The translations under genes were made by a program, and so were the position numbers. Source: Caloramator sp. E03 (GTDB taxonomy: Bacteria > Bacillota > Clostridia > Clostridiales > Caloramatoraceae). From it: a DNA stretch of 64,000 bases. Shown in pieces: positions 1 through 64,000 of the stretch. The stretch spans positions 2,273,501-2,337,500 of the forward strand of contig NZ_CP040093.1 of the NCBI RefSeq assembly GCF_006016075.1. Reading direction: 5' to 3'. Position 1 is the first letter of the stretch. Each line of letters starts with the position of its first letter. Below the pieces are notes generated by a model. It saw only the letters and a program-made list of their open reading frames with translations, was not told the DNA's origin and made no database searches.

Positions 1-45
1 TATAACACATTGTTACACATTGTGCACTATAAAAATTTAAAATTT

Positions 46-74
46 GACAAAAAAATAAGCCTATATCAAGGCTT
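46..74 (-). terminator. intrinsic terminator of the small minus-strand gene
   Basis: On the minus strand AAGCC and GGCTT (70-74 and 57-61) pair around an 8-base loop, followed by an A and then seven T residues (complement of 49-55). It lies 28 bases after the stop of the 45-codon gene at 102-239, which supports that gene being transcribed. Confidence 0.6.
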
Positions 75-101
75 TAAGGCACTTTTTTTGTCTTGCAACT
101 G

Positions 102-239
102 TCAAAGACCCGCGTAAAGTATTCTATTTTCAAGCTGCTGTCTTTTTAATGGACACTGTGTATAAAGGAGCATATTCCTTAGACTAAAAATATTTTTATA
201 GCATTTTTCAACATTCTCTATTAAAGTTTCTTTATCCAT
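102..239 (-). CDS. small hypothetical protein (45 aa)
   Basis: A 45-codon frame begins with MDKETLIENVEKC and ends ENRILYAGL. It has an ideal GGGAGG ribosome site (245-250) five bases before the ATG, a TATAAT box further upstream, and a U-tailed hairpin after the stop, so it has every part of a transcribed gene. The protein is charged and probably helical, with two cysteines and no signal peptide or membrane segment. I do not recognise a family. It lacks the SQELD motif of Spo0E-type phosphatases, which are of similar size. It is divergent from pyruvate carboxylase with about 300 bases between them. Confidence 0.5.
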   Translation of the reverse strand: MDKETLIENVEKCYKNIFSLRNMLLYTQCPLKRQQLENRILYAGL

Positions 240-266
240 AAAAACCTCCCAAATATTATTCCTTAC

Positions 267-295
267 ATTATATGCTTTTTAAATGTTAAATATAA
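267..295 (-). promoter_or_regulatory. candidate promoter of the 45-codon gene
   Basis: The minus strand carries TATAAT (complement of 267-272) preceded at 17 bases by TTATAT (290-295). The -10 is perfect and the -35 is weak. A second TTGACC lies at 315-320. Confidence 0.35.
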
Positions 296-432
296 GAATA
301 TAGAGATAATAATAGGTCAAAATATAAAAGTATATAAAACATGCTGCAATAGTTATGAAATCTTAGATTTTATAAACATTTTATATTGCATTTTTGTAAT
401 TTGTTCCATAAGCATTTATGACAATAAATTAA

Positions 433-461
433 TTGAAATATTCAAAAATCTAATATATAAT
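433..461 (+). promoter_or_regulatory. promoter of pyc
   Basis: TTGAAA (433-438) and TATAAT (456-461) are separated by exactly 17 bases, a good housekeeping sigma-A promoter about 80 bases before the pyc start. A second TATAAT at 486-491 has no clear -35. Confidence 0.6.
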
Positions 462-541
462 AAATATCTATAAATATGTATATTGTATAATAAATATGCA
501 AAAATCTATATGAAGTATATAACAATTAAGGAGTGGTGTGC

Positions 542-3500
542 TTGATTAAAAAATTCAAGAGGGTTCTTGTTGCAAACAGAGGAGAAATTGCAATAAGAAT
601 ATTCAGAGCTTGTCATGAACTTGGCATAAGAACAGTTGCAATATACTCTAATGAAGATAAATGTGCTCTTTTTAGAACAAAGGCTGATGAATCATATCTT
701 ATAGGACAAAACAAGGGGCCTATTGAGGCCTACCTTAGCATAGATGAGATAATAAACCTTGCAATAAAAAAAGGCGTTGATGCTATACACCCAGGCTATG
801 GTTTTTTATCTGAAAATCCTGAATTTGCAAGAAAATGTGAAGAAGCAGGAATAGAATTTATAGGACCTACCGCTGATATGATGGATAAACTTGGGGATAA
901 GATAAAGTGTAAATTAGTTGCAAAAGCTGCAGGGGTTCCTACAATTCCAGGCGTTGAAAAGCCTATAACATCAGAGGAAAAAGCCATAGAATTTGCAAGA
1001 CAGTGTGGATACCCTGTAATGCTAAAGGCTGCAGCTGGCGGTGGAGGCAGGGGTATGAGAATTGTAAGGAGTGAGGATGAGCTTATTAATGCTTTTAATA
1101 GTGCAAGAAGTGAGGCAAAAAAAGCCTTTGGAATTGATGATATATTTATTGAAAAATACCTTGAGGGGCCAAAACATATAGAAGTACAGATTCTTGGAGA
1201 TAAATATGGAAACATAGTACATCTATATGAGAGGGACTGCTCGATACAAAGAAGGCACCAAAAGCTAATAGAATATACGCCTGCCTTTTCACTTCCTAAG
1301 GAAAAGAGGGATGAAATATGCTCTGATGCATTAAAAATTGCAAAAGCTGTTGGCTATAGAAGTGCTGGTACGCTAGAATTTCTTGTTGACAAATACGGAA
1401 ATCACTACTTTATTGAAATGAACCCAAGAATACAGGTTGAGCATACAGTAACTGAGATGGTAACAGGAATAGATATAGTTCAGAGCCAGATATTAATAGC
1501 TCAGGGTTATCCTTTACATTCAAAAGAAATAGGAATAGCATCTCAAGAGGACATAAAAGTTAATGGATATTCAATACAATGCAGAATTACAACAGAGGAT
1601 CCTTCAAACAGCTTTGCACCTGATACAGGTAAAATAGATGTATATAGAACTGGCTCCGGATTCGGAATAAGGCTTGATGGAGGAAACGGTTTTACAGGCT
1701 CTATTATAACCCCATATTATGACAGCCTTCTTGTAAAGATAATATCCCACTCAAGAACCTTTGAGGATGCAGTAAGAAAGGCAGTACGTTCAATTAAGGA
1801 GACGACTATTAGTGGGGTTAAAACTAATTCGGCCTTTTTAATAAATGTACTGACCCATGAAAAGTTCTTAAAAGGTGATTGCGATACTTCCTTTATCTCT
1901 CAAAACCCACAGCTCCTTGATGTAAGACCAAGAGAAGATAAAGAACTTAAAATATTAAAATTTATTGGGGATAAAGTTGTAAATGAAACAAAAGGTGTTA
2001 AAAAAGAATTTGATGTTCCGGTAGTTCCAAATGTTGAAAGGCCTCAAAATCAAATAGGCACTAAGCAGATACTCGATGAAAAAGGTCCAATGGGCGTTGT
2101 TGAATGGATAAAATCTCAAAATAAGCTTTTATTAACTGATACAACTATGAGGGACGCCCATCAGTCCCTTATGGCAACAAGGCTAAGAACAGTAGATATG
2201 CTAAAAATAGCAAAGGCAACTTCAGTCCTTGCAGGAGATCTTTTCTCTCTTGAGATGTGGGGCGGTGCTACTTTTGATGTTTCCTACAGATTTTTAAAAG
2301 AGTCGCCTTGGGAGAGGCTCGAAAAGCTAAGAGCAAAGATTCCAAATATATTATTCCAAATGCTTCTTAGAGGTTCAAATGCAGTAGGATACAAAAACTA
2401 CCCAGATAACGTTATAAGGGAATTTGTAAAAGAATCTGCAAGAAGTGGGATAGACGTATTTAGAATATTTGATTCATTAAACTGGCTAAAAGGTATGGAA
2501 GTAGCTTTAGACGAGGTTTTAAAAACAGGTAAAATAGCTGAAGTTTGTATGTGTTATACTGGGGATATACTTGATGAAAAAAGAGATAAGTATACATTGG
2601 AATATTATATAAAGATGGCAAAGGAAATAGAGAAGATGGGTGCCCATATACTTGGAATAAAGGATATGGCAGCACTTTTAAAGCCCCATGCAGCATATAA
2701 ACTAATTAAAGCTCTTAAAGAAGAAATTTCAATACCAATACATCTTCACACTCACGATACAAGTGGTAATGGAGTTGCAACGGTGCTTTTAGCTGCTGAG
2801 GCAGGAGTTGATATTGCTGATTGTGCATTTAACAGCATGTCAGGCCTTACAAGTCAGCCTGCACTAAACTCAATAGTTGCAGCTTTAAAAAATACAAAGA
2901 GAGATACAGGAATAAATCTTGATGATATACAAGTTATATGCGACTACTGGAATGATGTAAGGCCTGTATATATGCAATTTGAATCAGGGCTTAAATCCTC
3001 AGCTGCAGAAATATATAAATATGAAATACCAGGGGGTCAGTATTCTAATTTAAAACCTCAGGTTGAAAGCTTTGGCCTTGGACACAAATTCCATGAAATT
3101 AAGGAAATGTATAAAAAGGTTAATGACATGCTTGGAGATATTGTAAAGGTTACCCCATCATCTAAAGTTGTAGGAGATCTTGCAATATTTATGGTAAAAA
3201 ATGATCTAACTCCTGAAAATATATGTGAAAAAGCAAAGGATATGGCCTTTCCAGATTCAGTTGTTGATTATTTTAAAGGAATGATGGGTCAGCCGCAATG
3301 GGGATTTCCAAAGGAGCTTCAAGAGATTGTTTTAAAGGGTGAAAAGCCAATAACTTGCAGGCCTGGAGAACTTTTAGAGCCTGAAGATTTTGATAAAATA
3401 AAAAATCTTCTAAAAGAGAAGTTTAACATAGAGCCTACAATGAAGGATGCTTTAAGCTATGCTCTATATCCTAAAGTTTTTGAGGAGTATTTAAAATATG

Positions 3501-3973
3501 TAAGAGAATTTGGGGATTTGAGCAGAATTGGGAGCGATATATTCTTCCATGGGCTCTATGAAGGAGAAACCTGTGAGGTTGAAATAGCAGAAGGTAAAGT
3601 TTTGGTTATAAAGCTTCTTGAGATTGGAAAAATTGATAGTGAAGGATTAAGAACAGTTGCTTTTGAGGTGAATGGAAACAGAAGAGAGATAAAGATTAAG
3701 GATAAGGCAATAAGTGCTAAAAGTGAAATTAAAACTGTAGAGATGGCAGATCCTGAAAATAAGTTTGAAATAGGAGCAAGTATCCCAGGAACAGTTTTAA
3801 AGCTTCTTGTGAAAGAAGGAGAAGATGTTAAAAAGAACCAGACAATCATGGTGATTGAAGCTATGAAGATGGAAACAAACATTACAGCTCCCTTTGATGC
3901 AAAAATTGAAAGTATAAAGGTAAAAGAAGGGCAGCAGGTTAGAACAGGTGAATTATTAGTAGTATTAAAATAG
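542..3973 (+). CDS. pyc: pyruvate carboxylase
   Basis: This cytoplasmic biotin enzyme carboxylates pyruvate to oxaloacetate using ATP and bicarbonate, feeding the partial citric acid pathway. At 1143 residues it has the usual single-chain length. The N-terminal biotin carboxylase half starts VLVANRGEIAIRIFRA and carries the ATP-grasp glycine loop AAAGGGGRGM; the central carboxyltransferase TIM barrel starts near LLTDTTMRDAHQSL; a PYC-OADA domain follows; and the C-terminal biotinyl domain carries the lysine in EAMKMET (about K1109). I start at TTG 542, eight bases after AAGGAG. Two in-frame GTG codons at 533 and 536 overlap or abut that site. It is monocistronic, with its own promoter and terminator. 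Confidence 0.96.
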   Translation: MIKKFKRVLVANRGEIAIRIFRACHELGIRTVAIYSNEDKCALFRTKADESYLIGQNKGPIEAYLSIDEIINLAIKKGVDAIHPGYGFLSENPEFARKCEEAGIEFIGPTADMMDKLGDKIKCKLVAKAAGVPTIPGVEKPITSEEKAIEFARQCGYPVMLKAAAGGGGRGMRIVRSEDELINAFNSARSEAKKAFGIDDIFIEKYLEGPKHIEVQILGDKYGNIVHLYERDCSIQRRHQKLIEYTPAFSLPKEKRDEICSDALKIAKAVGYRSAGTLEFLVDKYGNHYFIEMNPRIQVEHTVTEMVTGIDIVQSQILIAQGYPLHSKEIGIASQEDIKVNGYSIQCRITTEDPSNSFAPDTGKIDVYRTGSGFGIRLDGGNGFTGSIITPYYDSLLVKIISHSRTFEDAVRKAVRSIKETTISGVKTNSAFLINVLTHEKFLKGDCDTSFISQNPQLLDVRPREDKELKILKFIGDKVVNETKGVKKEFDVPVVPNVERPQNQIGTKQILDEKGPMGVVEWIKSQNKLLLTDTTMRDAHQSLMATRLRTVDMLKIAKATSVLAGDLFSLEMWGGATFDVSYRFLKESPWERLEKLRAKIPNILFQMLLRGSNAVGYKNYPDNVIREFVKESARSGIDVFRIFDSLNWLKGMEVALDEVLKTGKIAEVCMCYTGDILDEKRDKYTLEYYIKMAKEIEKMGAHILGIKDMAALLKPHAAYKLIKALKEEISIPIHLHTHDTSGNGVATVLLAAEAGVDIADCAFNSMSGLTSQPALNSIVAALKNTKRDTGINLDDIQVICDYWNDVRPVYMQFESGLKSSAAEIYKYEIPGGQYSNLKPQVESFGLGHKFHEIKEMYKKVNDMLGDIVKVTPSSKVVGDLAIFMVKNDLTPENICEKAKDMAFPDSVVDYFKGMMGQPQWGFPKELQEIVLKGEKPITCRPGELLEPEDFDKIKNLLKEKFNIEPTMKDALSYALYPKVFEEYLKYVREFGDLSRIGSDIFFHGLYEGETCEVEIAEGKVLVIKLLEIGKIDSEGLRTVAFEVNGNRREIKIKDKAISAKSEIKTVEMADPENKFEIGASIPGTVLKLLVKEGEDVKKNQTIMVIEAMKMETNITAPFDAKIESIKVKEGQQVRTGELLVVLK

Positions 3974-3998
3974 GGTATGAATTTTCATACCCTATTTT
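3967..3998 (+). terminator. terminator of pyc
   Basis: A 14-bp perfect stem (AAAATAGGGTATGA with its complement) around a 4-base loop overlaps the pyc stop codon and ends in a T-rich tail. Confidence 0.8.
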
Positions 3999-4025
3999 AA
4001 TTTTAGAAAAAAAGGAAAGTATTTC

Positions 4026-4053
4026 TTGACTTTAAAACATCGTTTGTTATAAA
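4026..4053 (+). promoter_or_regulatory. promoter of the flavin oxidoreductase gene
   Basis: TTGACT (4026-4031) and TATAAA (4048-4053) with a 16-base spacer. The palindromic operator lies just downstream, where a bound repressor would block the start of transcription. Confidence 0.55.
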
Positions 4054-4066
4054 ATAAACATAGTGG

Positions 4067-4086
4067 ATTCACTGAATGCATTCAGT
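4067..4086 (+). promoter_or_regulatory. candidate TetR-family operator
   Basis: ACTGAATGCATTCAGT (4071-4086) is a perfect 16-bp palindrome. An extra half-site ATTCA at 4067-4071 makes three alternating ATTCA/TGAAT half-sites. The size and position fit a TetR-type repressor, and a TetR gene lies directly after the controlled gene at 6264. I do not find the same palindrome before the TetR gene itself. Confidence 0.6.
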
Positions 4087-4115
4087 AAAAATAAATAGAT
4101 ACAGGAGGTATGGAC

Positions 4116-6113
4116 ATGGCGTATAAATATAAGAAATTATTTGAATCAGTAAAGATTGGATCTATTGAAATAAAGAACCGCTTTGCGATGGCGCCAATGG
4201 GTCCTTTAGGATTAGCTGATGCTGAAGGTGGTTTTAACCAAAGAGGTATAGAATATTATACAGCCCGTGCACGTGGAGGTACCGGACTTATTATTACAGG
4301 CGTTACTTTTGTTGATAATGAAATTGAGCAGCACGGAATGCCAAATGTTCCTTGTTCTACTCATAATCCAGTTCACTTCGTTAGAACAAGCAGAGAATTG
4401 ACTGAAAGGGTTCATGCTTATGATTCTAAAATTTTTCTACAGATGAGTGGTGGATTTGGAAGAGTAACAATACCTACAAATTTAGGAGAATATCCACCTG
4501 TAGCACCTTCCCCTATTCCTCATCGTTGGCTTGATAAAACTTGCAGAGAATTAACAAAAGAAGAAATACGCACTATTGTTAAAAAATTCGGCGATGGAGC
4601 TTATAATGCAAAAAGAGCTGGGTTTGATGGTGTTGAAATCCATGCAGTTCATGAAGGATATTTAATAGACCAGTTTGCAATATCATTTTTTAATCACCGT
4701 ACAGATGAATATGGTGGATCTTTAGAAAACAGATTAAGATTTGCGAAAGAAATTGTTGAAGAAATTAAATCAAGATGTGGAAAAGACTTCCCTGTAATTT
4801 TAAGATATAGCCCAAAGAGCTTTATTAAAGATTGGAGAAAAGGAGCTTTACCAGGGGAAGAGTTTGAAGAGAAAGGAAGAGATATTCCTGAGGGAATTGA
4901 GGCAGCAAAATTACTTGTATCCTATGGATATGATGCTTTAGATGTTGATGTAGGAAGCTATGATTCATGGTGGTGGAGCCATCCCCCAATGTATCAAAAG
5001 AAAGGTCTTTACATTCCTTATGCAAAAATAATAAAAGAAGTAGTTGATGTGCCTGTATTATGTGCTGGAAGGATGGACAACCCTGATTTAGCTTTAGATG
5101 CTGTTGAAAGTGGAGCTTGTGATATTATTAGTCTTGGACGTCCATTATTAGCTGATCCTGATTATGTGAATAAGCTTCGCTCAGGTAAAATTGCAGATAT
5201 ACGCCCATGCTTATCATGCCAGGAAGGATGCATGGGAAGAATACAGGAGTATTCAGCTCTAAACTGTGCTGTAAATCCAGCAGCATGTAGAGAAAAAGAT
5301 GCAGAACTTACAATAGCATTAAATAAGAAAAAAGTACTTATTGTAGGTGGAGGAGTAGCTGGCTGCGAAGCTGCAAGAGTTTTAGCTTTAAGAGGACATG
5401 AACCTGTGATATATGAAAAGAGCAGCTGTTTAGGTGGAAATCTAATACCAGGAGGAGCTCCAGATTTTAAAGAAGATGATATAGCCTTAATTGCTTGGTA
5501 TGAACATACTCTAAAGGAATTAAATGTAGAAGTAAAATATAATGTCGAAGTTACACCAGAAATCGTTAGAGAAGCTAATGCAGATGTAGTTATTATTGCT
5601 ACAGGCTCAAAACCAAAGGTTCTTGATTTGGGATGTAATGACAAGGTATTCCAAGCTGCAGATGTATTAACTATGAAGGCTGATCCAGGAAATGATGTAA
5701 TTGTTGTTGGTGGAGGATTAGTTGGTTGCGAACTTGCATTGTGGCTTGCACAAAATAAAAAGAATGTTACTATAGTTGAATTACAGGATAAACTTTTAGC
5801 TGTAAATGGGCCTTTATGTCATGCTAACTCAGATATGTTAAAAGAATTGATACCATTTAATGGTATTAAAGTATTGACTTCATCTAAGGTTATAGAAGCA
5901 ACCCCAAATGGTGCAGTTGTAGATGTAAATGGAAATAAGCAGGAAATAAAGGCGGATAGCATTGTACTAGCTGTTGGATATGATTCAGAAAACACGTTAT
6001 ACAATGAACTTAAATATGAGATAGAAAAGATTTATCTAATTGGAGATGCTCGAAAAGTTGCAAACATAATGTATGCAATCTGGGATGCTTATGAAGTTGC
6101 AGCTAATATATAA
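4116..6113 (+). CDS. NADH:flavin oxidoreductase / 2-enoate reductase family protein
   Basis: A 665-residue iron-sulfur flavoprotein of the 2,4-dienoyl-CoA reductase, 2-enoate reductase and BaiCD/BaiH group, which reduces activated C=C bonds with NAD(P)H. Residues 1-350 form the FMN TIM barrel of old yellow enzyme. C365, C368, C372 and C384 fit the C-x2-C-x3-C-x11-C pattern that binds the 4Fe-4S cluster. A Rossmann FAD motif (VGGGVAGCEAA, about 410) and an NAD motif (VGGGLVGCELA) follow. The start is ATG 4116, seven bases after AGGAGG; ATG 4110 is only one base from it. It stands alone with a TetR gene, so the substrate is unknown. There are no other bile-acid genes nearby, so I do not call it bai. 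Confidence 0.85.
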   Translation: MAYKYKKLFESVKIGSIEIKNRFAMAPMGPLGLADAEGGFNQRGIEYYTARARGGTGLIITGVTFVDNEIEQHGMPNVPCSTHNPVHFVRTSRELTERVHAYDSKIFLQMSGGFGRVTIPTNLGEYPPVAPSPIPHRWLDKTCRELTKEEIRTIVKKFGDGAYNAKRAGFDGVEIHAVHEGYLIDQFAISFFNHRTDEYGGSLENRLRFAKEIVEEIKSRCGKDFPVILRYSPKSFIKDWRKGALPGEEFEEKGRDIPEGIEAAKLLVSYGYDALDVDVGSYDSWWWSHPPMYQKKGLYIPYAKIIKEVVDVPVLCAGRMDNPDLALDAVESGACDIISLGRPLLADPDYVNKLRSGKIADIRPCLSCQEGCMGRIQEYSALNCAVNPAACREKDAELTIALNKKKVLIVGGGVAGCEAARVLALRGHEPVIYEKSSCLGGNLIPGGAPDFKEDDIALIAWYEHTLKELNVEVKYNVEVTPEIVREANADVVIIATGSKPKVLDLGCNDKVFQAADVLTMKADPGNDVIVVGGGLVGCELALWLAQNKKNVTIVELQDKLLAVNGPLCHANSDMLKELIPFNGIKVLTSSKVIEATPNGAVVDVNGNKQEIKADSIVLAVGYDSENTLYNELKYEIEKIYLIGDARKVANIMYAIWDAYEVAANI

Positions 6114-6134
6114 AATTTAATTAAAAGCTTTTAT

Positions 6135-6185
6135 CCCTTAAATTAAACATAGTATATAATGCTTTGTTTAATTTAAGGGTTTTTT
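6135..6185 (+). terminator. terminator after the oxidoreductase gene
   Basis: A perfect 15-bp stem (CCCTTAAATTAAACA at 6135-6149 with its complement at 6165-6179) is followed by TTTTTT. Confidence 0.85.
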
Positions 6186-6194
6186 GTAGAAATA

Positions 6195-6223
6195 TTGAAT
6201 AACATAAACAAGTTTAGTATAAT
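6195..6223 (+). promoter_or_regulatory. promoter of the TetR gene
   Basis: TTGAAT (6195-6200) and TATAAT (6218-6223) with a 17-base spacer. It lies inside the longest open frame of the TetR gene, which shows that the true start is further downstream. Confidence 0.7.
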
Positions 6224-6263
6224 GTTTCTGTTAAATTTTTTGAAGGTTAGGGAGAGTCGATTT

Positions 6264-6860
6264 ATGAAGAAAAAGACTAGTCGTGCTAAGCAAGCAGAGA
6301 TTACAAAGAACAAAATCTATAACTGCGGAGTAAAGCTTATTCGTAAGCACGGCTTTGACAATGTAACGGTAGAGGAGATTGCAAAACAAGCAGGGGTTTC
6401 TGTCGGGACATACTATTATTATTTTGAGTCTAAATTTGAGCTTTTTAGTGAAATATATAAAAGAGCAGATGATTATTTCTTAAAAGAAGTAGCTGATAAA
6501 TTTGAATCGAAAGACTGTAAAGGAAAGATATTAGAGTTTTTTGATAAGTATGCTGAATATAACTGTTTAGATGGAATAGATATGATAAAAAAACTTTATA
6601 CTTCTGATAATAAAATGTTTATTACAAAAGGACGTGCTATGCAAAGAATTCTTGAGAAGATTATCGATGAAGGGCAGCGTAATGGAGAGATTATAAATTC
6701 AGAATCACCGGCAGAGATAACTAGAATGCTTTTTATTGTTGCAAGAGGTGTTGTATACAATTGGTGCCTTAATGATGGTGCAATCGATTTGAAAGATGAA
6801 ATGAGAAAAATAATTGCTGCAATGTTAAATGGATTGTGTAATAGCAAGATAGATATGTAG
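6264..6860 (+). CDS. TetR/AcrR family transcriptional regulator
   Basis: A 198-residue one-component repressor. The N-terminal helix-turn-helix reads VTVEEIAKQAGVSVGTYYYY (about residues 29-48), and the rest is the variable helical ligand-binding and dimer domain. The start is ATG 6264, nine bases after AGGGAG. An upstream TTG would put the promoter inside the coding region, so I reject it. The gene follows the flavin oxidoreductase, and the palindrome at 4071-4086 is its likely target; I infer that the enzyme's substrate or product releases it. It is transcribed separately, because a strong terminator precedes it. Confidence 0.88.
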   Translation: MKKKTSRAKQAEITKNKIYNCGVKLIRKHGFDNVTVEEIAKQAGVSVGTYYYYFESKFELFSEIYKRADDYFLKEVADKFESKDCKGKILEFFDKYAEYNCLDGIDMIKKLYTSDNKMFITKGRAMQRILEKIIDEGQRNGEIINSESPAEITRMLFIVARGVVYNWCLNDGAIDLKDEMRKIIAAMLNGLCNSKIDM

Positions 6861-6897
6861 TAGAAATAAAAATATAACTGTGATTAAAATTAGGTTA

Positions 6898-6926
6898 TTG
6901 ACAAGCATTTATATTTTCAATAAAAT
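6898..6926 (+). promoter_or_regulatory. promoter of the pfl operon
   Basis: A consensus TTGACA (6898-6903), a 17-base spacer, then TAAAAT (6921-6926). Transcription would start just before the riboswitch. Confidence 0.75.
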
Positions 6927-6944
6927 TAATATATATTAAATGAA

Positions 6945-7029
6945 TCTTATCACACGACTGGCGGAAGTGGAGTTTACCACAGGGAGTGTGATTTGTATAG
7001 TGCCGACCGCCTGGGCAAAACCAGGCGGT
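6945..7029 (+). promoter_or_regulatory. ZTP riboswitch (pfl motif)
   Basis: The leader matches the pfl/ZTP class, which senses the purine intermediates ZMP and ZTP as a sign of 10-formyl-tetrahydrofolate shortage. P1 pairs ATCACAC (6949-6955) with GTGTGAT (6986-6992). The conserved GACTGGCGGAAG and AGGGAG segments lie between them, and the signature CCGACCGCCTGGGCA (7003-7017) follows. The 3' part of the aptamer overlaps the 5' arm of a terminator, the known expression platform: ligand binding should stop termination. The class was first noticed upstream of pfl genes, and formate from PFL feeds one-carbon metabolism. Confidence 0.92.
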
Positions 7030-7042
7030 TTTGTGTTTTTTT
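7006..7042 (+). terminator. riboswitch-controlled terminator
   Basis: ACCGCCTGG (7006-7014) pairs perfectly with CCAGGCGGT (7021-7029) around GCAAAA, followed by TTTGTGTTTTTTT. The 5' arm is shared with the ZTP aptamer. Confidence 0.88.
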
Positions 7043-7076
7043 GACGTATTAGTAGAAATTGAAGGAGGTTATTGAT

Positions 7077-9305
7077 ATGTTTGAAAAAGAATGGAGAGAT
7101 TTTAAAGAAGGAACATGGAAAAATGAAATTGATGTTAGAAATTTTATTCAGTGCAATTTTACTCCATACTATGGTGATGAATCTTTCCTTGAAAAACCTT
7201 CACAAAAAACCCTAAAGCTTTGGGACAAATGTAAAGCTCTTTTAAAGGAAGAACTTGAAAATGGGGGAGTTTTAGATATTGATACAGAAAGAATAAGTGG
7301 AATTACGTCATATCCTTCAGGATATATTGATAAAGAGCTTGAGACAATATATGGTCTTCAGGCTGATAAACCTCTAAAGAGGATTGTAAACCCTTACGGT
7401 GGAATTAGAATGGCAAAACAGGCTGTAAGTGCTTATGGGTTTAGTCTTAATCCTAATGTTGAAGAAATTTTTACAAAGTATAGAAAGACGCATAATCAAG
7501 GAGTATTTGATGTTTATACCGATGATATAAAAAAAGCTAGAAAAAATGGTGTTATAACAGGGCTTCCGGATGCTTACGGGAGAGGAAGAATAATAGGAGA
7601 TTACAGAAGAGTTGCACTTTACGGAGTAGACTTTTTAATAGAAAAGAAGCTGCAGGATTATCAGAAACTTAATGAAATAAATGAGGAAACTATAAGGCTT
7701 AGGGAAGAGGTATGTGAACAAATAAAAGCATTAAATGAACTTAAAGAAATGGCAGAAGAATATGGATTTGATATATCAAAACCAGCTAAAAATGCAATAG
7801 AGGCTGTTCAGTGGCTATACTTTGCATATCTGTCTGCAATAAAAGAGCAAAACGGTGCTGCAATGTCCCTTGGAAGAACAAGTACTTTCCTTGATATATA
7901 TATTGAAAGGGATTTAAAAGAGGGAACGATAGATGAAAAAATGGCTCAGGAGATAATAGACCAGTTTATCATAAAGCTTCGACTTGCAAGGGAGCTTAGG
8001 ACACCTGAATATAATGAGCTTTTTGCAGGAGATCCCCTTTGGATTACAGAATCTATAGGAGGAGTTGGAGAAGATAAAAGACCTCTTGTTACAAAAACAA
8101 GTTTTAGATATCTTCACTCACTTATAAACCTTGGACCAGCTCCAGAGCCGAATCTAACTGTTTTATGGTCTGAGGATCTTCCAGAAAACTTTAAAAAGTA
8201 CTGTAGTAAGATATCTGTTGAAACAAGCTCAATTCAATATGAAAACGATGATTTAATGAGACCTTATCATGGGGATGATTATGGCATTGCATGTTGTGTT
8301 TCAGCTATGACACTTGGAAAGCAGATGCAGTTTTTTGGGGCAAGATGCAACATTGCAAAAACCCTTCTTCTTGCTTTAAATGAGGGAAAGGATGAAATGA
8401 GTGGTACCCTCATAGTACCTGGTATAGAGCCTTTAAATGATGAAGTCCTCGATTATGAAAAAGTGATGAATAATTTTAATAAAGTACTTGATTGGGTAAC
8501 AAAAGTTTATGTAGACGCTATGAATATAATTCATTATATGCATGATAAATATGCCTATGAAAGAATAATGATGGCACTTCATGATACTAATGTTGAGAGG
8601 CTTATGGCCTTTGGAATTGCTGGTCTTTCTGTTGCTGCAGATTCATTAAGTGCAATAAAATATGTAAAGGTAAAACCTGTTAGAGACGAAAGAGGAATAG
8701 CATATAACTTTATAATTGATGGCCAATATCCATGCTATGGAAATGATGACGACCGTGCTGATGAAATTGCAGTTGCTATTACAAAACTTTTTTATGAAAA
8801 AATAAGCAGATTTAAGCTGTACAGAGGAGCAATTCCTACTCTTTCAATACTTACTATAACCTCCAACGTTGTATATGGCAAAAAAACTGGTGCAACACCT
8901 GATGGAAGAGCTGCAAAAACTCCCTTTGCACCTGGTGCAAATCCTATGGCAGGAAGAGATAAAAAAGGAGTTTTAGCATTTTTAAATTCAGTTTCAAAAA
9001 TATCTTATGATACTTGCAGGGACGGTATTTCCTGCACATTAAATTTAATACCAGAAGGGTTAGGAAAAGAATATAACGATAGAATAAATAACTTAAAGGC
9101 TATTTTAGATGGTTATTTTTACAATAAAGGGCATCATCTTAATGTAAATGTGATATCAAGAGAAACTTTATTGGATGCTATGGAGAATCCTTTAAAGTAT
9201 CCCCAGCTTACAATAAGAGTTTCAGGATATGCAGTTAATTTTAATAGATTGACTGAAGAACAGAAAAAGGAAGTTATAGGGAGAACATTTCATAATAATA
9301 TGTAG
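7077..9305 (+). CDS. pflB: formate acetyltransferase (pyruvate formate-lyase)
   Basis: A glycyl-radical enzyme that splits pyruvate with CoA into acetyl-CoA and formate under anaerobic conditions. The 742 residues match the family length. The two active-site cysteines are adjacent (C406-C407 in GIACCVSAM), and the radical glycine is G717 in RVSGYAVNF near the C-terminus. The CC pair separates true PFL from the glycerol and choline lyase relatives. The start is ATG 7077, eight bases after GAAGGAGG; the longer frame begins with a TTG before that site. It is transcribed with pflA and controlled by the ZTP riboswitch, so formate supply for purine synthesis is probably a main role. Confidence 0.96.
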
Positions 9306-9313
9306 GTGATAGA

Positions 9314-10039
9314 ATGAGAGCTTGTATACACTCAATTGAGACTTTTGGAACATTAGATGGTCCAGGGATTAGGAATGTTATATTTTTTCAGGGCTGTCCA
9401 TTAAGGTGTCTTTACTGCCACAATCCTGACACAAGATTTATAAAGGAGCCTAACTACAATTTAAAGGAGCTTTTGGATTTTGTAGTTAAATATAAGCCCT
9501 ATTTTAAAGCTTCAAACGGTGGGGTTACTGCAAGTGGAGGAGAACCTACAATGCAGGCAGGATTTTTGACTGAATTTTTTAAGGCTTGTAAAGAAAATGA
9601 TATAAATACAGCCCTTGATACTTGCGGATATGTTGATATAGATACAGCTAAATTGATAATTCCATATACTGATATTGTACTTTTAGATATTAAGCATCTT
9701 GATGAAAATATATGTATAAAGCTTACAGGTAAAACAAATAAGAAGGCTTTAGAGCTTTTGGAATATTTAGAGGAAGAAAAAAAAGATGTTTATTTAAGGC
9801 AAGTTCTAATCCCTGAATGGACATCTTCCATTGATTATATAAAAGAACTTGGAAGATTTATTAATAAATATAAATGCATAAAAAAATTAGAGCTATTACC
9901 ATACCATAAAATAGGTGAAACAAAATGGAATAATATAGGCCTTGAACCTCCTTTTAAAGATGTTCCTCCATTTCCTTATAAAAGAGCTAAGGAATATGCA
10001 TCTATTTTAAGAGATGAATTTGATTTAAATGTGGTATAA
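9314..10039 (+). CDS. pflA: pyruvate formate-lyase-activating enzyme
   Basis: A 241-residue radical SAM enzyme that installs the glycyl radical on PflB. The cluster-binding cysteines C28, C32 and C35 form C-x3-C-x2-C in GCPLRCLYCHNPD, and the glycine-rich SAM segment SGGEP follows. There is no inserted ferredoxin-like domain, which fits the PFL activase rather than activases of other glycyl-radical enzymes. It starts eight bases after the pflB stop, with AGGTGAT as ribosome site, so the pair is cotranscribed. Confidence 0.95.
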   Translation: MRACIHSIETFGTLDGPGIRNVIFFQGCPLRCLYCHNPDTRFIKEPNYNLKELLDFVVKYKPYFKASNGGVTASGGEPTMQAGFLTEFFKACKENDINTALDTCGYVDIDTAKLIIPYTDIVLLDIKHLDENICIKLTGKTNKKALELLEYLEEEKKDVYLRQVLIPEWTSSIDYIKELGRFINKYKCIKKLELLPYHKIGETKWNNIGLEPPFKDVPPFPYKRAKEYASILRDEFDLNVV

Positions 10040-10100
10040 ATACATTATTTGATATATTATATATTTGGGAAAACATCTTATTTACAGGGGGAGTAGTTAA

Positions 10101-11096
10101 ATGAAGAAAATTCTTTTAATTGCAACGGGAGGGACAATAGCTTCAGCTATTGGTGCAGAAGGTCTTGCCCCTGCAGTTACAGCAAATAAACTTTTAGAAT
10201 ATGTTGAAGATGTCAAAAGTTATTGTCAGATTGATTCTGTGCAGCTTCTTAATATTGACAGTACTAATATGAAACCAGAATATTGGATAAAAATAGCAAA
10301 ACATATAGAAGAAAAATATAATAAATATGATGGATTTGTAATAACACATGGGACTGATACTATGGCCTTTACTGCAGCAGCCCTTTCATATATGATACAA
10401 AACCTTGATAAACCAGTTGTTATAACAGGAGCCCAAAAGCCTATATCAGCAAAAGAGACTGATGGAATTAAAAATTTAATTGACGCAATAAAATTTTCCT
10501 GTGAAGATGTAGGCGGAGTCTTTGTTGTTTTTGATAGGAAGGTTATTTTAGGTACAAGAGCAACAAAACTTAGAACAAGAAGCTATAATGCCTTTGAAAG
10601 CATAAATTATCCTTATATTGCATTTATTGAAGATGGAAATATAAAATATAATAAATTAGATATTATAAAAAAATCAGAGGATGGACCTAAATTTATTATT
10701 ACAATGTGCTCTAATGTTTTTCTTTTAAAGCTAATTCCTGGATTAGAACCACAGATACTCGATTATATAAAGGATAAATATGAAGGATTGATTATTGAAA
10801 GTTATGGAAGTGGAGGAATACCTTTTGAGGATGAAAAAAACATGCTTCCAAAATTAAAGGAGCTTGTTGATAAAGGTATTGCAGTTGTAGTTACAACACA
10901 GGTTATACTTGAAGGAAGTGATCTTAGCCTATATGAAGTTGGACAAAAAGCTCTTAAAACACCTGTCATACCTGCCTTTGATATGACAAGGGAAGCTGCT
11001 GTAGTAAAACTTATGTGGGCTTTAGGTCAGTCAAAGGAATTAAAAAGAGTTAAAGAAATATTTTTAACTCCAATAAAGGATGACTTTATATATTAA
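10101..11096 (+). CDS. ansA: L-asparaginase, type I
   Basis: A 331-residue cytoplasmic asparaginase hydrolysing asparagine to aspartate and ammonia. Both catalytic threonine motifs are visible: TGGTIAS (residues 9-15) and THGTDT (about 86-91). There is no signal peptide, which fits type I. GGGGGAG precedes the ATG. It follows pflA after a 61-base gap without a terminator, so it may be read from the pfl promoter, but I see no functional link. Confidence 0.93.
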   Translation: MKKILLIATGGTIASAIGAEGLAPAVTANKLLEYVEDVKSYCQIDSVQLLNIDSTNMKPEYWIKIAKHIEEKYNKYDGFVITHGTDTMAFTAAALSYMIQNLDKPVVITGAQKPISAKETDGIKNLIDAIKFSCEDVGGVFVVFDRKVILGTRATKLRTRSYNAFESINYPYIAFIEDGNIKYNKLDIIKKSEDGPKFIITMCSNVFLLKLIPGLEPQILDYIKDKYEGLIIESYGSGGIPFEDEKNMLPKLKELVDKGIAVVVTTQVILEGSDLSLYEVGQKALKTPVIPAFDMTREAAVVKLMWALGQSKELKRVKEIFLTPIKDDFIY

Positions 11097-11128
11097 GTCG
11101 AAAGCAAAAGCTTTCGGCTTAATATATT
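11094..11128. terminator. bidirectional terminator between ansA and the DUF4153 gene
   Basis: CGAAAGC and GCTTTCG pair around AAAA, extended by AAG/CTT across one G-T pair, with T-rich sequence after it. It overlaps the ansA stop and sits just before the end of the convergent gene. Confidence 0.75.
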
Positions 11129-11130
11129 TT

Positions 11131-12885
11131 TTATTTTATCCTTACTAATAAATCAAATTCTATTGAATTTATTTTTATATTATCCTTTGAGGCTGTATCT
11201 TTCATTCCGTTTATTGAAAACATAATCAATTTTATATTAAGCCTATCAGTTTCAAATATATAGGTCATGTCTGAAAGGTCTATTCTTTCTTTATTTATAT
11301 ATCCGTATTTATTATGAATATTTTTTACAATTGAAGATAAATCCTTTTCAAAAACATTAATATTATCTAAAAATATTTTTATTTTTTGATTATCATAGCT
11401 GTATTCTACCTTTAACCTGCTATTTGATTGACTATTGATATTTTTAGGATATCTGAAGCTGAAAAGATAATCATATCCTTTAATATCAACTGGAGTACTT
11501 AAATCACCAAGCATATATGAAAAAAAGTCATTTATTTCATTGTTATACCATATATCCATATATTCAAAACCGAATATACTTTTCATGTCAGAGATTTGAA
11601 AATTATCTGGTATATATTTTAATTCTTTAAAGGAATGATATCTTTCAAAATAACTTAATATTGAACTTATGTCTTTTTTATCCTCATCTGATATATTAGC
11701 TGAAGGTTTTATAGTTTTATTATTTAGCATTTTGTTTTTAATAAGTATGCTTTCAAATCTTTTATTTTGACTTAAAACTGATAATGAATATGAGCTCCAT
11801 GGACCAATTACTGAGAGTATTGCAATTATTGATAATGTTAATGGTAGAAAAATATTTTTCTTTATTTTTGATATGTTATAGTAGAGCATAACAATAAATA
11901 CCCAAATTCCAAGGGCTACTACAAAATACCTGTTTTCAGTTATTCCATAAGCTTTTATTCTAATCCCTATTGAAAGAAACATTATGATTATAAGAGGAAT
12001 AATAATTTTTGTAATATAGAAAATAAAATATTTTACCCAGCTATTTTCATCTTTCAAGGGGAATATAAGAAATATTACTATTGATGTTATAGCAGAGTAC
12101 CAGAGTACAAGATTTGCAACAATACCTTTTGGCCATTGAAAAGCTATGACTATTTTTATAAAGTATATATAAAGTATTATTGTATATATAGAGATTAAAG
12201 GCATTATTATATATAAAAGCAATATCTTAAGTACTTTGGAGTACTCAATAGATAAAATATCTTCATCCTCATTTGGAATCCCTGCAAGAAAATATCCAGG
12301 TATAAATATTCCACAAATTAGAAACCACATATAAATATAAATATTAGAATAAACATGTATGCCAAGAAGTTTATCTATTGTAAAAAGTATAGCACCTATT
12401 CCAGACTGTAAAACTACAGAATATAACATAGTTACAAAAAATCTTGTTACAAGCTTTATTGTATAAAGCTCAAGGTTTTCCCTGTTATAAAAGAAAGGAG
12501 TAATAAGTGCTATAAGATAAAAAGCAAGGTTTAAAGCTATAAAGCGTGTTGTTGATACCATATCAAACTTTTCAAGGCAAAATAGGTAATAGATTATTAA
12601 AAAAACTAAAGATACAAAGTATATTAAAAATTTTGCTGACTTTTTTACTTTCTTATATCTTTCAAATAAAAATGTTATTATTAAAGAAACAGGAATTGAA
12701 AGTGCAAGTATCATTGCAAACCTTGATAAGGTTTCGTGAAGGTTTGCATTTTCACTCTTTGATATTTCTAATTGAGCTATTAATATAATAGATGTTAAGG
12801 TTGAAAGAGTAAGTGTTAATGGAAAACGCCTTATACTCTGTTTGAATGAAATAAGTATTTTCTTAATTTGATTAAATATTTTCAT
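11131..12885 (-). CDS. DUF4153 domain-containing membrane protein
   Basis: A 584-residue protein. About the first 370 residues form roughly ten hydrophobic segments, beginning with RFPLTLTLSTLTSIILIAQ, the typical opening of DUF4153 proteins. A soluble, mostly polar C-terminal part of about 210 residues follows, probably outside the membrane. The function of the family is not known. GGAGG lies six bases before the ATG. It is convergent with ansA and divergent from the MFS gene. Confidence 0.75.
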   Translation of the reverse strand: MKIFNQIKKILISFKQSIRRFPLTLTLSTLTSIILIAQLEISKSENANLHETLSRFAMILALSIPVSLIITFLFERYKKVKKSAKFLIYFVSLVFLIIYYLFCLEKFDMVSTTRFIALNLAFYLIALITPFFYNRENLELYTIKLVTRFFVTMLYSVVLQSGIGAILFTIDKLLGIHVYSNIYIYMWFLICGIFIPGYFLAGIPNEDEDILSIEYSKVLKILLLYIIMPLISIYTIILYIYFIKIVIAFQWPKGIVANLVLWYSAITSIVIFLIFPLKDENSWVKYFIFYITKIIIPLIIIMFLSIGIRIKAYGITENRYFVVALGIWVFIVMLYYNISKIKKNIFLPLTLSIIAILSVIGPWSSYSLSVLSQNKRFESILIKNKMLNNKTIKPSANISDEDKKDISSILSYFERYHSFKELKYIPDNFQISDMKSIFGFEYMDIWYNNEINDFFSYMLGDLSTPVDIKGYDYLFSFRYPKNINSQSNSRLKVEYSYDNQKIKIFLDNINVFEKDLSSIVKNIHNKYGYINKERIDLSDMTYIFETDRLNIKLIMFSINGMKDTASKDNIKINSIEFDLLVRIK

Positions 12886-13046
12886 TAAAAATCCTCCAAA
12901 GATTAATTTTAAATTATATATTGATTATACCAAAATATTGAAGAATAAACAGGAGGGTAAATTTAGGAAACAACACTTTAAAATGTTTTTACGATGTTGT
13001 AATATAGTATTAATATAGTTAAATCAGAGATTGCGAGGATATGTTG

Positions 13047-14207
13047 ATGGGAACAAAAATGCTAAAAATAAAGTTGTATTTTTTATATTATATTTTATTC
13101 AGCACATCTGCATGTTTTTATCCATTTATTACATTATATTTTCAAAGTAGGAATATTCCATATTATAAAATAGGTTTTTTATTTGCTATAAACTCCTTTG
13201 TAAGTATTATATGCCAGCCTATATGGGGAATAATTAGTGATAGATATTTAGGAAAGAGAAAAACAATTTTTTTTATAATGATTAGCAGTGCTATTTCAAT
13301 AATATCATTTATATTTATAAAGAGTTTTGAAATGATTTTAATTTCTATTATTATTTTTATGGCTTTTCAAAGCCCTATAGTTCCTATATCAGATGCTTAC
13401 TGCTATGAAATTATTGATAAAAATAAAGCTATTCAGTATGGGAAAATTAGGCTCATGGGATCAATGGGATATGCTGTTACAGCTTTGATTCTTGGGATTG
13501 TTATAAAGAAATCATCAATTGAATCTACTTTTATTTCATATACAATAATTATGATATGTACAATCTTCATGTTAAAAAGTATTAATTTTAAAAGTAAACA
13601 AGCTGGTGTACCAATAAATATTAATGATATATCAAAAATCATTAAAAATAAAAAATTCATTTTAATATCATTAGCTGGTATGTTTGCATCTGTTGCAATG
13701 GGAGCAAATAGTAGTTATATAAGTGTATTGATACAAAAAACTGGAGGGGATGTTTCAAAACTTGGATTAGTTTGGTTTGTTATTGCAATGAGTGAGTTGC
13801 CTCTTTTTTATATAGGCAATAAGATAATGAAAAAGATAGGGATATTGAATTTTTTTATTATAGGCACTACATTTTTTGTAATAAGATTTTTTATTAATTC
13901 AATATGTACCTCATATAAAACAGTAATATTAGTACAGCTTATGCAGTCAATAACTTTTCCACTATATCTTTTGTCAACTATTGAGTATGTAATCAAAAAT
14001 TCAGATTCCAATATGAAAACATCAGCACTTACAGTTTTTTCTGCTTTTACAAATGGACTTGGAGGACTTTTAGGAAATATATTAGGAGGTTATATACTTC
14101 AATTAAGTAGTGTATTTGTTTTGTATAAGGTTTTATCTTTAAGTTGCATTATTTCTACAGTAGTAGCCTTGCTATTGAAAAGTTATGAAAGGATTAAGAT
14201 TAGTTAA
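13047..14207 (+). CDS. major facilitator superfamily transporter
   Basis: A 386-residue inner-membrane protein with about twelve hydrophobic segments. The loop after segment two reads GIISDRYLGKRK, the MFS motif A. The overall form resembles the LacY-like/PPP group of small MFS carriers; the substrate cannot be told from sequence. I choose ATG 13047, eight bases after GAGG. ATG 13041 is only two bases from that site. Monocistronic, ending in a hairpin. Confidence 0.8.
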   Translation: MGTKMLKIKLYFLYYILFSTSACFYPFITLYFQSRNIPYYKIGFLFAINSFVSIICQPIWGIISDRYLGKRKTIFFIMISSAISIISFIFIKSFEMILISIIIFMAFQSPIVPISDAYCYEIIDKNKAIQYGKIRLMGSMGYAVTALILGIVIKKSSIESTFISYTIIMICTIFMLKSINFKSKQAGVPININDISKIIKNKKFILISLAGMFASVAMGANSSYISVLIQKTGGDVSKLGLVWFVIAMSELPLFYIGNKIMKKIGILNFFIIGTTFFVIRFFINSICTSYKTVILVQLMQSITFPLYLLSTIEYVIKNSDSNMKTSALTVFSAFTNGLGGLLGNILGGYILQLSSVFVLYKVLSLSCIISTVVALLLKSYERIKIS

Positions 14208-14211
14208 AGTA

Positions 14212-14262
14212 AACCCCATAAAATTGCTTGAATAACATAGTTTTAAGCAGTTTTATGGGGTT
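14212..14262 (+). terminator. terminator after the MFS gene
   Basis: AACCCCATAAAA (14212-14223) pairs perfectly with TTTTATGGGGTT (14251-14262); an inner GCTT/AAGC extends it. The T-tail is weak. Confidence 0.6.
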
Positions 14263-14298
14263 ATATTTAATATTGGTAAAAATTTTATTACTAAAAAA

Positions 14299-14327
14299 TT
14301 GATTTTTGTAATAAAAAAGAATATAAT
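14299..14327 (+). promoter_or_regulatory. promoter of cadC-cadA
   Basis: TTGATT (14299-14304), a 17-base spacer and TATAAT (14322-14327), directly before the palindromic operator. Confidence 0.7.
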
Positions 14328-14330
14328 AAT

Positions 14331-14350
14331 ATATGAACAATTATTCATAT
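14331..14350 (+). promoter_or_regulatory. ArsR/SmtB-family operator
   Basis: ATATGAACAATTATTCATAT holds a perfect 7-bp inverted repeat (ATATGAA/TTCATAT) around six bases, the usual form of CadC/SmtB operators. It lies three bases after the -10 box, so apo-repressor would block transcription until metal binds. Confidence 0.75.
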
Positions 14351-14369
14351 ATTTAAATGAGGTGATATA

Positions 14370-14732
14370 ATGGAAACAAAAATTGAAACCTGTTCATGTA
14401 ATATAATACATGAAGATGTTGTGTGTAAAGTTAAAGAGAAAATGCCAAATGAAGAGACTCTTTATGATTTAGCAGAGTTTTTTAAAGTATTTGGTGATAG
14501 TACAAGAATAAAAATAATGTGTGCACTCTTTGAAGAGGAGATGTGTGTTTGTGATATTGCGGCTTTACTTAATATGACTCAATCTGCTGTATCCCATCAA
14601 TTAAGGGTACTTAAACAATCAAGACTTGTAAAATATAGAAAGGAAGGAAAGGTTGTTTACTATTCACTTGATGATGAACATATTAAGGATATATTTAAAG
14701 AAGGATTGGAACATATAAATGAAAGGGGATGA
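14370..14732 (+). CDS. cadC: cadmium/zinc/lead-responsive repressor, ArsR family
   Basis: A 120-residue winged-helix repressor of the CadC type. The N-terminal C8-x-C10 and the alpha-4 pair C59-V-C61 (EEMCVCDIA) correspond to the four-thiolate site of CadC. The last helix reads D-x-H-x10-H-x2-E, the second (alpha-5) zinc site of SmtB and CzrA, so both sites appear to be present. C19 and C51 are extra cysteines. The recognition helix is in MTQSAVSHQLRVLK. It is autoregulated through the operator just upstream and translated with cadA. Confidence 0.9.
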   Translation: METKIETCSCNIIHEDVVCKVKEKMPNEETLYDLAEFFKVFGDSTRIKIMCALFEEEMCVCDIAALLNMTQSAVSHQLRVLKQSRLVKYRKEGKVVYYSLDDEHIKDIFKEGLEHINERG

Positions 14733-14736
14733 GAAA

Positions 14737-16812
14737 ATGAGGTATGTATTTTATCTTGAGGGGCTTGGATGTGCTAACTGTGCAGCAAAGATGGAAAAAT
14801 GTATAAAGGCAATAGATGGCGTTGATTTTGCTTTAATAGATTTTGCAAATAAAAAGCTTATAATTGATACTGATGAGAAAAACTATTCACTGGTTTTAAA
14901 TAGAGCAAAAGAAATAGTAAAAGGAATAGAATCACATGTCAACTTAACAAATTATGATGAAGAAAGAACTATTGAAAAGAAGAGCTTTATAAATTGGAAA
15001 GAGAGCTTAAGATATGGTTTAGGTATTTTATTTTTTATTCTTATGTTTTTTGTAAACAAGTATACGATGCGAATTAGCTTTGCTATTTTATCTTATATAC
15101 TTATAGGAGGGGACATTCTTTTAAAGGCCTTTAATAATATTAAAAAAGGAAGAGTATTTGATGAAAACTTTTTAATGACAATTGCCACAATAGGAGCTTT
15201 TTTTATTGGAGAACTTCCTGAGGCAATATCAGTAATGCTTTTTTATAAAATTGGAGAAACCCTTCAGGATATGGCTGTTGATAATTCAAGAAGGTCTATA
15301 AATAAGCTTCTTTCTCTTAAAGTTGATTATGCTAACTTGTTAAATGGAACAAATATTTTAAAGGTTAAGCCTGAAGATTTAAATATTGGAGATTTAATAT
15401 TAATAAAACCTGGTGAGAGAATTCCTGTTGATGGGATAATAGTGGAGGGCAAATCTATTATTGATATGTCATCACTAACAGGTGAATCTATTCCAGTAGC
15501 CTGTGATATGAATAGTGAGGTTCTATCAGGGGCTATAAATTTAGAAAGAATGATTAAGGTTAAGGTAACAAAAACTTATGAAAATTCAACAGTTAAAAAA
15601 ATACTTGATTTAGTAGAAAATTCAGCTTCAAATAAGGCAAAAACAGAGAATTTTATTACAAAATTCGCAGAATATTATACTCCAATAGTTGTGCTTTTAG
15701 CTGCAATTATTTCTTTTATACCTCCTATTTTAGGATATGGTTCTATAGCTAAATGGATTTACAGAGGATTAATATTTCTTGTTGTATCTTGCCCTTGTGC
15801 CCTTGTTATTTCAATTCCTCTTACCTTTTTTAGTGGAATAGGGCTTGCATCTAAAAAGGGAATACTAATAAAAGGAAGTAATTATATTGAGGCACTTTGC
15901 AATGTTAAATCTATTGTTTTTGATAAAACAGGAACCCTTACAAAGGGAAGGTTTAAAGTTGTAGAAATAATAAATAATGAAGGATTTACTAAAGAAGAAG
16001 TCCTAAAAAATGCAGCTTATGGTGAAGCTTTTTCAAATCATCCAATTTCTAAGGCAATACTTGATGAGTATAGGGAAGATATAAAGGAAAATTTAATTAA
16101 AGAGCATAGAGAATACACTGGTAAAGGCTGTGAAGCTATAGTTGAAGGTAGAAAAGTGTGTGTTGGAAATTCTAAATTCTTAATTAGCAAAGGCATCAAT
16201 GTTAATAATAGTATAACAGGAACTTTAATTCATGTTGCAATTGATGAAAAATATGCTGGATATATCGTTATAGAAGATGAGATAAAGGAAGATAGTAAAA
16301 TTTCTATTGATAATATAAAAGATTTGGGAATAAATTTATATATGCTTACAGGAGATAGCAAAAATTCTGCTAATAGAGTTTCAAAAATTCTTGGAATAGA
16401 TGATGTATATTATGAGCTTTTACCTCAAGATAAGGTTGAAATATTAAAGGATATAAAAAATAAAACAAAGGGAAGCGTAGCCTTTGTTGGAGATGGAATA
16501 AATGATGCACCTGTTTTAAGAACATCGGACGTTGGAATTGCTATGGGAGCTTTAGGGCAGGATGCTGCAATTGAAGCTTCAGATGTAGTAATAACAACCG
16601 ATGAGATTTATAAAGTGTATGAGGCAATAAAACTATCGAAATTAACTAAAAAAATAGTTATGCAAAATATTGTATTTGCTATATCAGTTAAACTGTTAGT
16701 ACTGATACTTGCTGCTTTTGGAATATCAAATATGTGGGAGGCTGTTTTTGCAGATGTTGGCGTAGCACTGCTTGCTGTTTTAAATTCTACAAGAATTATT
16801 GCCTCTAAATAA
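14737..16812 (+). CDS. cadA: P-type ATPase exporting Cd/Zn/Pb
   Basis: A 691-residue P1B-2 ATPase that pumps divalent soft metals out of the cell. An N-terminal heavy-metal domain carries GCANC (C12, C15). The transport motif is C352-P-C354 in SCPCALVIS, the phosphorylated aspartate is D396 in DKTGTLTKG, and the HP motif lies in NHPISKAI. CPC with these membrane segments fits Cd/Zn rather than copper pumps. I start at ATG 14737, eight bases after AAAGGGG. ATG 14719 would overlap cadC and has no good site. Confidence 0.93.
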   Translation: MRYVFYLEGLGCANCAAKMEKCIKAIDGVDFALIDFANKKLIIDTDEKNYSLVLNRAKEIVKGIESHVNLTNYDEERTIEKKSFINWKESLRYGLGILFFILMFFVNKYTMRISFAILSYILIGGDILLKAFNNIKKGRVFDENFLMTIATIGAFFIGELPEAISVMLFYKIGETLQDMAVDNSRRSINKLLSLKVDYANLLNGTNILKVKPEDLNIGDLILIKPGERIPVDGIIVEGKSIIDMSSLTGESIPVACDMNSEVLSGAINLERMIKVKVTKTYENSTVKKILDLVENSASNKAKTENFITKFAEYYTPIVVLLAAIISFIPPILGYGSIAKWIYRGLIFLVVSCPCALVISIPLTFFSGIGLASKKGILIKGSNYIEALCNVKSIVFDKTGTLTKGRFKVVEIINNEGFTKEEVLKNAAYGEAFSNHPISKAILDEYREDIKENLIKEHREYTGKGCEAIVEGRKVCVGNSKFLISKGINVNNSITGTLIHVAIDEKYAGYIVIEDEIKEDSKISIDNIKDLGINLYMLTGDSKNSANRVSKILGIDDVYYELLPQDKVEILKDIKNKTKGSVAFVGDGINDAPVLRTSDVGIAMGALGQDAAIEASDVVITTDEIYKVYEAIKLSKLTKKIVMQNIVFAISVKLLVLILAAFGISNMWEAVFADVGVALLAVLNSTRIIASK

Positions 16813-16817
16813 TAGAA

Positions 16818-17636
16818 TTATATATTTTTATATGTATCTCTTAAAAGTATAGCATCGTATTCAAGTATTGGACTTTCACATATAATACACCCTTTAACAT
16901 TAAAATCTTTAAGAGCCTTTAGGCATTCTATATAATTAAAATCACTTTCTTTAAATGGAAGGTGATTTTTTTCTCCCTTTGGACCATAGTTTATACCTGA
17001 TAGATGTATGTGCATATCTTCTAATGATTCCTTCCCCAGTTTTTTTTCTATTTTATCAAGTATTTCTGCAAAATCATCATAAGTTTTAAGGCAGCCGTTA
17101 CCCCTTGCATGAATATGGGAAAAGTCTACGCAAATTTTACAGATTTTAATTTCAAGGGCAAGAGATATAAGCTCATCTAAACTCCCAAATTGAGTAGGTT
17201 TCCCTGTTGTTTCAAGCCTGTATTCAATTCCTATATCAGGCAGCTTAAGAAGGTTTTCCTTTATAGTGTTGTATGCTGCATCGCAGGAATCGCTAAGATA
17301 AAATCCCGGATGGAAAACAAGACTTTTACCTTCAACTAAAGATAAAGCCTTTGCACCTTTTATAATTCTCTCTAAAGATTGTTCCTGTTTTTCTATTTCA
17401 TCCGCATTAAGGTTTATAAAATATGAACCGTGGGCTGATAGATAAAAATCGTTTTTAATTTTTTCTTCAAGAATTTCATCTTTATTTTTCATGGTTACAT
17501 TAACTGATCTAACAAAGGGAAGCTCCATTGCATCAAGTCCTAAAGATTTTAAGTATGCAATTGCAGATTTATAAGTAAATTTTGAAGAACCGTCCCCTAA
17601 TGGAAGACCTGAAATTCCAAATAATAATCTGTCCAT
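16818..17636 (-). CDS. TIM-barrel protein of the endonuclease IV / sugar isomerase superfamily
   Basis: A 272-residue protein related to Nfo-type AP endonucleases. Metal-ligand segments are SAHGSYFINL, VFHPGFY, CVDFSHIHAR, HIHLSGI and CESP. In Nfo these histidines, glutamates and aspartates hold three zinc ions at abasic sites in DNA. The sequence is divergent, so a DNA-repair role is possible but a sugar-phosphate isomerase or epimerase role cannot be excluded. It is convergent with cadA (five bases between stops) and divergent from the holin-like gene. Confidence 0.7.
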   Translation of the reverse strand: MDRLLFGISGLPLGDGSSKFTYKSAIAYLKSLGLDAMELPFVRSVNVTMKNKDEILEEKIKNDFYLSAHGSYFINLNADEIEKQEQSLERIIKGAKALSLVEGKSLVFHPGFYLSDSCDAAYNTIKENLLKLPDIGIEYRLETTGKPTQFGSLDELISLALEIKICKICVDFSHIHARGNGCLKTYDDFAEILDKIEKKLGKESLEDMHIHLSGINYGPKGEKNHLPFKESDFNYIECLKALKDFNVKGCIICESPILEYDAILLRDTYKNI

Positions 17637-17744
17637 TGTTATACTCCTTTAAAAAGTATTGTTTATTCTTAAGTATACCACATATAAGTAGATATACATA
17701 TATTATATTAGAAAAAATCAAACTATTACGATGGGTGTGGGAGT

Positions 17745-18635
17745 ATGGAATATGTATTAAGAGTTTTTGAAATGTGGAAGATAAAGCTTATAATTGGTTC
17801 ATTTATTATGATTTTTTCTCCTTTTAAAGTTTCTATTGTAATACTCTTTGTTCTGATTATTATTGATACGATAACTGCCTGCAGCTATGCAATTAGGATT
17901 AGAAAGTTTACAAGTAGAAGGTTTCAAAAGGCAGTTAAAAAAATTGTAGTGTATTTTACAACGGTGTTTGTTGTAAGGCTTCTTGAAGTTGGAGTGGCAA
18001 CTCTTATTCAAACTAATATTGCAACAAGGCTTATATTAAGCTTTTTAATTTTAACTGAGGCGATAAGTATACTTGAAAATCTAACTTTACTTGGACTTCC
18101 TATCCCCAATGTAGTTTTAAAATTAATGCTTGGGAGTTTGAATTTAGACAAATTTGATGATATTTTTGGTAAAGAATTTACTAATAAGACCTATAACAAA
18201 GAAATAGATGATATAATACAATATCAGCTTGCTTTTATAAATGATGAAACAATGAGAAAACTACTAAAAATAGAATTTGAAGAATGGAAAAATGTATTAA
18301 ATCTTATTGATGTTCAGATTACAGATTATAATTCTGAGAATCAAGATTTACTTTTTTATAGGATATCAAGTTTAATAGATGTAACTAAAAAATCAATGCT
18401 TGATAAATGGACTGATGAGGATATAAAACAGGATATAATAAATAAATATAAAAATTGCCATGATAAAATAATTCAGACTTTAATTGAGACTATTAAAATG
18501 ATATGTTATTCAAATGAAAGTATTGAGAAAAAGAAGAAAATAATTACAGAAAATATAATGACGTTTTTATATAAAATTATAACTGATGTACAAAAGGAAG
18601 AACAAATTTACAGAATAATGAATCAAAAGGCATGA
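17745..18635 (+). CDS. holin-family membrane protein with a long C-terminal extension
   Basis: A 296-residue protein. Residues 1 to about 145 resemble the phage holin 4/TcdE family: hydrophobic segments with the conserved blocks DTITACSYAIRIRKFTSR and EAISILENLTLLGLPIPN. Ordinary members end near there at 110-150 residues, but this one continues for about 150 charged, helical, soluble residues rich in Lys, Glu and Ile. No endolysin or other phage gene is nearby, so it is probably not a prophage lysis gene; its role is unknown. The ribosome site GGGTG lies seven bases before the ATG. Confidence 0.6.
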   Translation: MEYVLRVFEMWKIKLIIGSFIMIFSPFKVSIVILFVLIIIDTITACSYAIRIRKFTSRRFQKAVKKIVVYFTTVFVVRLLEVGVATLIQTNIATRLILSFLILTEAISILENLTLLGLPIPNVVLKLMLGSLNLDKFDDIFGKEFTNKTYNKEIDDIIQYQLAFINDETMRKLLKIEFEEWKNVLNLIDVQITDYNSENQDLLFYRISSLIDVTKKSMLDKWTDEDIKQDIINKYKNCHDKIIQTLIETIKMICYSNESIEKKKKIITENIMTFLYKIITDVQKEEQIYRIMNQKA

Positions 18636-18638
18636 ATT

Positions 18639-18668
18639 AAGGCAGCTATGTAATTATATAGCTGCCTT
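18639..18668. terminator. bidirectional terminator between the holin-like and TSCPD genes
   Basis: AAGGCAGCTAT (18639-18649) pairs perfectly with ATAGCTGCCTT (18658-18668) around eight bases. It lies between convergent genes and reaches the stop codon of the minus-strand one. Confidence 0.7.
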
Positions 18669-18906
18669 ATAGATTTTCTTCAATTGCTCTTGCAAGCTGG
18701 TCGGGACATGATGTATCTCTAAATCCACATTTTATTCCTTTTAATTTTTTTATAACTTCTTCAGCTTTCATGCCTTCAACAAGACTTTCAATTCCCTGAG
18801 CATTTCCATTGCAGCCTCCCAAGAATTTTACGTTTTTAACAATTCCATTATCAATTTCAAAGGTTATTTGTTTTGAACATACTCCATTAGTGATATAGGT
18901 TGCCAT
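18667..18906 (-). CDS. TSCPD domain protein (TIGR03905 type)
   Basis: A 79-residue cysteine protein beginning MATYITNGVCSKQI and ending with the signature TSCPDQLARAI. C10, a cysteine in GGCNGNAQG, one in IKCG and one in TSCPD form the four-cysteine set of this small family. The same domain ends some ribonucleotide reductases, and free-standing members are of unknown function. I start at 18906, nine bases after AAGGAGT; a longer frame adds 14 residues without a ribosome site. Confidence 0.82.
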   Translation of the reverse strand: MATYITNGVCSKQITFEIDNGIVKNVKFLGGCNGNAQGIESLVEGMKAEEVIKKLKGIKCGFRDTSCPDQLARAIEENL

Positions 18907-19064
18907 AAGATTGTCACTCCTTATAAGATATTTTGTTAATAATAACAAATACTAAATATATTTATTTATTCATACAAAGTATATAGTAACATTATTTTCT
19001 ATTAAATTAAATATATTTTTATGCTATACTATTGAAGAGAATTTTATATAAGGTGATGAATACA

Positions 19065-20018
19065 ATGGAAAAGTTTTTAACGATATTAAAAATTATAATT
19101 TCAATTGTTTTAGTATTTATAGTAGGTATATTTATTATAATATTTTATGAAAGTGGAAAGGCAGAAAAGGACTATCAAAGTTCTATTAATTACATGAAAT
19201 ATGGAAATTGGGGAAAAGCTTTAGAACATATACAGTTAATTCCTTTTTATAAGGATGCCAATGATATTTATATTTATGTATATCCTAATAAAATATTTTA
19301 TGATAAATATTCAAATGATGATGAAGCAATTGAGTCATATAAAAAGGCGATAGCTTTTATAAACTCAAATAAGACAAAACTTAAAAGCTTGCTTAAGGAT
19401 AATTATACTAAAGATCTTAATGAACTTTTGCTTGTCTTAAATTTTAAAATAAATGAGCTAAATGCAAAAAATCAGGAAAAGGCGGTTAAGGATGATTTTA
19501 ATAATGCAATAGAGCTTATAAAAAAAGGAAATCTTCAAAGTGCACAAAATAAATTAATGGGTATTAACAGTACATCATTAATTAATAAAAAAGAAGAACT
19601 GTTAAATTATATTAATTTGTTAAATGCTATAAAAATTCAAGGAAACAATAAAAAAGATAATAAGCAAATAATAGATTTGATAGCGAAACTAGATCCGAAT
19701 TATAATGGCGAACTCTCAGAAGATATTAAAAAGGTAGTTCAAGGATATATTGATATTAATAAATGGTCCATGCTTTATGAAAAAAAGAGTATGGAGGCTA
19801 TAAATATATCTAATGAAGGAGCTGTCCTATCGGCTTCATTAATTAATAATGAGGTTAAGATAGGTTTAACAAGACAAAAAGTTATAAACATTATGGGGAA
19901 TCCAATTAAGGATAATATTATTAATACAAACAGGTATGGAATCTATGAAGAAATGAGTTTTAGTAATGGAAGAACAATATTTCTTGAAAATAATATAGTT
20001 GTTGTAATAAAAGGGTAG
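19065..20018 (+). CDS. membrane-anchored protein with helical-repeat and BamE-like regions
   Basis: A 317-residue protein not assigned to a family. One transmembrane helix (about residues 7-28) is followed by an outside domain with TPR-like helices (NYMKYGNWGKALEHIQ, ESYKKAIAFI). A C-terminal part, VKIGLTRQKVINIMGNP, resembles the SmpA/BamE fold found in many Gram-positive surface lipoproteins. I start at ATG 19065, eight bases after AAGGTGA, so the anchor begins at residue 7. Monocistronic, ending in a strong terminator. Confidence 0.6.
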   Translation: MEKFLTILKIIISIVLVFIVGIFIIIFYESGKAEKDYQSSINYMKYGNWGKALEHIQLIPFYKDANDIYIYVYPNKIFYDKYSNDDEAIESYKKAIAFINSNKTKLKSLLKDNYTKDLNELLLVLNFKINELNAKNQEKAVKDDFNNAIELIKKGNLQSAQNKLMGINSTSLINKKEELLNYINLLNAIKIQGNNKKDNKQIIDLIAKLDPNYNGELSEDIKKVVQGYIDINKWSMLYEKKSMEAINISNEGAVLSASLINNEVKIGLTRQKVINIMGNPIKDNIINTNRYGIYEEMSFSNGRTIFLENNIVVVIKG

Positions 20019-20039
20019 ACTATGATGTCTACTTTTTTT
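20015..20039 (+). terminator. terminator
   Basis: GTAGAC (20015-20020) pairs with GTCTAC (20027-20032), followed by seven T residues; it overlaps the preceding stop codon. Confidence 0.8.
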
Positions 20040-20128
20040 ATTTTTGTTAAAAATGAAATAAATAGGCAAAAAATCAAGGAATATAGATATAGTAAGAAAT
20101 AATAAATATTATCAACGGAAAATAATTA

Positions 20129-20157
20129 TTGATAAAATAATAAAATTGTTATATTAT
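20129..20157 (+). promoter_or_regulatory. promoter of the rubrerythrin gene
   Basis: TTGATA (20129-20134), a 17-base spacer and TATTAT (20152-20157). The palindromic AATAATTATT just upstream (20121-20130) resembles half of a PerR box, but the match is too short to call. Confidence 0.6.
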
Positions 20158-20201
20158 ATACTTGTAAATAAAAAATTAATATATTTAAGGAGGGTTTAAT
20201 A

Positions 20202-20750
20202 ATGAAAAAATGGGTTTGTGTAATATGTGGATATGTTCATGAAGGTGAGGAAGCACCAGATAAGTGCCCACAATGTGGTGCTCCTAAAGATAAATTTATT
20301 GAAAAGAAAGAAGGGGAACTTAAGTGGGCAGATGAACATAGAATTGGAGTTGCAAAGGATATAGATTCAGAGGTTTTAGAAGGCCTTAGGGCAAACTTTT
20401 TAGGTGAATGTACAGAAGTAGGTATGTATCTTGCTATGAGTCGCCAAGCAGACAGAGAAGGCTATCCAGAGGTTGCTGAAGCATATAAGAGGATAGCTTT
20501 TGAGGAAGCAGAGCATGCAGCTAAATTTGCTGAACTTTTAGGTGAGGTTGTTTTACCAGATACAAAGAAGAATCTTAAGATGAGGGTTGAAGCTGAGTTT
20601 GGTGCATGTGATGGTAAAAAGAAACTTGCTACAAGAGCAAAGGAACTTAATTACGATGCTATTCATGATACAGTACATGAAATGTGTAAGGATGAAGCAA
20701 GGCATGGAGCAGCATTTAAAGGACTTCTTGAAAGATACTTTAAAGAATAA
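20202..20750 (+). CDS. rbr: reverse-type rubrerythrin (NADH peroxidase component)
   Basis: A 182-residue non-haem iron protein that reduces hydrogen peroxide, protecting an anaerobe from oxygen. The rubredoxin domain comes first (C6, C9, C22, C25), followed by a four-helix ferritin-like diiron domain with E-x2-H-type ligands in FEEAEHAAK and KDEARHGAA. Classical rubrerythrin has the opposite order, so this is the reverse form known from Clostridium acetobutylicum, which is strongly induced by oxygen and repressed by PerR. AAGGAGGG precedes the ATG, and the gene has its own promoter and terminator. Confidence 0.92.
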
Positions 20751-20767
20751 TAAAGAATATATAGTAG

Positions 20768-20806
20768 AAAACCCATATACTTTTATACTACAGTATATGG
20801 GTTTTT
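20768..20806 (+). terminator. terminator of the rubrerythrin gene
   Basis: AAAACCCATATAC (20768-20780) pairs with GTATATGGGTTTT, ending in a T run. Confidence 0.8.
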
Positions 20807-20880
20807 AATTTTTGGTTTAATAAAACCTATATGTTGGATAAAATAATATTAGTTATTGTTTGTTGATTCGGAGGTATCCC

Positions 20881-21519
20881 ATGAAGGATAAAAAAGAAAT
20901 ATTTAAAGAGATAGATATTCATCTTTTAATGGATAAAAAACCTTCTGATTATCTCTCAAGGCTGTTTGAAGATGAATTTGTTAGTAAAACTTATCCTTTT
21001 ACAATGATTAATGATTTAAAGAAGATTGAACAGAATAGAAAATATCATCCTGAAGGGGATGTTTTTACTCATACTCTTATGGTTGTTGATGAAGCGGCAA
21101 GTAGAAGGGAAAAGAGCAAAGACCCAAGGGTATTTATGTGGGCAGCATTTTTACATGACATAGGTAAAGCCCCAACTACAAGGGTAACAGAAGGAAGAGT
21201 AACATCATATAACCATGAAAAGTTTGGTAGTAAGATGGCTTATGAGTTTTTAAAAGAATTTACTGATGATGATGAATTCATAAAAAAAGTGGTTGCTATG
21301 GTAAGATGGCACATGGAAGCATTATATGTAATAAAAAATATGGCCTTTTCAAGTATAGGAGAGATGCTAAAAGAAGTGTCATTAGATGAGATAGCACTTT
21401 TAAATCTTTGTGATAGAATTGGAAGAGGAGATATGAGCGATGAAAAAGTCAGGGATGAAATGAAAGGTATTAAAATGTTTGTTGAAAAGTGCAAAGAATA
21501 TAAAGGACATAAAACTTAA
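20881..21519 (+). CDS. HD domain phosphohydrolase
   Basis: A 212-residue metal-dependent phosphohydrolase. The HD signature is AAFLHDIGKA, preceded by the first metal histidine in DVFTHTLMV and followed by YNHEKFGS. The arrangement resembles the HD half of CCA-adding tRNA nucleotidyltransferases (HDIG type), but the nucleotidyltransferase half is missing. The substrate is unknown. I start at ATG 20881, six bases after GGAGG; the longer frame begins with a TTG ahead of that site. Confidence 0.8.
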   Translation: MKDKKEIFKEIDIHLLMDKKPSDYLSRLFEDEFVSKTYPFTMINDLKKIEQNRKYHPEGDVFTHTLMVVDEAASRREKSKDPRVFMWAAFLHDIGKAPTTRVTEGRVTSYNHEKFGSKMAYEFLKEFTDDDEFIKKVVAMVRWHMEALYVIKNMAFSSIGEMLKEVSLDEIALLNLCDRIGRGDMSDEKVRDEMKGIKMFVEKCKEYKGHKT

Positions 21520-21827
21520 TGTTTAAATTCTTATAATTTTTAATATATATACCATTAAATAAGTTCAACTCGTATAAATAAACACATTATTATCAATTAA
21601 GGGCTAAATAATGAATAAATATAATGTGTATATACAAAATTCATTAATAAATATTAAAAACATAACTGTTTTAACAAATATGAATTATAGAAAAATTTAA
21701 TAATACCAAAGAAGGGCAGGACAAAATATTAATAATAATATATAATATTAAAAATAACGATTGTACAGTTTTATGCATACAATGTATAATGTATAATAAT
21801 ATTGAGAGTTGAACAGGAGGTAATCTA
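21520..21827 (+). promoter_or_regulatory. arc operon upstream region
   Basis: This 308-base AT-rich gap holds no gene. A candidate promoter is TTGTAC (21761-21766), 18 bases, TATAAT (21785-21790). Upstream, ACACATTAT (21582-21590) is repeated inverted as ATAATGTGT (21621-21629). ATGAATAAATATAAT (21611-21625) and ATGAATTATAGAAAA resemble ARG boxes bound by ArgR/AhrC, which activates arc genes in other Firmicutes; the match is partial. Confidence 0.4.
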
Positions 21828-23057
21828 ATGAAATCTTTTATTAATGTAACCTCCGAGATAGGCAAGCTAAAAAAAGTTCTTTTACATAGACCGGGGAAAG
21901 AAGTTGAGAACCTTGTACCTGAGTATCTCGGAAGACTTTTGTTTGATGACATACCTTATCTTAAAATTGCAATACAGGAACATGATAAATTTGCACAGAT
22001 TCTAAGAGAAAATGGGGTTGAGGTATATTATCTTGAAGAGCTTGTTTGTGAGGCTGTTGAAGATGAAAATGTAAAAAGAGAGTTTATTGAAGAATTTTTA
22101 CTTGAAAGTAAAATTCTATCTTCAGGACTTAGAGATGCTTTATTTTCATACCTTTATTCAATGCCTACAAGGGATATGATAAATAAGGTTATGGCTGGCG
22201 TTAGAAAGGAAGAAGTAGAAGTTAAAGATGCTCATTCTCTTTCTGAACTGATGATGGATGAATACCCTTTTTATCTTGATCCTATGCCAAACCTATATTT
22301 TACCAGAGATCCTGGGGCATCAATAGGCAATGGTTTGACTATTAACAGAATGAGAACTGAGGCAAGAAGACGAGAAACATTATTCATAAAATATATACAT
22401 AAATATCATAGATTCTTTAAAGATAGTGCTACGCCTCTTTGGTATGATAGGACGATGCCCTTTGCAATAGAAGGAGGAGATGAGCTTGTACTTTCAGATA
22501 AGATCTTGGCGATAGGTTGTAGTGAAAGAACTTCACCTGAGGCAATTGAAATTGTTGTAAGAAATCTTTTTAATTCAGATACGAGCTTTGAAAAAGTTCT
22601 TGTTTTTGAAATACCAAAATGCAGGGCATTTATGCATCTTGATACTGTATTTACGATGGTTGATTATGATAAGTTTACTATACATCCTGGTATACAAGGA
22701 CCTTTGAGTGTCTATGAAATAACAAGAGGAGCAGGTAATAGCCTTAAATTTAGTCATACTACATGTTCTCTTGAAAAGACTTTATGTAAGGCATTGAATA
22801 TTCCTTCTGTAGAGCTTATAAAGTGTGGTGGCGGAGATATAATAATTGCAGGACGTGAGCAGTGGAATGATGGTTCTAATACACTTGCAATAGCTCCTGG
22901 GGTTGTTGTAACCTATGATAGAAACTATGTTACAAATGAATTACTTGACAAAAAAGGCATTAAGGTAATTCCAATACCAAGTTCAGAGCTATCAAGAGGC
23001 AGAGGTGGACCAAGATGTATGAGTATGCCTCTTGAGAGAGAAAACTTAAAATATTAA
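21828..23057 (+). CDS. arcA: arginine deiminase
   Basis: A 409-residue cytoplasmic enzyme hydrolysing arginine to citrulline and ammonia, the first step of the ATP-yielding arginine deiminase pathway. Recognised by [12 protein letters not shown], the acidic and histidine active-site segments ([13 protein letters not shown]) and the catalytic cysteine C397 in [10 protein letters not shown] near the C-terminus. AGGAGG lies about eight bases before the ATG. First gene of arcA-arcB-arcC; no arginine/ornithine antiporter (arcD) is found in the window. Confidence 0.97.
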
Positions 23058-23092
23058 AATGAAAATATATTATAACAAAGGAGGGCTTTTAA

Positions 23093-24082
23093 ATGCCAGT
23101 TAATTTAAAAGGAAGAAGTTTTTTAACACTTATGGACTTTACTCCAGAGGAAATTAGATACTTACTTGACTTATCCCATGATTTGAAAGCAAAAAAGAGA
23201 GCAGGAATACATAATGAACTTTTAAAAGGAAAAAACATTGTTCTTCTATTTGAAAAGACTTCAACAAGAACAAGATGTGCTTTTGAAGTTGCTGCATTAG
23301 ATGAAGGAGCACATGTTACTTTCCTTGATTCAAATAGTTCACAGATGGGTAAAAAGGAATCTCTTGAAGATACTGCAAAGGTTCTTGGAAGATATTATGA
23401 TGGGATTGAATACAGAGGGTTTAAACAGTCAGTTGTTGAAGATCTTGCAAAGTATTCAGGAGTTCCTGTATGGAATGGTTTAACTGATGTTGATCACCCA
23501 ACACAAATACTTGCTGATCTTATGACAATTGAAGAACATGTTTCAAAGCCACTAAAAAAAGTCAAAGTGGTATTTGTTGGGGATACAAGAAATAACATGT
23601 CTTATGCATGGATGTATGGCTGTGCAAAATTAGGAATGCATTATGTTGCTTATGGACCAAAGGAGCTTTGGCCAGAGAAGGAAGTAGTTGAAAAGGTACA
23701 AGAAGTTGCAAAGGAAACTGGTGCTGTAATTGAAATTTCAGATAGTATAGAATGCTTAAAGGGAGCAGATGTTGTATATACAGATGTTTGGGCTTCAATG
23801 GGAGAAGAAGATAAGCTTGCTGAAAGAGTTAGGCTTTTAACTCCATACAGGGTTACTATGGATATGCTTAAGGCGACTGAAAATTCAGATGTAATATTTA
23901 TGCACTGCCTGCCATCTTTCCATGACTTTGAAACAAAGCTTGCAAAGGAAGCAAAGGAAAAGATGGGGCTTGATATTAGGGAAGTTACTGATGAGGTATT
24001 TAGAAGTAAGCATTCTGTTGTATTTGATGAAGCAGAAAACAGAATGCATACTATAAAGGCAGTAATGGTTGCTACTTTATAG
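23093..24082 (+). CDS. arcB: ornithine carbamoyltransferase, catabolic
   Basis: A 329-residue enzyme converting citrulline and phosphate to ornithine and carbamoyl phosphate. The carbamoyl-phosphate loop STRTR is in [18 protein letters not shown] and HCLPSFHD mark the ornithine site. The anabolic and catabolic forms look alike, but its position between arcA and arcC indicates the catabolic role. It starts 35 bases after arcA with AAAGGAGGG as ribosome site. Confidence 0.96.
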
Positions 24083-24085
24083 TTG

Positions 24086-24107
24086 ATAGGGCGAATAAAC
24101 GCCCTAT
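24086..24107 (+). terminator. hairpin between arcB and arcC
   Basis: ATAGGGCG (24086-24093) pairs perfectly with CGCCCTAT (24100-24107), but no T run follows. It may protect or attenuate the message and lower arcC relative to arcAB rather than end it. Confidence 0.5.
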
Positions 24108-24162
24108 TGATATTTACTAAACTTTGTATGTAAATATAAATATAGTATGAAAGGGGAAGAAT

Positions 24163-25113
24163 ATGGCAAGAATAGTAGTTGCACTTGGAGGAAATGCACT
24201 TCAAGCAAACCCAAAGGATATATCAGCAGAAGCCCAACTTGAAACATGCCATGCCACATCAAAAGCAATTGTAGATTTAATAGAAGATGGCCATGAAGTT
24301 ATAATTGCCCATGGAAATGGGCCCCAGGTTGGTCAAATTATTGCAACCTATGAGGCGGCAAACTCAATTGATGAAACAAAGCCTGTAATGCCTTTTCCAG
24401 AGTGTGGTGCAATGAGTCAGGGATATATTGGATATCACCTTCAGCAAGCAATAAGGCAGGAGATGAAAAATAGAGGTATAAATAAGCAAGTTGCTGCAAT
24501 TGTAACTCAGGTTGTAGTTGATAAGGATGATCCTGGTTTTAAAAATCCTACAAAGCCAGTAGGCTCATTTTTTACTCAAGAACAGGCTAAAAAGCTTATA
24601 GAAGAAAAAGGCTATATTATGAAAGAAGATGCTGGAAGAGGATGGAGAAGAGTTGTTGCATCACCTATGCCAAAGGCCGTTGTTGAGGAAGAGATAGTTA
24701 GAACTCTCGTTGAGGCAGGCCATATAGTAATTACAGTTGGAGGAGGAGGAGTCCCTGTTATTGAAAAAGAAGATGGCAGTCTAGAGGGAGTTCCTGCGGT
24801 TATAGATAAAGATTTAGCTTCTGAAAAGATTGCAGAGATTCTTGATGCTGATGAACTTGTAATATTGACTGCTGTGGAACAGGTTGCTATAAATTTTAAT
24901 AAACCCAATCAGAAAAACCTTTCAAGTATGACAATAGAAGAAGCTGAAATGTATATGATGGAAGGTCATTTTGCACCTGGTTCAATGCTTCCAAAGGTTA
25001 AGGCTGCTGTTATGTTTGCTCAGTCGAAGAAAGGAAGAAAGGCAATAATTACATCCCTTGAGAAGGCAAGAGATGCTTTAAAAGGTAAAACTGGTACTGT
25101 AATTACAATGTAG
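24163..25113 (+). CDS. arcC: carbamate kinase
   Basis: A 316-residue kinase that moves phosphate from carbamoyl phosphate to ADP, giving ATP, carbon dioxide and ammonia. It has the amino-acid-kinase opening ALGGNAL, the HGNGPQVG loop, VTVGGGGVPV, and a final PGSMLPKV. Last step of the arc pathway; it ends in a long terminator. Confidence 0.96.
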   Translation: MARIVVALGGNALQANPKDISAEAQLETCHATSKAIVDLIEDGHEVIIAHGNGPQVGQIIATYEAANSIDETKPVMPFPECGAMSQGYIGYHLQQAIRQEMKNRGINKQVAAIVTQVVVDKDDPGFKNPTKPVGSFFTQEQAKKLIEEKGYIMKEDAGRGWRRVVASPMPKAVVEEEIVRTLVEAGHIVITVGGGGVPVIEKEDGSLEGVPAVIDKDLASEKIAEILDADELVILTAVEQVAINFNKPNQKNLSSMTIEEAEMYMMEGHFAPGSMLPKVKAAVMFAQSKKGRKAIITSLEKARDALKGKTGTVITM

Positions 25114-25137
25114 AAATAAAAGATAGTTACTATATAT

Positions 25138-25198
25138 AAAAAGCCTATAGTCTGATAGCCAATTATATTGCTGGCTTTAACAGATCTATAGGCTTTTT
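25138..25198 (+). terminator. terminator of the arc operon
   Basis: AAAAAGCCTATAG (25138-25150) pairs perfectly with CTATAGGCTTTTT (25186-25198); a smaller AGCC/GGCT hairpin sits inside. It can act on both strands, as the next gene is convergent. Confidence 0.85.
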
Positions 25199-25221
25199 AT
25201 AGAAAAATTTTTTTAAAGTGA

Positions 25222-25680
25222 TTAGATTTTATGTATAAACCTTAAAAGCAGTACAAGAAGACCAGATGTAACAAGAGGACCTACTGGTACACCCTTTAAA
25301 AATGCAGCAGAAATGACAGCACCTAATATTAGAGCCGGCATTATATCGCTTCTACCATCCATTGTAAGATACTCAAGTCCAAGACCACTCAAATAAGTTG
25401 TAAAAAGAGAAAGTATTAATGCTAATATTCCAATCCATGATAAGAATACTTTTCTAATGTTAAAGAGTGTAATTTTACCACTTGCTATTGGAATTAATAT
25501 TGCTGAAGTAAGTATAACAAGTCCCCAAAATACACCACCGTTTTCAAGATAAGGGAATATAAATCTATCTACTGTCAAAAGTTTAAATAACAATAGAAAA
25601 CATATTGCAGCTGCAACAGAATTGGCTCGTCCAAGTACAGACATTACAAGAAGAATAAGAAGGATTATATTTGATTCCAA
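25222..25680 (-). CDS. DUF441 family membrane protein
   Basis: A 152-residue protein with about four membrane segments and family-typical blocks LGRANSVAAA, RSDIMPALILGA and KGVPVGPLVTSG. The function of DUF441 (YtwI-like) proteins is not known. The start is TTG 25680, preceded by GGAG ten bases away. An ATG inside that site hits a stop at once, so it is not the start. Confidence 0.8.
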   Translation of the reverse strand: MESNIILLILLVMSVLGRANSVAAAICFLLLFKLLTVDRFIFPYLENGGVFWGLVILTSAILIPIASGKITLFNIRKVFLSWIGILALILSLFTTYLSGLGLEYLTMDGRSDIMPALILGAVISAAFLKGVPVGPLVTSGLLVLLLRFIHKI

Positions 25681-25729
25681 TTAAACCATCTCCAAAGAAT
25701 AAAAAAAATAAATGTATATAAGGCACTAA

Positions 25730-25951
25730 CTAAAAAGTAGTGCCCTCAGATTTATCTTCAAGCATCCAGCTTAGAACCTGACGCTGGTTTTCAAGATGCA
25801 TTATTTCATCATTGGCTTGAAGGATTTTTTCATTTGAAGATACATCTATTCCTTCCCATGTTCTTCTAATATTGTTAATTTCTATTTCATTTTCATGTAT
25901 TTGATTATCGATTTGCTGTATCATTCTTTTAATTTCATCCTTTGATTTCAT
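25730..25951 (-). CDS. small coiled-coil hypothetical protein
   Basis: A 73-residue, highly charged protein that is probably one long helix or a helical hairpin (heptad-like spacing in IKRMIQQIDNQIHENEIEIN and LENQRQVLSWML). There is no signal peptide or known domain. AAGGAGG lies eight bases before the ATG, so it is very likely translated. It shares its strand with DUF441, 49 bases away, and may be cotranscribed with it. Confidence 0.65.
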   Translation of the reverse strand: MKSKDEIKRMIQQIDNQIHENEIEINNIRRTWEGIDVSSNEKILQANDEIMHLENQRQVLSWMLEDKSEGTTF

Positions 25952-26034
25952 ACCTTTTTCCTCCTTAAGATAAATTTAATCTAAAACTAATATTTATTTT
26001 ATCCATAATATTTTATAATTATGACAATAATCTT

Positions 26035-27128
26035 TTATCCATTTATTTTAAGGAGCCAAAAAGTTATATCATTGCTATTCCAACCTAAATCCCAAGGTAC
26101 ATGATACCTGTCATTTGTATGGGAGTTTACAAGAGGTACCATCATAGTATCTATAGCCGTTACAATTGAAACATGAACAATGTCATTTTTTCTTTGATAG
26201 GCTATTATATCTCCTGGGGATAAATATTGTATTGAGTTTATTACTTTAGAGTATTTACCTTTTGAAATAAGTTTAGCTTTTCCAGAATAGAGTAAATGAT
26301 AAGTAAATGCACCTGCATTAACCCAGGAAGCACTTGCCTGACCGTTTATATATAGCCATCCTCCTCCCATTTTTATTCCTCCAGCATCTTTATCTGATAG
26401 AACCTGCGATGCGAAATTAGCACAATCTCCTCCTAAGTCAGCAAAGTTTCTATATTTTTTATTGTATTTATATCCATCTTCTATATAAAAATTTGCTCCA
26501 CAATATTTATCTGCATATTCAACTGCCTTTTTTCTATTATAATTAACCCATACATATTTATTTATTTGATTTTCAATTATACTTTGTACAGGTGTTCCAG
26601 ATTCTTGAATTGTATCCTCAAGAGGATCATTGTACCAGTCAGTTGTAATAAGGTAGATTCCTCCCTTATTTATGAGGTTTATAGAATGCCTTGTACCATA
26701 GCAAAATTCATTTAAAGGAGAGTCTTCCTGTTGAACATATATATATTGTACTTTGGTTATATCGCTTAAATAGACTTTAACTAAATCTTTATTACCTTTT
26801 ATACTGAATATTTTAAGTTTAGTTTCAGCGTTTACGAATTTTGTTCCTCTTGCCTCACACCACTTTTTTATAAAGCTAATGCGCTTTTGTTCATGTTCAA
26901 AGGACCATTTTCCATATTTGCTTGTTAAATCAAATTGATTTTGTAAGTTTTTATAATCTCCTATAATAAGGGAGTTGCATCTTTCTTTAAAATAATCTTC
27001 AAGAATGTATTCTATTTCATCTTTAAGTTCATTTTCTTTAAAGGTTTTCTTTGTATTAAAAGCTGATACTGATATGGTTAAAAGTATTATAATAGATATT
27101 AATTTAAACAGTATTTTTTATTGCTCAT
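26035..27128 (-). pseudogene. secreted amidase-domain protein, frameshifted at the start
   Basis: Reading the minus strand, one open frame runs from 27117 to 26035 with no usable start codon until residue 110 or so before the end. It encodes a signal peptide (ILFKLISIIILLTISVSA), a middle region and a C-terminal Amidase_6-type domain with GGDCANFASQ (catalytic Cys), VHVSIVTAI (His) and NSHTND. An ATG at 27128 reads M-S-N-K-K in another frame; one more A in the A6 run (27114-27119) would join it perfectly to the signal peptide, giving 364 residues. So this is a one-base deletion, a sequencing error in a homopolymer, or slippage. The domain probably cuts cell-wall peptide or amide bonds. Confidence 0.7.
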
Positions 27129-27228
27129 AAATTAGATGTTTCACCCCAATAGTCATATATTTTAGATTATATGAAAATAATAAGTTTGTGATGCAAACTA
27201 TAAAAATAGATTTTGAAGGGAGCAGACT

Positions 27229-28182
27229 ATGAAAAAAATTCTAATAATAGCTTTAATCTTTATAAACTTATGTTTAAACTGTTGTAATAAAAAGATTTCA
27301 ACTGACCCTCCTATAAAACAAAATATTCAAACAAAAATAACTTCATTAAGTGATTTAGAGGATAAATATATTATTAATGCTAAAAGAGATATACTATGCC
27401 TTATGATAGCTTATCCTTCATATATTAGAGATGCTGAATATAAAAATGGTTTTATATATATTGTTATGAATTCAGGTAAAAAAATATTATATGATGATAA
27501 AAAGAAAAAAAGTGTAGATGAGAGGCTGTCAAAGGCTGATATTCAGGATATGATGGAACAGATTTACCCTTTAAATTTTACTGGTCAAGTAATGGATAAT
27601 GATTTTGATCCTGGAAGGGCAAGATGCTATGCTCTTTTTAAATATATATATGGAAGTTCTAAGTCGGAGATAGAAAGCAATCTTATAATTATAAAAACCC
27701 TCTTTGGAAGTTTTCAATTTAATAAAAAGAATAATGCTTCTTTATATTTTCAAAATGCTATAAATGAAATTGCTTTAATAGCAAAAAAGAATGATAAAAT
27801 AAGAAAATTTATAATTCCCATATCCGGTACATTTAATTATAGATATATATCAGGAACTAATAATCTAAGTGCACATTCCTTTGGTATAGCAGTTGATCTT
27901 GCTGCAAATAAGGATGACTATTGGAGATGGACGTTAAAAGATAAGGCACAAATAAGATTACAATCATATCCTAAAGAAATAGTGTCAGCTTTTGAAAATA
28001 ATTTCTTTATATGGGGAGGCAAATGGGGGCATTTTGACATTATGCATTATGAATATAGGCCAGAAATAATACTTAAAGCAAAATATTTTGGCAATAATAT
28101 AAAGGATAGCAGTGTATGGTATGGAAGTATTTCATATAAGGAATATAAAGATTATATAGATACTATAAACAGAGCTTTTTAG
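27229..28182 (+). CDS. M15-family D,D-carboxypeptidase-like lipoprotein
   Basis: A 317-residue exported protein. The N-terminus (hydrophobic stretch then LNCCNKK) looks like a lipoprotein signal, though the lipobox is not canonical. The C-terminal domain has the M15 zinc site, H-x6-D in SAHSFGIAVDL and the second histidine in WGHFDIMHYEYRPE, as in VanY/endolysin-type peptidoglycan peptidases. AGGGAG precedes the ATG. It is divergent from the frameshifted amidase gene; both are cell-wall enzymes. Confidence 0.8.
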   Translation: MKKILIIALIFINLCLNCCNKKISTDPPIKQNIQTKITSLSDLEDKYIINAKRDILCLMIAYPSYIRDAEYKNGFIYIVMNSGKKILYDDKKKKSVDERLSKADIQDMMEQIYPLNFTGQVMDNDFDPGRARCYALFKYIYGSSKSEIESNLIIIKTLFGSFQFNKKNNASLYFQNAINEIALIAKKNDKIRKFIIPISGTFNYRYISGTNNLSAHSFGIAVDLAANKDDYWRWTLKDKAQIRLQSYPKEIVSAFENNFFIWGGKWGHFDIMHYEYRPEIILKAKYFGNNIKDSSVWYGSISYKEYKDYIDTINRAF

Positions 28183-28292
28183 TAACTGTTTATTAAATTT
28201 TAATTTTAATATTGTATAAATTTTATTAAAAAAATCTTAATAAATATATATTATTATCTATGTAAAGAGAAATATAAAAAGGAGGTTCGGTT

Positions 28293-29507
28293 ATGGAAGA
28301 ATATCGTGATGATAAAAAAGAATTAGCTTTGTGTCCGGTCGATAATTTTGATTATAATAATGTTAGGAATGAAAGAAAGAAAAAGAAAAATAAGCTGTTA
28401 ATGGCTTTTGTTGCAACTGCTGTTGCAAGTTCAATAATTGGAGGATTGGTTGTTGGTGCATTAGGATTTTTTGTACTTCCTAAGACGCAGGTATTTAATA
28501 AATATATTGAATCAAAGTTTGAAAATGCAAATCCTGTTCAGAATTCTAATAACACTGCTACAACAACTACAACTCTTACAGCAACAACTTCAAATGAGCT
28601 TACTATACCTCAAATAGCTAAAAAAGTTGGTCCGGCTGTTGTTGGTATTACTACAAAAAACTTTCAATATTTTAATGATTTTGATGTTTATGGGCAAGAA
28701 GTTGATTCAGTAGGTTCAGGTATAATTTTTTCAAGCGATGGATATATAGTTACAAACTATCATGTTGTACAAGGAGCTCAGCAGGTTAAAGTTATATTTA
28801 ACAATGGAAAAGAAGTTAACGCAAAGGTTGTAAACTATGATAGTGATTTAGACATTGCTGTTGTAAAAATAACAGACAATGTACAAGTACCAGGGGTTGC
28901 AGAATTTGGGGATTCTGATGCATTAGAAGTTGGAGAAACTGCCATTGCTATTGGGAACCCTCTTGGCAAAGATCTTCTAGGTTCGGTTACAGCTGGAGTT
29001 ATAAGTGCACTCAACAGGCAAATAGAGGTTAATAATAAAAAGCAAACATTTATTCAAACAGATGCTGCTATAAACCCAGGCAACAGTGGAGGTGCACTTG
29101 TTAACTCAAAGGGGCAGGTAATTGGAATTAATACTGCAAAGATTAGTGGAAACAATGTAGAAGGTATAGGATTTGCAATTCCAATAAACATAGTTAAATC
29201 TAAGATTAGTGCTTTAAGTAAGCCATTACTTAAAATAGGCATTGTATGCAGGGACATAACTACTGACTTAGCAAAGAGATATAGCATTCCCGTTGGAGTT
29301 TATATAGTACAAGTTGAAGAATTTAGTCCTGCAGAAAAGGCAGGTATTCAAAATGGAGATATCATTGTAGAATTTGCAGGTCAGAGCGTAACTTCTATAA
29401 GCGAAATTAATAAGATTAAATCAAATTATAAATCTGGAGATACCATTAAGGTAAAGGTTTATAGAAATGACAAGTATGTAACAGTAAATTTAACCTTATC
29501 AGAGTAA
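28293..29507 (+). CDS. htrA: HtrA-like serine protease with PDZ domain
   Basis: A 404-residue membrane-anchored DegP/HtrA protease. A charged cytoplasmic head with KKKKNK is followed by one transmembrane helix (about 33-57) and a Ser/Thr-rich linker. The trypsin-like domain has the triad H157 (TNYHVVQGA), D187 (SDLDIAVVK) and S265 (NPGNSGGAL), and one C-terminal PDZ domain contains GIQNGDIIVEF. It degrades misfolded proteins at the outer face of the membrane. AAAAGGAGG precedes the ATG. Confidence 0.94.
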   Translation: MEEYRDDKKELALCPVDNFDYNNVRNERKKKKNKLLMAFVATAVASSIIGGLVVGALGFFVLPKTQVFNKYIESKFENANPVQNSNNTATTTTTLTATTSNELTIPQIAKKVGPAVVGITTKNFQYFNDFDVYGQEVDSVGSGIIFSSDGYIVTNYHVVQGAQQVKVIFNNGKEVNAKVVNYDSDLDIAVVKITDNVQVPGVAEFGDSDALEVGETAIAIGNPLGKDLLGSVTAGVISALNRQIEVNNKKQTFIQTDAAINPGNSGGALVNSKGQVIGINTAKISGNNVEGIGFAIPINIVKSKISALSKPLLKIGIVCRDITTDLAKRYSIPVGVYIVQVEEFSPAEKAGIQNGDIIVEFAGQSVTSISEINKIKSNYKSGDTIKVKVYRNDKYVTVNLTLSE

Positions 29508-29523
29508 TTCAAACTTAAAATTA

Positions 29524-29575
29524 AAGGAGATATATAAAGCATACAGCTTAGTATATATCTCCTTACTTTTTGTTT
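29524..29575 (+). terminator. terminator of htrA
   Basis: AAGGAGATATATA (29524-29536) pairs perfectly with TATATATCTCCTT (29552-29564), followed by ACTTTTTGTTTT. Confidence 0.8.
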
Positions 29576-29635
29576 TATGAATACCACGGGCTATGCCCGT
29601 GGTTCTAAAAAGCTTATAGCTATGGGTAGAAAAAA

Positions 29636-29700
29636 TTTTCCTCCTTTGATAGAATAAATGATAACGGTCTGCCAACCGAAATCAAATCAAAGGAGGAAAA
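29636..29700 (+). promoter_or_regulatory. stem-loop hiding the tnpA ribosome site
   Basis: TTTTCCTCCTTTGAT (29636-29650) is the exact complement of ATCAAAGGAGGAAAA (29686-29700), which contains the tnpA Shine-Dalgarno sequence four bases before the ATG. A transcript starting outside the element would fold and block translation, as described for IS200. Confidence 0.85.
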
Positions 29701-29704
29701 CAAT

Positions 29705-30178
29705 ATGGATAATGAAAGTTTATCACATACCAAATGGAATTGTAAATATCATATTGTATTTGCACCAAAATATAGACGGCAAATAATATATGGGAAAATA
29801 AAAGAAGACATAGGCAAGATATTAAGAAAATTATGTGAATATAAAGGAGTAGAAATAATAGAAGCAAACGCATGTAAGGATCATATACATATGCTTGTAA
29901 GTATACCACCTAAATTAAGCGTAGCACAGTTTATGGGATATTTAAAAGGGAAAAGTTCATTGATGATATTTGATAGACATGCAAATTTAAAATATAAGTA
30001 TGGGAATAGACAGTTTTGGTGTAAAGGATATTATGTAGATACAGTAGGCAGAAATAAAAAAGTGATAGAAGAGTATATAAAGAATCAATTACAGGAAGAC
30101 ATAGCGTATGATCAAATAAGTTTGAAAGAATATATAGACCCGTTTACGGGTGAGCCGGTGAACAAAGGCAAAAAATAA
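29705..30178 (+). CDS. tnpA: IS200/IS605-family transposase TnpA
   Basis: A 157-residue Y1 HUH transposase. It has the IS200 opening (HTKWNCKYHIVFAPKYRR), the metal-binding HUH motif H60-I-H62 in KDHIHMLV, and the nucleophile Y124 in VIEEYIKNQ with Q128. All catalytic residues are present, so it should be active. Its translation is probably held very low by the hairpin over its ribosome site. Confidence 0.95.
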   Translation: MDNESLSHTKWNCKYHIVFAPKYRRQIIYGKIKEDIGKILRKLCEYKGVEIIEANACKDHIHMLVSIPPKLSVAQFMGYLKGKSSLMIFDRHANLKYKYGNRQFWCKGYYVDTVGRNKKVIEEYIKNQLQEDIAYDQISLKEYIDPFTGEPVNKGKK

Positions 30179-30303
30179 GCCCCTTTAGGGGCAGCCTGAA
30201 AAAAATATGCGGTTGGCAGACAATTCAGCGTGTCTTTAGACACAGCCAGTAATATGCCCTTATAGGGCTAATGCAAACCACCCGTTTTACGGGTGGTCAT
30301 GAT

Positions 30304-31650
30304 TTATATTTTTTTGAAATTATTTTCATCGCAATATCTTTGCATATAGCTGTTTTTGTTTTGAGATATTTCTTTTAAAAGATTTATTAATATATCTATT
30401 TCTTCAATTGTATTGTATAATCCAAAGCTTATTCTAACAATGCCAGGTCTTGTACTATCAGGATATTTTAAATATTTTCTTATATGTTTTTCTGGTATCT
30501 TTAAAAGTCTTTGAACGTAAGGATGAGCACAAAAACATCCACTTCTTACAGAGATGCCAGCTTCACAGGATAGAATTGAGGAAAGAGTCTCATGAGGCAT
30601 ATCTTTTAGGTTGAATGGTATAATTGCGACTCTGTCGTTTAAATTTTCAGTATCACAATAAAGCTCAATATCTTTAATTTCTTTAAGTTTATCAATTGCA
30701 TATTTCAATAACGTTCTTTCGTGGTATTCAATATTTTCTATGCCTATTGAATTTAATGTTCTGATTGCAGCTAAAAGTGCTACAACACCCATAATATTTG
30801 GAGTACCGGCCTCATCCTTTTCAGGTGCATCATCATAGATAACTGTATCCCTTGTTACTATTTTTACAGTTCCACCTCCCTTATAGTCCGGTTCCCCATT
30901 ATCAAAAAATTCTTTTGGGCCAATCAATACACCAATTCCAAAGGGAGCATACATTTTGTGGGCTGAGAATGCAATGAAGTCTATATGGTCAATTGAGTAG
31001 GGGTTGCCCATAGAGACTTTTTTATGAGGTATAAGCTGAGCCCCATCAACAAGAATTTTGGCATTATATCTATGGGCGATTTGTGCAGCCTTATGAATGG
31101 GATTTACATATCCTGTTACATTTGAAGCACCACTAATTGTAACCAGTTTCACATCTCCATCATATCTTCTAAGTTTTTTTTCCATATCCTTTAATGAGAG
31201 CCTTCCAAAGCTATCAACATCTATATAGTCAACCCTAAACTTATCTCTCCAAGGAAGGTCATTTGATATGTGTTCCATTGATGTTGAAAGAACTACAAAT
31301 CTTTTATTTTTGCTGTAAAGCCTATTTGAAAGTTTGTTAATTGCATCAGTAGTATTTTTAACATATATAACTGTATAGTAATAAGGATCAGCATCAAGAA
31401 ATTTTAATACTTCATTTCTTGAATTATCGTATATGTCAGATGAAATTTTGGATTTATATCCTGTCCCCCTATGAATGGATGAGTACCAAGGTGCAAAATT
31501 ATTAATCTCCTGTAAAACAGAAATAAAAGGTGGAGTTGTTGCTGCGTTATCAAAGTTAATTGGTGTAACTAATTTATTGTTAGAAAGAGGAACTTTTGTA
31601 TCAAGACCTACTATTAAATCTCTAATATTATTTTCATAGCTATACTCCAT
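30304..31650 (-). CDS. class V aminotransferase / cysteine-desulfurase-like protein
   Basis: A 448-residue PLP enzyme of the NifS/SufS fold. It has the opening INFDNAATTPP, the PLP aspartate and histidine region DGAQLIPHKK, the Schiff-base lysine in SAHKMYAPFG, and a candidate persulfide cysteine in RSGCFCAHPY. It is longer than SufS, and no suf or isc genes are adjacent, so a cysteine desulfurase or selenocysteine-lyase-type reaction is likely but not proved. I start at ATG 31650, five bases after GGAGG; ATG 31662 has no site. The IS200 element lies directly after its stop. Confidence 0.8.
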   Translation of the reverse strand: MEYSYENNIRDLIVGLDTKVPLSNNKLVTPINFDNAATTPPFISVLQEINNFAPWYSSIHRGTGYKSKISSDIYDNSRNEVLKFLDADPYYYTVIYVKNTTDAINKLSNRLYSKNKRFVVLSTSMEHISNDLPWRDKFRVDYIDVDSFGRLSLKDMEKKLRRYDGDVKLVTISGASNVTGYVNPIHKAAQIAHRYNAKILVDGAQLIPHKKVSMGNPYSIDHIDFIAFSAHKMYAPFGIGVLIGPKEFFDNGEPDYKGGGTVKIVTRDTVIYDDAPEKDEAGTPNIMGVVALLAAIRTLNSIGIENIEYHERTLLKYAIDKLKEIKDIELYCDTENLNDRVAIIPFNLKDMPHETLSSILSCEAGISVRSGCFCAHPYVQRLLKIPEKHIRKYLKYPDSTRPGIVRISFGLYNTIEEIDILINLLKEISQNKNSYMQRYCDENNFKKI

Positions 31651-31779
31651 GTTTTCCTCCATTAAAAGTTATCTATAATATTCTATTCATTATAAAATAA
31701 ATTGCTACAAATATGTTTAGAAATTGTATAAAGAAATGAGAATGTTTTAATAATATGATTTTTATGGGTGCATTTATGT

Positions 31780-31809
31780 ATTTAATGTAGCAAATTTGTC
31801 ATTTAATGT
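31780..31809 (+). promoter_or_regulatory. candidate LytTR-type direct-repeat operator of cstA
   Basis: The 9-bp sequence ATTTAATGT occurs at 31780-31788 and again at 31801-31809, 21 bp apart (two helical turns), ending four bases before the -35 box. LytTR regulators bind two 9-bp direct repeats with this spacing. The complement ACATTAAAT matches most of the family half-site consensus as I remember it. A LytTR regulator is encoded downstream at 35120. Confidence 0.55.
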
Positions 31810-31813
31810 GGAT

Positions 31814-31843
31814 TTGACTCAAAATTGATTATATTTTTATATA
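31814..31843 (+). promoter_or_regulatory. promoter of cstA
   Basis: TTGACT (31814-31819) with TATATA (31838-31843) at 18 bases, or TATAAT (31840-31845) at 20. The long or imperfect spacing fits a promoter needing an activator at the adjacent direct repeats. Confidence 0.5.
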
Positions 31844-31879
31844 ATATTCTTAAGCAACTAAAAATAAGGGGGTATATTT

Positions 31880-33307
31880 ATGATATCATTTCTTCTGTCA
31901 GTTGCAGCACTTATAGTTGGTTATCTAGTATACGGCAAAATAGTTGAAAAAGCATTTGGAGCTGACGACAATATTAAAACACCTGCTATCAGACTTGAAG
32001 ATGGTGTTGATTATGTTCAGCTTCCACGATGGAAAATATTTATGATTCAGTTCTTAAATATTGCAGGCCTTGGACCAATATTTGGAGCGATTTCAGGAGC
32101 TCTTTGGGGACCTGTGGCATTTTTATGGATTGTTTTAGGTTCAATATTTGCAGGAGGAGTTCATGATTATTTTTCAGGTATGCTTTCAGTAAGACATGAT
32201 GGGGCAAGTATTCCTGAAGTTGTTGGAAAATATCTTGGTTCTGGAATTAAAAACTTTATGAGAGCTTTTTCAGTTGTTGTTCTCATCCTTGTTGGTGTAG
32301 TATTCATAACAGGGCCAGCACAGCTTCTTGCTGGATTAACACCAGGGATATTTAATAAAACATTCTGGATATATGCAATATTTGCATACTATGTACTTGC
32401 AACATTGCTCCCAATTGACCAGCTTATAGGAAGGATATATCCTCTGTTTGGTATAGCACTTCTTATAATGGCTATAGGCGTTGGTGGAGGAATAATATTT
32501 GGAGGATATAAAATACCAGAAATAGCATTAACAAATATGCATCCAAAGAACCTTCCAATATGGCCTTTAATGTTTATTACAATAGCATGTGGTGCTATAT
32601 CTGGATTTCATTCCACACAATCACCTCTTATGGCAAGATGTATAAGTAAAGAGTCAGACGGTAGAAAGATATTCTACGGTGCTATGATTGCTGAAGGTAT
32701 AATAGCACTTATATGGGCAGCAGCAGCTATGGCTTTCTTTGGAGGCACTGGAGAGCTTGGAAAGCAGATGGCAGCTCATGGAGGAGCAGCTTGGGTTGTT
32801 AGCAGAATTTCAAACTCACTTCTTGGAAAAATAGGCGGAGCTCTTGCGATACTTGGAGTTGTAGCTTGCCCTATTACATCAGGAGATACTGCATTTAGAA
32901 GTGCAAGACTTACAATTGCTGACTTTTTAAAATTAAAACAGGGACCAATAAAAAATAGACTTCTTATTAGTATACCTTTATTCATAATAGGATTTATTCT
33001 TACAAAGATAGATTTTAATGTTGTATGGAGATATTTTGCATGGTCAAACCAGACTCTTGCTATGATAGTTCTTTGGGCTTCAGCAATGTATCTTACACTT
33101 AAAGATAAGGTTCATTGGATTGCAACAATTCCAGCAACATTTATGACAGCTGTATCAGTAACTTATATACTTGTTGCTCCAGAAGGGTTTAAGATTTCAA
33201 AATCAATTGCATATCCAATTGGTACAGTGGTTGCAATTCTTCTTTTTGGAATATTCTTATTTGCATCAAATAATAGAAAAAAAGCAGCTTTAAAACAGGC
33301 AGCATAA
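31880..33307 (+). CDS. cstA: CstA-family transporter (peptide/pyruvate uptake)
   Basis: A 475-residue integral membrane protein of the carbon starvation CstA family, with many hydrophobic segments and the conserved blocks NIAGLGPIFGAISG, GGVHDYFSGMLS, SGFHSTQSPL and ITSGDTAFRSARL. It is shorter than the E. coli protein of about 700 residues, as usual in Firmicutes. Relatives import pyruvate or peptides and are controlled by LytS/LytR-type systems; the same pairing follows here. It has its own promoter and strong terminator. Confidence 0.9.
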   Translation: MISFLLSVAALIVGYLVYGKIVEKAFGADDNIKTPAIRLEDGVDYVQLPRWKIFMIQFLNIAGLGPIFGAISGALWGPVAFLWIVLGSIFAGGVHDYFSGMLSVRHDGASIPEVVGKYLGSGIKNFMRAFSVVVLILVGVVFITGPAQLLAGLTPGIFNKTFWIYAIFAYYVLATLLPIDQLIGRIYPLFGIALLIMAIGVGGGIIFGGYKIPEIALTNMHPKNLPIWPLMFITIACGAISGFHSTQSPLMARCISKESDGRKIFYGAMIAEGIIALIWAAAAMAFFGGTGELGKQMAAHGGAAWVVSRISNSLLGKIGGALAILGVVACPITSGDTAFRSARLTIADFLKLKQGPIKNRLLISIPLFIIGFILTKIDFNVVWRYFAWSNQTLAMIVLWASAMYLTLKDKVHWIATIPATFMTAVSVTYILVAPEGFKISKSIAYPIGTVVAILLFGIFLFASNNRKKAALKQAA

Positions 33308-33315
33308 AGATGAAT

Positions 33316-33357
33316 TTAAAAGAGCCTGATAGATAAATTTCTATCAGGCTCTTTTAA
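33316..33357 (+). terminator. terminator of cstA
   Basis: A perfect 17-bp stem (33316-33332 with 33341-33357; core AAAAGAGCCTGATAG) around eight bases, with TTTT in the 3' arm. Confidence 0.85.
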
Positions 33358-33368
33358 GGATTATACTA

Positions 33369-33397
33369 TTTATAATAAATAAGATATTTGTTATAAT
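33369..33397 (+). promoter_or_regulatory. candidate promoter of lytS-lytR-psiE
   Basis: TATAAT at 33392-33397 is preceded at 17 bases by TTTATA (33369-33374). The -10 is perfect and the -35 partial. Confidence 0.45.
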
Positions 33398-33426
33398 GTA
33401 TACAAATGTAGAATGGTGTGATAAAT

Positions 33427-35103
33427 ATGACATATCTTTTAAGAAATCTATTTAGCAATTTAGCATATATAATAGTTATTGCATTTCTTATTTCAAATTT
33501 TGGTTTTATAAAAAGAATAATAGTAAAAAGTAACCCAAACAAGATGGATTTTTTAATCCTATCATTATTGTTTGGAGGATTTGGGATACTTGGGACTTAT
33601 GCGGGTACAGAGATAAATGGTGCAATAGCAAATACGAGGCTTATTGGTGTTATGGCAGGAGGAATACTTTGTGGTCCTTATATTGGCATTTCAGCAGGTC
33701 TTATTGCAGGGATTCACAGATTACTTGTTCCTTTTGGTACATTAACTGCCGTTCCTTGTTCAATAGCTACAATACTTGGAGGAGCAGTCTCTTCAATCAT
33801 TTATAATAAGGCAAATGAAAGAAATAAATGGCTTTATGGGCTTATTGGTGGAATATTGATGGAAAGTATTGAAATGTTATTGATATTGCTCCTATCAAGG
33901 CCCTATTCACAGGCTATAAAAATAATAAGGACTATTTATGTTCCAATGGGGTTTACCAATGGAATTGGAGTTAGTCTGCTTATCGTTATGATACAAAGTA
34001 TATTTGAAAAGGAAGAAGAAATTGCAGCAAAGCAGGCATATATAGCCCTTGAAATTGCAAATAAGACTTTGCCATATTTTAGGGATATAAATGGAGATTC
34101 TTTAAAGAAGATATGTGAGATAATTAGAAAATATACTGGGGCAGATGCAGTATCTATTACTGATAAAACTCAAATACTTGCTCATGTTGGAATAGGAGAG
34201 GATCATCATATTGTAGGAGAAAATTTGCTTACTGAGGCAACGGAAAGAGTTATAAAAGAAGGTAATCTACTTTGTTTAAGCCATCCTTCAGAAATAAAGT
34301 GCAGAGAACCAGGCTGCCAATTAAAATCTGCAATCATAGCTCCATTAACCGAAGGTAAAGAGGTGATAGGCACTCTTAAGATATATTATGCCAAGGAGAA
34401 TGCGATATCCTTTAGTAATAAAACATTAGCGGAGGGCTTATCACATATTATCTCAACACAGTTTGAGATAAGCAGACTTGAGCAGTTTAAAGAACTTGCT
34501 GCAAGAGCAGAGATTAAAGCACTTCAAAGGCAGATAAATCCCCATTTTTTATTCAATGCTTTAAATACAATAGTATCATTTATGCGTTTTGATACAGCAA
34601 AAGCTCGGGATCTTATAATAAACCTTTCAACATATTTAAGGTATAATCTTGAATTAGGAAATGAGCTTGTAGAATTAAGCAAAGAGCTTGAACAGGTTAG
34701 GGCTTATGTTGAAATTGAAAAAGCAAGGTTTGGAGATAAATTAAATGTTATATATGATGTTGATGATACTTTGGATGTTAAAGTACCATCGCTTATTATC
34801 CAGCCTCTTGTTGAAAATTCTATAAAACATGGAATATTGGAAGGAAAAGGATATGGCAATGTTAAGATAGCGGTTAGAAGAATTGAAAGTAATAGGTATA
34901 AAATAGAGGTAGAAGATGATGGTATTGGTATTAAGGAAGATATAATAAAGCTTGTATATGAAGGCAAAATGAAAGAAAATAAAATAGGTATAAGTAATGT
35001 TGACAGCAGATTAAGATACTTATACGGAAAAGGGCTTATTATTGAAAGACTTTCACAGGGAACAAGAGTTAGCTTTGAAGTTTATGAAAAAAATAACGTT
35101 TAA
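33427..35103 (+). CDS. lytS: LytS-type sensor histidine kinase
   Basis: A 558-residue membrane sensor. The 5TM-5TMR_LYT region comes first (about 1-190, with blocks ANTRLIGVMAGGILCGPYIG and AGLIAGIHR), then a GAF domain. A His_kinase domain has the phosphorylated H373 in LQRQINPHFLFNALN, and the HATPase is marked by PLVENSIKHG and DDGIGI. It signals to the following LytR. In related systems the input is extracellular pyruvate or another overflow metabolite, which fits the cstA neighbour. I start at ATG 33427 rather than an upstream GTG that overlaps the weak GGTGTG site. Confidence 0.92.
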   Translation: MTYLLRNLFSNLAYIIVIAFLISNFGFIKRIIVKSNPNKMDFLILSLLFGGFGILGTYAGTEINGAIANTRLIGVMAGGILCGPYIGISAGLIAGIHRLLVPFGTLTAVPCSIATILGGAVSSIIYNKANERNKWLYGLIGGILMESIEMLLILLLSRPYSQAIKIIRTIYVPMGFTNGIGVSLLIVMIQSIFEKEEEIAAKQAYIALEIANKTLPYFRDINGDSLKKICEIIRKYTGADAVSITDKTQILAHVGIGEDHHIVGENLLTEATERVIKEGNLLCLSHPSEIKCREPGCQLKSAIIAPLTEGKEVIGTLKIYYAKENAISFSNKTLAEGLSHIISTQFEISRLEQFKELAARAEIKALQRQINPHFLFNALNTIVSFMRFDTAKARDLIINLSTYLRYNLELGNELVELSKELEQVRAYVEIEKARFGDKLNVIYDVDDTLDVKVPSLIIQPLVENSIKHGILEGKGYGNVKIAVRRIESNRYKIEVEDDGIGIKEDIIKLVYEGKMKENKIGISNVDSRLRYLYGKGLIIERLSQGTRVSFEVYEKNNV

Positions 35104-35119
35104 AATAGGAAGTGATTTT

Positions 35120-35824
35120 ATGAATTGCATTATAGTTGATGATGAGTATCCTGCAAGGCAGGAATTGGCGTATTTTATAAACAATTTTAGCAGTCTTAAA
35201 ATAATAGGAGAGTTTGATGATTCTGTAAAGGCTCTTGAATCTATTAAAGATAATAGGCCAGATGTAGTCTTCCTTGATATTAATATGCCTAAATTAAATG
35301 GTATAAGCCTTGGAGAGATAATAAACTCATTTGAAATAAAACCTCTTATTATTTTTGTTACAGCTTATAGGGATTATGCTGCTGATGCCTTTGAAATCGA
35401 TGCTTTTGATTATATATTAAAGCCTTATTCGGAAACAAGGATTGTTGCAACCTTATCAAAAATAGAAAAATCGATTAAAAAGAATATTTATAGTGATAAG
35501 ATAACTCTTTGGAAAGATGAGAAGATGGTAGTTGTTAATATAAATGATATTTGTTATTGTGAAGCACACGAAAGGGAAGTTTATGTTTATACTAAAAATG
35601 ATAAGTATGTTGTTGTAACAAGCATCTCAGATTTTTCAAAGAAACTTCCTGAAAAGAATTTTTTTAGATGCCATAGGTCCTTCATCGTAAATATAAATAA
35701 AATAATAGAGATTATACCGTGGTTTAACAATACTTATGTTTTAAAAGTTGAAGGAATAGATACAAATATACCTGTTAGTAGAAACAATATTGCGAAATTT
35801 AAGTCTATAATGAATATAATTTAA
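35120..35824 (+). CDS. lytR: LytR/AlgR-family response regulator
   Basis: A 234-residue two-domain regulator: a receiver with acidic pocket D7-D8, phosphorylation site D53 in VVFLDINMP, T and K partners in VTAYRDYA and YILKPY, then a LytTR DNA-binding domain (CYCEAHEREVYVYT, FFRCHRSFIVNINKI). It starts 17 bases after lytS with AGGAAGTGA as ribosome site. A longer frame overlapping lytS has no site. The direct repeats before cstA are the likely target. Confidence 0.93.
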   Translation: MNCIIVDDEYPARQELAYFINNFSSLKIIGEFDDSVKALESIKDNRPDVVFLDINMPKLNGISLGEIINSFEIKPLIIFVTAYRDYAADAFEIDAFDYILKPYSETRIVATLSKIEKSIKKNIYSDKITLWKDEKMVVVNINDICYCEAHEREVYVYTKNDKYVVVTSISDFSKKLPEKNFFRCHRSFIVNINKIIEIIPWFNNTYVLKVEGIDTNIPVSRNNIAKFKSIMNII

Positions 35825-35847
35825 AATTTTATAAGGGGGAGAGGGTT

Positions 35848-36279
35848 ATGTTAAAACTCATTGAAAAATTTGAAAAGGCAATAATTACAGTTTTAATATT
35901 AATGCTTTTTATTGTAATAGCTGTATCTGTGTTAGAGCTTGGGATTGTTATTGCCAAAACTTTATTGACACCACCTGTTTTGCTAATGGATATAAATAAA
36001 TTGCTTGATGTCTTAGGATTTTTTATGCTTATATTGGTAGGAATAGAGCTTGTTGAAACTATGAAGGTATATTATACAGAAAAGTCTTTTAAAGTTGTAG
36101 AAGCTGTAATAATGGCAGCAATAATTGCTATTACAAGAAAGATAATTATATTAGATGTGAAAGTTCTCAGTAGCACAACATTAATAGGTATATCTTTAGT
36201 ACTTGCTGCTCTGTGCTTAGGATATTATATATTAAGAAAAAGTGTATGCTATAATGAAAAAACCAATAATGAAGATTAG
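35848..36279 (+). CDS. psiE: PsiE-family membrane protein
   Basis: A 143-residue protein with four membrane helices and the PsiE features EKAIITVLI near the start, LDVLGFFMLILVGIEL and AIIAITRKIIILD. The function of PsiE is not settled; in E. coli it responds to phosphate starvation. It is the last gene of lytS-lytR-psiE, 23 bases after lytR with a GGGGGAGAGGG site, so it is probably coexpressed with the sensor system. Confidence 0.8.
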   Translation: MLKLIEKFEKAIITVLILMLFIVIAVSVLELGIVIAKTLLTPPVLLMDINKLLDVLGFFMLILVGIELVETMKVYYTEKSFKVVEAVIMAAIIAITRKIIILDVKVLSSTTLIGISLVLAALCLGYYILRKSVCYNEKTNNED

Positions 36280-36375
36280 AAATAATGCTGTTAATAAATG
36301 GCTATTTTTTATTTTTATATAGTAGTTTCTTAAGCTATTATATAGCTTTTAGATTGTCCACAAAGCCTTTTAATG

Positions 36376-36559
36376 TTAGGAACTTTACAAGAGCCCCGTG
36401 AATGTATTTCAAAAAGGCATCTCTCATAAGTTTTAACAAATCTTGCTTTTTAAATTTTGAAAACAAAGAAAAGCTTAGAATTGCTCAGCAAAATGAGTAA
36501 GTGCCAGGGAAATCCTTCACAGGGCTTAACAAAAACAAACTTTTCAATAGCCTGAAAGC
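36376..36559 (+). repeat. structured interspersed repeat, copy 1
   Basis: The gap 36280-36628 has no gene but holds a copy of a repeat also found at 42389-42530. The ends of the core pair: AGCCC(C)GTGAA near 36392 with TTCAC(A)GGGCT near 36516-36526. Inside, GGCA..CTCA pairs with TGAG..TGCC. Compared with copy 2 it carries about 43 extra bases in the apical loop, which can themselves pair (GCTTTT/AAAAGC). A 13-bp direct repeat, AAGCTATTATATA, flanks it (36332-36344 and 36556-36568). Confidence 0.75.
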
Positions 36560-36628
36560 TATTATATATCTTTTTAATAAAATAGAGCCTGATTAGCTGT
36601 ATAGATTTATGATGGTTTTATTTTAATA

Positions 36629-37540
36629 TTAAGTGTTCTTTTTTGAGGATTTATTTTTTGGATTTGCACATTTAATTATATTTTCTTTAAGTTTTTGAGA
36701 CGATAAATTATAATCTCCAGCTCTTATCCTGTTTATTATTACCGATTTGGAAGAATACTTATTAAAACCATATTGAGATGTTATAAAATATTTAAAACCG
36801 CAGCTTTTTGCAACTTTTAATACCCTGCTACCATAATGGCCAAAAGGAAAGCATAGTATATCAGGATATTTTCCAGTATATTTATATATTATTTCTCTTG
36901 ATTTATTTAAATCTGACGATACTCTCTTAATATATTCATCTTCTGTTTCTAATTTTTTAGTATTTTTGTCATATATTCTAAAGGCTAGTTTGCCACCTTG
37001 CTTTAGCTTAGAGTTTATATAAACAAGTTCATGGCTGTTGTGGCTATGGGAGGCAATATCAACAAGACCACTTTCATACATTTCCTTTATTTGCTTCATA
37101 TTTAATGGCCTTACATTACTGTTAAAGGATTTATAATTTTCTGTCCTTGATGTAATAATGGAATTTAGAGCAGGTACATTATATTTTTTTAGAATTGGAT
37201 AAGCATAAACATAAAAGCTTTCAAGTCCATCATCAAAGGTTATAGCAACTGCATTAGGGGGAAGAGTGTATTTTCCTTGCATTGCATCTGTTAGCTGCTT
37301 TATGCTAATAAAGTTAAATCCACTATTTATAAGGGTTTTAATGTCTTCTTCGAACCTTTGTGGCTTAATGGTTATAAAGCTAAAAGGCTTTGGACTTATA
37401 TGATGATAGGTTAAAACTACAACCTTATTATTGTAGTATATATTATTTTTGTTATTAATTTCTTGAGATTTTGAAGATGCAAAAGAAGTATTATAAAGCA
37501 AGAATAAAAAAACTAATATGAAAATGGACAGCTTTTTCAT
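36629..37540 (-). CDS. secreted polysaccharide deacetylase
   Basis: A 303-residue NodB-fold deacetylase with an N-terminal signal peptide (LFLLYNTSFASS). The metal site is ITFDDG (catalytic and metal Asp) plus H-x3-H in SHSHNSHE, with FPFGHYG later. The opening VVLTYHHIS is typical of PgaB/IcaB-like enzymes acting on poly-N-acetylglucosamine or envelope glycans. Last gene of a minus-strand envelope operon, starting five bases after tagA ends. The region beyond its stop holds repeat copy 1. Confidence 0.88.
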   Translation of the reverse strand: MKKLSIFILVFLFLLYNTSFASSKSQEINNKNNIYYNNKVVVLTYHHISPKPFSFITIKPQRFEEDIKTLINSGFNFISIKQLTDAMQGKYTLPPNAVAITFDDGLESFYVYAYPILKKYNVPALNSIITSRTENYKSFNSNVRPLNMKQIKEMYESGLVDIASHSHNSHELVYINSKLKQGGKLAFRIYDKNTKKLETEDEYIKRVSSDLNKSREIIYKYTGKYPDILCFPFGHYGSRVLKVAKSCGFKYFITSQYGFNKYSSKSVIINRIRAGDYNLSSQKLKENIIKCANPKNKSSKKNT

Positions 37541-37545
37541 AAATT

Positions 37546-38259
37546 TTACCTACCCTTTAATATTTTTATTAAAAAAACAGGAAGTACTAACATCCTTTTA
37601 AATCTCCAAGGTTCTTTTATAAGCCTATAAAGCCATTCTAATCCTAATGAACACATCCACTTTGGTGCTCTTTTTATATTTCCGCATATAACGTCAAGAC
37701 TTCCTCCTATTCCCATACAAAGTGGTACAGAAAGTTTATCCATATTATTTTTTATCCAGTATTCCTGCTTTGGACTTCCCATAGCAACAAATAGTATATC
37801 AGGTGATGCTTTTTTAATATCTTTAATTATAGTTTCATCTTCTTTAAAATATCCGTCCCTTATTCCAACAATTTTTAGACCTTTATATTTATCTTCTAAT
37901 ATCTTTCCAGCCTGCTCTGCAACGCCAGGTTTTGCACCAAGCAGAAAAATTTTATATCCATTTTTAGCAGACCTTTTACATATACTTTGCATAAGATCAA
38001 TTCCTGTTACTCTTTTTCTGATTTTTCCTCCTTTTAATCTTGAAGCTATAATAACTCCAATACCATCAGGTATTTGGATTGTAGCACTGTTTAAAAGTTT
38101 TAAAAGGTTAATATCCTTTTGAGCTTTCATTATTTTTTCAGGATTTATAGCTACAATAAAGGAAGGCAATCTTCTTTCAATTATATTGTCAATTTCATCA
38201 AGTATTGAGCTCTCATTAACGCAACATACATCAACTCCAAGATATGTCTCCTTTATCAT
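37546..38259 (-). CDS. tagA: WecB/TagA/CpsF glycosyltransferase
   Basis: A 237-residue GT26 enzyme that adds N-acetylmannosamine (or a similar sugar) to undecaprenyl-diphosphate-GlcNAc, an early step of wall teichoic acid or secondary cell-wall polymer. Motifs are INPEKIMKA, IPDGIGV, KRVTGIDLM, LLGAKPGVAEQA, MGSPKQE and LGLEWLYRLIKEPWR. I start at ATG 38259, seven bases after GGAGG; an upstream ATG overlaps both that site and the previous gene. Confidence 0.92.
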   Translation of the reverse strand: MIKETYLGVDVCCVNESSILDEIDNIIERRLPSFIVAINPEKIMKAQKDINLLKLLNSATIQIPDGIGVIIASRLKGGKIRKRVTGIDLMQSICKRSAKNGYKIFLLGAKPGVAEQAGKILEDKYKGLKIVGIRDGYFKEDETIIKDIKKASPDILFVAMGSPKQEYWIKNNMDKLSVPLCMGIGGSLDVICGNIKRAPKWMCSLGLEWLYRLIKEPWRFKRMLVLPVFLIKILKGR

Positions 38260-38263
38260 TTCA

Positions 38264-39379
38264 TTATCCTCCATACATTATAGATTTATATATTTTTTTA
38301 TAATTATCTGTAAAGTTTTCAATGGAGAAGTTTTTTGATGCCTTATCATAAAGATTTTGCCCTAACTCTTCAGCTTTTTTCTTATTTTTTAAAAGCTCAA
38401 GCATTTTTTTATAAAGCTTTTCTTCATCTCCTATCTTTATTAAATACCCGTTTTTATCATCTTCAATGAGTTTTGGAATACCTCCAACCATAGTCGATAT
38501 AACAGTTTTTTTATAGAAGGCTGATTCAAGTATAGATAGAGGGAAACTTTCAGTAAATGAAGTAAGTACTGTAAAGTCCGATATAAATATAAATTCATCG
38601 GGCTTTTTAAACCCAACAAAAGTTACATTGTTTTTAATCCCAAGCTTTGATGCATATTCTTTAAGCTCACTTTCTAATTCACCATCACCTACAAGTATAA
38701 ATACAACGTCATTAAATTCTTTATAAACCATGCTGCAAGCCTTTAAAAAAAACCTATGATTTTTAACAGGATGAAGCCTGGCTACCATTGTAATATAATG
38801 TTCAGCTTTAGGCAAGTTATACTTTTTTATTATAGATTCTTTTTCAAACTTTTGATATTTTCTATTAAAATCTATTCCGTTATAAACAACAAATATTTTT
38901 TCTTTATTAAAACCTCTTTTAATAAGCATATCTTTAAAATTATCTGATACAGTTATATAATAATCAAAGGATTTTAATGCCAATCTGTTTATGTTGCTGT
39001 AAATTAATGTTTTATAAAAGTTACCTTTATAATCTTCCTTATAGTCACTATGGATTGTTGTTACGTATTTTGCATCATATTTTTTCTTTAAAAAATATCC
39101 TATGAAATTAGCTCTTCCTCCATGGCAATTTATTATATCTACTTTTTCCTTTTCACATAGTTGCTTTATATCATCTACTATCTTTAAATCAAATCTTTTA
39201 TTTTGTTTAATAAGCCTAATATCGATTCCTAACGAAACAGCCTCTTCATATAGTTTTCCTTTTATAAAACATACAACTATGTTTTTTATATCACTGCTAT
39301 TTATATTATTAACTAAAGTTAGAAGATGCTTTTTAGATCCTCCAACTTCTCCACCACTTATAATATGTAAAATGACCAT
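38264..39379 (-). CDS. glycosyltransferase family 4
   Basis: A 371-residue GT-B glycosyltransferase of family GT4, using a nucleotide sugar. The N-terminal glycine loop is SGGEVGGSKKHL, and the donor-binding C-terminal half has LVGDGEL, VTFVGFKKP and the E-x7-E motif in ESFPLSILESAFYK. There is no membrane segment. The stop is four bases before the tagA start, so the two are probably coupled in surface polymer synthesis; the sugar is unknown. Confidence 0.9.
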   Translation of the reverse strand: MVILHIISGGEVGGSKKHLLTLVNNINSSDIKNIVVCFIKGKLYEEAVSLGIDIRLIKQNKRFDLKIVDDIKQLCEKEKVDIINCHGGRANFIGYFLKKKYDAKYVTTIHSDYKEDYKGNFYKTLIYSNINRLALKSFDYYITVSDNFKDMLIKRGFNKEKIFVVYNGIDFNRKYQKFEKESIIKKYNLPKAEHYITMVARLHPVKNHRFFLKACSMVYKEFNDVVFILVGDGELESELKEYASKLGIKNNVTFVGFKKPDEFIFISDFTVLTSFTESFPLSILESAFYKKTVISTMVGGIPKLIEDDKNGYLIKIGDEEKLYKKMLELLKNKKKAEELGQNLYDKASKNFSIENFTDNYKKIYKSIMYGG

Positions 39380-39407
39380 AATATCATCCCTCTAGTTAAA
39401 TTTAAAA

Positions 39408-40580
39408 TTAACATTTTAAAATCTTTTCTTTTAGGAATTCGTAGAAATTTATAGCATCTTCTCTTATCTTGAATCCTCCCTGGGCTTGCTTTTCACCACC
39501 ACCACCTTGACCGTTGAAACTTTTTATGTTTTCTTTAAAAATAAATCCACAGTTTGTTGAGAAATTTCCATTGTGGCAGAGGAGAATTCTATTATCAACT
39601 ACGGACAGAAATAATATAGTATAACTTCCTTTTTCAAGTATGCTCTTTGCAATTCTTTGGATTTCATCAAAATTTTTATCGTTATATATTTTACAAATTA
39701 TATTTTTATTTGTATTTCTTATAATATCTGATACTTCTAAATCAATTAAGGTTTCTTTAAGCTTTTTTAATTGGACTGATAGTTCATTTATAAGCGTTTC
39801 CTTCTGATTTAGCCTTTCTAATATTTCATCTTCTTTGCAGGATAGTATTTTATTTAAATTTGAGACTATATTGTGCTTATTCTGATAATCACAAAAAGCT
39901 CTTTTTCCACATTTAAAGTATATTCTTGTCATTCCTTTGTATTTTTCGGCTTTGAGAATCTTTATTATTTCAATTTCTCCAGTTCTTTTAACGTGTGTCC
40001 CACAGCAGGGAGTACAATCAGTATTTTCTATTTCAACTATTCTAATATCATCTTTAGAAGGAGGGAGCTTTCTTAATTGATGAGATAAAGCTTCTTCATA
40101 ATTTAAGATATAGGTTTTGATTTCAAGGTTTTTATATATACGTTCATTTGCTTTATCTTCTACATTTTTTATCATTTCATTTGATATTTCAGGTAAGGCA
40201 ATGTCAATTGTTACATAGTCTTCTCCAAGATGAAATCCTGCAGTCCGCCCATTATATAGGTTGTAAAAAATAGAAGATAAGATATGCTGTCCTGAATGCT
40301 GCTGCATGTGGTCAAAACGTCTTTGAAAATCTATTTCGCATTTGACATATTTATTTTCAGGCATCCTATCAAGTATATGATATATTATACCATCTTTTTC
40401 TAAAAGGTCTAAAACCTTAATTCCATCTATGGTACCTGAATCAGAAGGTTGTCCTCCAGCTTCAGGGTAGAATGCTGTTTCTGATAAAACAATATAGTAT
40501 TTGCCGTCTTTTGTTTCTGTATTTTCAATGTATGTTTCCCACGATGAAATATAAGCATCTTCATAAAAAAGTCTTTTCAT
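39408..40580 (-). CDS. AlaX-like alanyl-tRNA editing protein with DHHA1 domain
   Basis: A 390-residue free-standing version of the editing half of AlaRS, expected to hydrolyse mischarged Ser- or Gly-tRNA(Ala). The zinc site is H-x3-H in QQHSGQHIL and C-x3-H in CCGTHVKRTG. Residues FYPEAGGQPSD precede it. A coiled coil and a C-terminal DHHA1 domain with the glycine loop GQGGGGEKQAQGG follow, so it is the long form. AGGAG precedes the ATG. It leads the minus-strand group with GT4, tagA and the deacetylase (28-base gap). Confidence 0.88.
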   Translation of the reverse strand: MKRLFYEDAYISSWETYIENTETKDGKYYIVLSETAFYPEAGGQPSDSGTIDGIKVLDLLEKDGIIYHILDRMPENKYVKCEIDFQRRFDHMQQHSGQHILSSIFYNLYNGRTAGFHLGEDYVTIDIALPEISNEMIKNVEDKANERIYKNLEIKTYILNYEEALSHQLRKLPPSKDDIRIVEIENTDCTPCCGTHVKRTGEIEIIKILKAEKYKGMTRIYFKCGKRAFCDYQNKHNIVSNLNKILSCKEDEILERLNQKETLINELSVQLKKLKETLIDLEVSDIIRNTNKNIICKIYNDKNFDEIQRIAKSILEKGSYTILFLSVVDNRILLCHNGNFSTNCGFIFKENIKSFNGQGGGGEKQAQGGFKIREDAINFYEFLKEKILKC

Positions 40581-40716
40581 TTTATCATCTCCTGTAAATA
40601 TTAATAATCAATGTATATTTTGTACTAAAAAATATGAATTATCAAGTATATTGTTTAAAGGATTATAACAACTTGTAAACAAATTTATAAATTAATCATT
40701 TATAAGGCTTAATAGA

Positions 40717-40745
40717 GTGACAGGCTTTTCAAATTGATGTATAAT
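40717..40745 (+). promoter_or_regulatory. promoter of murJ
   Basis: GTGACA (40717-40722), a 17-base spacer and TATAAT (40740-40745). Confidence 0.55.
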
Positions 40746-40779
40746 TTTATATGGATTTTTACTGAAAGGAAGAATTCAA

Positions 40780-42354
40780 ATGCCTAAAAAAGCTGAAAAT
40801 ATTCAAAGAGCTACGGTTATAGTAATGCTAACCCTTTTTTTGAGCAGAATACTTGGATTTATAAGGGAAATGATTGTAGCAAGAGTATATGGAAGAAATT
40901 ACATAACGGATTCTTTTATAGCTGCCTTTACAATACCTGATGTAATGTTTTATCTTCTTGTAGGAGGAGCTTTAAGCTCAGGTTTTATGCCAGTATTTAA
41001 CTCTTATATTGCAAATGAAGATGAGAGTGGAGCTTGGAAGGCTGCAAATACCTTTATTACAGTTGCAATAATTTTTATTTTGGTATTTAACCTTTTTGGA
41101 GTAACCTTTGCAAGGTATCTTGTTCCAATTGTTGCAAGTGGTCTTGCACAGAATAAAGAAGCCCTTATACTTACAACAAAACTGACAAGAATTATGTTTT
41201 CAGCTGTAACTTTTACAGTTCTTGCAGGGCTTACAAGAGGGGTTTTAAACTCATATAAAATATTTACATCTCCATCTTTAGGACCAGTTTTATATAATAT
41301 AGGCATGATACTTGGAGCATTGTTACTTGGAAAGAGTCTTGGAATATATGGTATATCAATAGGTGTTATAGTTGGTGCTATAATGAATTTTGCTGTCCAA
41401 ATTCCAGATTTTAAAAGGGTAGGTAAAAGATTTAAGTTTGAACTTGATTTGCATAATGAAGGATATAAAAGGATGTTAAAGCTAATGGGACCGGCAATAA
41501 TAGGTCTGTCTATATCCCAAGTGAATCTTGTTGTTAATCAGAATATAGCATCGGTTCTTGATGAAGGTAGTATAACTGCATTAAGATATGCAAACAGAAT
41601 AATGCTGCTTCCGCTTGGAATATTTGCAATGGGAATTGCCACAACTATATTCCCAGTTTTAAATACTCAAGTTGCAAGAAAGGAATATAATGAGTTTAAG
41701 GACACATTATCTCTTGGACTTAGGACAGTAATGTTTATTACTATTCCATCAACAATAGGTATGATAGTACTTAACGTTCCAATTGTAAGGCTTTTGTTTA
41801 GAACAGGTAAATTTACAGAATCAGACGTTAAAGTTACTGCCTTTGCTCTAGCATTTTATAGCCTTGCAGTTGTTGGACAATCAGCAGTACAGATTATAAC
41901 AAGAGGATTTTATGCGGTACAGGATACTAAAACTCCTGTAAAAATAGGAGCATTAACTGTATTGATAAACATAATTTTAAACCTGATATTTGTACGTTCA
42001 AGTAAACTTGCAATAGGAGGAATAGCCCTTTCATACTCAATAACAAGCATAATTAATATGTTATTATTATACAAAAAGCTTAGTGAAAAGTTAAATGGTC
42101 TTAAGGTAAGTGATGATATAAAGTCATCGATTAAATCTACAATAGCATCCTTTGTTATGGGAGGGGCTGCTTTTATAATTTCCCGGGTAATTGAAGTTAA
42201 ACTCGGGATAGATTCAAAATTAGTTCAGCTTATTGATGTTGGAGTTTCTGTAACAATTGCTATTGTTATATATTTAGCTGTGGCATATATTTTGAAAATG
42301 CCAGAGATGGATTATGTTTTAGGGATTGTAAAAAAGAAGATTAAAAGGATATAG
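40780..42354 (+). CDS. murJ: lipid II flippase MurJ
   Basis: A 524-residue protein with fourteen expected membrane helices, flipping the peptidoglycan precursor lipid II across the membrane. Family blocks include SRILGFIREMIVARVYG, SFIAAFTIPD, GALSSGFMPVFN and FYAVQDTKTPVKIG. The sequence is a full-length MviN/MurJ. It is divergent from the envelope operon starting with the AlaX-like gene. Repeat copy 2 follows its stop. Confidence 0.95.
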   Translation: MPKKAENIQRATVIVMLTLFLSRILGFIREMIVARVYGRNYITDSFIAAFTIPDVMFYLLVGGALSSGFMPVFNSYIANEDESGAWKAANTFITVAIIFILVFNLFGVTFARYLVPIVASGLAQNKEALILTTKLTRIMFSAVTFTVLAGLTRGVLNSYKIFTSPSLGPVLYNIGMILGALLLGKSLGIYGISIGVIVGAIMNFAVQIPDFKRVGKRFKFELDLHNEGYKRMLKLMGPAIIGLSISQVNLVVNQNIASVLDEGSITALRYANRIMLLPLGIFAMGIATTIFPVLNTQVARKEYNEFKDTLSLGLRTVMFITIPSTIGMIVLNVPIVRLLFRTGKFTESDVKVTAFALAFYSLAVVGQSAVQIITRGFYAVQDTKTPVKIGALTVLINIILNLIFVRSSKLAIGGIALSYSITSIINMLLLYKKLSEKLNGLKVSDDIKSSIKSTIASFVMGGAAFIISRVIEVKLGIDSKLVQLIDVGVSVTIAIVIYLAVAYILKMPEMDYVLGIVKKKIKRI

Positions 42355-42388
42355 TTCACTTATATACAAGTATGACAACCCATTTTGT

Positions 42389-42530
42389 TTTAGGAGCTTT
42401 GCATAGGCCCCGTGAATGGATTTCAAAAAGGCATCTCTCAAAAGTTTAGAATTGCTTAGCAAAATGAGTAAGTGCCAGGAAAATCCTTCACGGGGTTTAA
42501 TAAAAACAAACTTTTTCAATAGCCTCAAAG
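42389..42530 (+). repeat. structured interspersed repeat, copy 2
   Basis: The compact copy (about 142 bp), in the same orientation as copy 1. CCCCGTGAATGGATTT pairs with AAATCCTTCACGGGG (one bulged T), then GGCA/TGCC and CTCA/TGAG form an inner stem; the apical loop is short. The shared outer tracts TTAGGA(A/G)CTTT and CAATAGCCT are conserved too. It lies between murJ and a same-strand transporter gene. No frame is conserved between the copies, so it is not coding. Confidence 0.75.
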
Positions 42531-42628
42531 ATATATTTTTTATAGGCATTTTATTTGAGAAATTATAAATATGATGATAGAATTAAATTTGTATATTGTA
42601 TAGTTAAACAGTGCATAGGAGGATTAAA

Positions 42629-43516
42629 ATGAAGTTCAAGGGGGAAGCTTTTGTTTTTATATCAGCTACTGGTTTTGCATTAATGCCTGTTTTTGCAAAA
42701 CTTGCCTACAAATTAGGGGTTAATGTTTCAACTGTACTTTTTTTTAGATTTTTAATTGCAATTTCAATAATTTGGGCCTATATCTTCATTAAAAGGATAG
42801 ATTTTAGGATTAAGTTAAGACAAGCCTTCATATTAATGATTCTTGGTTCAGTGTTATATGCAGGTTCTTCAATTTCTATTTTTAGTTCCTATAAGTTTAT
42901 ATCAGCAGGTTTTTCTGAGGTTCTTCTTTTTACGTATCCTGCAATGGTTCTTATAGTTTCAGTAATATTTTTAAAAGAAAAAATTGAGGTTAATAAAGTC
43001 TATGCTGTGGTATTATCTATTATGGGCACAGTGCTTGTTGCATATACTCCAGGACAAATAATAAATTTTAAAGGTATTGCTTTTGCTCTTTTAGGGGCAT
43101 TGTTTTATGCTATTTACGTTATAGTAATTGGCCATGGAAAGTTTGAAGGTGTTTCTCCTGTGGTTATGTCAGGATATGTTATATTTTTTGCTTTTGTTAC
43201 TTTTACTATCTTTGCATTTTTAGAAGGTGGAATAACGGTGAACTTCAATGTTAATGCATGGATTTGCATTACGCTTATGGCACTTTTTTCAACAAGCATT
43301 GCTATTTTTGCTTTCTGTTTTGGAGCAAAGACTATAGGATCATCTGCTGCTGCTATTATAAGTGGAGTAGAACCTGTTGAAGCAATAGTATTTGGATATA
43401 TTTTTTTAAAAGAAAGCTTAAATCCTATTATGGTAATTGGGGCACTTATAGTTGTTATGGCTATTGTATCTATATATATATTTGAACCTTACGAAAAAGT
43501 TAATGTTAATATATAA
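42629..43516 (+). CDS. EamA/DMT-superfamily transporter
   Basis: A 295-residue membrane protein with ten helices in two EamA repeats (each ending near YTPGQIINFKGI and IVVMAIVSIYIFEP). Members export or import small metabolites; the substrate is unknown. I start at ATG 42629, six bases after AGGAGG; a GTG upstream would include the ribosome site. It is cotranscribed with the TauE/SafE gene 17 bases downstream. Confidence 0.85.
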   Translation: MKFKGEAFVFISATGFALMPVFAKLAYKLGVNVSTVLFFRFLIAISIIWAYIFIKRIDFRIKLRQAFILMILGSVLYAGSSISIFSSYKFISAGFSEVLLFTYPAMVLIVSVIFLKEKIEVNKVYAVVLSIMGTVLVAYTPGQIINFKGIAFALLGALFYAIYVIVIGHGKFEGVSPVVMSGYVIFFAFVTFTIFAFLEGGITVNFNVNAWICITLMALFSTSIAIFAFCFGAKTIGSSAAAIISGVEPVEAIVFGYIFLKESLNPIMVIGALIVVMAIVSIYIFEPYEKVNVNI

Positions 43517-43533
43517 AAGCAGGTGATCTTATT

Positions 43534-44289
43534 ATGATGGTAAAGATAATATTTCTTTGTATAGCAGGGTTTATTTCAGCCTTTGTTGATTCTATTGCAG
43601 GGGGAGGGGGAATAATAAGTGTGCCAGCCTATCTTTTTGCAGGTATTCCACCTCAGTTTACCCTTGGAACCAATAAATTTTCTTCAACAGCTGCAGCCTT
43701 TACAAGCTCATTAAATTTTGCAAAAAGTGGGAAAGTAAATTTTGAGCTTATGAAATATATTGCTCCATTTACTTTTATTGGCGCAGCTATAGGTGTTCAT
43801 ACTGTAATTAAAATCAATCAGCAATATTTATATATTTTAGTGCTTATACTAATTTTAGGAGTTGGAATATATAGCCTTTTTTCAAAAACTATAGGAGTTG
43901 AAGATGATTTTAACGGACTTAATAAAAAGAATATATTTTATGGAATAATATTGGCATTTTTTCTTGGATTTTATGATGGATTCTTTGGACCTGGAACAGG
44001 TTCATTTTTAATGTTTGGACTTATAAAAATATACGGCTTTGATTTTGTAAAAGGTGCAGGTAATGCAAGATTTTTAAACTTTATAAGTAACATCACTGCT
44101 CTTTTAATGTTTGCATTATATAAAAGGATTTACTATATTATAGGCATACCTGTTGCTGTTTCTATGATTTTTGGAGCAAAGTTTGGAACTGCAATTGCTC
44201 TTAAAAAAGGTTCAAAGCTTATAAAGCCAATATTTGTATCTATGTCTTTAGCAGTTGCATTAAAAATGCTTTACAACATAGTAAAATAA
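43534..44289 (+). CDS. TauE/SafE (YfcA-type) membrane transporter
   Basis: A 251-residue protein with about eight helices. The family-specific repeat is seen as DSIAGGGGIISVPA with GTNKFSSTAAA in the first half, and GFYDGFFGPGTGSFL with GNARFLNF in the second. Members carry sulfite, sulfonates or related anions outward; the substrate here is unknown. AGGTGAT precedes the start. It ends in a hairpin. Confidence 0.88.
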   Translation: MMVKIIFLCIAGFISAFVDSIAGGGGIISVPAYLFAGIPPQFTLGTNKFSSTAAAFTSSLNFAKSGKVNFELMKYIAPFTFIGAAIGVHTVIKINQQYLYILVLILILGVGIYSLFSKTIGVEDDFNGLNKKNIFYGIILAFFLGFYDGFFGPGTGSFLMFGLIKIYGFDFVKGAGNARFLNFISNITALLMFALYKRIYYIIGIPVAVSMIFGAKFGTAIALKKGSKLIKPIFVSMSLAVALKMLYNIVK

Positions 44290-44303
44290 CGATATAAATT
44301 AGG

Positions 44304-44366
44304 GTCCATGTATTGTTAAATATAATCTTTAAGTTTAAGATAAAGTTAAACAATATGTGGACTTTT
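44304..44366 (+). terminator. terminator after the TauE/SafE gene
   Basis: GTCCATGTATTGTT (44304-44317) pairs with AACAATATGTGGAC (44349-44362) through two wobble pairs, then TTTT. Confidence 0.6.
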
Positions 44367-44488
44367 GAATATCTATATGAACAAAAAGTTTATAGTATTT
44401 TAACAAAATAATTCTTGTATATTTTTTAAATTATTATAAACTATTATAATGTAGAATAATACGTTTTTTTGTCTTGTGGGGTGAAATT

Positions 44489-45430
44489 TTGAAATTAATT
44501 AAGAAAGTCATTTTTTTTATTATATTTGAATTTATATTTTGCACTACTTTAGGAACATATTTAGTATTTCATGGCCCATTTAAAAATATTAGAAATACAG
44601 TAGTTACGTCGGCAATGACTACAATGAACCATAAATATATAGCAAAACTTTTTTTAAGCGATGATGAAATTAAAAGGATAATGGAGGAAAATAAGATAAG
44701 TTCTCCAACAGAGAGTGAAAACCAGGATGCAATAAAAGTAAAATATTCAAGTAACAATATCGAATGTATTAACATTGAAACAAATAGGTATAAAGGATAC
44801 CTTTTAATTGTGGACAACCCTAAAAGAGTTAAAGTAGGGACATCACAAGATCTTGGAAATAGGGGAGAAACTCTAGGGCAAATAATAAAAAGATATAATG
44901 CCGTAGCAGGAGTGAATGCTGGAGGGTTTAGCAATGCTATGACAGGAACAGGTGGTATACCCTCTGGAATTATAATAGAAAATGGAGAAATAAAATATAT
45001 TGACGATGAGAAAACCTTCAATATAGTAGGTTTTAATAATAAAAATATACTTATTGTTGGGGAATATAAATTAGATGAAATAAAAGAATTAAAACTAAGG
45101 GATGCTATTTCCTTTGGTCCAGCCCTTATTGTAAATGGAAAGCCTATGATAAAAAAAGGTGATGGAGGATGGGGGATTGCTCCAAGAACAGCGATAGGAC
45201 AAACACAGGATGGGAAAGTGCTTTTGCTGACAATAGATGGAAGGCAAAAGCACAGCCTTGGGGCAACTCTTAAAGATGTTCAGGATGTTTTACTTGAATA
45301 TGGTGCTTATAATGCTTCAAATCTTGATGGAGGATCTTCGGCAACGATGTACAATGATGGGAAGTTAGTAAACAAACCATCGGATATATTAGGAGAGAGG
45401 GCAATTCCATCAGCATTTATAGTAGAGTAG
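44489..45430 (+). CDS. phosphodiester glycosidase family (NAGPA) protein
   Basis: A 313-residue membrane-anchored enzyme. One N-terminal helix (about 5-28) precedes an outside NAGPA domain with AGVNAGGFS, GPALIVNGKP, APRTAIGQT, LLTIDGRQ and the end NLDGGSSATMYN. The family cleaves sugar-phosphate diesters and is often found in polysaccharide loci. I start at TTG 44489, five bases after GGGGTG; a TTG at 44474 lies before that site. It is followed after ten bases by the next gene, so probably one operon. Confidence 0.82.
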   Translation: MKLIKKVIFFIIFEFIFCTTLGTYLVFHGPFKNIRNTVVTSAMTTMNHKYIAKLFLSDDEIKRIMEENKISSPTESENQDAIKVKYSSNNIECINIETNRYKGYLLIVDNPKRVKVGTSQDLGNRGETLGQIIKRYNAVAGVNAGGFSNAMTGTGGIPSGIIIENGEIKYIDDEKTFNIVGFNNKNILIVGEYKLDEIKELKLRDAISFGPALIVNGKPMIKKGDGGWGIAPRTAIGQTQDGKVLLLTIDGRQKHSLGATLKDVQDVLLEYGAYNASNLDGGSSATMYNDGKLVNKPSDILGERAIPSAFIVE

Positions 45431-45440
45431 GTGTGAATTT

Positions 45441-46424
45441 ATGCTAAAGAAGATTTTTGCTTATATTTTAATAGGTGTTATTTTGACTGTAACGCCTTTA
45501 TATTATATAAATAACATAATTCTTGGAGATGAAAAAATAACTACAAATAAAGTAAATAGCTATAAAAGTTTTTTCATGAGTTTTAAAAAGAGCGGGACAA
45601 AGATACCTGATACAGCAAAAAATGTAGCAGTAACTTATGATGGAAGCTATATAACATATATAGATTCAGAAGTTCTTTATATAAAAAATAGCAAGGATGA
45701 TAAGTTATATGATATCATTAAAGATGATGAACCTATAATATACTCACTTCCTTTGAATGATAGAAACATAATAATGTACTTTACCTATGATGGTAAGAAT
45801 CTTGCAATAAAGACTTATGATATAGATAATCAGGAGATAACAGAGCATAAGTCTTTTAAAGCAAGTAATCTTAAAAAAATTTGTGATGTAAGGTATTCAA
45901 GCTATACAAACCTAATATATATATGTTCACAGACAAAAAGCTATGGAATATACAAGAATAACATATATAGAGTAGATATAATGAAAAATATATCTTTATA
46001 TGCAAAGGGGAAGGAAATTGAGAATATAGGGCTTTTAAACAATAAAGATACTCTTGTTTATGAAGATAAAAATAGTAGGATTCACATAAAATCAAAAATA
46101 TTTAAATATGATGGAAACAGCAAATTTAAATTTCTTGGTATTGATGATGAGGACAATATATACCTGCTCTCCTTAGAAGATGAAAAGACCATATTGGTTG
46201 TTAATGATGGTGATGTAATAGAAAAAAGATACCTTGATGATTCATCCTTTGATAGTATATTTAACAGGGACAACAAAGTTTGTCTTGTTTATAAAGATTA
46301 TATTTATGATGTTATCCAAAATAAAAAAATAGATATAAAATCCGGGATTACAGTTATTGATATTAGTGACAGCCATATTGTATATAAAAATAGCAATAAT
46401 AATATTGTAGTTGATAAGATATAA
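45441..46424 (+). CDS. membrane-anchored hypothetical protein, propeller-like
   Basis: A 327-residue protein of unknown family. A single N-terminal helix (about 5-24) is followed by an outside domain made of short beta strands with repeated D-G/K-rich turns (TYDGSYITYIDS, TYDGKNLAIKTYD, DDEDNIYLLS), suggesting a beta-propeller. It is cotranscribed with the glycosidase, so it may sense or bind the same envelope polymer. That is inference only. Confidence 0.55.
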   Translation: MLKKIFAYILIGVILTVTPLYYINNIILGDEKITTNKVNSYKSFFMSFKKSGTKIPDTAKNVAVTYDGSYITYIDSEVLYIKNSKDDKLYDIIKDDEPIIYSLPLNDRNIIMYFTYDGKNLAIKTYDIDNQEITEHKSFKASNLKKICDVRYSSYTNLIYICSQTKSYGIYKNNIYRVDIMKNISLYAKGKEIENIGLLNNKDTLVYEDKNSRIHIKSKIFKYDGNSKFKFLGIDDEDNIYLLSLEDEKTILVVNDGDVIEKRYLDDSSFDSIFNRDNKVCLVYKDYIYDVIQNKKIDIKSGITVIDISDSHIVYKNSNNNIVVDKI

Positions 46425-46440
46425 TGGTTGAATGTTATTT

Positions 46441-46485
46441 AAAGGCGTGATGTTCATGAAATTTAATTATGAACCTCACGCCTTT
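46441..46485 (+). terminator. terminator hairpin
   Basis: AAAGGCGTGATGTTCAT (46441-46457) pairs with ATGAACCTCACGCCTTT (46469-46485) with one mismatch. The stem is strong; there is no clear T run beyond it. Confidence 0.6.
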
Positions 46486-46554
46486 AATACTATACAATAT
46501 ATTTAATCGCTTTACTATGATAATAGTTTGAATATATTCAGACAATTCGAAGTC

Positions 46555-46583
46555 TAACAATTATTTAAAACCAATGATATAAT
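46555..46583 (+). promoter_or_regulatory. candidate promoter of hutH-hutI
   Basis: TATAAT at 46578-46583 with a weak -35 TAACAA 17 bases upstream. The imperfect palindrome AGACAATTCGAAGTCT (46540-46555) overlaps the -35 and could be a regulator site. Confidence 0.35.
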
Positions 46584-46614
46584 TAGTATAAGCTGTATAA
46601 AGGAGGTAATTTTA

Positions 46615-48141
46615 TTGAATAAGATTATAATAGATGGAGAAAGCCTTAAAATTGATGATATAGTCAAAGTAGCAAGATATGGCTATGAAGTGGAACTTTC
46701 AATAAATGCTAAAGATAAAATAGAAAAGGCAAGAAGACTTGTTGACCGGTTTGTTGAAAATGAAAGAGTTGAGTATGGAATTACAACTGGGTTTGGAAAA
46801 TTTTCTGATGTTGTAATATCAAGAGAAGATGCAAAAAAGCTTCAGAGAAACTTGATACTTTCTCATGCCTGTGGTGTGGGTGAGGAATTTGAAACTGAAA
46901 TAGTAAGGGCTATAATGCTTCTTAGAGCAAATGCATTATCAAAGGGATACTCTGGAGCCAGGGTTTTAACAGTACAAACTTTAATTGATATGTTAAATAA
47001 AGGAGTACATCCTGTTATTTATCAAAAGGGTTCCCTTGGAGCAAGTGGTGATTTGGCACCTTTATCTCACATGGTTTTAACCATGATTGGGGAAGGTGAG
47101 GCTTATTATAAAGGAGAAAGGCTTCCTTCAAAGGTTGCAATGGAGAAGGCAGGAATAAATATTATAGAGCTTGAAGAAAAGGAAGGACTTGCATTAATAA
47201 ATGGAACTCAAGTTATGACAGCAGTTGGAGCTCTTACTCTTTATGATGCTATAAACTTATCTAAGGCAGCAGATATAGTTTCATCTATGACAGTTGAAGG
47301 GTTAAAAGGAATTACAGACGCTTATTATCACAGAGTACATGATGTTAGACCACAGGTAGGTCAGATAAAATGTGCAAAAAATCTTTTATCTATATTAGAA
47401 GGAAGTACTCTTACTACAAAACAGGGGGAAATAAGAGTTCAAGATGCATATACACTAAGATGTATACCACAGATACATGGCGCAAGTAAGGATGCAATAG
47501 AGTATGTAAGAAAAGTTGTTGAAATAGAAATCAATTCTGCAACAGATAATCCATTGATATTTGAGGATGAGGATAGAGTCATATCAGGAGGAAATTTTCA
47601 TGGACAGCCAATGGCTCTTGCAATGGACTTTTTAGGGATTGCTTTATCAGAGCTTGCTAACGTTTCTGAAAGAAGGATAGAAAGGCTTGTTAATTATCAG
47701 CTAAATGATCTTCCTCCATTCCTTACTGAAAAAGGAGGACTAAATTCGGGGTTTATGATTGCACAGTATACTGCTGCAGCTCTTGTTTCAGAGAACAAGG
47801 TCCTTGCTCATCCAGCCTCAGTTGACTCAATACCATCCTCGGCAAACCAAGAAGACCATGTAAGTATGGGTACTATTGCGGCAAGAAAGGCAAGAAATAT
47901 ATTATACAATGCATCAAAGGTACTTGGAATAGAATACCTTGCATCTTCTCAGGCACTATACTTTAGAGGCAATGTAAAGCTAGGAAAAGGAACAGAAAAG
48001 GCATATAATCTTATAAGAAAATATATTGAGCCTTTAGTTGATGACAGAGTTATGTATGTAGATATAAATACTGCAAGTGAACTTATAACAAATGGGAAGC
48101 TTGTTGAGGAAGTTGAAAAGGCTGTTGGAGAAATATTATAA
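46615..48141 (+). CDS. hutH: histidine ammonia-lyase
   Basis: A 508-residue enzyme removing ammonia from histidine to give urocanate. The self-formed MIO cofactor triad is A143-S144-G145 in GSLGASGDLAPLSHM; YGITTGFGKF and SSANQEDHVSMG complete the active site. The start is TTG 46615, eight bases after AGGAGG, and no ATG fits. It is cotranscribed with hutI. Urocanase (hutU), the step in between, is not in the window. Confidence 0.96.
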   Translation: MNKIIIDGESLKIDDIVKVARYGYEVELSINAKDKIEKARRLVDRFVENERVEYGITTGFGKFSDVVISREDAKKLQRNLILSHACGVGEEFETEIVRAIMLLRANALSKGYSGARVLTVQTLIDMLNKGVHPVIYQKGSLGASGDLAPLSHMVLTMIGEGEAYYKGERLPSKVAMEKAGINIIELEEKEGLALINGTQVMTAVGALTLYDAINLSKAADIVSSMTVEGLKGITDAYYHRVHDVRPQVGQIKCAKNLLSILEGSTLTTKQGEIRVQDAYTLRCIPQIHGASKDAIEYVRKVVEIEINSATDNPLIFEDEDRVISGGNFHGQPMALAMDFLGIALSELANVSERRIERLVNYQLNDLPPFLTEKGGLNSGFMIAQYTAAALVSENKVLAHPASVDSIPSSANQEDHVSMGTIAARKARNILYNASKVLGIEYLASSQALYFRGNVKLGKGTEKAYNLIRKYIEPLVDDRVMYVDINTASELITNGKLVEEVEKAVGEIL

Positions 48142-48193
48142 TGAAGTAAGAAATATTTTCCACAATTATATTTAATTATGTGGGAGGAAATGT

Positions 48194-49471
48194 ATGGCGG
48201 ATATAGTTATAAAAAATGCCAGAATATTAACCTGTAAATCAAGTGGACCAAAGTTCGGAAAATATATGCAGGAGCTTGGAATAATAGAAAAAGGATTTAT
48301 AGCTATTGAAAATGGGATTATAAAAGAAGTAGGAGAAGGCAGTGGAGAAAGGTTTTATAATGAGCATACTAAAATAATAGACGCTAAAAATAAGACAGTA
48401 CTTCCTGGTTTTGTTGATCCTCACACACATCTTGTTCATTATGGTTCAAGGGAAGATGAGCTTGATTTAAAGCTTAAAGGTGTTCCATACATTGAAATAC
48501 TTAAAAGAGGCGGAGGAATTTTAAGTACAGTAAAAGCTACAAGAAGTGCCTCTAAAGACGAACTTATGAAAAAGATTAAAAAAAGCCTTGACCTTATGTT
48601 GCTTTGGGGAACTACAACTGTTGAAGCCAAATCTGGTTATGGCTTAAACTTTGAAGACGAAGTAAAATGTCTTAATGTATTAAAGGATTGCGGTCATCCT
48701 GTTGATATAGTAAGAACATATATGGGAGCCCATGCTATACCTGAAGAATATAAGCATGATAGGGAAGGCTATATAAAACTTATGACAGAGGAAGTCATAC
48801 CTTATGTTGCAGAGAATAAACTTGCTGAATTTATAGATTGCTTTTGCGAAGAAGGAGTTTTTTCTATAGAGGAGAGCGAAAGAATTCTATTAAAGGGAAA
48901 AGAGTATGGGCTTAAGATAAAAATACATGCTGATGAAATAGAGCCCATGGGAGGGGCAGAACTTGCAGGGAGAATTGGTGCAGTATCTGCAGAGCATCTT
49001 GTAGCAGCCTCCGATGAAGGTATAGAGGCTATGAAAAAAGGTAATGTAATTCCAGTGCTTTTGCCAGGGACGTCCTTTTATTTAAGGCTTGGAAAGTATG
49101 CAAGGGCAAGGAAGATGATTGAAATGGGACTTCCTATTGCTCTTGCAACGGATTATAATCCAGGTACATGTCCTACTGAATCTTTGCAGAGCATTATGGT
49201 ATTTGCTTCAATGGGTATGGGCCTAACCCCTTCAGAGGTTATAAATGCTATGACTATAAATGCGGCCTATGCTATATGTAGAGGAAATGAGATTGGAAGT
49301 ATTGAAAAAGGGAAGAAGGCAGACGTTCTTATTATGGATGCACCTAATGAAAATTACATTATATATCACTTTGGGATAAATCATATTGATACTGTTATTA
49401 AAAATGGGGAAATAGTAGTAAGAGAAGGAATGCTATGCTATAAGGAAGGAGAATTCACATGGAATATATAG
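48194..49471 (+). CDS. hutI: imidazolonepropionase
   Basis: A 425-residue metal-dependent amidohydrolase opening imidazolone propionate to formiminoglutamate, the third step of histidine degradation. It has the metal site DPHTHLVHYG, plus KIHADEIEPMG and ATDYNPGTCPTES. GGGAGG precedes the ATG. Its end overlaps the next gene by 13 bases. Confidence 0.95.
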   Translation: MADIVIKNARILTCKSSGPKFGKYMQELGIIEKGFIAIENGIIKEVGEGSGERFYNEHTKIIDAKNKTVLPGFVDPHTHLVHYGSREDELDLKLKGVPYIEILKRGGGILSTVKATRSASKDELMKKIKKSLDLMLLWGTTTVEAKSGYGLNFEDEVKCLNVLKDCGHPVDIVRTYMGAHAIPEEYKHDREGYIKLMTEEVIPYVAENKLAEFIDCFCEEGVFSIEESERILLKGKEYGLKIKIHADEIEPMGGAELAGRIGAVSAEHLVAASDEGIEAMKKGNVIPVLLPGTSFYLRLGKYARARKMIEMGLPIALATDYNPGTCPTESLQSIMVFASMGMGLTPSEVINAMTINAAYAICRGNEIGSIEKGKKADVLIMDAPNENYIIYHFGINHIDTVIKNGEIVVREGMLCYKEGEFTWNI

Positions 49472-49965
49472 ATAAAATAACAGGCAGTACAAAAGATGAG
49501 TTTTATAATAACCTTTTATTGATTATTGAAGGATTAATTTCAGGAGAAGAAGATAGTCTTGCTAATCTTTGTAATGTTGCATCAGTATTATATAATAACC
49601 TTGATGATATAAATTGGGTAGGATTTTATAGAATGAAAAATGGAGAACTACTTTTAGGGCCCTTTGGGGGGAAACCTGCTTGTGTAAGAATTAAAATTGG
49701 AAGGGGAGTTTGTGGAAGTGCTGCTAGGGATAAAAGGACTTATGTGGTAGCTAATGTTCATGAATTTGAAGGGCATATAGCCTGTGATAGTGCTTCAAAC
49801 TCTGAAATAGTTGTACCCATTATAAAAGATGATGTAGTTTTTGGTGTTTTGGATATAGATAGCCCAATTTTTAATAGATTCGATGAAACCGATAGGATTT
49901 ATCTTGAAAAGCTTGTTGAAAAACTTAATCAGTATATAAAATGGGAAGATATTTCAAGGATATGA
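49459..49965 (+). CDS. msrC: free methionine-R-sulfoxide reductase (GAF domain)
   Basis: A 168-residue GAF-fold enzyme that reduces free methionine-R-sulfoxide. The three active-site cysteines are all present: PACVRIKIGRGVCGSAA holds two and HIACDSASNSEIVVP the third. It overlaps the hutI end by 13 bases with AAGGAAGGAG inside hutI, so it is translated from the hut message. A link between histidine breakdown and methionine repair is not known to me; coupling may be accidental. Confidence 0.9.
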   Translation: MEYIDKITGSTKDEFYNNLLLIIEGLISGEEDSLANLCNVASVLYNNLDDINWVGFYRMKNGELLLGPFGGKPACVRIKIGRGVCGSAARDKRTYVVANVHEFEGHIACDSASNSEIVVPIIKDDVVFGVLDIDSPIFNRFDETDRIYLEKLVEKLNQYIKWEDISRI

Positions 49966-49970
49966 TTTAG

Positions 49971-50003
49971 AAAGACTCGGTATTTAATAAAATCCGAGTC
50001 TTT
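49971..50003. terminator. bidirectional terminator after msrC
   Basis: AAAGACTCGG (49971-49980) pairs perfectly with CCGAGTCTTT (49994-50003), followed by T; the convergent deacetylase ends nearby. Confidence 0.8.
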
Positions 50004-50010
50004 TATAAAT

Positions 50011-50880
50011 TTAATTTAATTCATAAAGGGTTCCAAATCTATATCCTTGCTTTTTTAATTCTTTTATTACAGAATCAAGGATGTTTGCATTTGTTTTTGA
50101 AACAGCATGAAGGAGCATAATTTCACCGTTGTGTGTACTTGACATTATCTTATCATAAGCATATTTTTCGCTTGGCTGCTGATCTACAAGCCAGTCTTTA
50201 TAGGCAAAACTCCAAAATACAGTTTTATATCCAAGTTTTTGGGTGAGGTATAGTACCTTTTCGCTAAATTCACCCTTTGGTGGCCTGAAAAATTTAGGCA
50301 TATCTATTCCGGTTACATCTTTAAAAGCAGCTTCAGTATCAGTAAATTCTTTAGTAAAAGATTCAATGTTGTTTGCTATTGATGGCATTGATGGGTGTGT
50401 TGAACTATGGTTACAGACTATATGCCCTTCATTTACCATTCTTTTTATAAGGTCTGGTTCTTTTATTATATAATGTCTTGTTACGAAAAAAGCAGCTTTT
50501 ACATCGTTAGATTTAAGGATATCAAGTATAACAGAGGTATAACCGATTTCATATCCTTCATCGAAGGTTATATATATTACCTTTTTTGACGTATCTCCTA
50601 AATAATATCCGGAATATTTATCAAGTATGGTTTTATGTTCCATTGGAATTGAAGGAGGAACATGATTTTTATTTGGACCAAGTCCCCAGGGGATAGTTTT
50701 GTTGCTAAGGTTGCTGGGGGTATCAAAGTCTGTTGTTGTTGATTGATTTGCTATATCACCTTGGTTAATATTTAAATTTAATGAATTATTGTTAGATTTT
50801 GGAGGCATTTGAGAGCTTTTTTGGCAAGAAATTGTTAATAGAAAAAATACTGCTAAAAATAGTGAAAGCATTTTCTTCAT
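50011..50880 (-). CDS. PdaA-like polysaccharide deacetylase lipoprotein
   Basis: A 289-residue lipoprotein (lipobox LTISC, C19) with a NodB deacetylase domain. The sequence TFDEGYEIG replaces the usual TFDDG and is the hallmark of PdaA, which removes the acetyl group from N-acetylmuramic acid to let the muramic-delta-lactam of the spore cortex form. H-x3-H is in NHSSTHPS, and RPPKGEFS follows. A Ser/Asn-rich linker precedes the domain. It is probably a spore cortex enzyme, in keeping with the sporulation genes downstream. Confidence 0.88.
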   Translation of the reverse strand: MKKMLSLFLAVFFLLTISCQKSSQMPPKSNNNSLNLNINQGDIANQSTTTDFDTPSNLSNKTIPWGLGPNKNHVPPSIPMEHKTILDKYSGYYLGDTSKKVIYITFDEGYEIGYTSVILDILKSNDVKAAFFVTRHYIIKEPDLIKRMVNEGHIVCNHSSTHPSMPSIANNIESFTKEFTDTEAAFKDVTGIDMPKFFRPPKGEFSEKVLYLTQKLGYKTVFWSFAYKDWLVDQQPSEKYAYDKIMSSTHNGEIMLLHAVSKTNANILDSVIKELKKQGYRFGTLYELN

Positions 50881-50986
50881 TTTGATACCTCCTCATACTT
50901 AATATATCCACAATATTAAAAATAATGCTATATAGAATTTACATAATAGTATATAATAAATGCATAAAACTTTGTGGGGGATTGTT

Positions 50987-52717
50987 ATGCTTGAAGAATT
51001 TAAAAAAGATGTGCAAAACTTATATCATGATATAATAAACTCAAATAATGTTGATATAAAAAGTTTTAAGTCAAAATGGAATGTTGAAACCTTTATTGCA
51101 GACGTATATCAAAGCCTCTGTAAAAAGGAGCTTAGAAAAGAAACAGGAAGTTTTTATACTCCTATTGAAATAGTCGAGTTTATGGTGGATAAAGCTCTTG
51201 ATGAAATTGATATAAATAAAAATTTGAATTTTAAAGTATTGGATCCTTCCTGTGGAGGAGGATATTTTTTAATACTTTTTTATGAAAAGCTTAAAGAGAG
51301 GATGAAAAGCTTAGGAATTGAGAAAGCAGAAGATTATATAATTAACAATAATATTTTCGGATGTGATATTGATGAATATGCTGTTATGATAACGTTTATT
51401 GAACTATATGAAAGGAGCGGCACTTTGCCTTTAAATATAGTTTTAGGTGATTTTTTAACTTCAGAATCCCAAAAATTTGATATAGTTATAGGAAATCCTC
51501 CTTATATGGGGCATAAAATTTTAACGGGAGAATATAGAAACAAGCTTTATAATTTATATGGTGAAGTATTTTCAGATAAAGCAGATTTATCCTACTGCTT
51601 TATAAAAAAGTCTATAGATATATTAAATGAAAGAGGAAGGCTTATTTTTATAACTTCAAGGTATATGCTTGAGGCATTAAATGCAGAAGGTATAAGAAAC
51701 TATATAAAAACAAATGTCCAAATAAAAAGTATTGTTGATTTTTATGGTGTAAGGCTTATAAAAGGAGCTGGAGTTGATAACATAATAATAGATTTTATAA
51801 AAGATAGGGAAAAGAAAAATATTGAATATTTTAGGCTTTTGGAAAATGCAAAGGGAAAGGGCAAAAAAGTATTTGAAGATATTAATAAAGGAGAAGATAA
51901 TTTTGTAAAACATATAAGGGTTGACATGGAAAGCCTTGAAAATAAGGGCTGGGTTTTTTTAAGCAACGAAGAAAGGACTATTTTAAATAAAATAAAGGGA
52001 GTATATCTGTCAGACCTATGTGAAAGTTTTCAAGGGATTATAACTGGCTGTGATAAAGCTTTTGTACTTGAAAAGGATATGGCAATTAACATTAAAATAG
52101 AAGAAAACTTATTAAAGCCTTGGATTAAAGGTTCGAATATTGAAAAGTTTAAAGTTATACCTTCAAATCAAGTTATTATATATTCTAATTTAATAGATGA
52201 TGAAAAAAAATACGAAAAAGCAATAAATTATATAAAAAGGTTAAAACCATCCCTTGAAAATAGAAGAGAGTGCAAAAAAGGACTAAGAAAGTACTATGAA
52301 CTTCAATGGGGAAGAAATCAAGATGTATTTGAAGGTCAGAAAATAGTATTCCCTTATAAAGCCTCTTCAAATCGATTTGCTATAGATACAGGAAGTTATT
52401 TTAGTGCAGATGTTTATATACTTAAAATAAGGAGTATGTTTTTAAAAAATACTTCTTATGAGTATATTTGTGGGGTTTTAAATAGCAGAATATATGAGTT
52501 TTATATAAAGTCAATGGCAAAAAAGCTTGGGGACAATATGTATGAGTATTATCCAAATAAGATAATGAGGATTAAAATTCCTGAATATATAAAAGAGGTA
52601 GAAGAAGAGGTAAAGAATGTGAAGGAGGATACTATAAATAGAATTGATATGATTTTATGCAGATTTTTTAATATAACTTCAGAGGAATATGAGATAATAA
52701 GGAGCTGGTGTTTGTGA
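50987..52717 (+). CDS. N6-adenine DNA methyltransferase, Eco57I/TaqI-like, solitary
   Basis: A 576-residue gamma-type adenine methyltransferase. ETGSFYTP (motif X) leads to motif I VLDPSCGGGYFL, a second acidic motif FGCDIDEYA, and the catalytic N170-P-P-Y173. A TaqI-like specificity domain makes up roughly the last 200 residues. I see no nuclease motif in the N-terminal 70 residues and no restriction gene beside it, so it appears to be an orphan methyltransferase. The start is ATG 50987, six bases after GGGGG; a longer frame begins in the promoter region. Its stop overlaps the DUF72 start (GTGA). Confidence 0.85.
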   Translation: MLEEFKKDVQNLYHDIINSNNVDIKSFKSKWNVETFIADVYQSLCKKELRKETGSFYTPIEIVEFMVDKALDEIDINKNLNFKVLDPSCGGGYFLILFYEKLKERMKSLGIEKAEDYIINNNIFGCDIDEYAVMITFIELYERSGTLPLNIVLGDFLTSESQKFDIVIGNPPYMGHKILTGEYRNKLYNLYGEVFSDKADLSYCFIKKSIDILNERGRLIFITSRYMLEALNAEGIRNYIKTNVQIKSIVDFYGVRLIKGAGVDNIIIDFIKDREKKNIEYFRLLENAKGKGKKVFEDINKGEDNFVKHIRVDMESLENKGWVFLSNEERTILNKIKGVYLSDLCESFQGIITGCDKAFVLEKDMAINIKIEENLLKPWIKGSNIEKFKVIPSNQVIIYSNLIDDEKKYEKAINYIKRLKPSLENRRECKKGLRKYYELQWGRNQDVFEGQKIVFPYKASSNRFAIDTGSYFSADVYILKIRSMFLKNTSYEYICGVLNSRIYEFYIKSMAKKLGDNMYEYYPNKIMRIKIPEYIKEVEEEVKNVKEDTINRIDMILCRFFNITSEEYEIIRSWCL

Positions 52718-53484
52718 TATATGTTGGAACATCAGGATATAGCTATGATGATTGGAAAGGTGAATTTTACCCTGAAGATATTAATGATTCTAATATGCTT
52801 GAATTTTATTCAAGGCATTTTTCCTTTACTGAGATTAATTCAACATATTATAAAATGCCGAACTATTTTATGTTTAAAAGCCTAAATGAAAAGACACCTG
52901 ATGAGTTTAAGTTTTCCGTAAAAGCCTATAAAGGTTTTACCCATGATAGGAATTTAGGAAAGGATGATGCAATAAAATTTATTGAAGCACTAAAACCAAT
53001 AAAGAGTAGTGGAAAGCTTTCCTGTATTATTTTCCAATTTCCATATTCTTTTCACAATACAAGTGATAATGCTGAGTATATTAAAAGGGTAAGAGAATAT
53101 TTTAATGGAGAAGAGATTCTTTGTGAGTTTAGAAATTCTAATTGGGTAAAAATAGAGGTTATGGAATTTTTAAAAGAGCATTCTATAGGCTGGGTATGTG
53201 TTGATGAGCCAGATATTAAAGGCCTTATAAAGCCTATAGTCGCAGTAACTTCAAATATAGGTTATATAAGGTTCCACGGGAGAAACGCTAAAAAATGGTA
53301 TAACCATGAAGTTGCCTATGAAAGGTATGACTATATGTATTCAGAAAAGGAACTTTTAGAGTGGATATCAAAAATTAAATTTATTGAAAAACACAGCTGT
53401 GAAACTTTTGTTGCTTTTAATAATCATTTTAAAGCTAAAGGAGCTAAAAATGCTTCTATGTTAAAAAGATTGATGCAAAATTAG
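52714..53484 (+). CDS. DUF72 domain protein (YecE-like)
   Basis: A 256-residue TIM-barrel protein of the DUF72 family: IYVGTSGYSYDDWKG at the start, FTEINSTYYKMP, CEFRNSNW and YIRFHGRNAKKW. The molecular function of the family is unknown. The start is GTG 52714, nine bases after AAGGAG and overlapping the methyltransferase stop by four bases, a mark of translational coupling. The gene order may mean only shared expression. Confidence 0.88.
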   Translation: MIYVGTSGYSYDDWKGEFYPEDINDSNMLEFYSRHFSFTEINSTYYKMPNYFMFKSLNEKTPDEFKFSVKAYKGFTHDRNLGKDDAIKFIEALKPIKSSGKLSCIIFQFPYSFHNTSDNAEYIKRVREYFNGEEILCEFRNSNWVKIEVMEFLKEHSIGWVCVDEPDIKGLIKPIVAVTSNIGYIRFHGRNAKKWYNHEVAYERYDYMYSEKELLEWISKIKFIEKHSCETFVAFNNHFKAKGAKNASMLKRLMQN

Positions 53485-53545
53485 GAGGCTATGTACTATT
53501 TAGTTTATTTTAACTTTTAAAAGTGCATAGCCTCTTAATTTTTTA
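53485..53545 (+). terminator. terminator after DUF72
   Basis: GAGGCTATG (53485-53493) pairs perfectly with CATAGCCTC (53526-53534), followed by TTAATTTTTTATT. Confidence 0.75.
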
Positions 53546-53650
53546 TTGCTTTAAAGGGTGATAAATTACAATTAAGAAATAAAAACTTATTGAACAAATA
53601 TTTCTCTTGGTTTCTGTAACAGATATAATTGACATAAAAATATACAAAAT

Positions 53651-53664
53651 AAGTAACCGTCCCT
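53651..53664 (+). repeat. AAGTAACCGTCCCT element, copy A
   Basis: The 14-mer AAGTAACCGTCCCT after TATACAAAAT is shared with 56402-56415 (after TATAAAAT) and, inverted, with 56322-56335. It lies between the DUF72 terminator and the dinB promoter, in a 273-base gap with no gene. Confidence 0.6.
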
Positions 53665-53718
53665 CTTTATTTCACTAAAAAATTTTGTGTTTGGTATTTA
53701 TTTTTGAAAGGAATGTTG

Positions 53719-53746
53719 TATAATATAATTAACGAACTTTTGTTCG
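53719..53746 (+). promoter_or_regulatory. dinB promoter -10 and LexA (SOS) box
   Basis: TATAAT (53719-53724) is followed by the perfect palindrome CGAACTTTTGTTCG (53733-53746), which matches the Gram-positive LexA/DinR box CGAAC-N4-GTTCG. It sits over the transcription start and touches the ribosome site, so LexA would repress dinB until DNA damage. Confidence 0.88.
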
Positions 53747-53757
53747 GAGGGGTGGTT

Positions 53758-55008
53758 ATGGGAACGATATTACATGTGGATTTAAACGCCTTTTATGCTT
53801 CTGTTGAACAGGCTAATGATTCAAGCCTTGCTAATCTTCCTATTGCAGTTGCTGGTGATAAGGAAAAAAGGAATGGCATCATACTTACAGCATCTTATGA
53901 GGCAAGGGCTTATGGTGTTAAAACTGGAATGACAATAAATGATGCTAAAAAATTATGTCCTGATATTATATTTGTAAAGCCTCACTTTAAAGAATATATG
54001 AAATACTCAATGAAGGTTATGGATATATTAAGAAGCTTTAGTCCTGATGTTGAGGTTTTTAGTATAGATGAGGCTTGGGTTGATGTTACTGGCTGTGAAA
54101 GGCTTTTTGGAAGTGGAGTTGAGATAGCGGATAAAATAAGATACATGATAAAAAAGGAGCTTAATATTACCGCAAGTGTAGGGGTATCTTATTGCAAACT
54201 TATGGCAAAAATAGCATCGGATCTTAAAAAGCCTGATGCTACAAGTATAATAAATAGGGAGGATGTACCAAAGATAGTATGGCCTCTTCCAGTTGAAGAT
54301 TTAATTGGCGTTGGGAGAAAAATGAAGGTAAAGCTTAATGAAATAGGCATATTTACGATTGGAGATATTGCTAATACTCCTCAAAAAGTTCTGGAGCAAA
54401 AGTTTGGAAAGATTGGTAGATATCTTTGGTATTTTGCTAATGGTATAGATAATTCTAAAGTATCTTCAAGGGAAGATGAAATAAAAGGGATAGGCAATTC
54501 AATAACAACTCCAAGGGATATAAAAAGTTATGAAGAGGCAAGTGAAGTTTTAATGGTCCTTTGTGAGAGTGTTGGTAAAAGATTAAGAGATTGTGGACTT
54601 GAAGGGAACGTAGTTGAAGTGATGATAAAGACGAAGGATTTTAATACCTTTATAAGACAGAGGAAGATACATAATTATATTGATACTGCTTTTGATATAC
54701 ATAATGAAGCGATAAAACTTCTTTATGAGAACTGGGATGAGACGATTCCTTTAAGGCTTCTTGGAGTTAGGGTAACAGGCCTTAGACCATTGCAGGGGTT
54801 TAAGCAGATAAGTTTTTTTGAAGAGAAAAAGAAACTTAAAAATGAAAAGATTGAAAGGTGCATGGATAGCATAAGGGAAAAATACGGTTATAATTCTGTA
54901 TTTAGGGCATCGCTTATGGTAAATGAGGTAAGAAACCTTGTAAATATAGTTAGCGATGAAGAATGGAAGCATAAGAATCCTTTTAATAAAGGAGGAGGAA
55001 GGCTTTGA
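53758..55008 (+). CDS. dinB: DNA polymerase IV (Y family)
   Basis: A 416-residue error-prone polymerase that copies past damaged DNA. The catalytic acidic residues are D8 in ILHVDLNAFYASVE and D104-E105 in FSIDEAWVDV; the finger, thumb and little-finger regions follow (GVGRKMKVKLNEIGI). I start at ATG 53758 after GGAGGGG. A TTG further upstream would place the promoter and LexA box inside the gene. It is translated with the next small gene. Confidence 0.94.
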   Translation: MGTILHVDLNAFYASVEQANDSSLANLPIAVAGDKEKRNGIILTASYEARAYGVKTGMTINDAKKLCPDIIFVKPHFKEYMKYSMKVMDILRSFSPDVEVFSIDEAWVDVTGCERLFGSGVEIADKIRYMIKKELNITASVGVSYCKLMAKIASDLKKPDATSIINREDVPKIVWPLPVEDLIGVGRKMKVKLNEIGIFTIGDIANTPQKVLEQKFGKIGRYLWYFANGIDNSKVSSREDEIKGIGNSITTPRDIKSYEEASEVLMVLCESVGKRLRDCGLEGNVVEVMIKTKDFNTFIRQRKIHNYIDTAFDIHNEAIKLLYENWDETIPLRLLGVRVTGLRPLQGFKQISFFEEKKKLKNEKIERCMDSIREKYGYNSVFRASLMVNEVRNLVNIVSDEEWKHKNPFNKGGGRL

Positions 55009-55010
55009 AA

Positions 55011-55244
55011 ATGGTAAGAGAAGTTGTTGATACTATGGTACTTTTTGAAAAATCCTCAGTAAATCCACTTGTAGTAACTTGCAGCCGGGGAACTTTTAGA
55101 GTAAATAGAGTAATTAAGATGTGGAAAGAGAGAAGGAGCCTTAGGGAGTGCTTTATATATCTTTGTCAGGTGGAAGGGAGAGAAAATCCTGTTGAGCTTA
55201 GATGGGATATTGAAAGCAACAAATGGTTTATTGAAAAACTTTAA
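55011..55244 (+). CDS. small dinB-associated protein (DUF6504-like)
   Basis: A 77-residue basic protein, MVREVVDTMVLFEKSS to WDIESNKWFIEKL. Similar small proteins accompany Y-family polymerases in other bacteria, and I assign it to the DUF6504 type with moderate certainty. The ATG at 55011 follows GGAGGAGGAAGG by eight bases and starts two bases after the dinB stop, so it is part of the SOS operon. It may bind DNA or assist the polymerase; this is inference. Confidence 0.65.
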   Translation: MVREVVDTMVLFEKSSVNPLVVTCSRGTFRVNRVIKMWKERRSLRECFIYLCQVEGRENPVELRWDIESNKWFIEKL

Positions 55245-55292
55245 AAATGCCACCCAAGTAGTAATGCTTGTTGCTACTTGGGTGGCATTTTT
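55243..55292. terminator. bidirectional terminator between the dinB operon and speE
   Basis: A 19-bp perfect stem (AAAAATGCCACCCAAGTAG with its complement at 55274-55292) around twelve bases, with A and T runs on both sides. Confidence 0.88.
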
Positions 55293-56119
55293 TATTCAAT
55301 GACATCTTTAACGTATTTTGGCAATACGAAACATGCTTTGTGAAGCTCAGGAGTGTAGTATTTTGTATCGAGGTTTGGAATCTTTGAAGTATCAACTTGG
55401 GATGGATCATACTTTTTAGATCCTACTGTGAAGCTCCAGTATCCTCCAGGGTATGTAGGAATAGCTGCCATAAAAAGCTTTGTTATAGGGAATATTGATT
55501 TTGCATCATTAAATACTTTCTTTACAGTATCGGGAAGGAAAAATGGAGTTTCTGTCTGAGCTATGAATAACCCATCTTCAGTTAATGCTTCATATATATC
55601 CTTATAAAAGTTTCCTCCAAACAATCCTTCAGCTATGCTAAATGGATCTGTTGAATCAACAATGATTACATCAAATTCATTTTTGTGTTCTTTAACGTAT
55701 TTTATGCCATCTCCAACGAAAATTTCGCAGCGCTTATCATCAAGAGCACAGCTGATTTCAGGAAGATATTTCTTGCATTCTATTATTACATCTTCATCGA
55801 TTTCGCATAAAACTGCTTTTTCTACAGAAGGATGCTTTAGTATTTCTCTTATAGCTCCTCCGTCTCCTCCACCAACTACTAAAACCTTTTTAGGGTTAGG
55901 GTGAGTAAATAGAGGAATGTGAGTAATCATCTCATGGTATACGAATTCATCTTTTATTGTTGTTTGAACAATTCCATCAAGTACAAGCATTCTTCCAAAG
56001 GCTTCAGTATCTACTATAGCTAAATCTTGAAATTTAGTCTTTTTTCTAACTAAAGTTTCTTTTATTTTATAGGTCATTGCTGCGTTTTCAATTTGCATTT
56101 CCCTAAGCCACATTTCCAT
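55292..56119 (-). CDS. speE: polyamine aminopropyltransferase (spermidine synthase)
   Basis: A 275-residue enzyme transferring the aminopropyl group of decarboxylated SAM to putrescine. It has the [12 protein letters not shown] nucleotide loop, the CEIDEDVI acidic site, [10 protein letters not shown] with catalytic Asp, and [17 protein letters not shown] lies nine bases before the ATG. The usual partner speD (SAM decarboxylase) is not adjacent, so it must lie elsewhere. Confidence 0.94.
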
Positions 56120-56321
56120 AAAGCATCTCTCCTTTCCAGATTCATATCAATCCCTTAATTCACATATTGCATTTTATCATTAAAAATAAAATAATACAAT
56201 AGCAAAGGGGAGCATAACTTTATTATATTTAAGTCAATTAACTTTAAAAAGTAACCGGTCATGATTAAAAGTAGCCACAACGACGGCATGAAAAAGTTTG
56301 TGGTTTATAAAAGGTAACAGG
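56120..56321. other. intergenic region without a gene, partly related to the GTAACCG element
   Basis: The first part of the 592-base gap 56120-56711 has no coding potential. It holds the partial motif AAGTAACCG (56249-56257) and a weak hairpin CCACAA (56275-56280)/TTTGTGG (56298-56304). It looks like remnants of the same repeat family that follows. Confidence 0.4.
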
Positions 56322-56415
56322 AGGGACGGTTACTTATTATATTAAATAAATATAATATTTTATGGATGTCCCCCTAATTTTGCAGATATTGTGTATAAAA
56401 TAAGTAACCGTCCCT
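56322..56415. repeat. inverted pair of AAGTAACCGTCCCT elements
   Basis: AGGGACGGTTACTTAT (56322-56337) is the exact complement of ATAAGTAACCGTCCCT (56400-56415), 62 bases apart, forming a 16-bp arm hairpin. The right arm also matches copy A at 53651. A related ACGAACCGTCCAC lies at 56458-56470. The layout resembles paired REP elements (BIMEs). Confidence 0.65.
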
Positions 56416-56495
56416 TAGCTTGTACTTTTTTCCTTTTTTGTAAAGGTACATTTTCACACGAACCGTCCACAAAAAATGATTATTTCTTTTCTTTA

Positions 56496-56524
56496 TTGAC
56501 ATATAATAATATAGATGATATTCT
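56496..56524 (+). promoter_or_regulatory. promoter of the manganese riboswitch operon
   Basis: A consensus TTGACA (56496-56501), a 17-base spacer and TATTCT (56519-56524). Confidence 0.65.
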
Positions 56525-56548
56525 ATTTTTGTATTAAATAGGTTTCTA

Positions 56549-56642
56549 ATGTTAAGGGGGAGTAGCTGCCTTTTTAGGTGGTAAAGTCAACATGCTGGCA
56601 TTTTGCCTGGCTTTACCTGACTTTGTCAAGTGAGACCTTTAA
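56549..56642 (+). promoter_or_regulatory. yybP-ykoY manganese riboswitch
   Basis: The leader has the conserved segments of this class in order: GGGGGAGTAGC (56556-56566), GTCAACATGCTGGC, GCCTGGCTTTACC, and CTGACTTTGTCAAGTGAGACC ending near 56637. P1 pairs TTAAGG (56552-56557) with CCTTTAA (56636-56642). The 3' arm of P1 is shared with a terminator, so Mn2+ binding should allow read-through. The next gene encodes a UPF0016 protein, a known manganese exporter family, a natural member of this regulon. Confidence 0.92.
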
Positions 56643-56680
56643 CACAGTGGGTTCCCATTGTGTTAAGGTCTTTTATTTTT
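56634..56680 (+). terminator. riboswitch-controlled terminator
   Basis: GACCTTTAACACAGTGGG pairs with CCCATTGTGTTAAGGTC (one bulge, one wobble), followed by TTTTATTTTT. Its 5' arm overlaps aptamer P1. Confidence 0.88.
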
Positions 56681-56711
56681 ACTTTAAATTTAATACGAAG
56701 GAGGCTAATTT

Positions 56712-57377
56712 ATGGCATTTTTGAAAACATTTCTACTTGTTTTAATTGCAGAAATTGGAGACAAAACTCAGCTTATGTGTATGGCCTTTGCAAGCAGATA
56801 TAAGGTTAGAGATGTTGCCCTTGGAGTTGGAGTTGCAATATTTCTTTTAAATGGTATTGCAGTAGCTGTTGGAAGTTTATTAGGTTCTATAATACCTTTT
56901 AACTATATAAAGATAGTGGCAGCAATTTGCTTTATAGCCTTTGGGCTTTGGACTATAAAAGGTGAAGATGAGGATGAAGAGGATGTTGAGAAAAAAACCA
57001 ATTTGGGTCCAGTTATAACAATAGCAGCTACTTTTTTTATTGCAGAACTTGGAGATAAAACTCAGCTTATGACATTAACCCTTGCTGCCAATTTTAAACA
57101 GCCTATTCTTGTACTATTAGGTTCAATCCTTGGAATGTTTGTAGCAGATAGCCTTGGAATTGTTGGAGCAGCATGGCTTAAAAAATATGTACCAGATGCG
57201 TTAATGAAATGGGCAACAGCAATAATATTTTTAGTATTTGGAATAATAACTTTGTATGAGGCAGTTCCTAAAAGCTATCAACGGATGCAGTATATATTAC
57301 CTTTTATATTAGTTCTTGGAATACTTATCTATATAATTGGTTTTAAATATAATAAAAATCAAGAAACTCTTAAATAA
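56712..57377 (+). CDS. UPF0016 (GDT1/MneA-type) manganese exporter
   Basis: A 221-residue membrane protein with two repeated halves, each with the signature E-x-G-D-K-T-Q: LIAEIGDKTQLMCMAF (E14) and IAELGDKTQLMTLTL (about E117). About six helices, with an acidic central loop (EDEDEEDVEKK). The family includes human TMEM165, yeast GDT1 and Vibrio MneA, cation transporters for Mn2+ (or Ca2+)/H+. The manganese riboswitch upstream makes Mn2+ export the likely role here. Confidence 0.92.
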   Translation: MAFLKTFLLVLIAEIGDKTQLMCMAFASRYKVRDVALGVGVAIFLLNGIAVAVGSLLGSIIPFNYIKIVAAICFIAFGLWTIKGEDEDEEDVEKKTNLGPVITIAATFFIAELGDKTQLMTLTLAANFKQPILVLLGSILGMFVADSLGIVGAAWLKKYVPDALMKWATAIIFLVFGIITLYEAVPKSYQRMQYILPFILVLGILIYIIGFKYNKNQETLK

Positions 57378-57403
57378 AAAATGTATAGAATATAAAAATA
57401 GTG

Positions 57404-57436
57404 GGCATAATACTAAGTGGTATTCATGCCTTTTTT
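57404..57436 (+). terminator. terminator after the UPF0016 gene
   Basis: GGCATAATAC (57404-57413) pairs with GTATTCATGCC (57420-57430) with one bulge, then TTTTTT. Confidence 0.75.
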
Positions 57437-57465
57437 AATTTTTTATATAATATTAAAATAAAATT

Positions 57466-57494
57466 GAAGGAAAAAATTACAATATATAGAATAT
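57466..57494 (+). promoter_or_regulatory. sigma-H promoter of the spoIIA operon
   Basis: GAAGGAAAA (57466-57474) and ATAGAATAT (57486-57494) fit the sigma-H boxes RnAGGAwww and RnnGAATww with an 11-base spacer. The spoIIA operon is transcribed by sigma-H with Spo0A in other spore formers. Confidence 0.75.
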
Positions 57495-57523
57495 ATAACT
57501 TATTATGGATTGGGGGGATGTAG

Positions 57524-57859
57524 ATGTATTTAAAATTCAGTAAAAAAGATAATACTATCATAGTTATGATGTCGGGAGAACTTGATCATCACTCAGCAGA
57601 AAACGTGAGAATAAAGATTGACAACAAAATAGATGAATTTGGAAGCAAAAATCTTATTTTTGATTTTTCAGATGTTAATTTTATGGACAGCTCGGGAATT
57701 GGAATTATATTAGGCAGATATAAAAAAATCAATGAGTATGGAGGTAAGGTTGCAATTGTAAATCTTAAGCCTCACATAAAAAGGGTTTTTGAACTTGGGG
57801 GTCTTTTTAAAATAATAAAAGAATATGAAAGCGTTGAAGAAGCTATTTCAAATTTTTAA
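57524..57859 (+). CDS. spoIIAA: anti-sigma F factor antagonist SpoIIAA
   Basis: A 111-residue STAS-domain protein. In its unphosphorylated form it removes SpoIIAB from sigma F in the forespore. The phosphorylated serine is S57 in FMDSSGIG; the opening MYLKFSKKDN and SGELDHHSAE are typical. First of spoIIAA-spoIIAB-sigF, with 12-15 bases between the genes. Confidence 0.95.
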   Translation: MYLKFSKKDNTIIVMMSGELDHHSAENVRIKIDNKIDEFGSKNLIFDFSDVNFMDSSGIGIILGRYKKINEYGGKVAIVNLKPHIKRVFELGGLFKIIKEYESVEEAISNF

Positions 57860-57871
57860 GGGGGATGTACT

Positions 57872-58297
57872 ATGAATCATAATGAGATAAAAGTTGAGTT
57901 TCCAAGCAAATCACAAAATGAAGCTTTTGCAAGGGTTGTTGTTGCAGCTTTTGCTTCACAGCTTGATCCTACGATTGAGGAGCTTGCTGATGTAAAAACA
58001 GCAGTTTCGGAAGCTGTTACTAATGCAATAATACATGGCTATGAAAATACAATAGGTACAGTTACTATAAAATGCAGCATAGATGGAAGAAAGTTGACGG
58101 TAGAGGTAATAGATTATGGAAAGGGAATAGAGGATGTACAGCTTGCAAGGCAACCTCTTTATACATCAAGGCCGGAGCTTGAAAGATCGGGTATGGGATT
58201 TACTGTTATGGAAACTTTTATGGATACCCTTGAGGTGGAATCTAAGTTAGGTGAAGGAACAAGAGTCATAATGACTAAAGAGTTCAAATCTGCATAA
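57872..58297 (+). CDS. spoIIAB: anti-sigma F factor / serine kinase SpoIIAB
   Basis: A 141-residue GHKL ATPase-kinase that holds sigma F inactive and phosphorylates SpoIIAA. The N box is [14 protein letters not shown], the G1 box VIDYGKGI and the G2 box [10 protein letters not shown]. It has the standard length and position. AAGGGGG precedes the ATG. Confidence 0.96.
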
Positions 58298-58312
58298 CCT
58301 GGGGGAATAGCT

Positions 58313-59071
58313 ATGAAAAGTAATGAGCCAGATAGCAATAGAATTCCAAATCAAGAGGAGATAATGGAACTTGTAAAGAAAAGCCAGATGGGAGATAAAG
58401 AGGCTCAAGATAAACTTGTAAGAGCAAATATTGGTTTGGTTTCTGTTATAGTTAAAAAATTTTTAAACCGTGGATATGAATATGAAGATCTTTTTCAAAT
58501 AGGATGTATAGGACTTATAAAGGCAATAAAGAATTTTAAAAGTGATTTTAATGTTAAGTTCTCTACTTATGCTGTTCCAATGATAATGGGAGAGATAAAG
58601 AGATTCGTAAGGGATGATGGAATAATAAAAGTTAGTAGGAACATGAAAGAGACTGCAAGAAAGGTAAAAATTGCAAAGGAGAAGCTTGTTAAAGAGTATG
58701 GTAGGGAAGTTACTATTGAAGAGATATCAAAAGAACTTAGTATAACATCAGAAGATGTTATACTAAGCCTTGAAAGTTTAAATGCCCCTGAATATCTTTA
58801 TGAAACAATTCATCAGGACGATGGCTCTCCAGTGCTTTTAATTGATAAATTAAGTGAAGAAAAGGATTATGGTTCTGATGTTACAGATAAGGTGGCTCTA
58901 AAGGAGATAATAAATACTTTAGAGCCAAGGGCAAGGCAAATAATAATACTGAGATATTTTAAAGATATGACTCAAAGTCAAATAGCAGAAATACTTGGAA
59001 TATCTCAAGTACAAGTTTCAAGAATTGAAAAGAAGGTACTTGATTATATGAGAAAAACGATGACCTATTAA
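58313..59071 (+). CDS. sigF: RNA polymerase sigma factor F
   Basis: A 252-residue sigma-70 family factor that starts forespore-specific transcription. Region 2 includes GYEYEDLFQIGCIGLIKAI and FSTYAVPMIMGEIKRFVRDD; region 4 has the helix-turn-helix MTQSQIAEILGISQVQVSRI. Part of the spoIIA operon, which ends in a terminator directly after this gene. Confidence 0.96.
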   Translation: MKSNEPDSNRIPNQEEIMELVKKSQMGDKEAQDKLVRANIGLVSVIVKKFLNRGYEYEDLFQIGCIGLIKAIKNFKSDFNVKFSTYAVPMIMGEIKRFVRDDGIIKVSRNMKETARKVKIAKEKLVKEYGREVTIEEISKELSITSEDVILSLESLNAPEYLYETIHQDDGSPVLLIDKLSEEKDYGSDVTDKVALKEIINTLEPRARQIIILRYFKDMTQSQIAEILGISQVQVSRIEKKVLDYMRKTMTY

Positions 59072-59096
59072 ACCACAGCTTTGGCTGTGGTTTTTT
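59071..59096 (+). terminator. terminator of the spoIIA operon
   Basis: AACCACAGC (59071-59079) pairs perfectly with GCTGTGGTT (59084-59092), then a T run. It separates spoIIA from the spoVA genes. Confidence 0.88.
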
Positions 59097-59146
59097 GTAT
59101 TAAATAAGCATTTTTATGGGAAACTATAGATAGTGGAGGTGGTTTT

Positions 59147-59290
59147 ATGTTTTACAAGTCAAAGAGGCAAGATATTTCTAATATAAAACAAATAGAAGAC
59201 AAAAATTCAAGATATGATTATGGTAAGGTAAAGGTAGATTTAGCATCGGGGTTGGTTGGGGATAATGAAAAAATTAGGGATAGCAGGTGA
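59147..59290 (+). CDS. 47-aa protein leading the spoVA operon
   Basis: A short frame encoding MFYKSKRQDISNIKQI up to VGDNEKIRDSR. It has a strong GGAGGTGG ribosome site seven bases before its ATG, and its stop lies within the ribosome site of spoVAC, four bases before that start. It is charged and hydrophilic, without cysteine or membrane segment. I do not recognise a family. The arrangement suggests a translated leader gene of the spoVA operon, possibly a forespore protein. GGAAACTATA (59119-59128) resembles a sigma-F -10 box but leaves almost no leader. Confidence 0.55.
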   Translation: MFYKSKRQDISNIKQIEDKNSRYDYGKVKVDLASGLVGDNEKIRDSR

Positions 59291-59294
59291 TACT

Positions 59295-59759
59295 ATGGAA
59301 AAAAAGTTAGAGAAAAGATTAAGTGAAGAGTTTAAAAATATGGTAGATAAAAATAATCCTGAGTCTTCTATTATAAAAGATTGTATTTATGCCTTTGTAA
59401 TAGGAGGTCTTATATGCGATGTTGGACAATTTTTTATGAATTTATTTCTATCCCTTGGAGTACCACAAGAAAATGTAGGATATTATGTTGCTACTGTGAT
59501 GGTATTTCTTGGGGCATTTTTAACTGGTTTAGGAATTTATGATAATATTGCAAAATACGCAGGAGCAGGTACAATAGTGCCTATTACAGGTTTTGCAAAT
59601 TCTATTGTTTCGCCTGCAATGGAGTTTAAAAGGGAAGGATATATACTTGGAGTAGGCGCAAGGATGTTTATAATTGCAGGGCCTGTACTTGTATATGGCA
59701 TTTCTTCCTCAGTAATTGTTGGAATAATATATTATTTCATAAAGTATTTTGCAAAATGA
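59295..59759 (+). CDS. spoVAC: stage V sporulation protein AC
   Basis: A 154-residue integral membrane protein of the spore dipicolinic acid channel, expressed in the forespore and sitting in the inner spore membrane. Blocks VIGGLICDVGQFF, LTGLGIYDNIAKYAGAGT and PITGFANSI are characteristic. I start at ATG 59295 after AGGTG; ATG 59265 is possible but overlaps the 47-aa gene deeply. First of the spoVAC-spoVAD-spoVAE set. Confidence 0.93.
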   Translation: MEKKLEKRLSEEFKNMVDKNNPESSIIKDCIYAFVIGGLICDVGQFFMNLFLSLGVPQENVGYYVATVMVFLGAFLTGLGIYDNIAKYAGAGTIVPITGFANSIVSPAMEFKREGYILGVGARMFIIAGPVLVYGISSSVIVGIIYYFIKYFAK

Positions 59760-59768
59760 GGTGAAAAG

Positions 59769-60785
59769 ATGGCTGTAAAAAAAATTGGTGTTCAAACTAT
59801 AAAGTTTTATAATCCACCATCTATAATAGAAACAGCTACAATAACTGGTTCTAAAGAAGGGCAAGGACCTCTTGGAGAGTATTTTGATGTTGTTTTAAGT
59901 GATGATTTATACGGTGAAAAATCTTGGGAAAAGGCAGAAAGTAAGATGACGAGGGAAGCAGTAAAGCTTGCTATAAATAAAGCAAATCTTCACCCAGAAG
60001 ATATAGATTATATGTTTTCAGGAGATCTTTTAAATCAAATAATATCATCAAGTTTTGCAGCAAGGGAACTTCAGATACCTTTCTTTGGACTTTATGGTGC
60101 CTGTTCTACAATGACAGAATCATTAAGCCTTTCTGCTATAGTTATAGATGGTGGATATGCAGATTATGTAATTGCTGCAACATCAAGTCATTTTGCATCT
60201 GCAGAAAGACAGTACAGATTTCCTCTTGAATATGGGGGACAAAGGCCTCCAACATCACAGTGGACAGTTACAGGGGCAGGTGCAGCTCTTTTATCATCTA
60301 AAGGTGATGGCCCATATATAACTTATGCTACTACTGGAAGAGTATTAGATTTTGGGGTTAAGGATGCCAATAACATGGGAGCAGCTATGGCACCTGCAGC
60401 TGCTGATACAATATTAAGGCATTTTAAAGATACAGGATTTAAACCTTCAGATTATGACCTTATTATAACTGGGGATCTTGGCAAAGTTGGCAAGGAGCTT
60501 GCAGTTGAGCTTGTTAAAAAAGGAGGTTATGATATTTCAGGCATTTATACAGACTGTGGAGTTGAGATATATGATCTTTCTGATCAAGATGTTCATGCAG
60601 GAGCGAGTGGATGCGGTTGTTCAGCTGTTGTGTTTTGTGGATATCTTTACAGGGCATTAAAAGAAGGTAAATTTAAAAAGATACTCCTAATATCAACGGG
60701 TGCATTGCTTAGTCCAACAAGCAGCCAACAGGGAGAGTCTATTCCTGGCATAGCTCATGCAGTTACAATTGAAAGGAGTGTATGA
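59769..60785 (+). CDS. spoVAD: stage V sporulation protein AD
   Basis: A 338-residue soluble thiolase-fold protein that binds dipicolinic acid and works with the SpoVA membrane parts in loading the spore. Characteristic segments are GPLGEYFDVVLSDDLYGE, FFGLYGACSTMTESLSL and HAGASGCGCSAVVFCGY. AGGTGA is nine bases before the ATG, and only nine bases separate it from spoVAC. Confidence 0.95.
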   Translation: MAVKKIGVQTIKFYNPPSIIETATITGSKEGQGPLGEYFDVVLSDDLYGEKSWEKAESKMTREAVKLAINKANLHPEDIDYMFSGDLLNQIISSSFAARELQIPFFGLYGACSTMTESLSLSAIVIDGGYADYVIAATSSHFASAERQYRFPLEYGGQRPPTSQWTVTGAGAALLSSKGDGPYITYATTGRVLDFGVKDANNMGAAMAPAAADTILRHFKDTGFKPSDYDLIITGDLGKVGKELAVELVKKGGYDISGIYTDCGVEIYDLSDQDVHAGASGCGCSAVVFCGYLYRALKEGKFKKILLISTGALLSPTSSQQGESIPGIAHAVTIERSV

Positions 60786-60786
60786 T

Positions 60787-61143
60787 ATGGATTATATTAG
60801 GGCCTTTATAGTTGGAGGCTTTATTTGTGTAATAGGACAAATACTTATGGATAAAACTAAACTAACTCCTGCAAGAATACTTGTTGCCTTTGTAACTTTA
60901 GGAGTTATACTTGGAGCACTTGGGTTTTATGAGCCTCTTGTAAAATATGGTAAAGCAGGTGCTACAGTTCCTCTCCCTGGATTTGGCTATTCACTTGCTA
61001 AAGGAGCTTTTAAAGGAGTAGATGAGTATGGGCTTATAGGGGCTTTTACAGGAGGTGTTACAGGTACTGCAGCAGGGATTGCAGCAGCGGTATTTTTTGG
61101 TTATATAATGGCTATAATATTTAGTCCTAAAATGAAAAAATAG
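60787..61143 (+). CDS. spoVAE: stage V sporulation protein AE (SpoVAEB, membrane)
   Basis: A 118-residue membrane protein paralogous to SpoVAC (IVGGFICVIGQILMDK, GATVPLPGFGYSLAKGA). It is part of the dipicolinic acid channel. The ATG at 60787 follows AGGAG by eight bases, and it starts one base after the spoVAD stop. Confidence 0.93.
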   Translation: MDYIRAFIVGGFICVIGQILMDKTKLTPARILVAFVTLGVILGALGFYEPLVKYGKAGATVPLPGFGYSLAKGAFKGVDEYGLIGAFTGGVTGTAAGIAAAVFFGYIMAIIFSPKMKK

Positions 61144-61154
61144 GAGTATAAATT

Positions 61155-61715
61155 ATGAAAAGAAAAGTTATATTAGTTACTGATGGAGATTTATGTGCTA
61201 AAAAGGCAGTTGAAATTGCAACTGCTAATATAGGAGGAAGGTGTATATCAAGGTCAGCAGGTAATCCTACACTCCTTAGTGGGGAGGAGATAGTTGAATA
61301 TATAAAACAGGCAAAAAATGATCCTGTTGTTGTAATGGTTGATGACAGAGGAAATACAAACAAAGGGAGTGGGGAGGAGGCAATGGAATATATTTTAAAA
61401 TGTGATGATATAGAAGTATTAGGTGTTATTGCTGTGGCATCTAATACAAATGGAGTTACTGGCATAAAAGTTGATTACTCTATAGATAGAAATGGTAAAG
61501 TAACTAAAAATGCAGTAGACAAACATGGAATTGAAAAAAAAGATAAGATTGTAAAAGGAGATACAGTTGATGTACTAAATAAAGTTAAGGTACCTTTAAT
61601 AATAGGAATAGGAGATATAGGGAAAATGGATGGATATGATGATACCGATATTGGTGCTCCTATAATTACAAAAGCTATGGAAATGATATTAGAGAATAGA
61701 AAAAATATAGAATAA
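61155..61715 (+). CDS. spoVAEA: stage V sporulation protein AE-A (SpoVAEA, soluble)
   Basis: A 186-residue soluble protein: VILVTDGDLCAKKAVEIA at the start, GGRCISRSAGNPTLLSGEE, VVVMVDDRGN, VLGVIAVASN and IIGIGDIGKMDG. These match the SpoVAEA protein of Bacillus, which is needed for normal germination responses. It lies eleven bases after spoVAE with AGGAG as site. The operon ends here in a terminator. Confidence 0.85.
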   Translation: MKRKVILVTDGDLCAKKAVEIATANIGGRCISRSAGNPTLLSGEEIVEYIKQAKNDPVVVMVDDRGNTNKGSGEEAMEYILKCDDIEVLGVIAVASNTNGVTGIKVDYSIDRNGKVTKNAVDKHGIEKKDKIVKGDTVDVLNKVKVPLIIGIGDIGKMDGYDDTDIGAPIITKAMEMILENRKNIE

Positions 61716-61743
61716 GAAAAGAAATAATTTGAAATTTATTATT

Positions 61744-61761
61744 AGGGCATTTGCCCTTTTT
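61744..61761 (+). terminator. terminator of the spoVA operon
   Basis: AGGGC (61744-61748) pairs with GCCCT (61753-61757) around four bases, followed by a T run. Confidence 0.75.
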
Positions 61762-61974
61762 ATATTTAGTTTACTTGTTATTTAAATCATAGATTCATAT
61801 TGACTTGAAGTTAACTCAAAGTGTTATAATACTATATTGGGGTATATAATATGTAGTTCTAATGAGTTTTTTGTGTTCTTGTGAAAAAAAGTTTAAAAAT
61901 GGAGAACATTATTTAGAAATAGAAGCATTTAAAATGGTATTTTGCAATAAATCAAGGTAGGATAGGGGGAAGTA

Positions 61975-62808
61975 ATGTTGTTGTTTAGGGAAATATCTAT
62001 AAAGGATAAGGAGCTTTTTAAGAATATTGAATATATAAGTTCAGATTATGTATTTTCATATATTTATATGTACAGTGAGCTATACAAATTAAAAATATAT
62101 CATGATGATAGGACAATAATTATACACTCAGGAGCTCAAAAGCCCTCTTTCTATATGCCCTTGGGTGATACGGAATATGGTATAAAACTTATTTTAAAAT
62201 ACTGTCAAAGGCAAAAGATTAAACCTCATTTTACAAAGATACCAGTTAGCCATATTGAAATATTTAAAGCTATGAATTTTAAAATAAAGGAAGATAGAAA
62301 TTCATTTGACTACATTTACTCTAACTTGGCTTTATCTACTTATGAAGGTCCGAAGTTTCAAAAGCAGAGGAACAATGTTGCAAATTATCTAAAAACAAAT
62401 ACTCCAATTTATAGCTGTGATATAGTTAATAACATTGAAAAATGTAAAGAATTTACACTGAAATACTATGCTGGAACTGATGTTGTGCAGCCTACTTTAA
62501 AAATACTTGATTGTATAGAGGAGTTTAATTTAAAGGGAGGCATAGTATGGAATGGCAGCGATATTAATGCATACAATATATATGAAATAATATCTGACAA
62601 TATGGCCATTTCCCATGTAGAACTTACTAATAATAGCCACAGGGGAGTTCATGCATATATGATAAATGAGATGTCTAAAAATATGGATGTTGAATTTATT
62701 AACAAGGAGGATGATATGGGCTTACCCGGACTTAGAAGGTTTAAAGAGAGGTACAATCCTTATGCTCTTCTTGTAAAGTATTCTGCATATCCTAATTTTC
62801 ATCTATAG
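61975..62808 (+). CDS. DUF2156 (phosphatidylglycerol lysyltransferase C-domain-like) protein
   Basis: A 277-residue soluble protein with two GNAT-like folds, as in the aminoacyl-transferase half of MprF: FQKQRNNVANYL and SHRGVHAYMINE, ending PGLRRFKERYNP. It lacks the membrane half, so the lipid lysyltransfer reaction is not assured. GGGGGAAGTA precedes the ATG. The 145-base leader may start from TTGACT (61800) and TATAAT (61825-61830) with a long 19-base spacer. Confidence 0.8.
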   Translation: MLLFREISIKDKELFKNIEYISSDYVFSYIYMYSELYKLKIYHDDRTIIIHSGAQKPSFYMPLGDTEYGIKLILKYCQRQKIKPHFTKIPVSHIEIFKAMNFKIKEDRNSFDYIYSNLALSTYEGPKFQKQRNNVANYLKTNTPIYSCDIVNNIEKCKEFTLKYYAGTDVVQPTLKILDCIEEFNLKGGIVWNGSDINAYNIYEIISDNMAISHVELTNNSHRGVHAYMINEMSKNMDVEFINKEDDMGLPGLRRFKERYNPYALLVKYSAYPNFHL

Positions 62809-62811
62809 AAT

Positions 62812-62837
62812 AAAAAGGAAGGTAAACCTTCCTTTTT
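62812..62837. terminator. bidirectional terminator
   Basis: AAAAAGGAAGG (62812-62822) pairs perfectly with CCTTCCTTTTT (62827-62837) between convergent genes. Confidence 0.88.
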
Positions 62838-62846
62838 ATAATGAAA

Positions 62847-63872
62847 TTAAATATACATCTGATCCCAATATCTTATCATTTTTGAGCCCCATTTTACATC
62901 TATTGATGGCAGTGGTAAGTTATAAGCTAACTTTAAAGATAATTCTAACATATTTACGCCTGCACCAAGGTTAGCAACCAATGAACCTGATACCCTAGGG
63001 TTTATTTCGATTAGCTTTGGTTTACCGTCCTGTGCATATTTAAACTGTATATTTATATTATAAGAAAGGTTTAAAGCTTTAATTATTCTTTTTGATATAT
63101 CAATTATTTCCTCATTCTTTTCTATAATAGATTTAACTGCTACTCCCATAGATGTTTCTACTCTACGTCGGGGAATAGTAACAATTGTTTCGCCATCTTT
63201 ACAAACACAATCCACACTATATTCATCGCCTGGCAAGTATTCCATAACGAGAATATCTGGAATATCATTGTAATGTTTCAAGTAACTTTTTAACATTTTC
63301 CAAGATATTTTAGTGTTTAGCCCTTCGTTTAAAATATCAACCTTTTCATCTGTTATTATATAGAATCCTTTACTACCTTCAGAAGATGCAGGCTTCATAC
63401 ATACTGTTTTGTCAGGATACCCAAGGTTTTGTATAGCTTTTTCAATTTCATCCAATGTAGATACACATATATATTCAGGTATGAAATCGCAACAAGCAAA
63501 ATAATCATATAAGGCTTTCTTGTTATTTGCAATACTAAGCTTTTCAGTATCAGGTGTTACTATTATTTTTACTCCTAATTTATCAAATATTGGAATGTTT
63601 TTTGATAATGGAACTAATTCATCACCGTATTGTGGTATTAAAGTAGTAATTCTTTCATTTTGACAAATAACTTTTATTTTTTCTATATAATCTGGGGCTT
63701 CTCCATTAGGTACTATATATTTCTTATCAGATATTGAAAAGCCTAAGGAATTTTTATTTTTCCTATCAGCTGTAACTATATCTATATTAATATCATTAAT
63801 ATTCTTTAGCATTTTTAAGTCCGATATTGTGCCCATACTGTCTGATATTGTCCATAATACTTTTAAGTTCAT
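62847..63872 (-). CDS. ATP-grasp carboxylate ligase, CarB-like
   Basis: A 341-residue enzyme of the ATP-grasp superfamily, joining a carboxylate to an amine or thiol through an acylphosphate. Visible parts are the pre-ATP domain (VLWTISDSMGTIS), the ATP loop KPASSEGSKG, DILVMEYLPGDEYSVD and the metal site IEINPRVSGS. Such free-standing members act in surface polysaccharide or peptide synthesis; the substrate is unknown. GGAGG precedes the ATG. It is convergent with the DUF2156 gene. Confidence 0.8.
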   Translation of the reverse strand: MNLKVLWTISDSMGTISDLKMLKNINDINIDIVTADRKNKNSLGFSISDKKYIVPNGEAPDYIEKIKVICQNERITTLIPQYGDELVPLSKNIPIFDKLGVKIIVTPDTEKLSIANNKKALYDYFACCDFIPEYICVSTLDEIEKAIQNLGYPDKTVCMKPASSEGSKGFYIITDEKVDILNEGLNTKISWKMLKSYLKHYNDIPDILVMEYLPGDEYSVDCVCKDGETIVTIPRRRVETSMGVAVKSIIEKNEEIIDISKRIIKALNLSYNINIQFKYAQDGKPKLIEINPRVSGSLVANLGAGVNMLELSLKLAYNLPLPSIDVKWGSKMIRYWDQMYI

Positions 63873-63909
63873 AGAATTTCCTCCAAAATGTATGTTTAAA
63901 GTAAAAGCA

Positions 63910-63957
63910 GGGATTTGGCAAGAAACTCTTATAATAGTCTATTTCTTGACAAATCCC
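63910..63957. promoter_or_regulatory. long inverted repeat upstream of the ATP-grasp gene
   Basis: GGGATTTGGCAAGAAA (63910-63925) and TTTCTTGACAAATCCC (63942-63957) pair with a single mismatch around 16 bases. On the minus strand a T-rich stretch (CTGCTTTTACTTT) follows, so it may be the terminator of a gene beyond the window, or a regulatory hairpin in the ATP-grasp leader. Confidence 0.5.
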
Positions 63958-64000
63958 AACTGTAATCATAATAAAACCATTTACTTTTTTGCTTTTATAG

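Follow-up and report, generated by a model that had tools for sequence, protein, structure and literature searches.

Hairpin repeats of Caloramator sp. E03 as probable decayed MITEs of IS1182 type, some relatives of which match TwoAYGGAY RNA

The target duplications of MITEs are usually short. Hairpin targeting by relatives of the insertion sequence (IS) family IS1182 is already known from two reports: TnSha1/IS1272 inserts at terminator hairpins with a blunt cut and partial deletion (PMC4923244), and ISCbo5 was located, at every site except one, in a hairpin at a gene end (PMC3098183). TwoAYGGAY RNAs (RF01731) have been proposed to bind CsrA (PMC4333381). Our literature search, which covered main texts and few subscription papers, found no published tie of TwoAYGGAY to mobility. 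Both MITEs as a kind of element and the targeting of terminators by IS1182 elements are known already, and what is new in the present study is the TwoAYGGAY core and the finding that an element without a gene duplicates hairpins in their entirety.

We analyzed a 64,000-nt stretch of the Caloramator sp. E03 genome (the window), which contains two copies of a repeat that can be aligned in their outer tracts and core, in agreement with a first-pass annotation made from the letters alone. On comparison with related sequences, we estimate a probability of roughly 85% that this repeat is a decayed MITE of IS1182 type, descended from a ~285-bp parent that was moved in trans to terminator stem-loops and duplicated the hairpin on insertion. 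The borders of the copies were established by comparison with relatives, and differ from the limits first annotated. Copy 1 is 204 bp (36351..36554, + strand), its ends (left AGATTGTCCACAAAG, right AACTTTTCAATAGCCTG) having been placed by fuzzy match to the ends of relatives. It lies between a PsiE-family gene upstream (PF06146; 35848..36279, +) and a convergent polysaccharide deacetylase gene (PF01522; 36629..37540, −). Copy 2 is about 160 bp (about 42367..42526, +), with a decayed left end, and begins 12 bases after the stop codon of the upstream gene for the lipid II flippase MurJ (PF03023; 40780..42354, +).

Both copies have an outer stem, the arms of which are at 36391..36410 (GAGCCCCGTGAATGTATTTC) and 36509..36528 (GAAATCCTTCACAGGGCTTA) in copy 1 and at 42406..42424 and 42479..42499 in copy 2, all on the + strand. 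The paired ends and the GGCA/TGCC and CTCA/TGAG stem described in the first-pass annotation are present, and few shuffled sequences folded as well (z −2.70 for copy 1 and −3.11 for copy 2, with 2/200 dinucleotide shuffles equal to each copy). Copy 1 is also ~43 bases longer than copy 2, as had been noted, and these bases include a remnant of an apical stem, GCTTTT...AAAAGC (36445..36474, +). Comparison of cores revealed that the two AYGGAY hairpins are absent from copy 1, as they are from two loci among the named relatives (L100 and L110). In copy 2 the apical stem is lost too. Immediately to the left of copy 1 is a weak AT-rich hairpin, AAGCTATTATATAGCTTTT (36332..36350), which was repeated to the right of the element at 36556..36574 with 18/19 bases identical. 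The left duplication folds at −5.0 kcal/mol, a value equalled by 28/200 shuffles, and the single changed base in the right duplication breaks the hairpin and abolishes the fold.

The repeat is not confined to the window. We found 11 clear copies in the genome, a single 2.98-Mb contig, starting at positions 1187331, 1197191, 2309851 (copy 1), 2315883 (copy 2), 2543577, 1496868, 2367381, 2578003, 1935092, 918493 and 1657986; two further matches, both weak and 23 and 32 bases long, were left outside this count. The first-pass annotation had named as fatal to a structured family the finding of only two copies genome-wide and no covariation; the genome proved to hold 11, and the stems covary in relatives (see below). 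The repeat was also detected in 8/39 other genomes, all belonging to the same family as Caloramator sp. E03 (8/16 family members and 0/23 others). A search of named genomes with a 21-base pattern, which may have passed over entries for the Caloramator sp. E03 genome or one close to it, returned 51 loci, comprising 36 in Caloramator australicus RC3, 14 in C. proteoclasticus DSM 10124 and one in Fervidicella metallireducens.

Both ends of the element were recognisable in 45/51 of these loci and not in the remaining 6. The intact element is ~285 bp, with 41/45 measuring 279–290 bp, starts with CAGATTGTAGACAAAC and ends with AACTTTTTCAACAGTCTG. These ends are imperfect 16-bp terminal inverted repeats that differ from each other at 4/16 bases, and the interior folds end to end. 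Since intact relatives are longer, both copies in the window are shortened, and the description of copy 1 as enlarged has to be given up. In L100 and L110, which resemble copy 1, 79 bp are gone, apparently at a direct repeat (7 bp) that the intact form contains. The deletion class of copy 2, from which the apical stem is missing as well, is that of L034, L035, L056 and L062. Among the 11 copies in the Caloramator sp. E03 genome we observed, by inspection, two of full length (L006 and L008), two that had lost the hairpins (copy 1 and L009), four that had lost the apical stem (copy 2, L002, L003 and L005) and three remnants (L010, L012 and L264). The family and its deletion classes are established by these comparisons, and the repeat is multicopy, short and has no transposase gene, as expected of a MITE.

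Target duplications were most apparent in the named relatives. In 35/45 elements, a direct repeat of 14–35 bases with a score of at least 12 abutted both ends, and no pair of swapped flanks among 2000 reached that score, the highest being 8. Thirty of these 35 duplications had a stem score of at least 6 and were scored as hairpins. By a second method 37/45 elements outscored 99% of 800 swaps, and 40/45 left flanks scored as hairpins versus 17% of random 26-mers. These counts are based on one element per locus from 57 candidate pairs, with second candidates in L072 and L091 dropped, and on three species only, so that the 45 elements are not independent lineages. The 10/45 elements that scored below 12 include L084 and L095, which were scored with wrong borders and counted as misses, four (L070, L072, L099 and L110) with weak flank repeats, and four (L071, L073, L074 and L076) in which a matching flank repeat was sought and none was found; the hairpins on the two sides of L074 differ from each other. 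In the Caloramator sp. E03 genome a clear long duplication is kept at copy 1 only (18 of its 19 bases), so target duplication as expected of a MITE is seen in the relatives and in copy 1, and a clear one is absent from copy 2. A left-end-only fragment in L264 (~1500–1600; genome position 1935092) was also observed to abut a perfect hairpin, AGTTTTAGGGTAGATATCTACCCTAAAACT, another palindromic target.

The same Caloramator genome contains a candidate for the source of transposase. We found three identical 1,559-bp insertion sequences in it, the transposase of which scored 479.7 bits against the IS1182 family model NF033551 (cut-off 270) and has the domains PF05598 (DUF772), PF13751 and PF01609, making it a DDE enzyme. 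The first end of this IS is CAGACTGAAGACAAAG and its second end is CAGATTGTAGACAAAA. The left end of the intact MITE differs from the second IS end at 1/16 bases and its right end from the first IS end at 3/16, so the terminal inverted repeats are shared with an autonomous element; the ends of copy 1 have drifted from those of the IS. In 67,185 bases (some overlapping) from loci of the Caloramator sp. E03 genome, every 16-mer differed from the intact left end by more than one base. Each of the three IS copies is flanked on both sides by an exact duplication (24, 39 and 32 bp), which in every case is a complete hairpin. That the IS matches at its ends and leaves the same kind of duplication is established by these observations, and it is likely, judging from the sequences of the ends, that this IS1182-family element is the mover of the MITE. 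The first-pass annotation had considered a MITE moved by an absent transposase; the MITE part of that proposal stands, and the absence does not, as an IS with matching ends is resident in the same genome.

Ends of IS1182 type would also be expected if the repeat were the degenerate remains of an autonomous IS rather than a member of a MITE family. We regard this as extremely improbable, because no convincing similarity was found between the interior of the MITE and the resident IS, and the same ~285-bp form recurs in three species and in many copies. When the whole MITE was aligned with the whole IS, the best alignment was the terminal 15 bases, and identity as an IS fragment, which the first-pass annotation had named as a result that would count against a structured family, was rejected since the resident IS matches no further than those bases. 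No IS carrying the MITE interior beside a transposase gene was seen among 30 loci from 41 matches, in which the ends alone were compared.

We suggest that a DDE transposase of the IS1182 family moves the MITE, its most likely source being the resident IS with the same ends, acting in trans. Insertion would occur beside a palindrome, usually a terminator stem-loop, and the joining reaction would duplicate the whole stem-loop. Because the whole stem-loop is duplicated, each neighboring gene would keep its hairpin, and insertion is probably cheap for the host. Deletions would have followed, probably of the two AYGGAY hairpins first (copy 1) and of the apical stem afterwards (copy 2).

Copies adjoin gene ends and terminator-like hairpins, and the first-pass annotation had entertained an element of mRNA ends. 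A target preference is the most satisfactory explanation of this position. That selection has kept the repeat at these sites as a terminator or mRNA-end element is very improbable, as the flanking hairpins are the duplicated target and lie outside the element, and the insertions are lineage-specific on genome comparison. We looked for a copy in two genomes of the same genus (G001 and G002) and found none. In G001 a murJ homologue is followed by an eamA homologue and the element is absent from the gap, while the gene after murJ in G002 differs from that in G001. By eye, the psiE homologues of both genomes are followed by an ordinary terminator-like hairpin without the element, and gene order beyond it differs.

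Comparisons with Rfam gave a different result for the window copies and for some of their relatives. At the gathering score, no match was found at the repeat in the window, and copy 2 (in L033) had no RF01731 match at E up to 5; both window copies have lost the two diagnostic AYGGAY hairpins by deletion. A permissive scan of 12 loci revealed three full-length RF01731 matches (43.2, 39.5 and 39.4 bits; cut-off 43). All nine C. australicus loci tested matched RF01731, six at or above the gathering score of 43 (45.7, 45.6, 43.8, 43.5, 43.3 and 43.2) and three below it (42.7, 42.7 and 32.5); L064 of this later scan is apparently the same element as L043 of the 12-locus scan. One other relative, L041, also matched, and 0/7 C. 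proteoclasticus and Fervidicella loci did. Since 9/9 loci matched in the one case and 0/7 in the other, the C. australicus form is, on its scores, best viewed as a marginal but consistent member of TwoAYGGAY, the other forms having drifted. An RNA family, as the first-pass annotation had also proposed, is in this way supported by the C. australicus relatives and their covarying stems, but not by the window copies, which have no diagnostic hairpins and no Rfam match.

These relatives raise the question of whether the repeat is mainly a functional TwoAYGGAY RNA, for example a decoy for CsrA via its GGA loops, with transposition merely spreading the gene. When 24 full-length cores were aligned, pairing held in 96.5% of cells and covariation of the stems was established: 19/57 pairs changed on both sides versus a mean of 8.4 in shuffled alignments, with 0/500 reaching 19, and versus 1–7 in slid controls. 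The cores were hand-picked for diversity, and the structure was taken from the same alignment, which favours covariation. In the second GGA hairpin, which is outside the consensus, the arms change together by eye (CCGACA/TGTCGG and CCCTCA/TGAGGG). Strict AYGGAY was present in both loops of 6/24 cores, and A(Y)GGAY in both loops of 19/24. Such conservation would suit a functional RNA, but pairing and covariation are equally expected of a DNA hairpin; moreover, the window copies have no such loops, and the deletion form L100, also without GGA loops, still lies between clean duplications.

The printed proposal that TwoAYGGAY RNAs bind CsrA (PMC4333381) is in line with the distribution of CsrA at class level, where it was present in 25/29 TwoAYGGAY genomes versus 70/262 others (Fisher p 4.6e-10). 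This excess vanished within families: there was no difference within family f23 (10/15 versus 5/7, p = 1.0) or within the family of the window's genome (7/9 versus 5/8, p = 0.62, with a broken match among the seven). Because of this, we treated the link to CsrA as shared ancestry, which explains the co-occurrence as well as function does. Overall, a mainly functional RNA is unlikely, and the decayed IS1182-type MITE is the reading that we prefer.

To place this core in a wider setting, we scanned the class for TwoAYGGAY. At E up to 0.01 it was present in 29/291 genomes, 19 of them with matches over the cut-off and 10 with sub-cut-off matches only, often in several copies per genome. These copy numbers are lower bounds, as at most nine candidates per genome were taken and stricter filters lost weak matches; with those filters and E up to 0.01, the window's genome itself had no match. 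A scan for direct repeats around 30 TwoAYGGAY loci, with borders unset, revealed nothing general. In an unrelated clostridial genome (G076), duplications emerged once borders were set from several copies, and there TwoAYGGAY is the core of a MITE with other ends. The terminal repeat, CTGYRATTCGTAATATA (roughly 17 bp), was found at both ends of 8/9 fetched copies (L174–L182), and of these eight, six had exact duplications of 8–10 bp, one a duplication of 6 bp and one an imperfect duplication. With up to two mismatches the repeat occurs at 83 sites in that genome versus 14 for the reversed pattern, and it marks a separate MITE family (L174–L182, L251–L253), with or without the core. As some short pairs have no TwoAYGGAY core (L251 and L252), the core may be cargo. 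A partner IS was sought among the paired terminal repeats of G076 and none was found; the one ~1.5-kb pair that was inspected (2801554–2803073) had, by eye, no transposase-like ORF.

Other clostridial copies of TwoAYGGAY were found within palindromes. In G234 (L194–L201), G054 (L221–L227) and G064 (L189–L193) the core was observed inside long palindromes, the arms of which vary between copies and pair within a copy. The flanks of a copy were complementary beyond any swapped pair in 8/8, 6/7 and 4/5 cases, respectively, in these three genomes, and above the best swap in none of the copies of G149 (0/8), G119 (0/4), G059 (0/6), G211 (0/7), G251 (0/6) and G076 (0/9). Perhaps the palindromes of the first three genomes were formed by insertion into hairpin tips, or something re-makes them. 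Flanks in G149 (L202–L209) and L056 were also observed to include palindromes of the GGGGACGGTTCT type, which we take to resemble repeats linked to REP-type transposases.

Our data suggest that TwoAYGGAY RNA travels inside mobile elements. A broader idea, which we offer tentatively and at somewhat less than even odds, is that clostridial TwoAYGGAY is the recurring palindromic heart of mobile elements and not mainly a free-standing RNA gene, owes its movement to two or more transposition systems unrelated to each other, and has GGA-loop hairpins that are cargo or an aid to transposition. The two systems would be the IS1182 type that duplicates whole terminator hairpins in relatives of Caloramator, and the G076 type with its 8–10-bp duplications. 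In some hosts at least, the genomic occurrence of an RNA family of unknown function would in this way be explained in concrete terms, as that of a passenger of mobile elements, and its many scattered copies would need no regulatory role because they are carried inside such elements. In addition, a clean natural case in which an entire stem-loop is duplicated makes hairpin recognition by an IS1182-type transposase testable.

During our studies on the window, we noted two RNA elements elsewhere in it. A ZMP/ZTP riboswitch (RF01750) is at 6944–7023 (+; 64.8 bits, cut-off 39) and a manganese riboswitch, yybP-ykoY (RF00080), is at 56545–56671 (+; 47.7 bits, cut-off 45), the latter directly upstream of an internally repeated sequence (56740–56777 and 57034–57071).

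Comparison of the repeat with described systems revealed likenesses and differences in each case. Bacterial MITEs are similarly short, multicopy and gene-less, with terminal inverted repeats and target duplications, but the target that is duplicated here is a whole stem-loop of about 20–30 bases. TwoAYGGAY RNA (RF01731) shares the outer stem, junction and two GGA-loop hairpins, and copies from C. australicus match it over its full length; matches were confined to the intact form of that species and L041, with none in the window copies or in the forms tested from C. proteoclasticus and Fervidicella. The IS1182 family, including IS1272/TnSha1 and ISCbo5, is represented in the same genome by an IS with a transposase of that family, and insertion at hairpins is common to these elements and ours, whereas the MITE has no gene. 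TnSha1 was reported to insert with a blunt cut that deletes part of the hairpin (PMC4923244), whereas the elements described here duplicate the whole of it.
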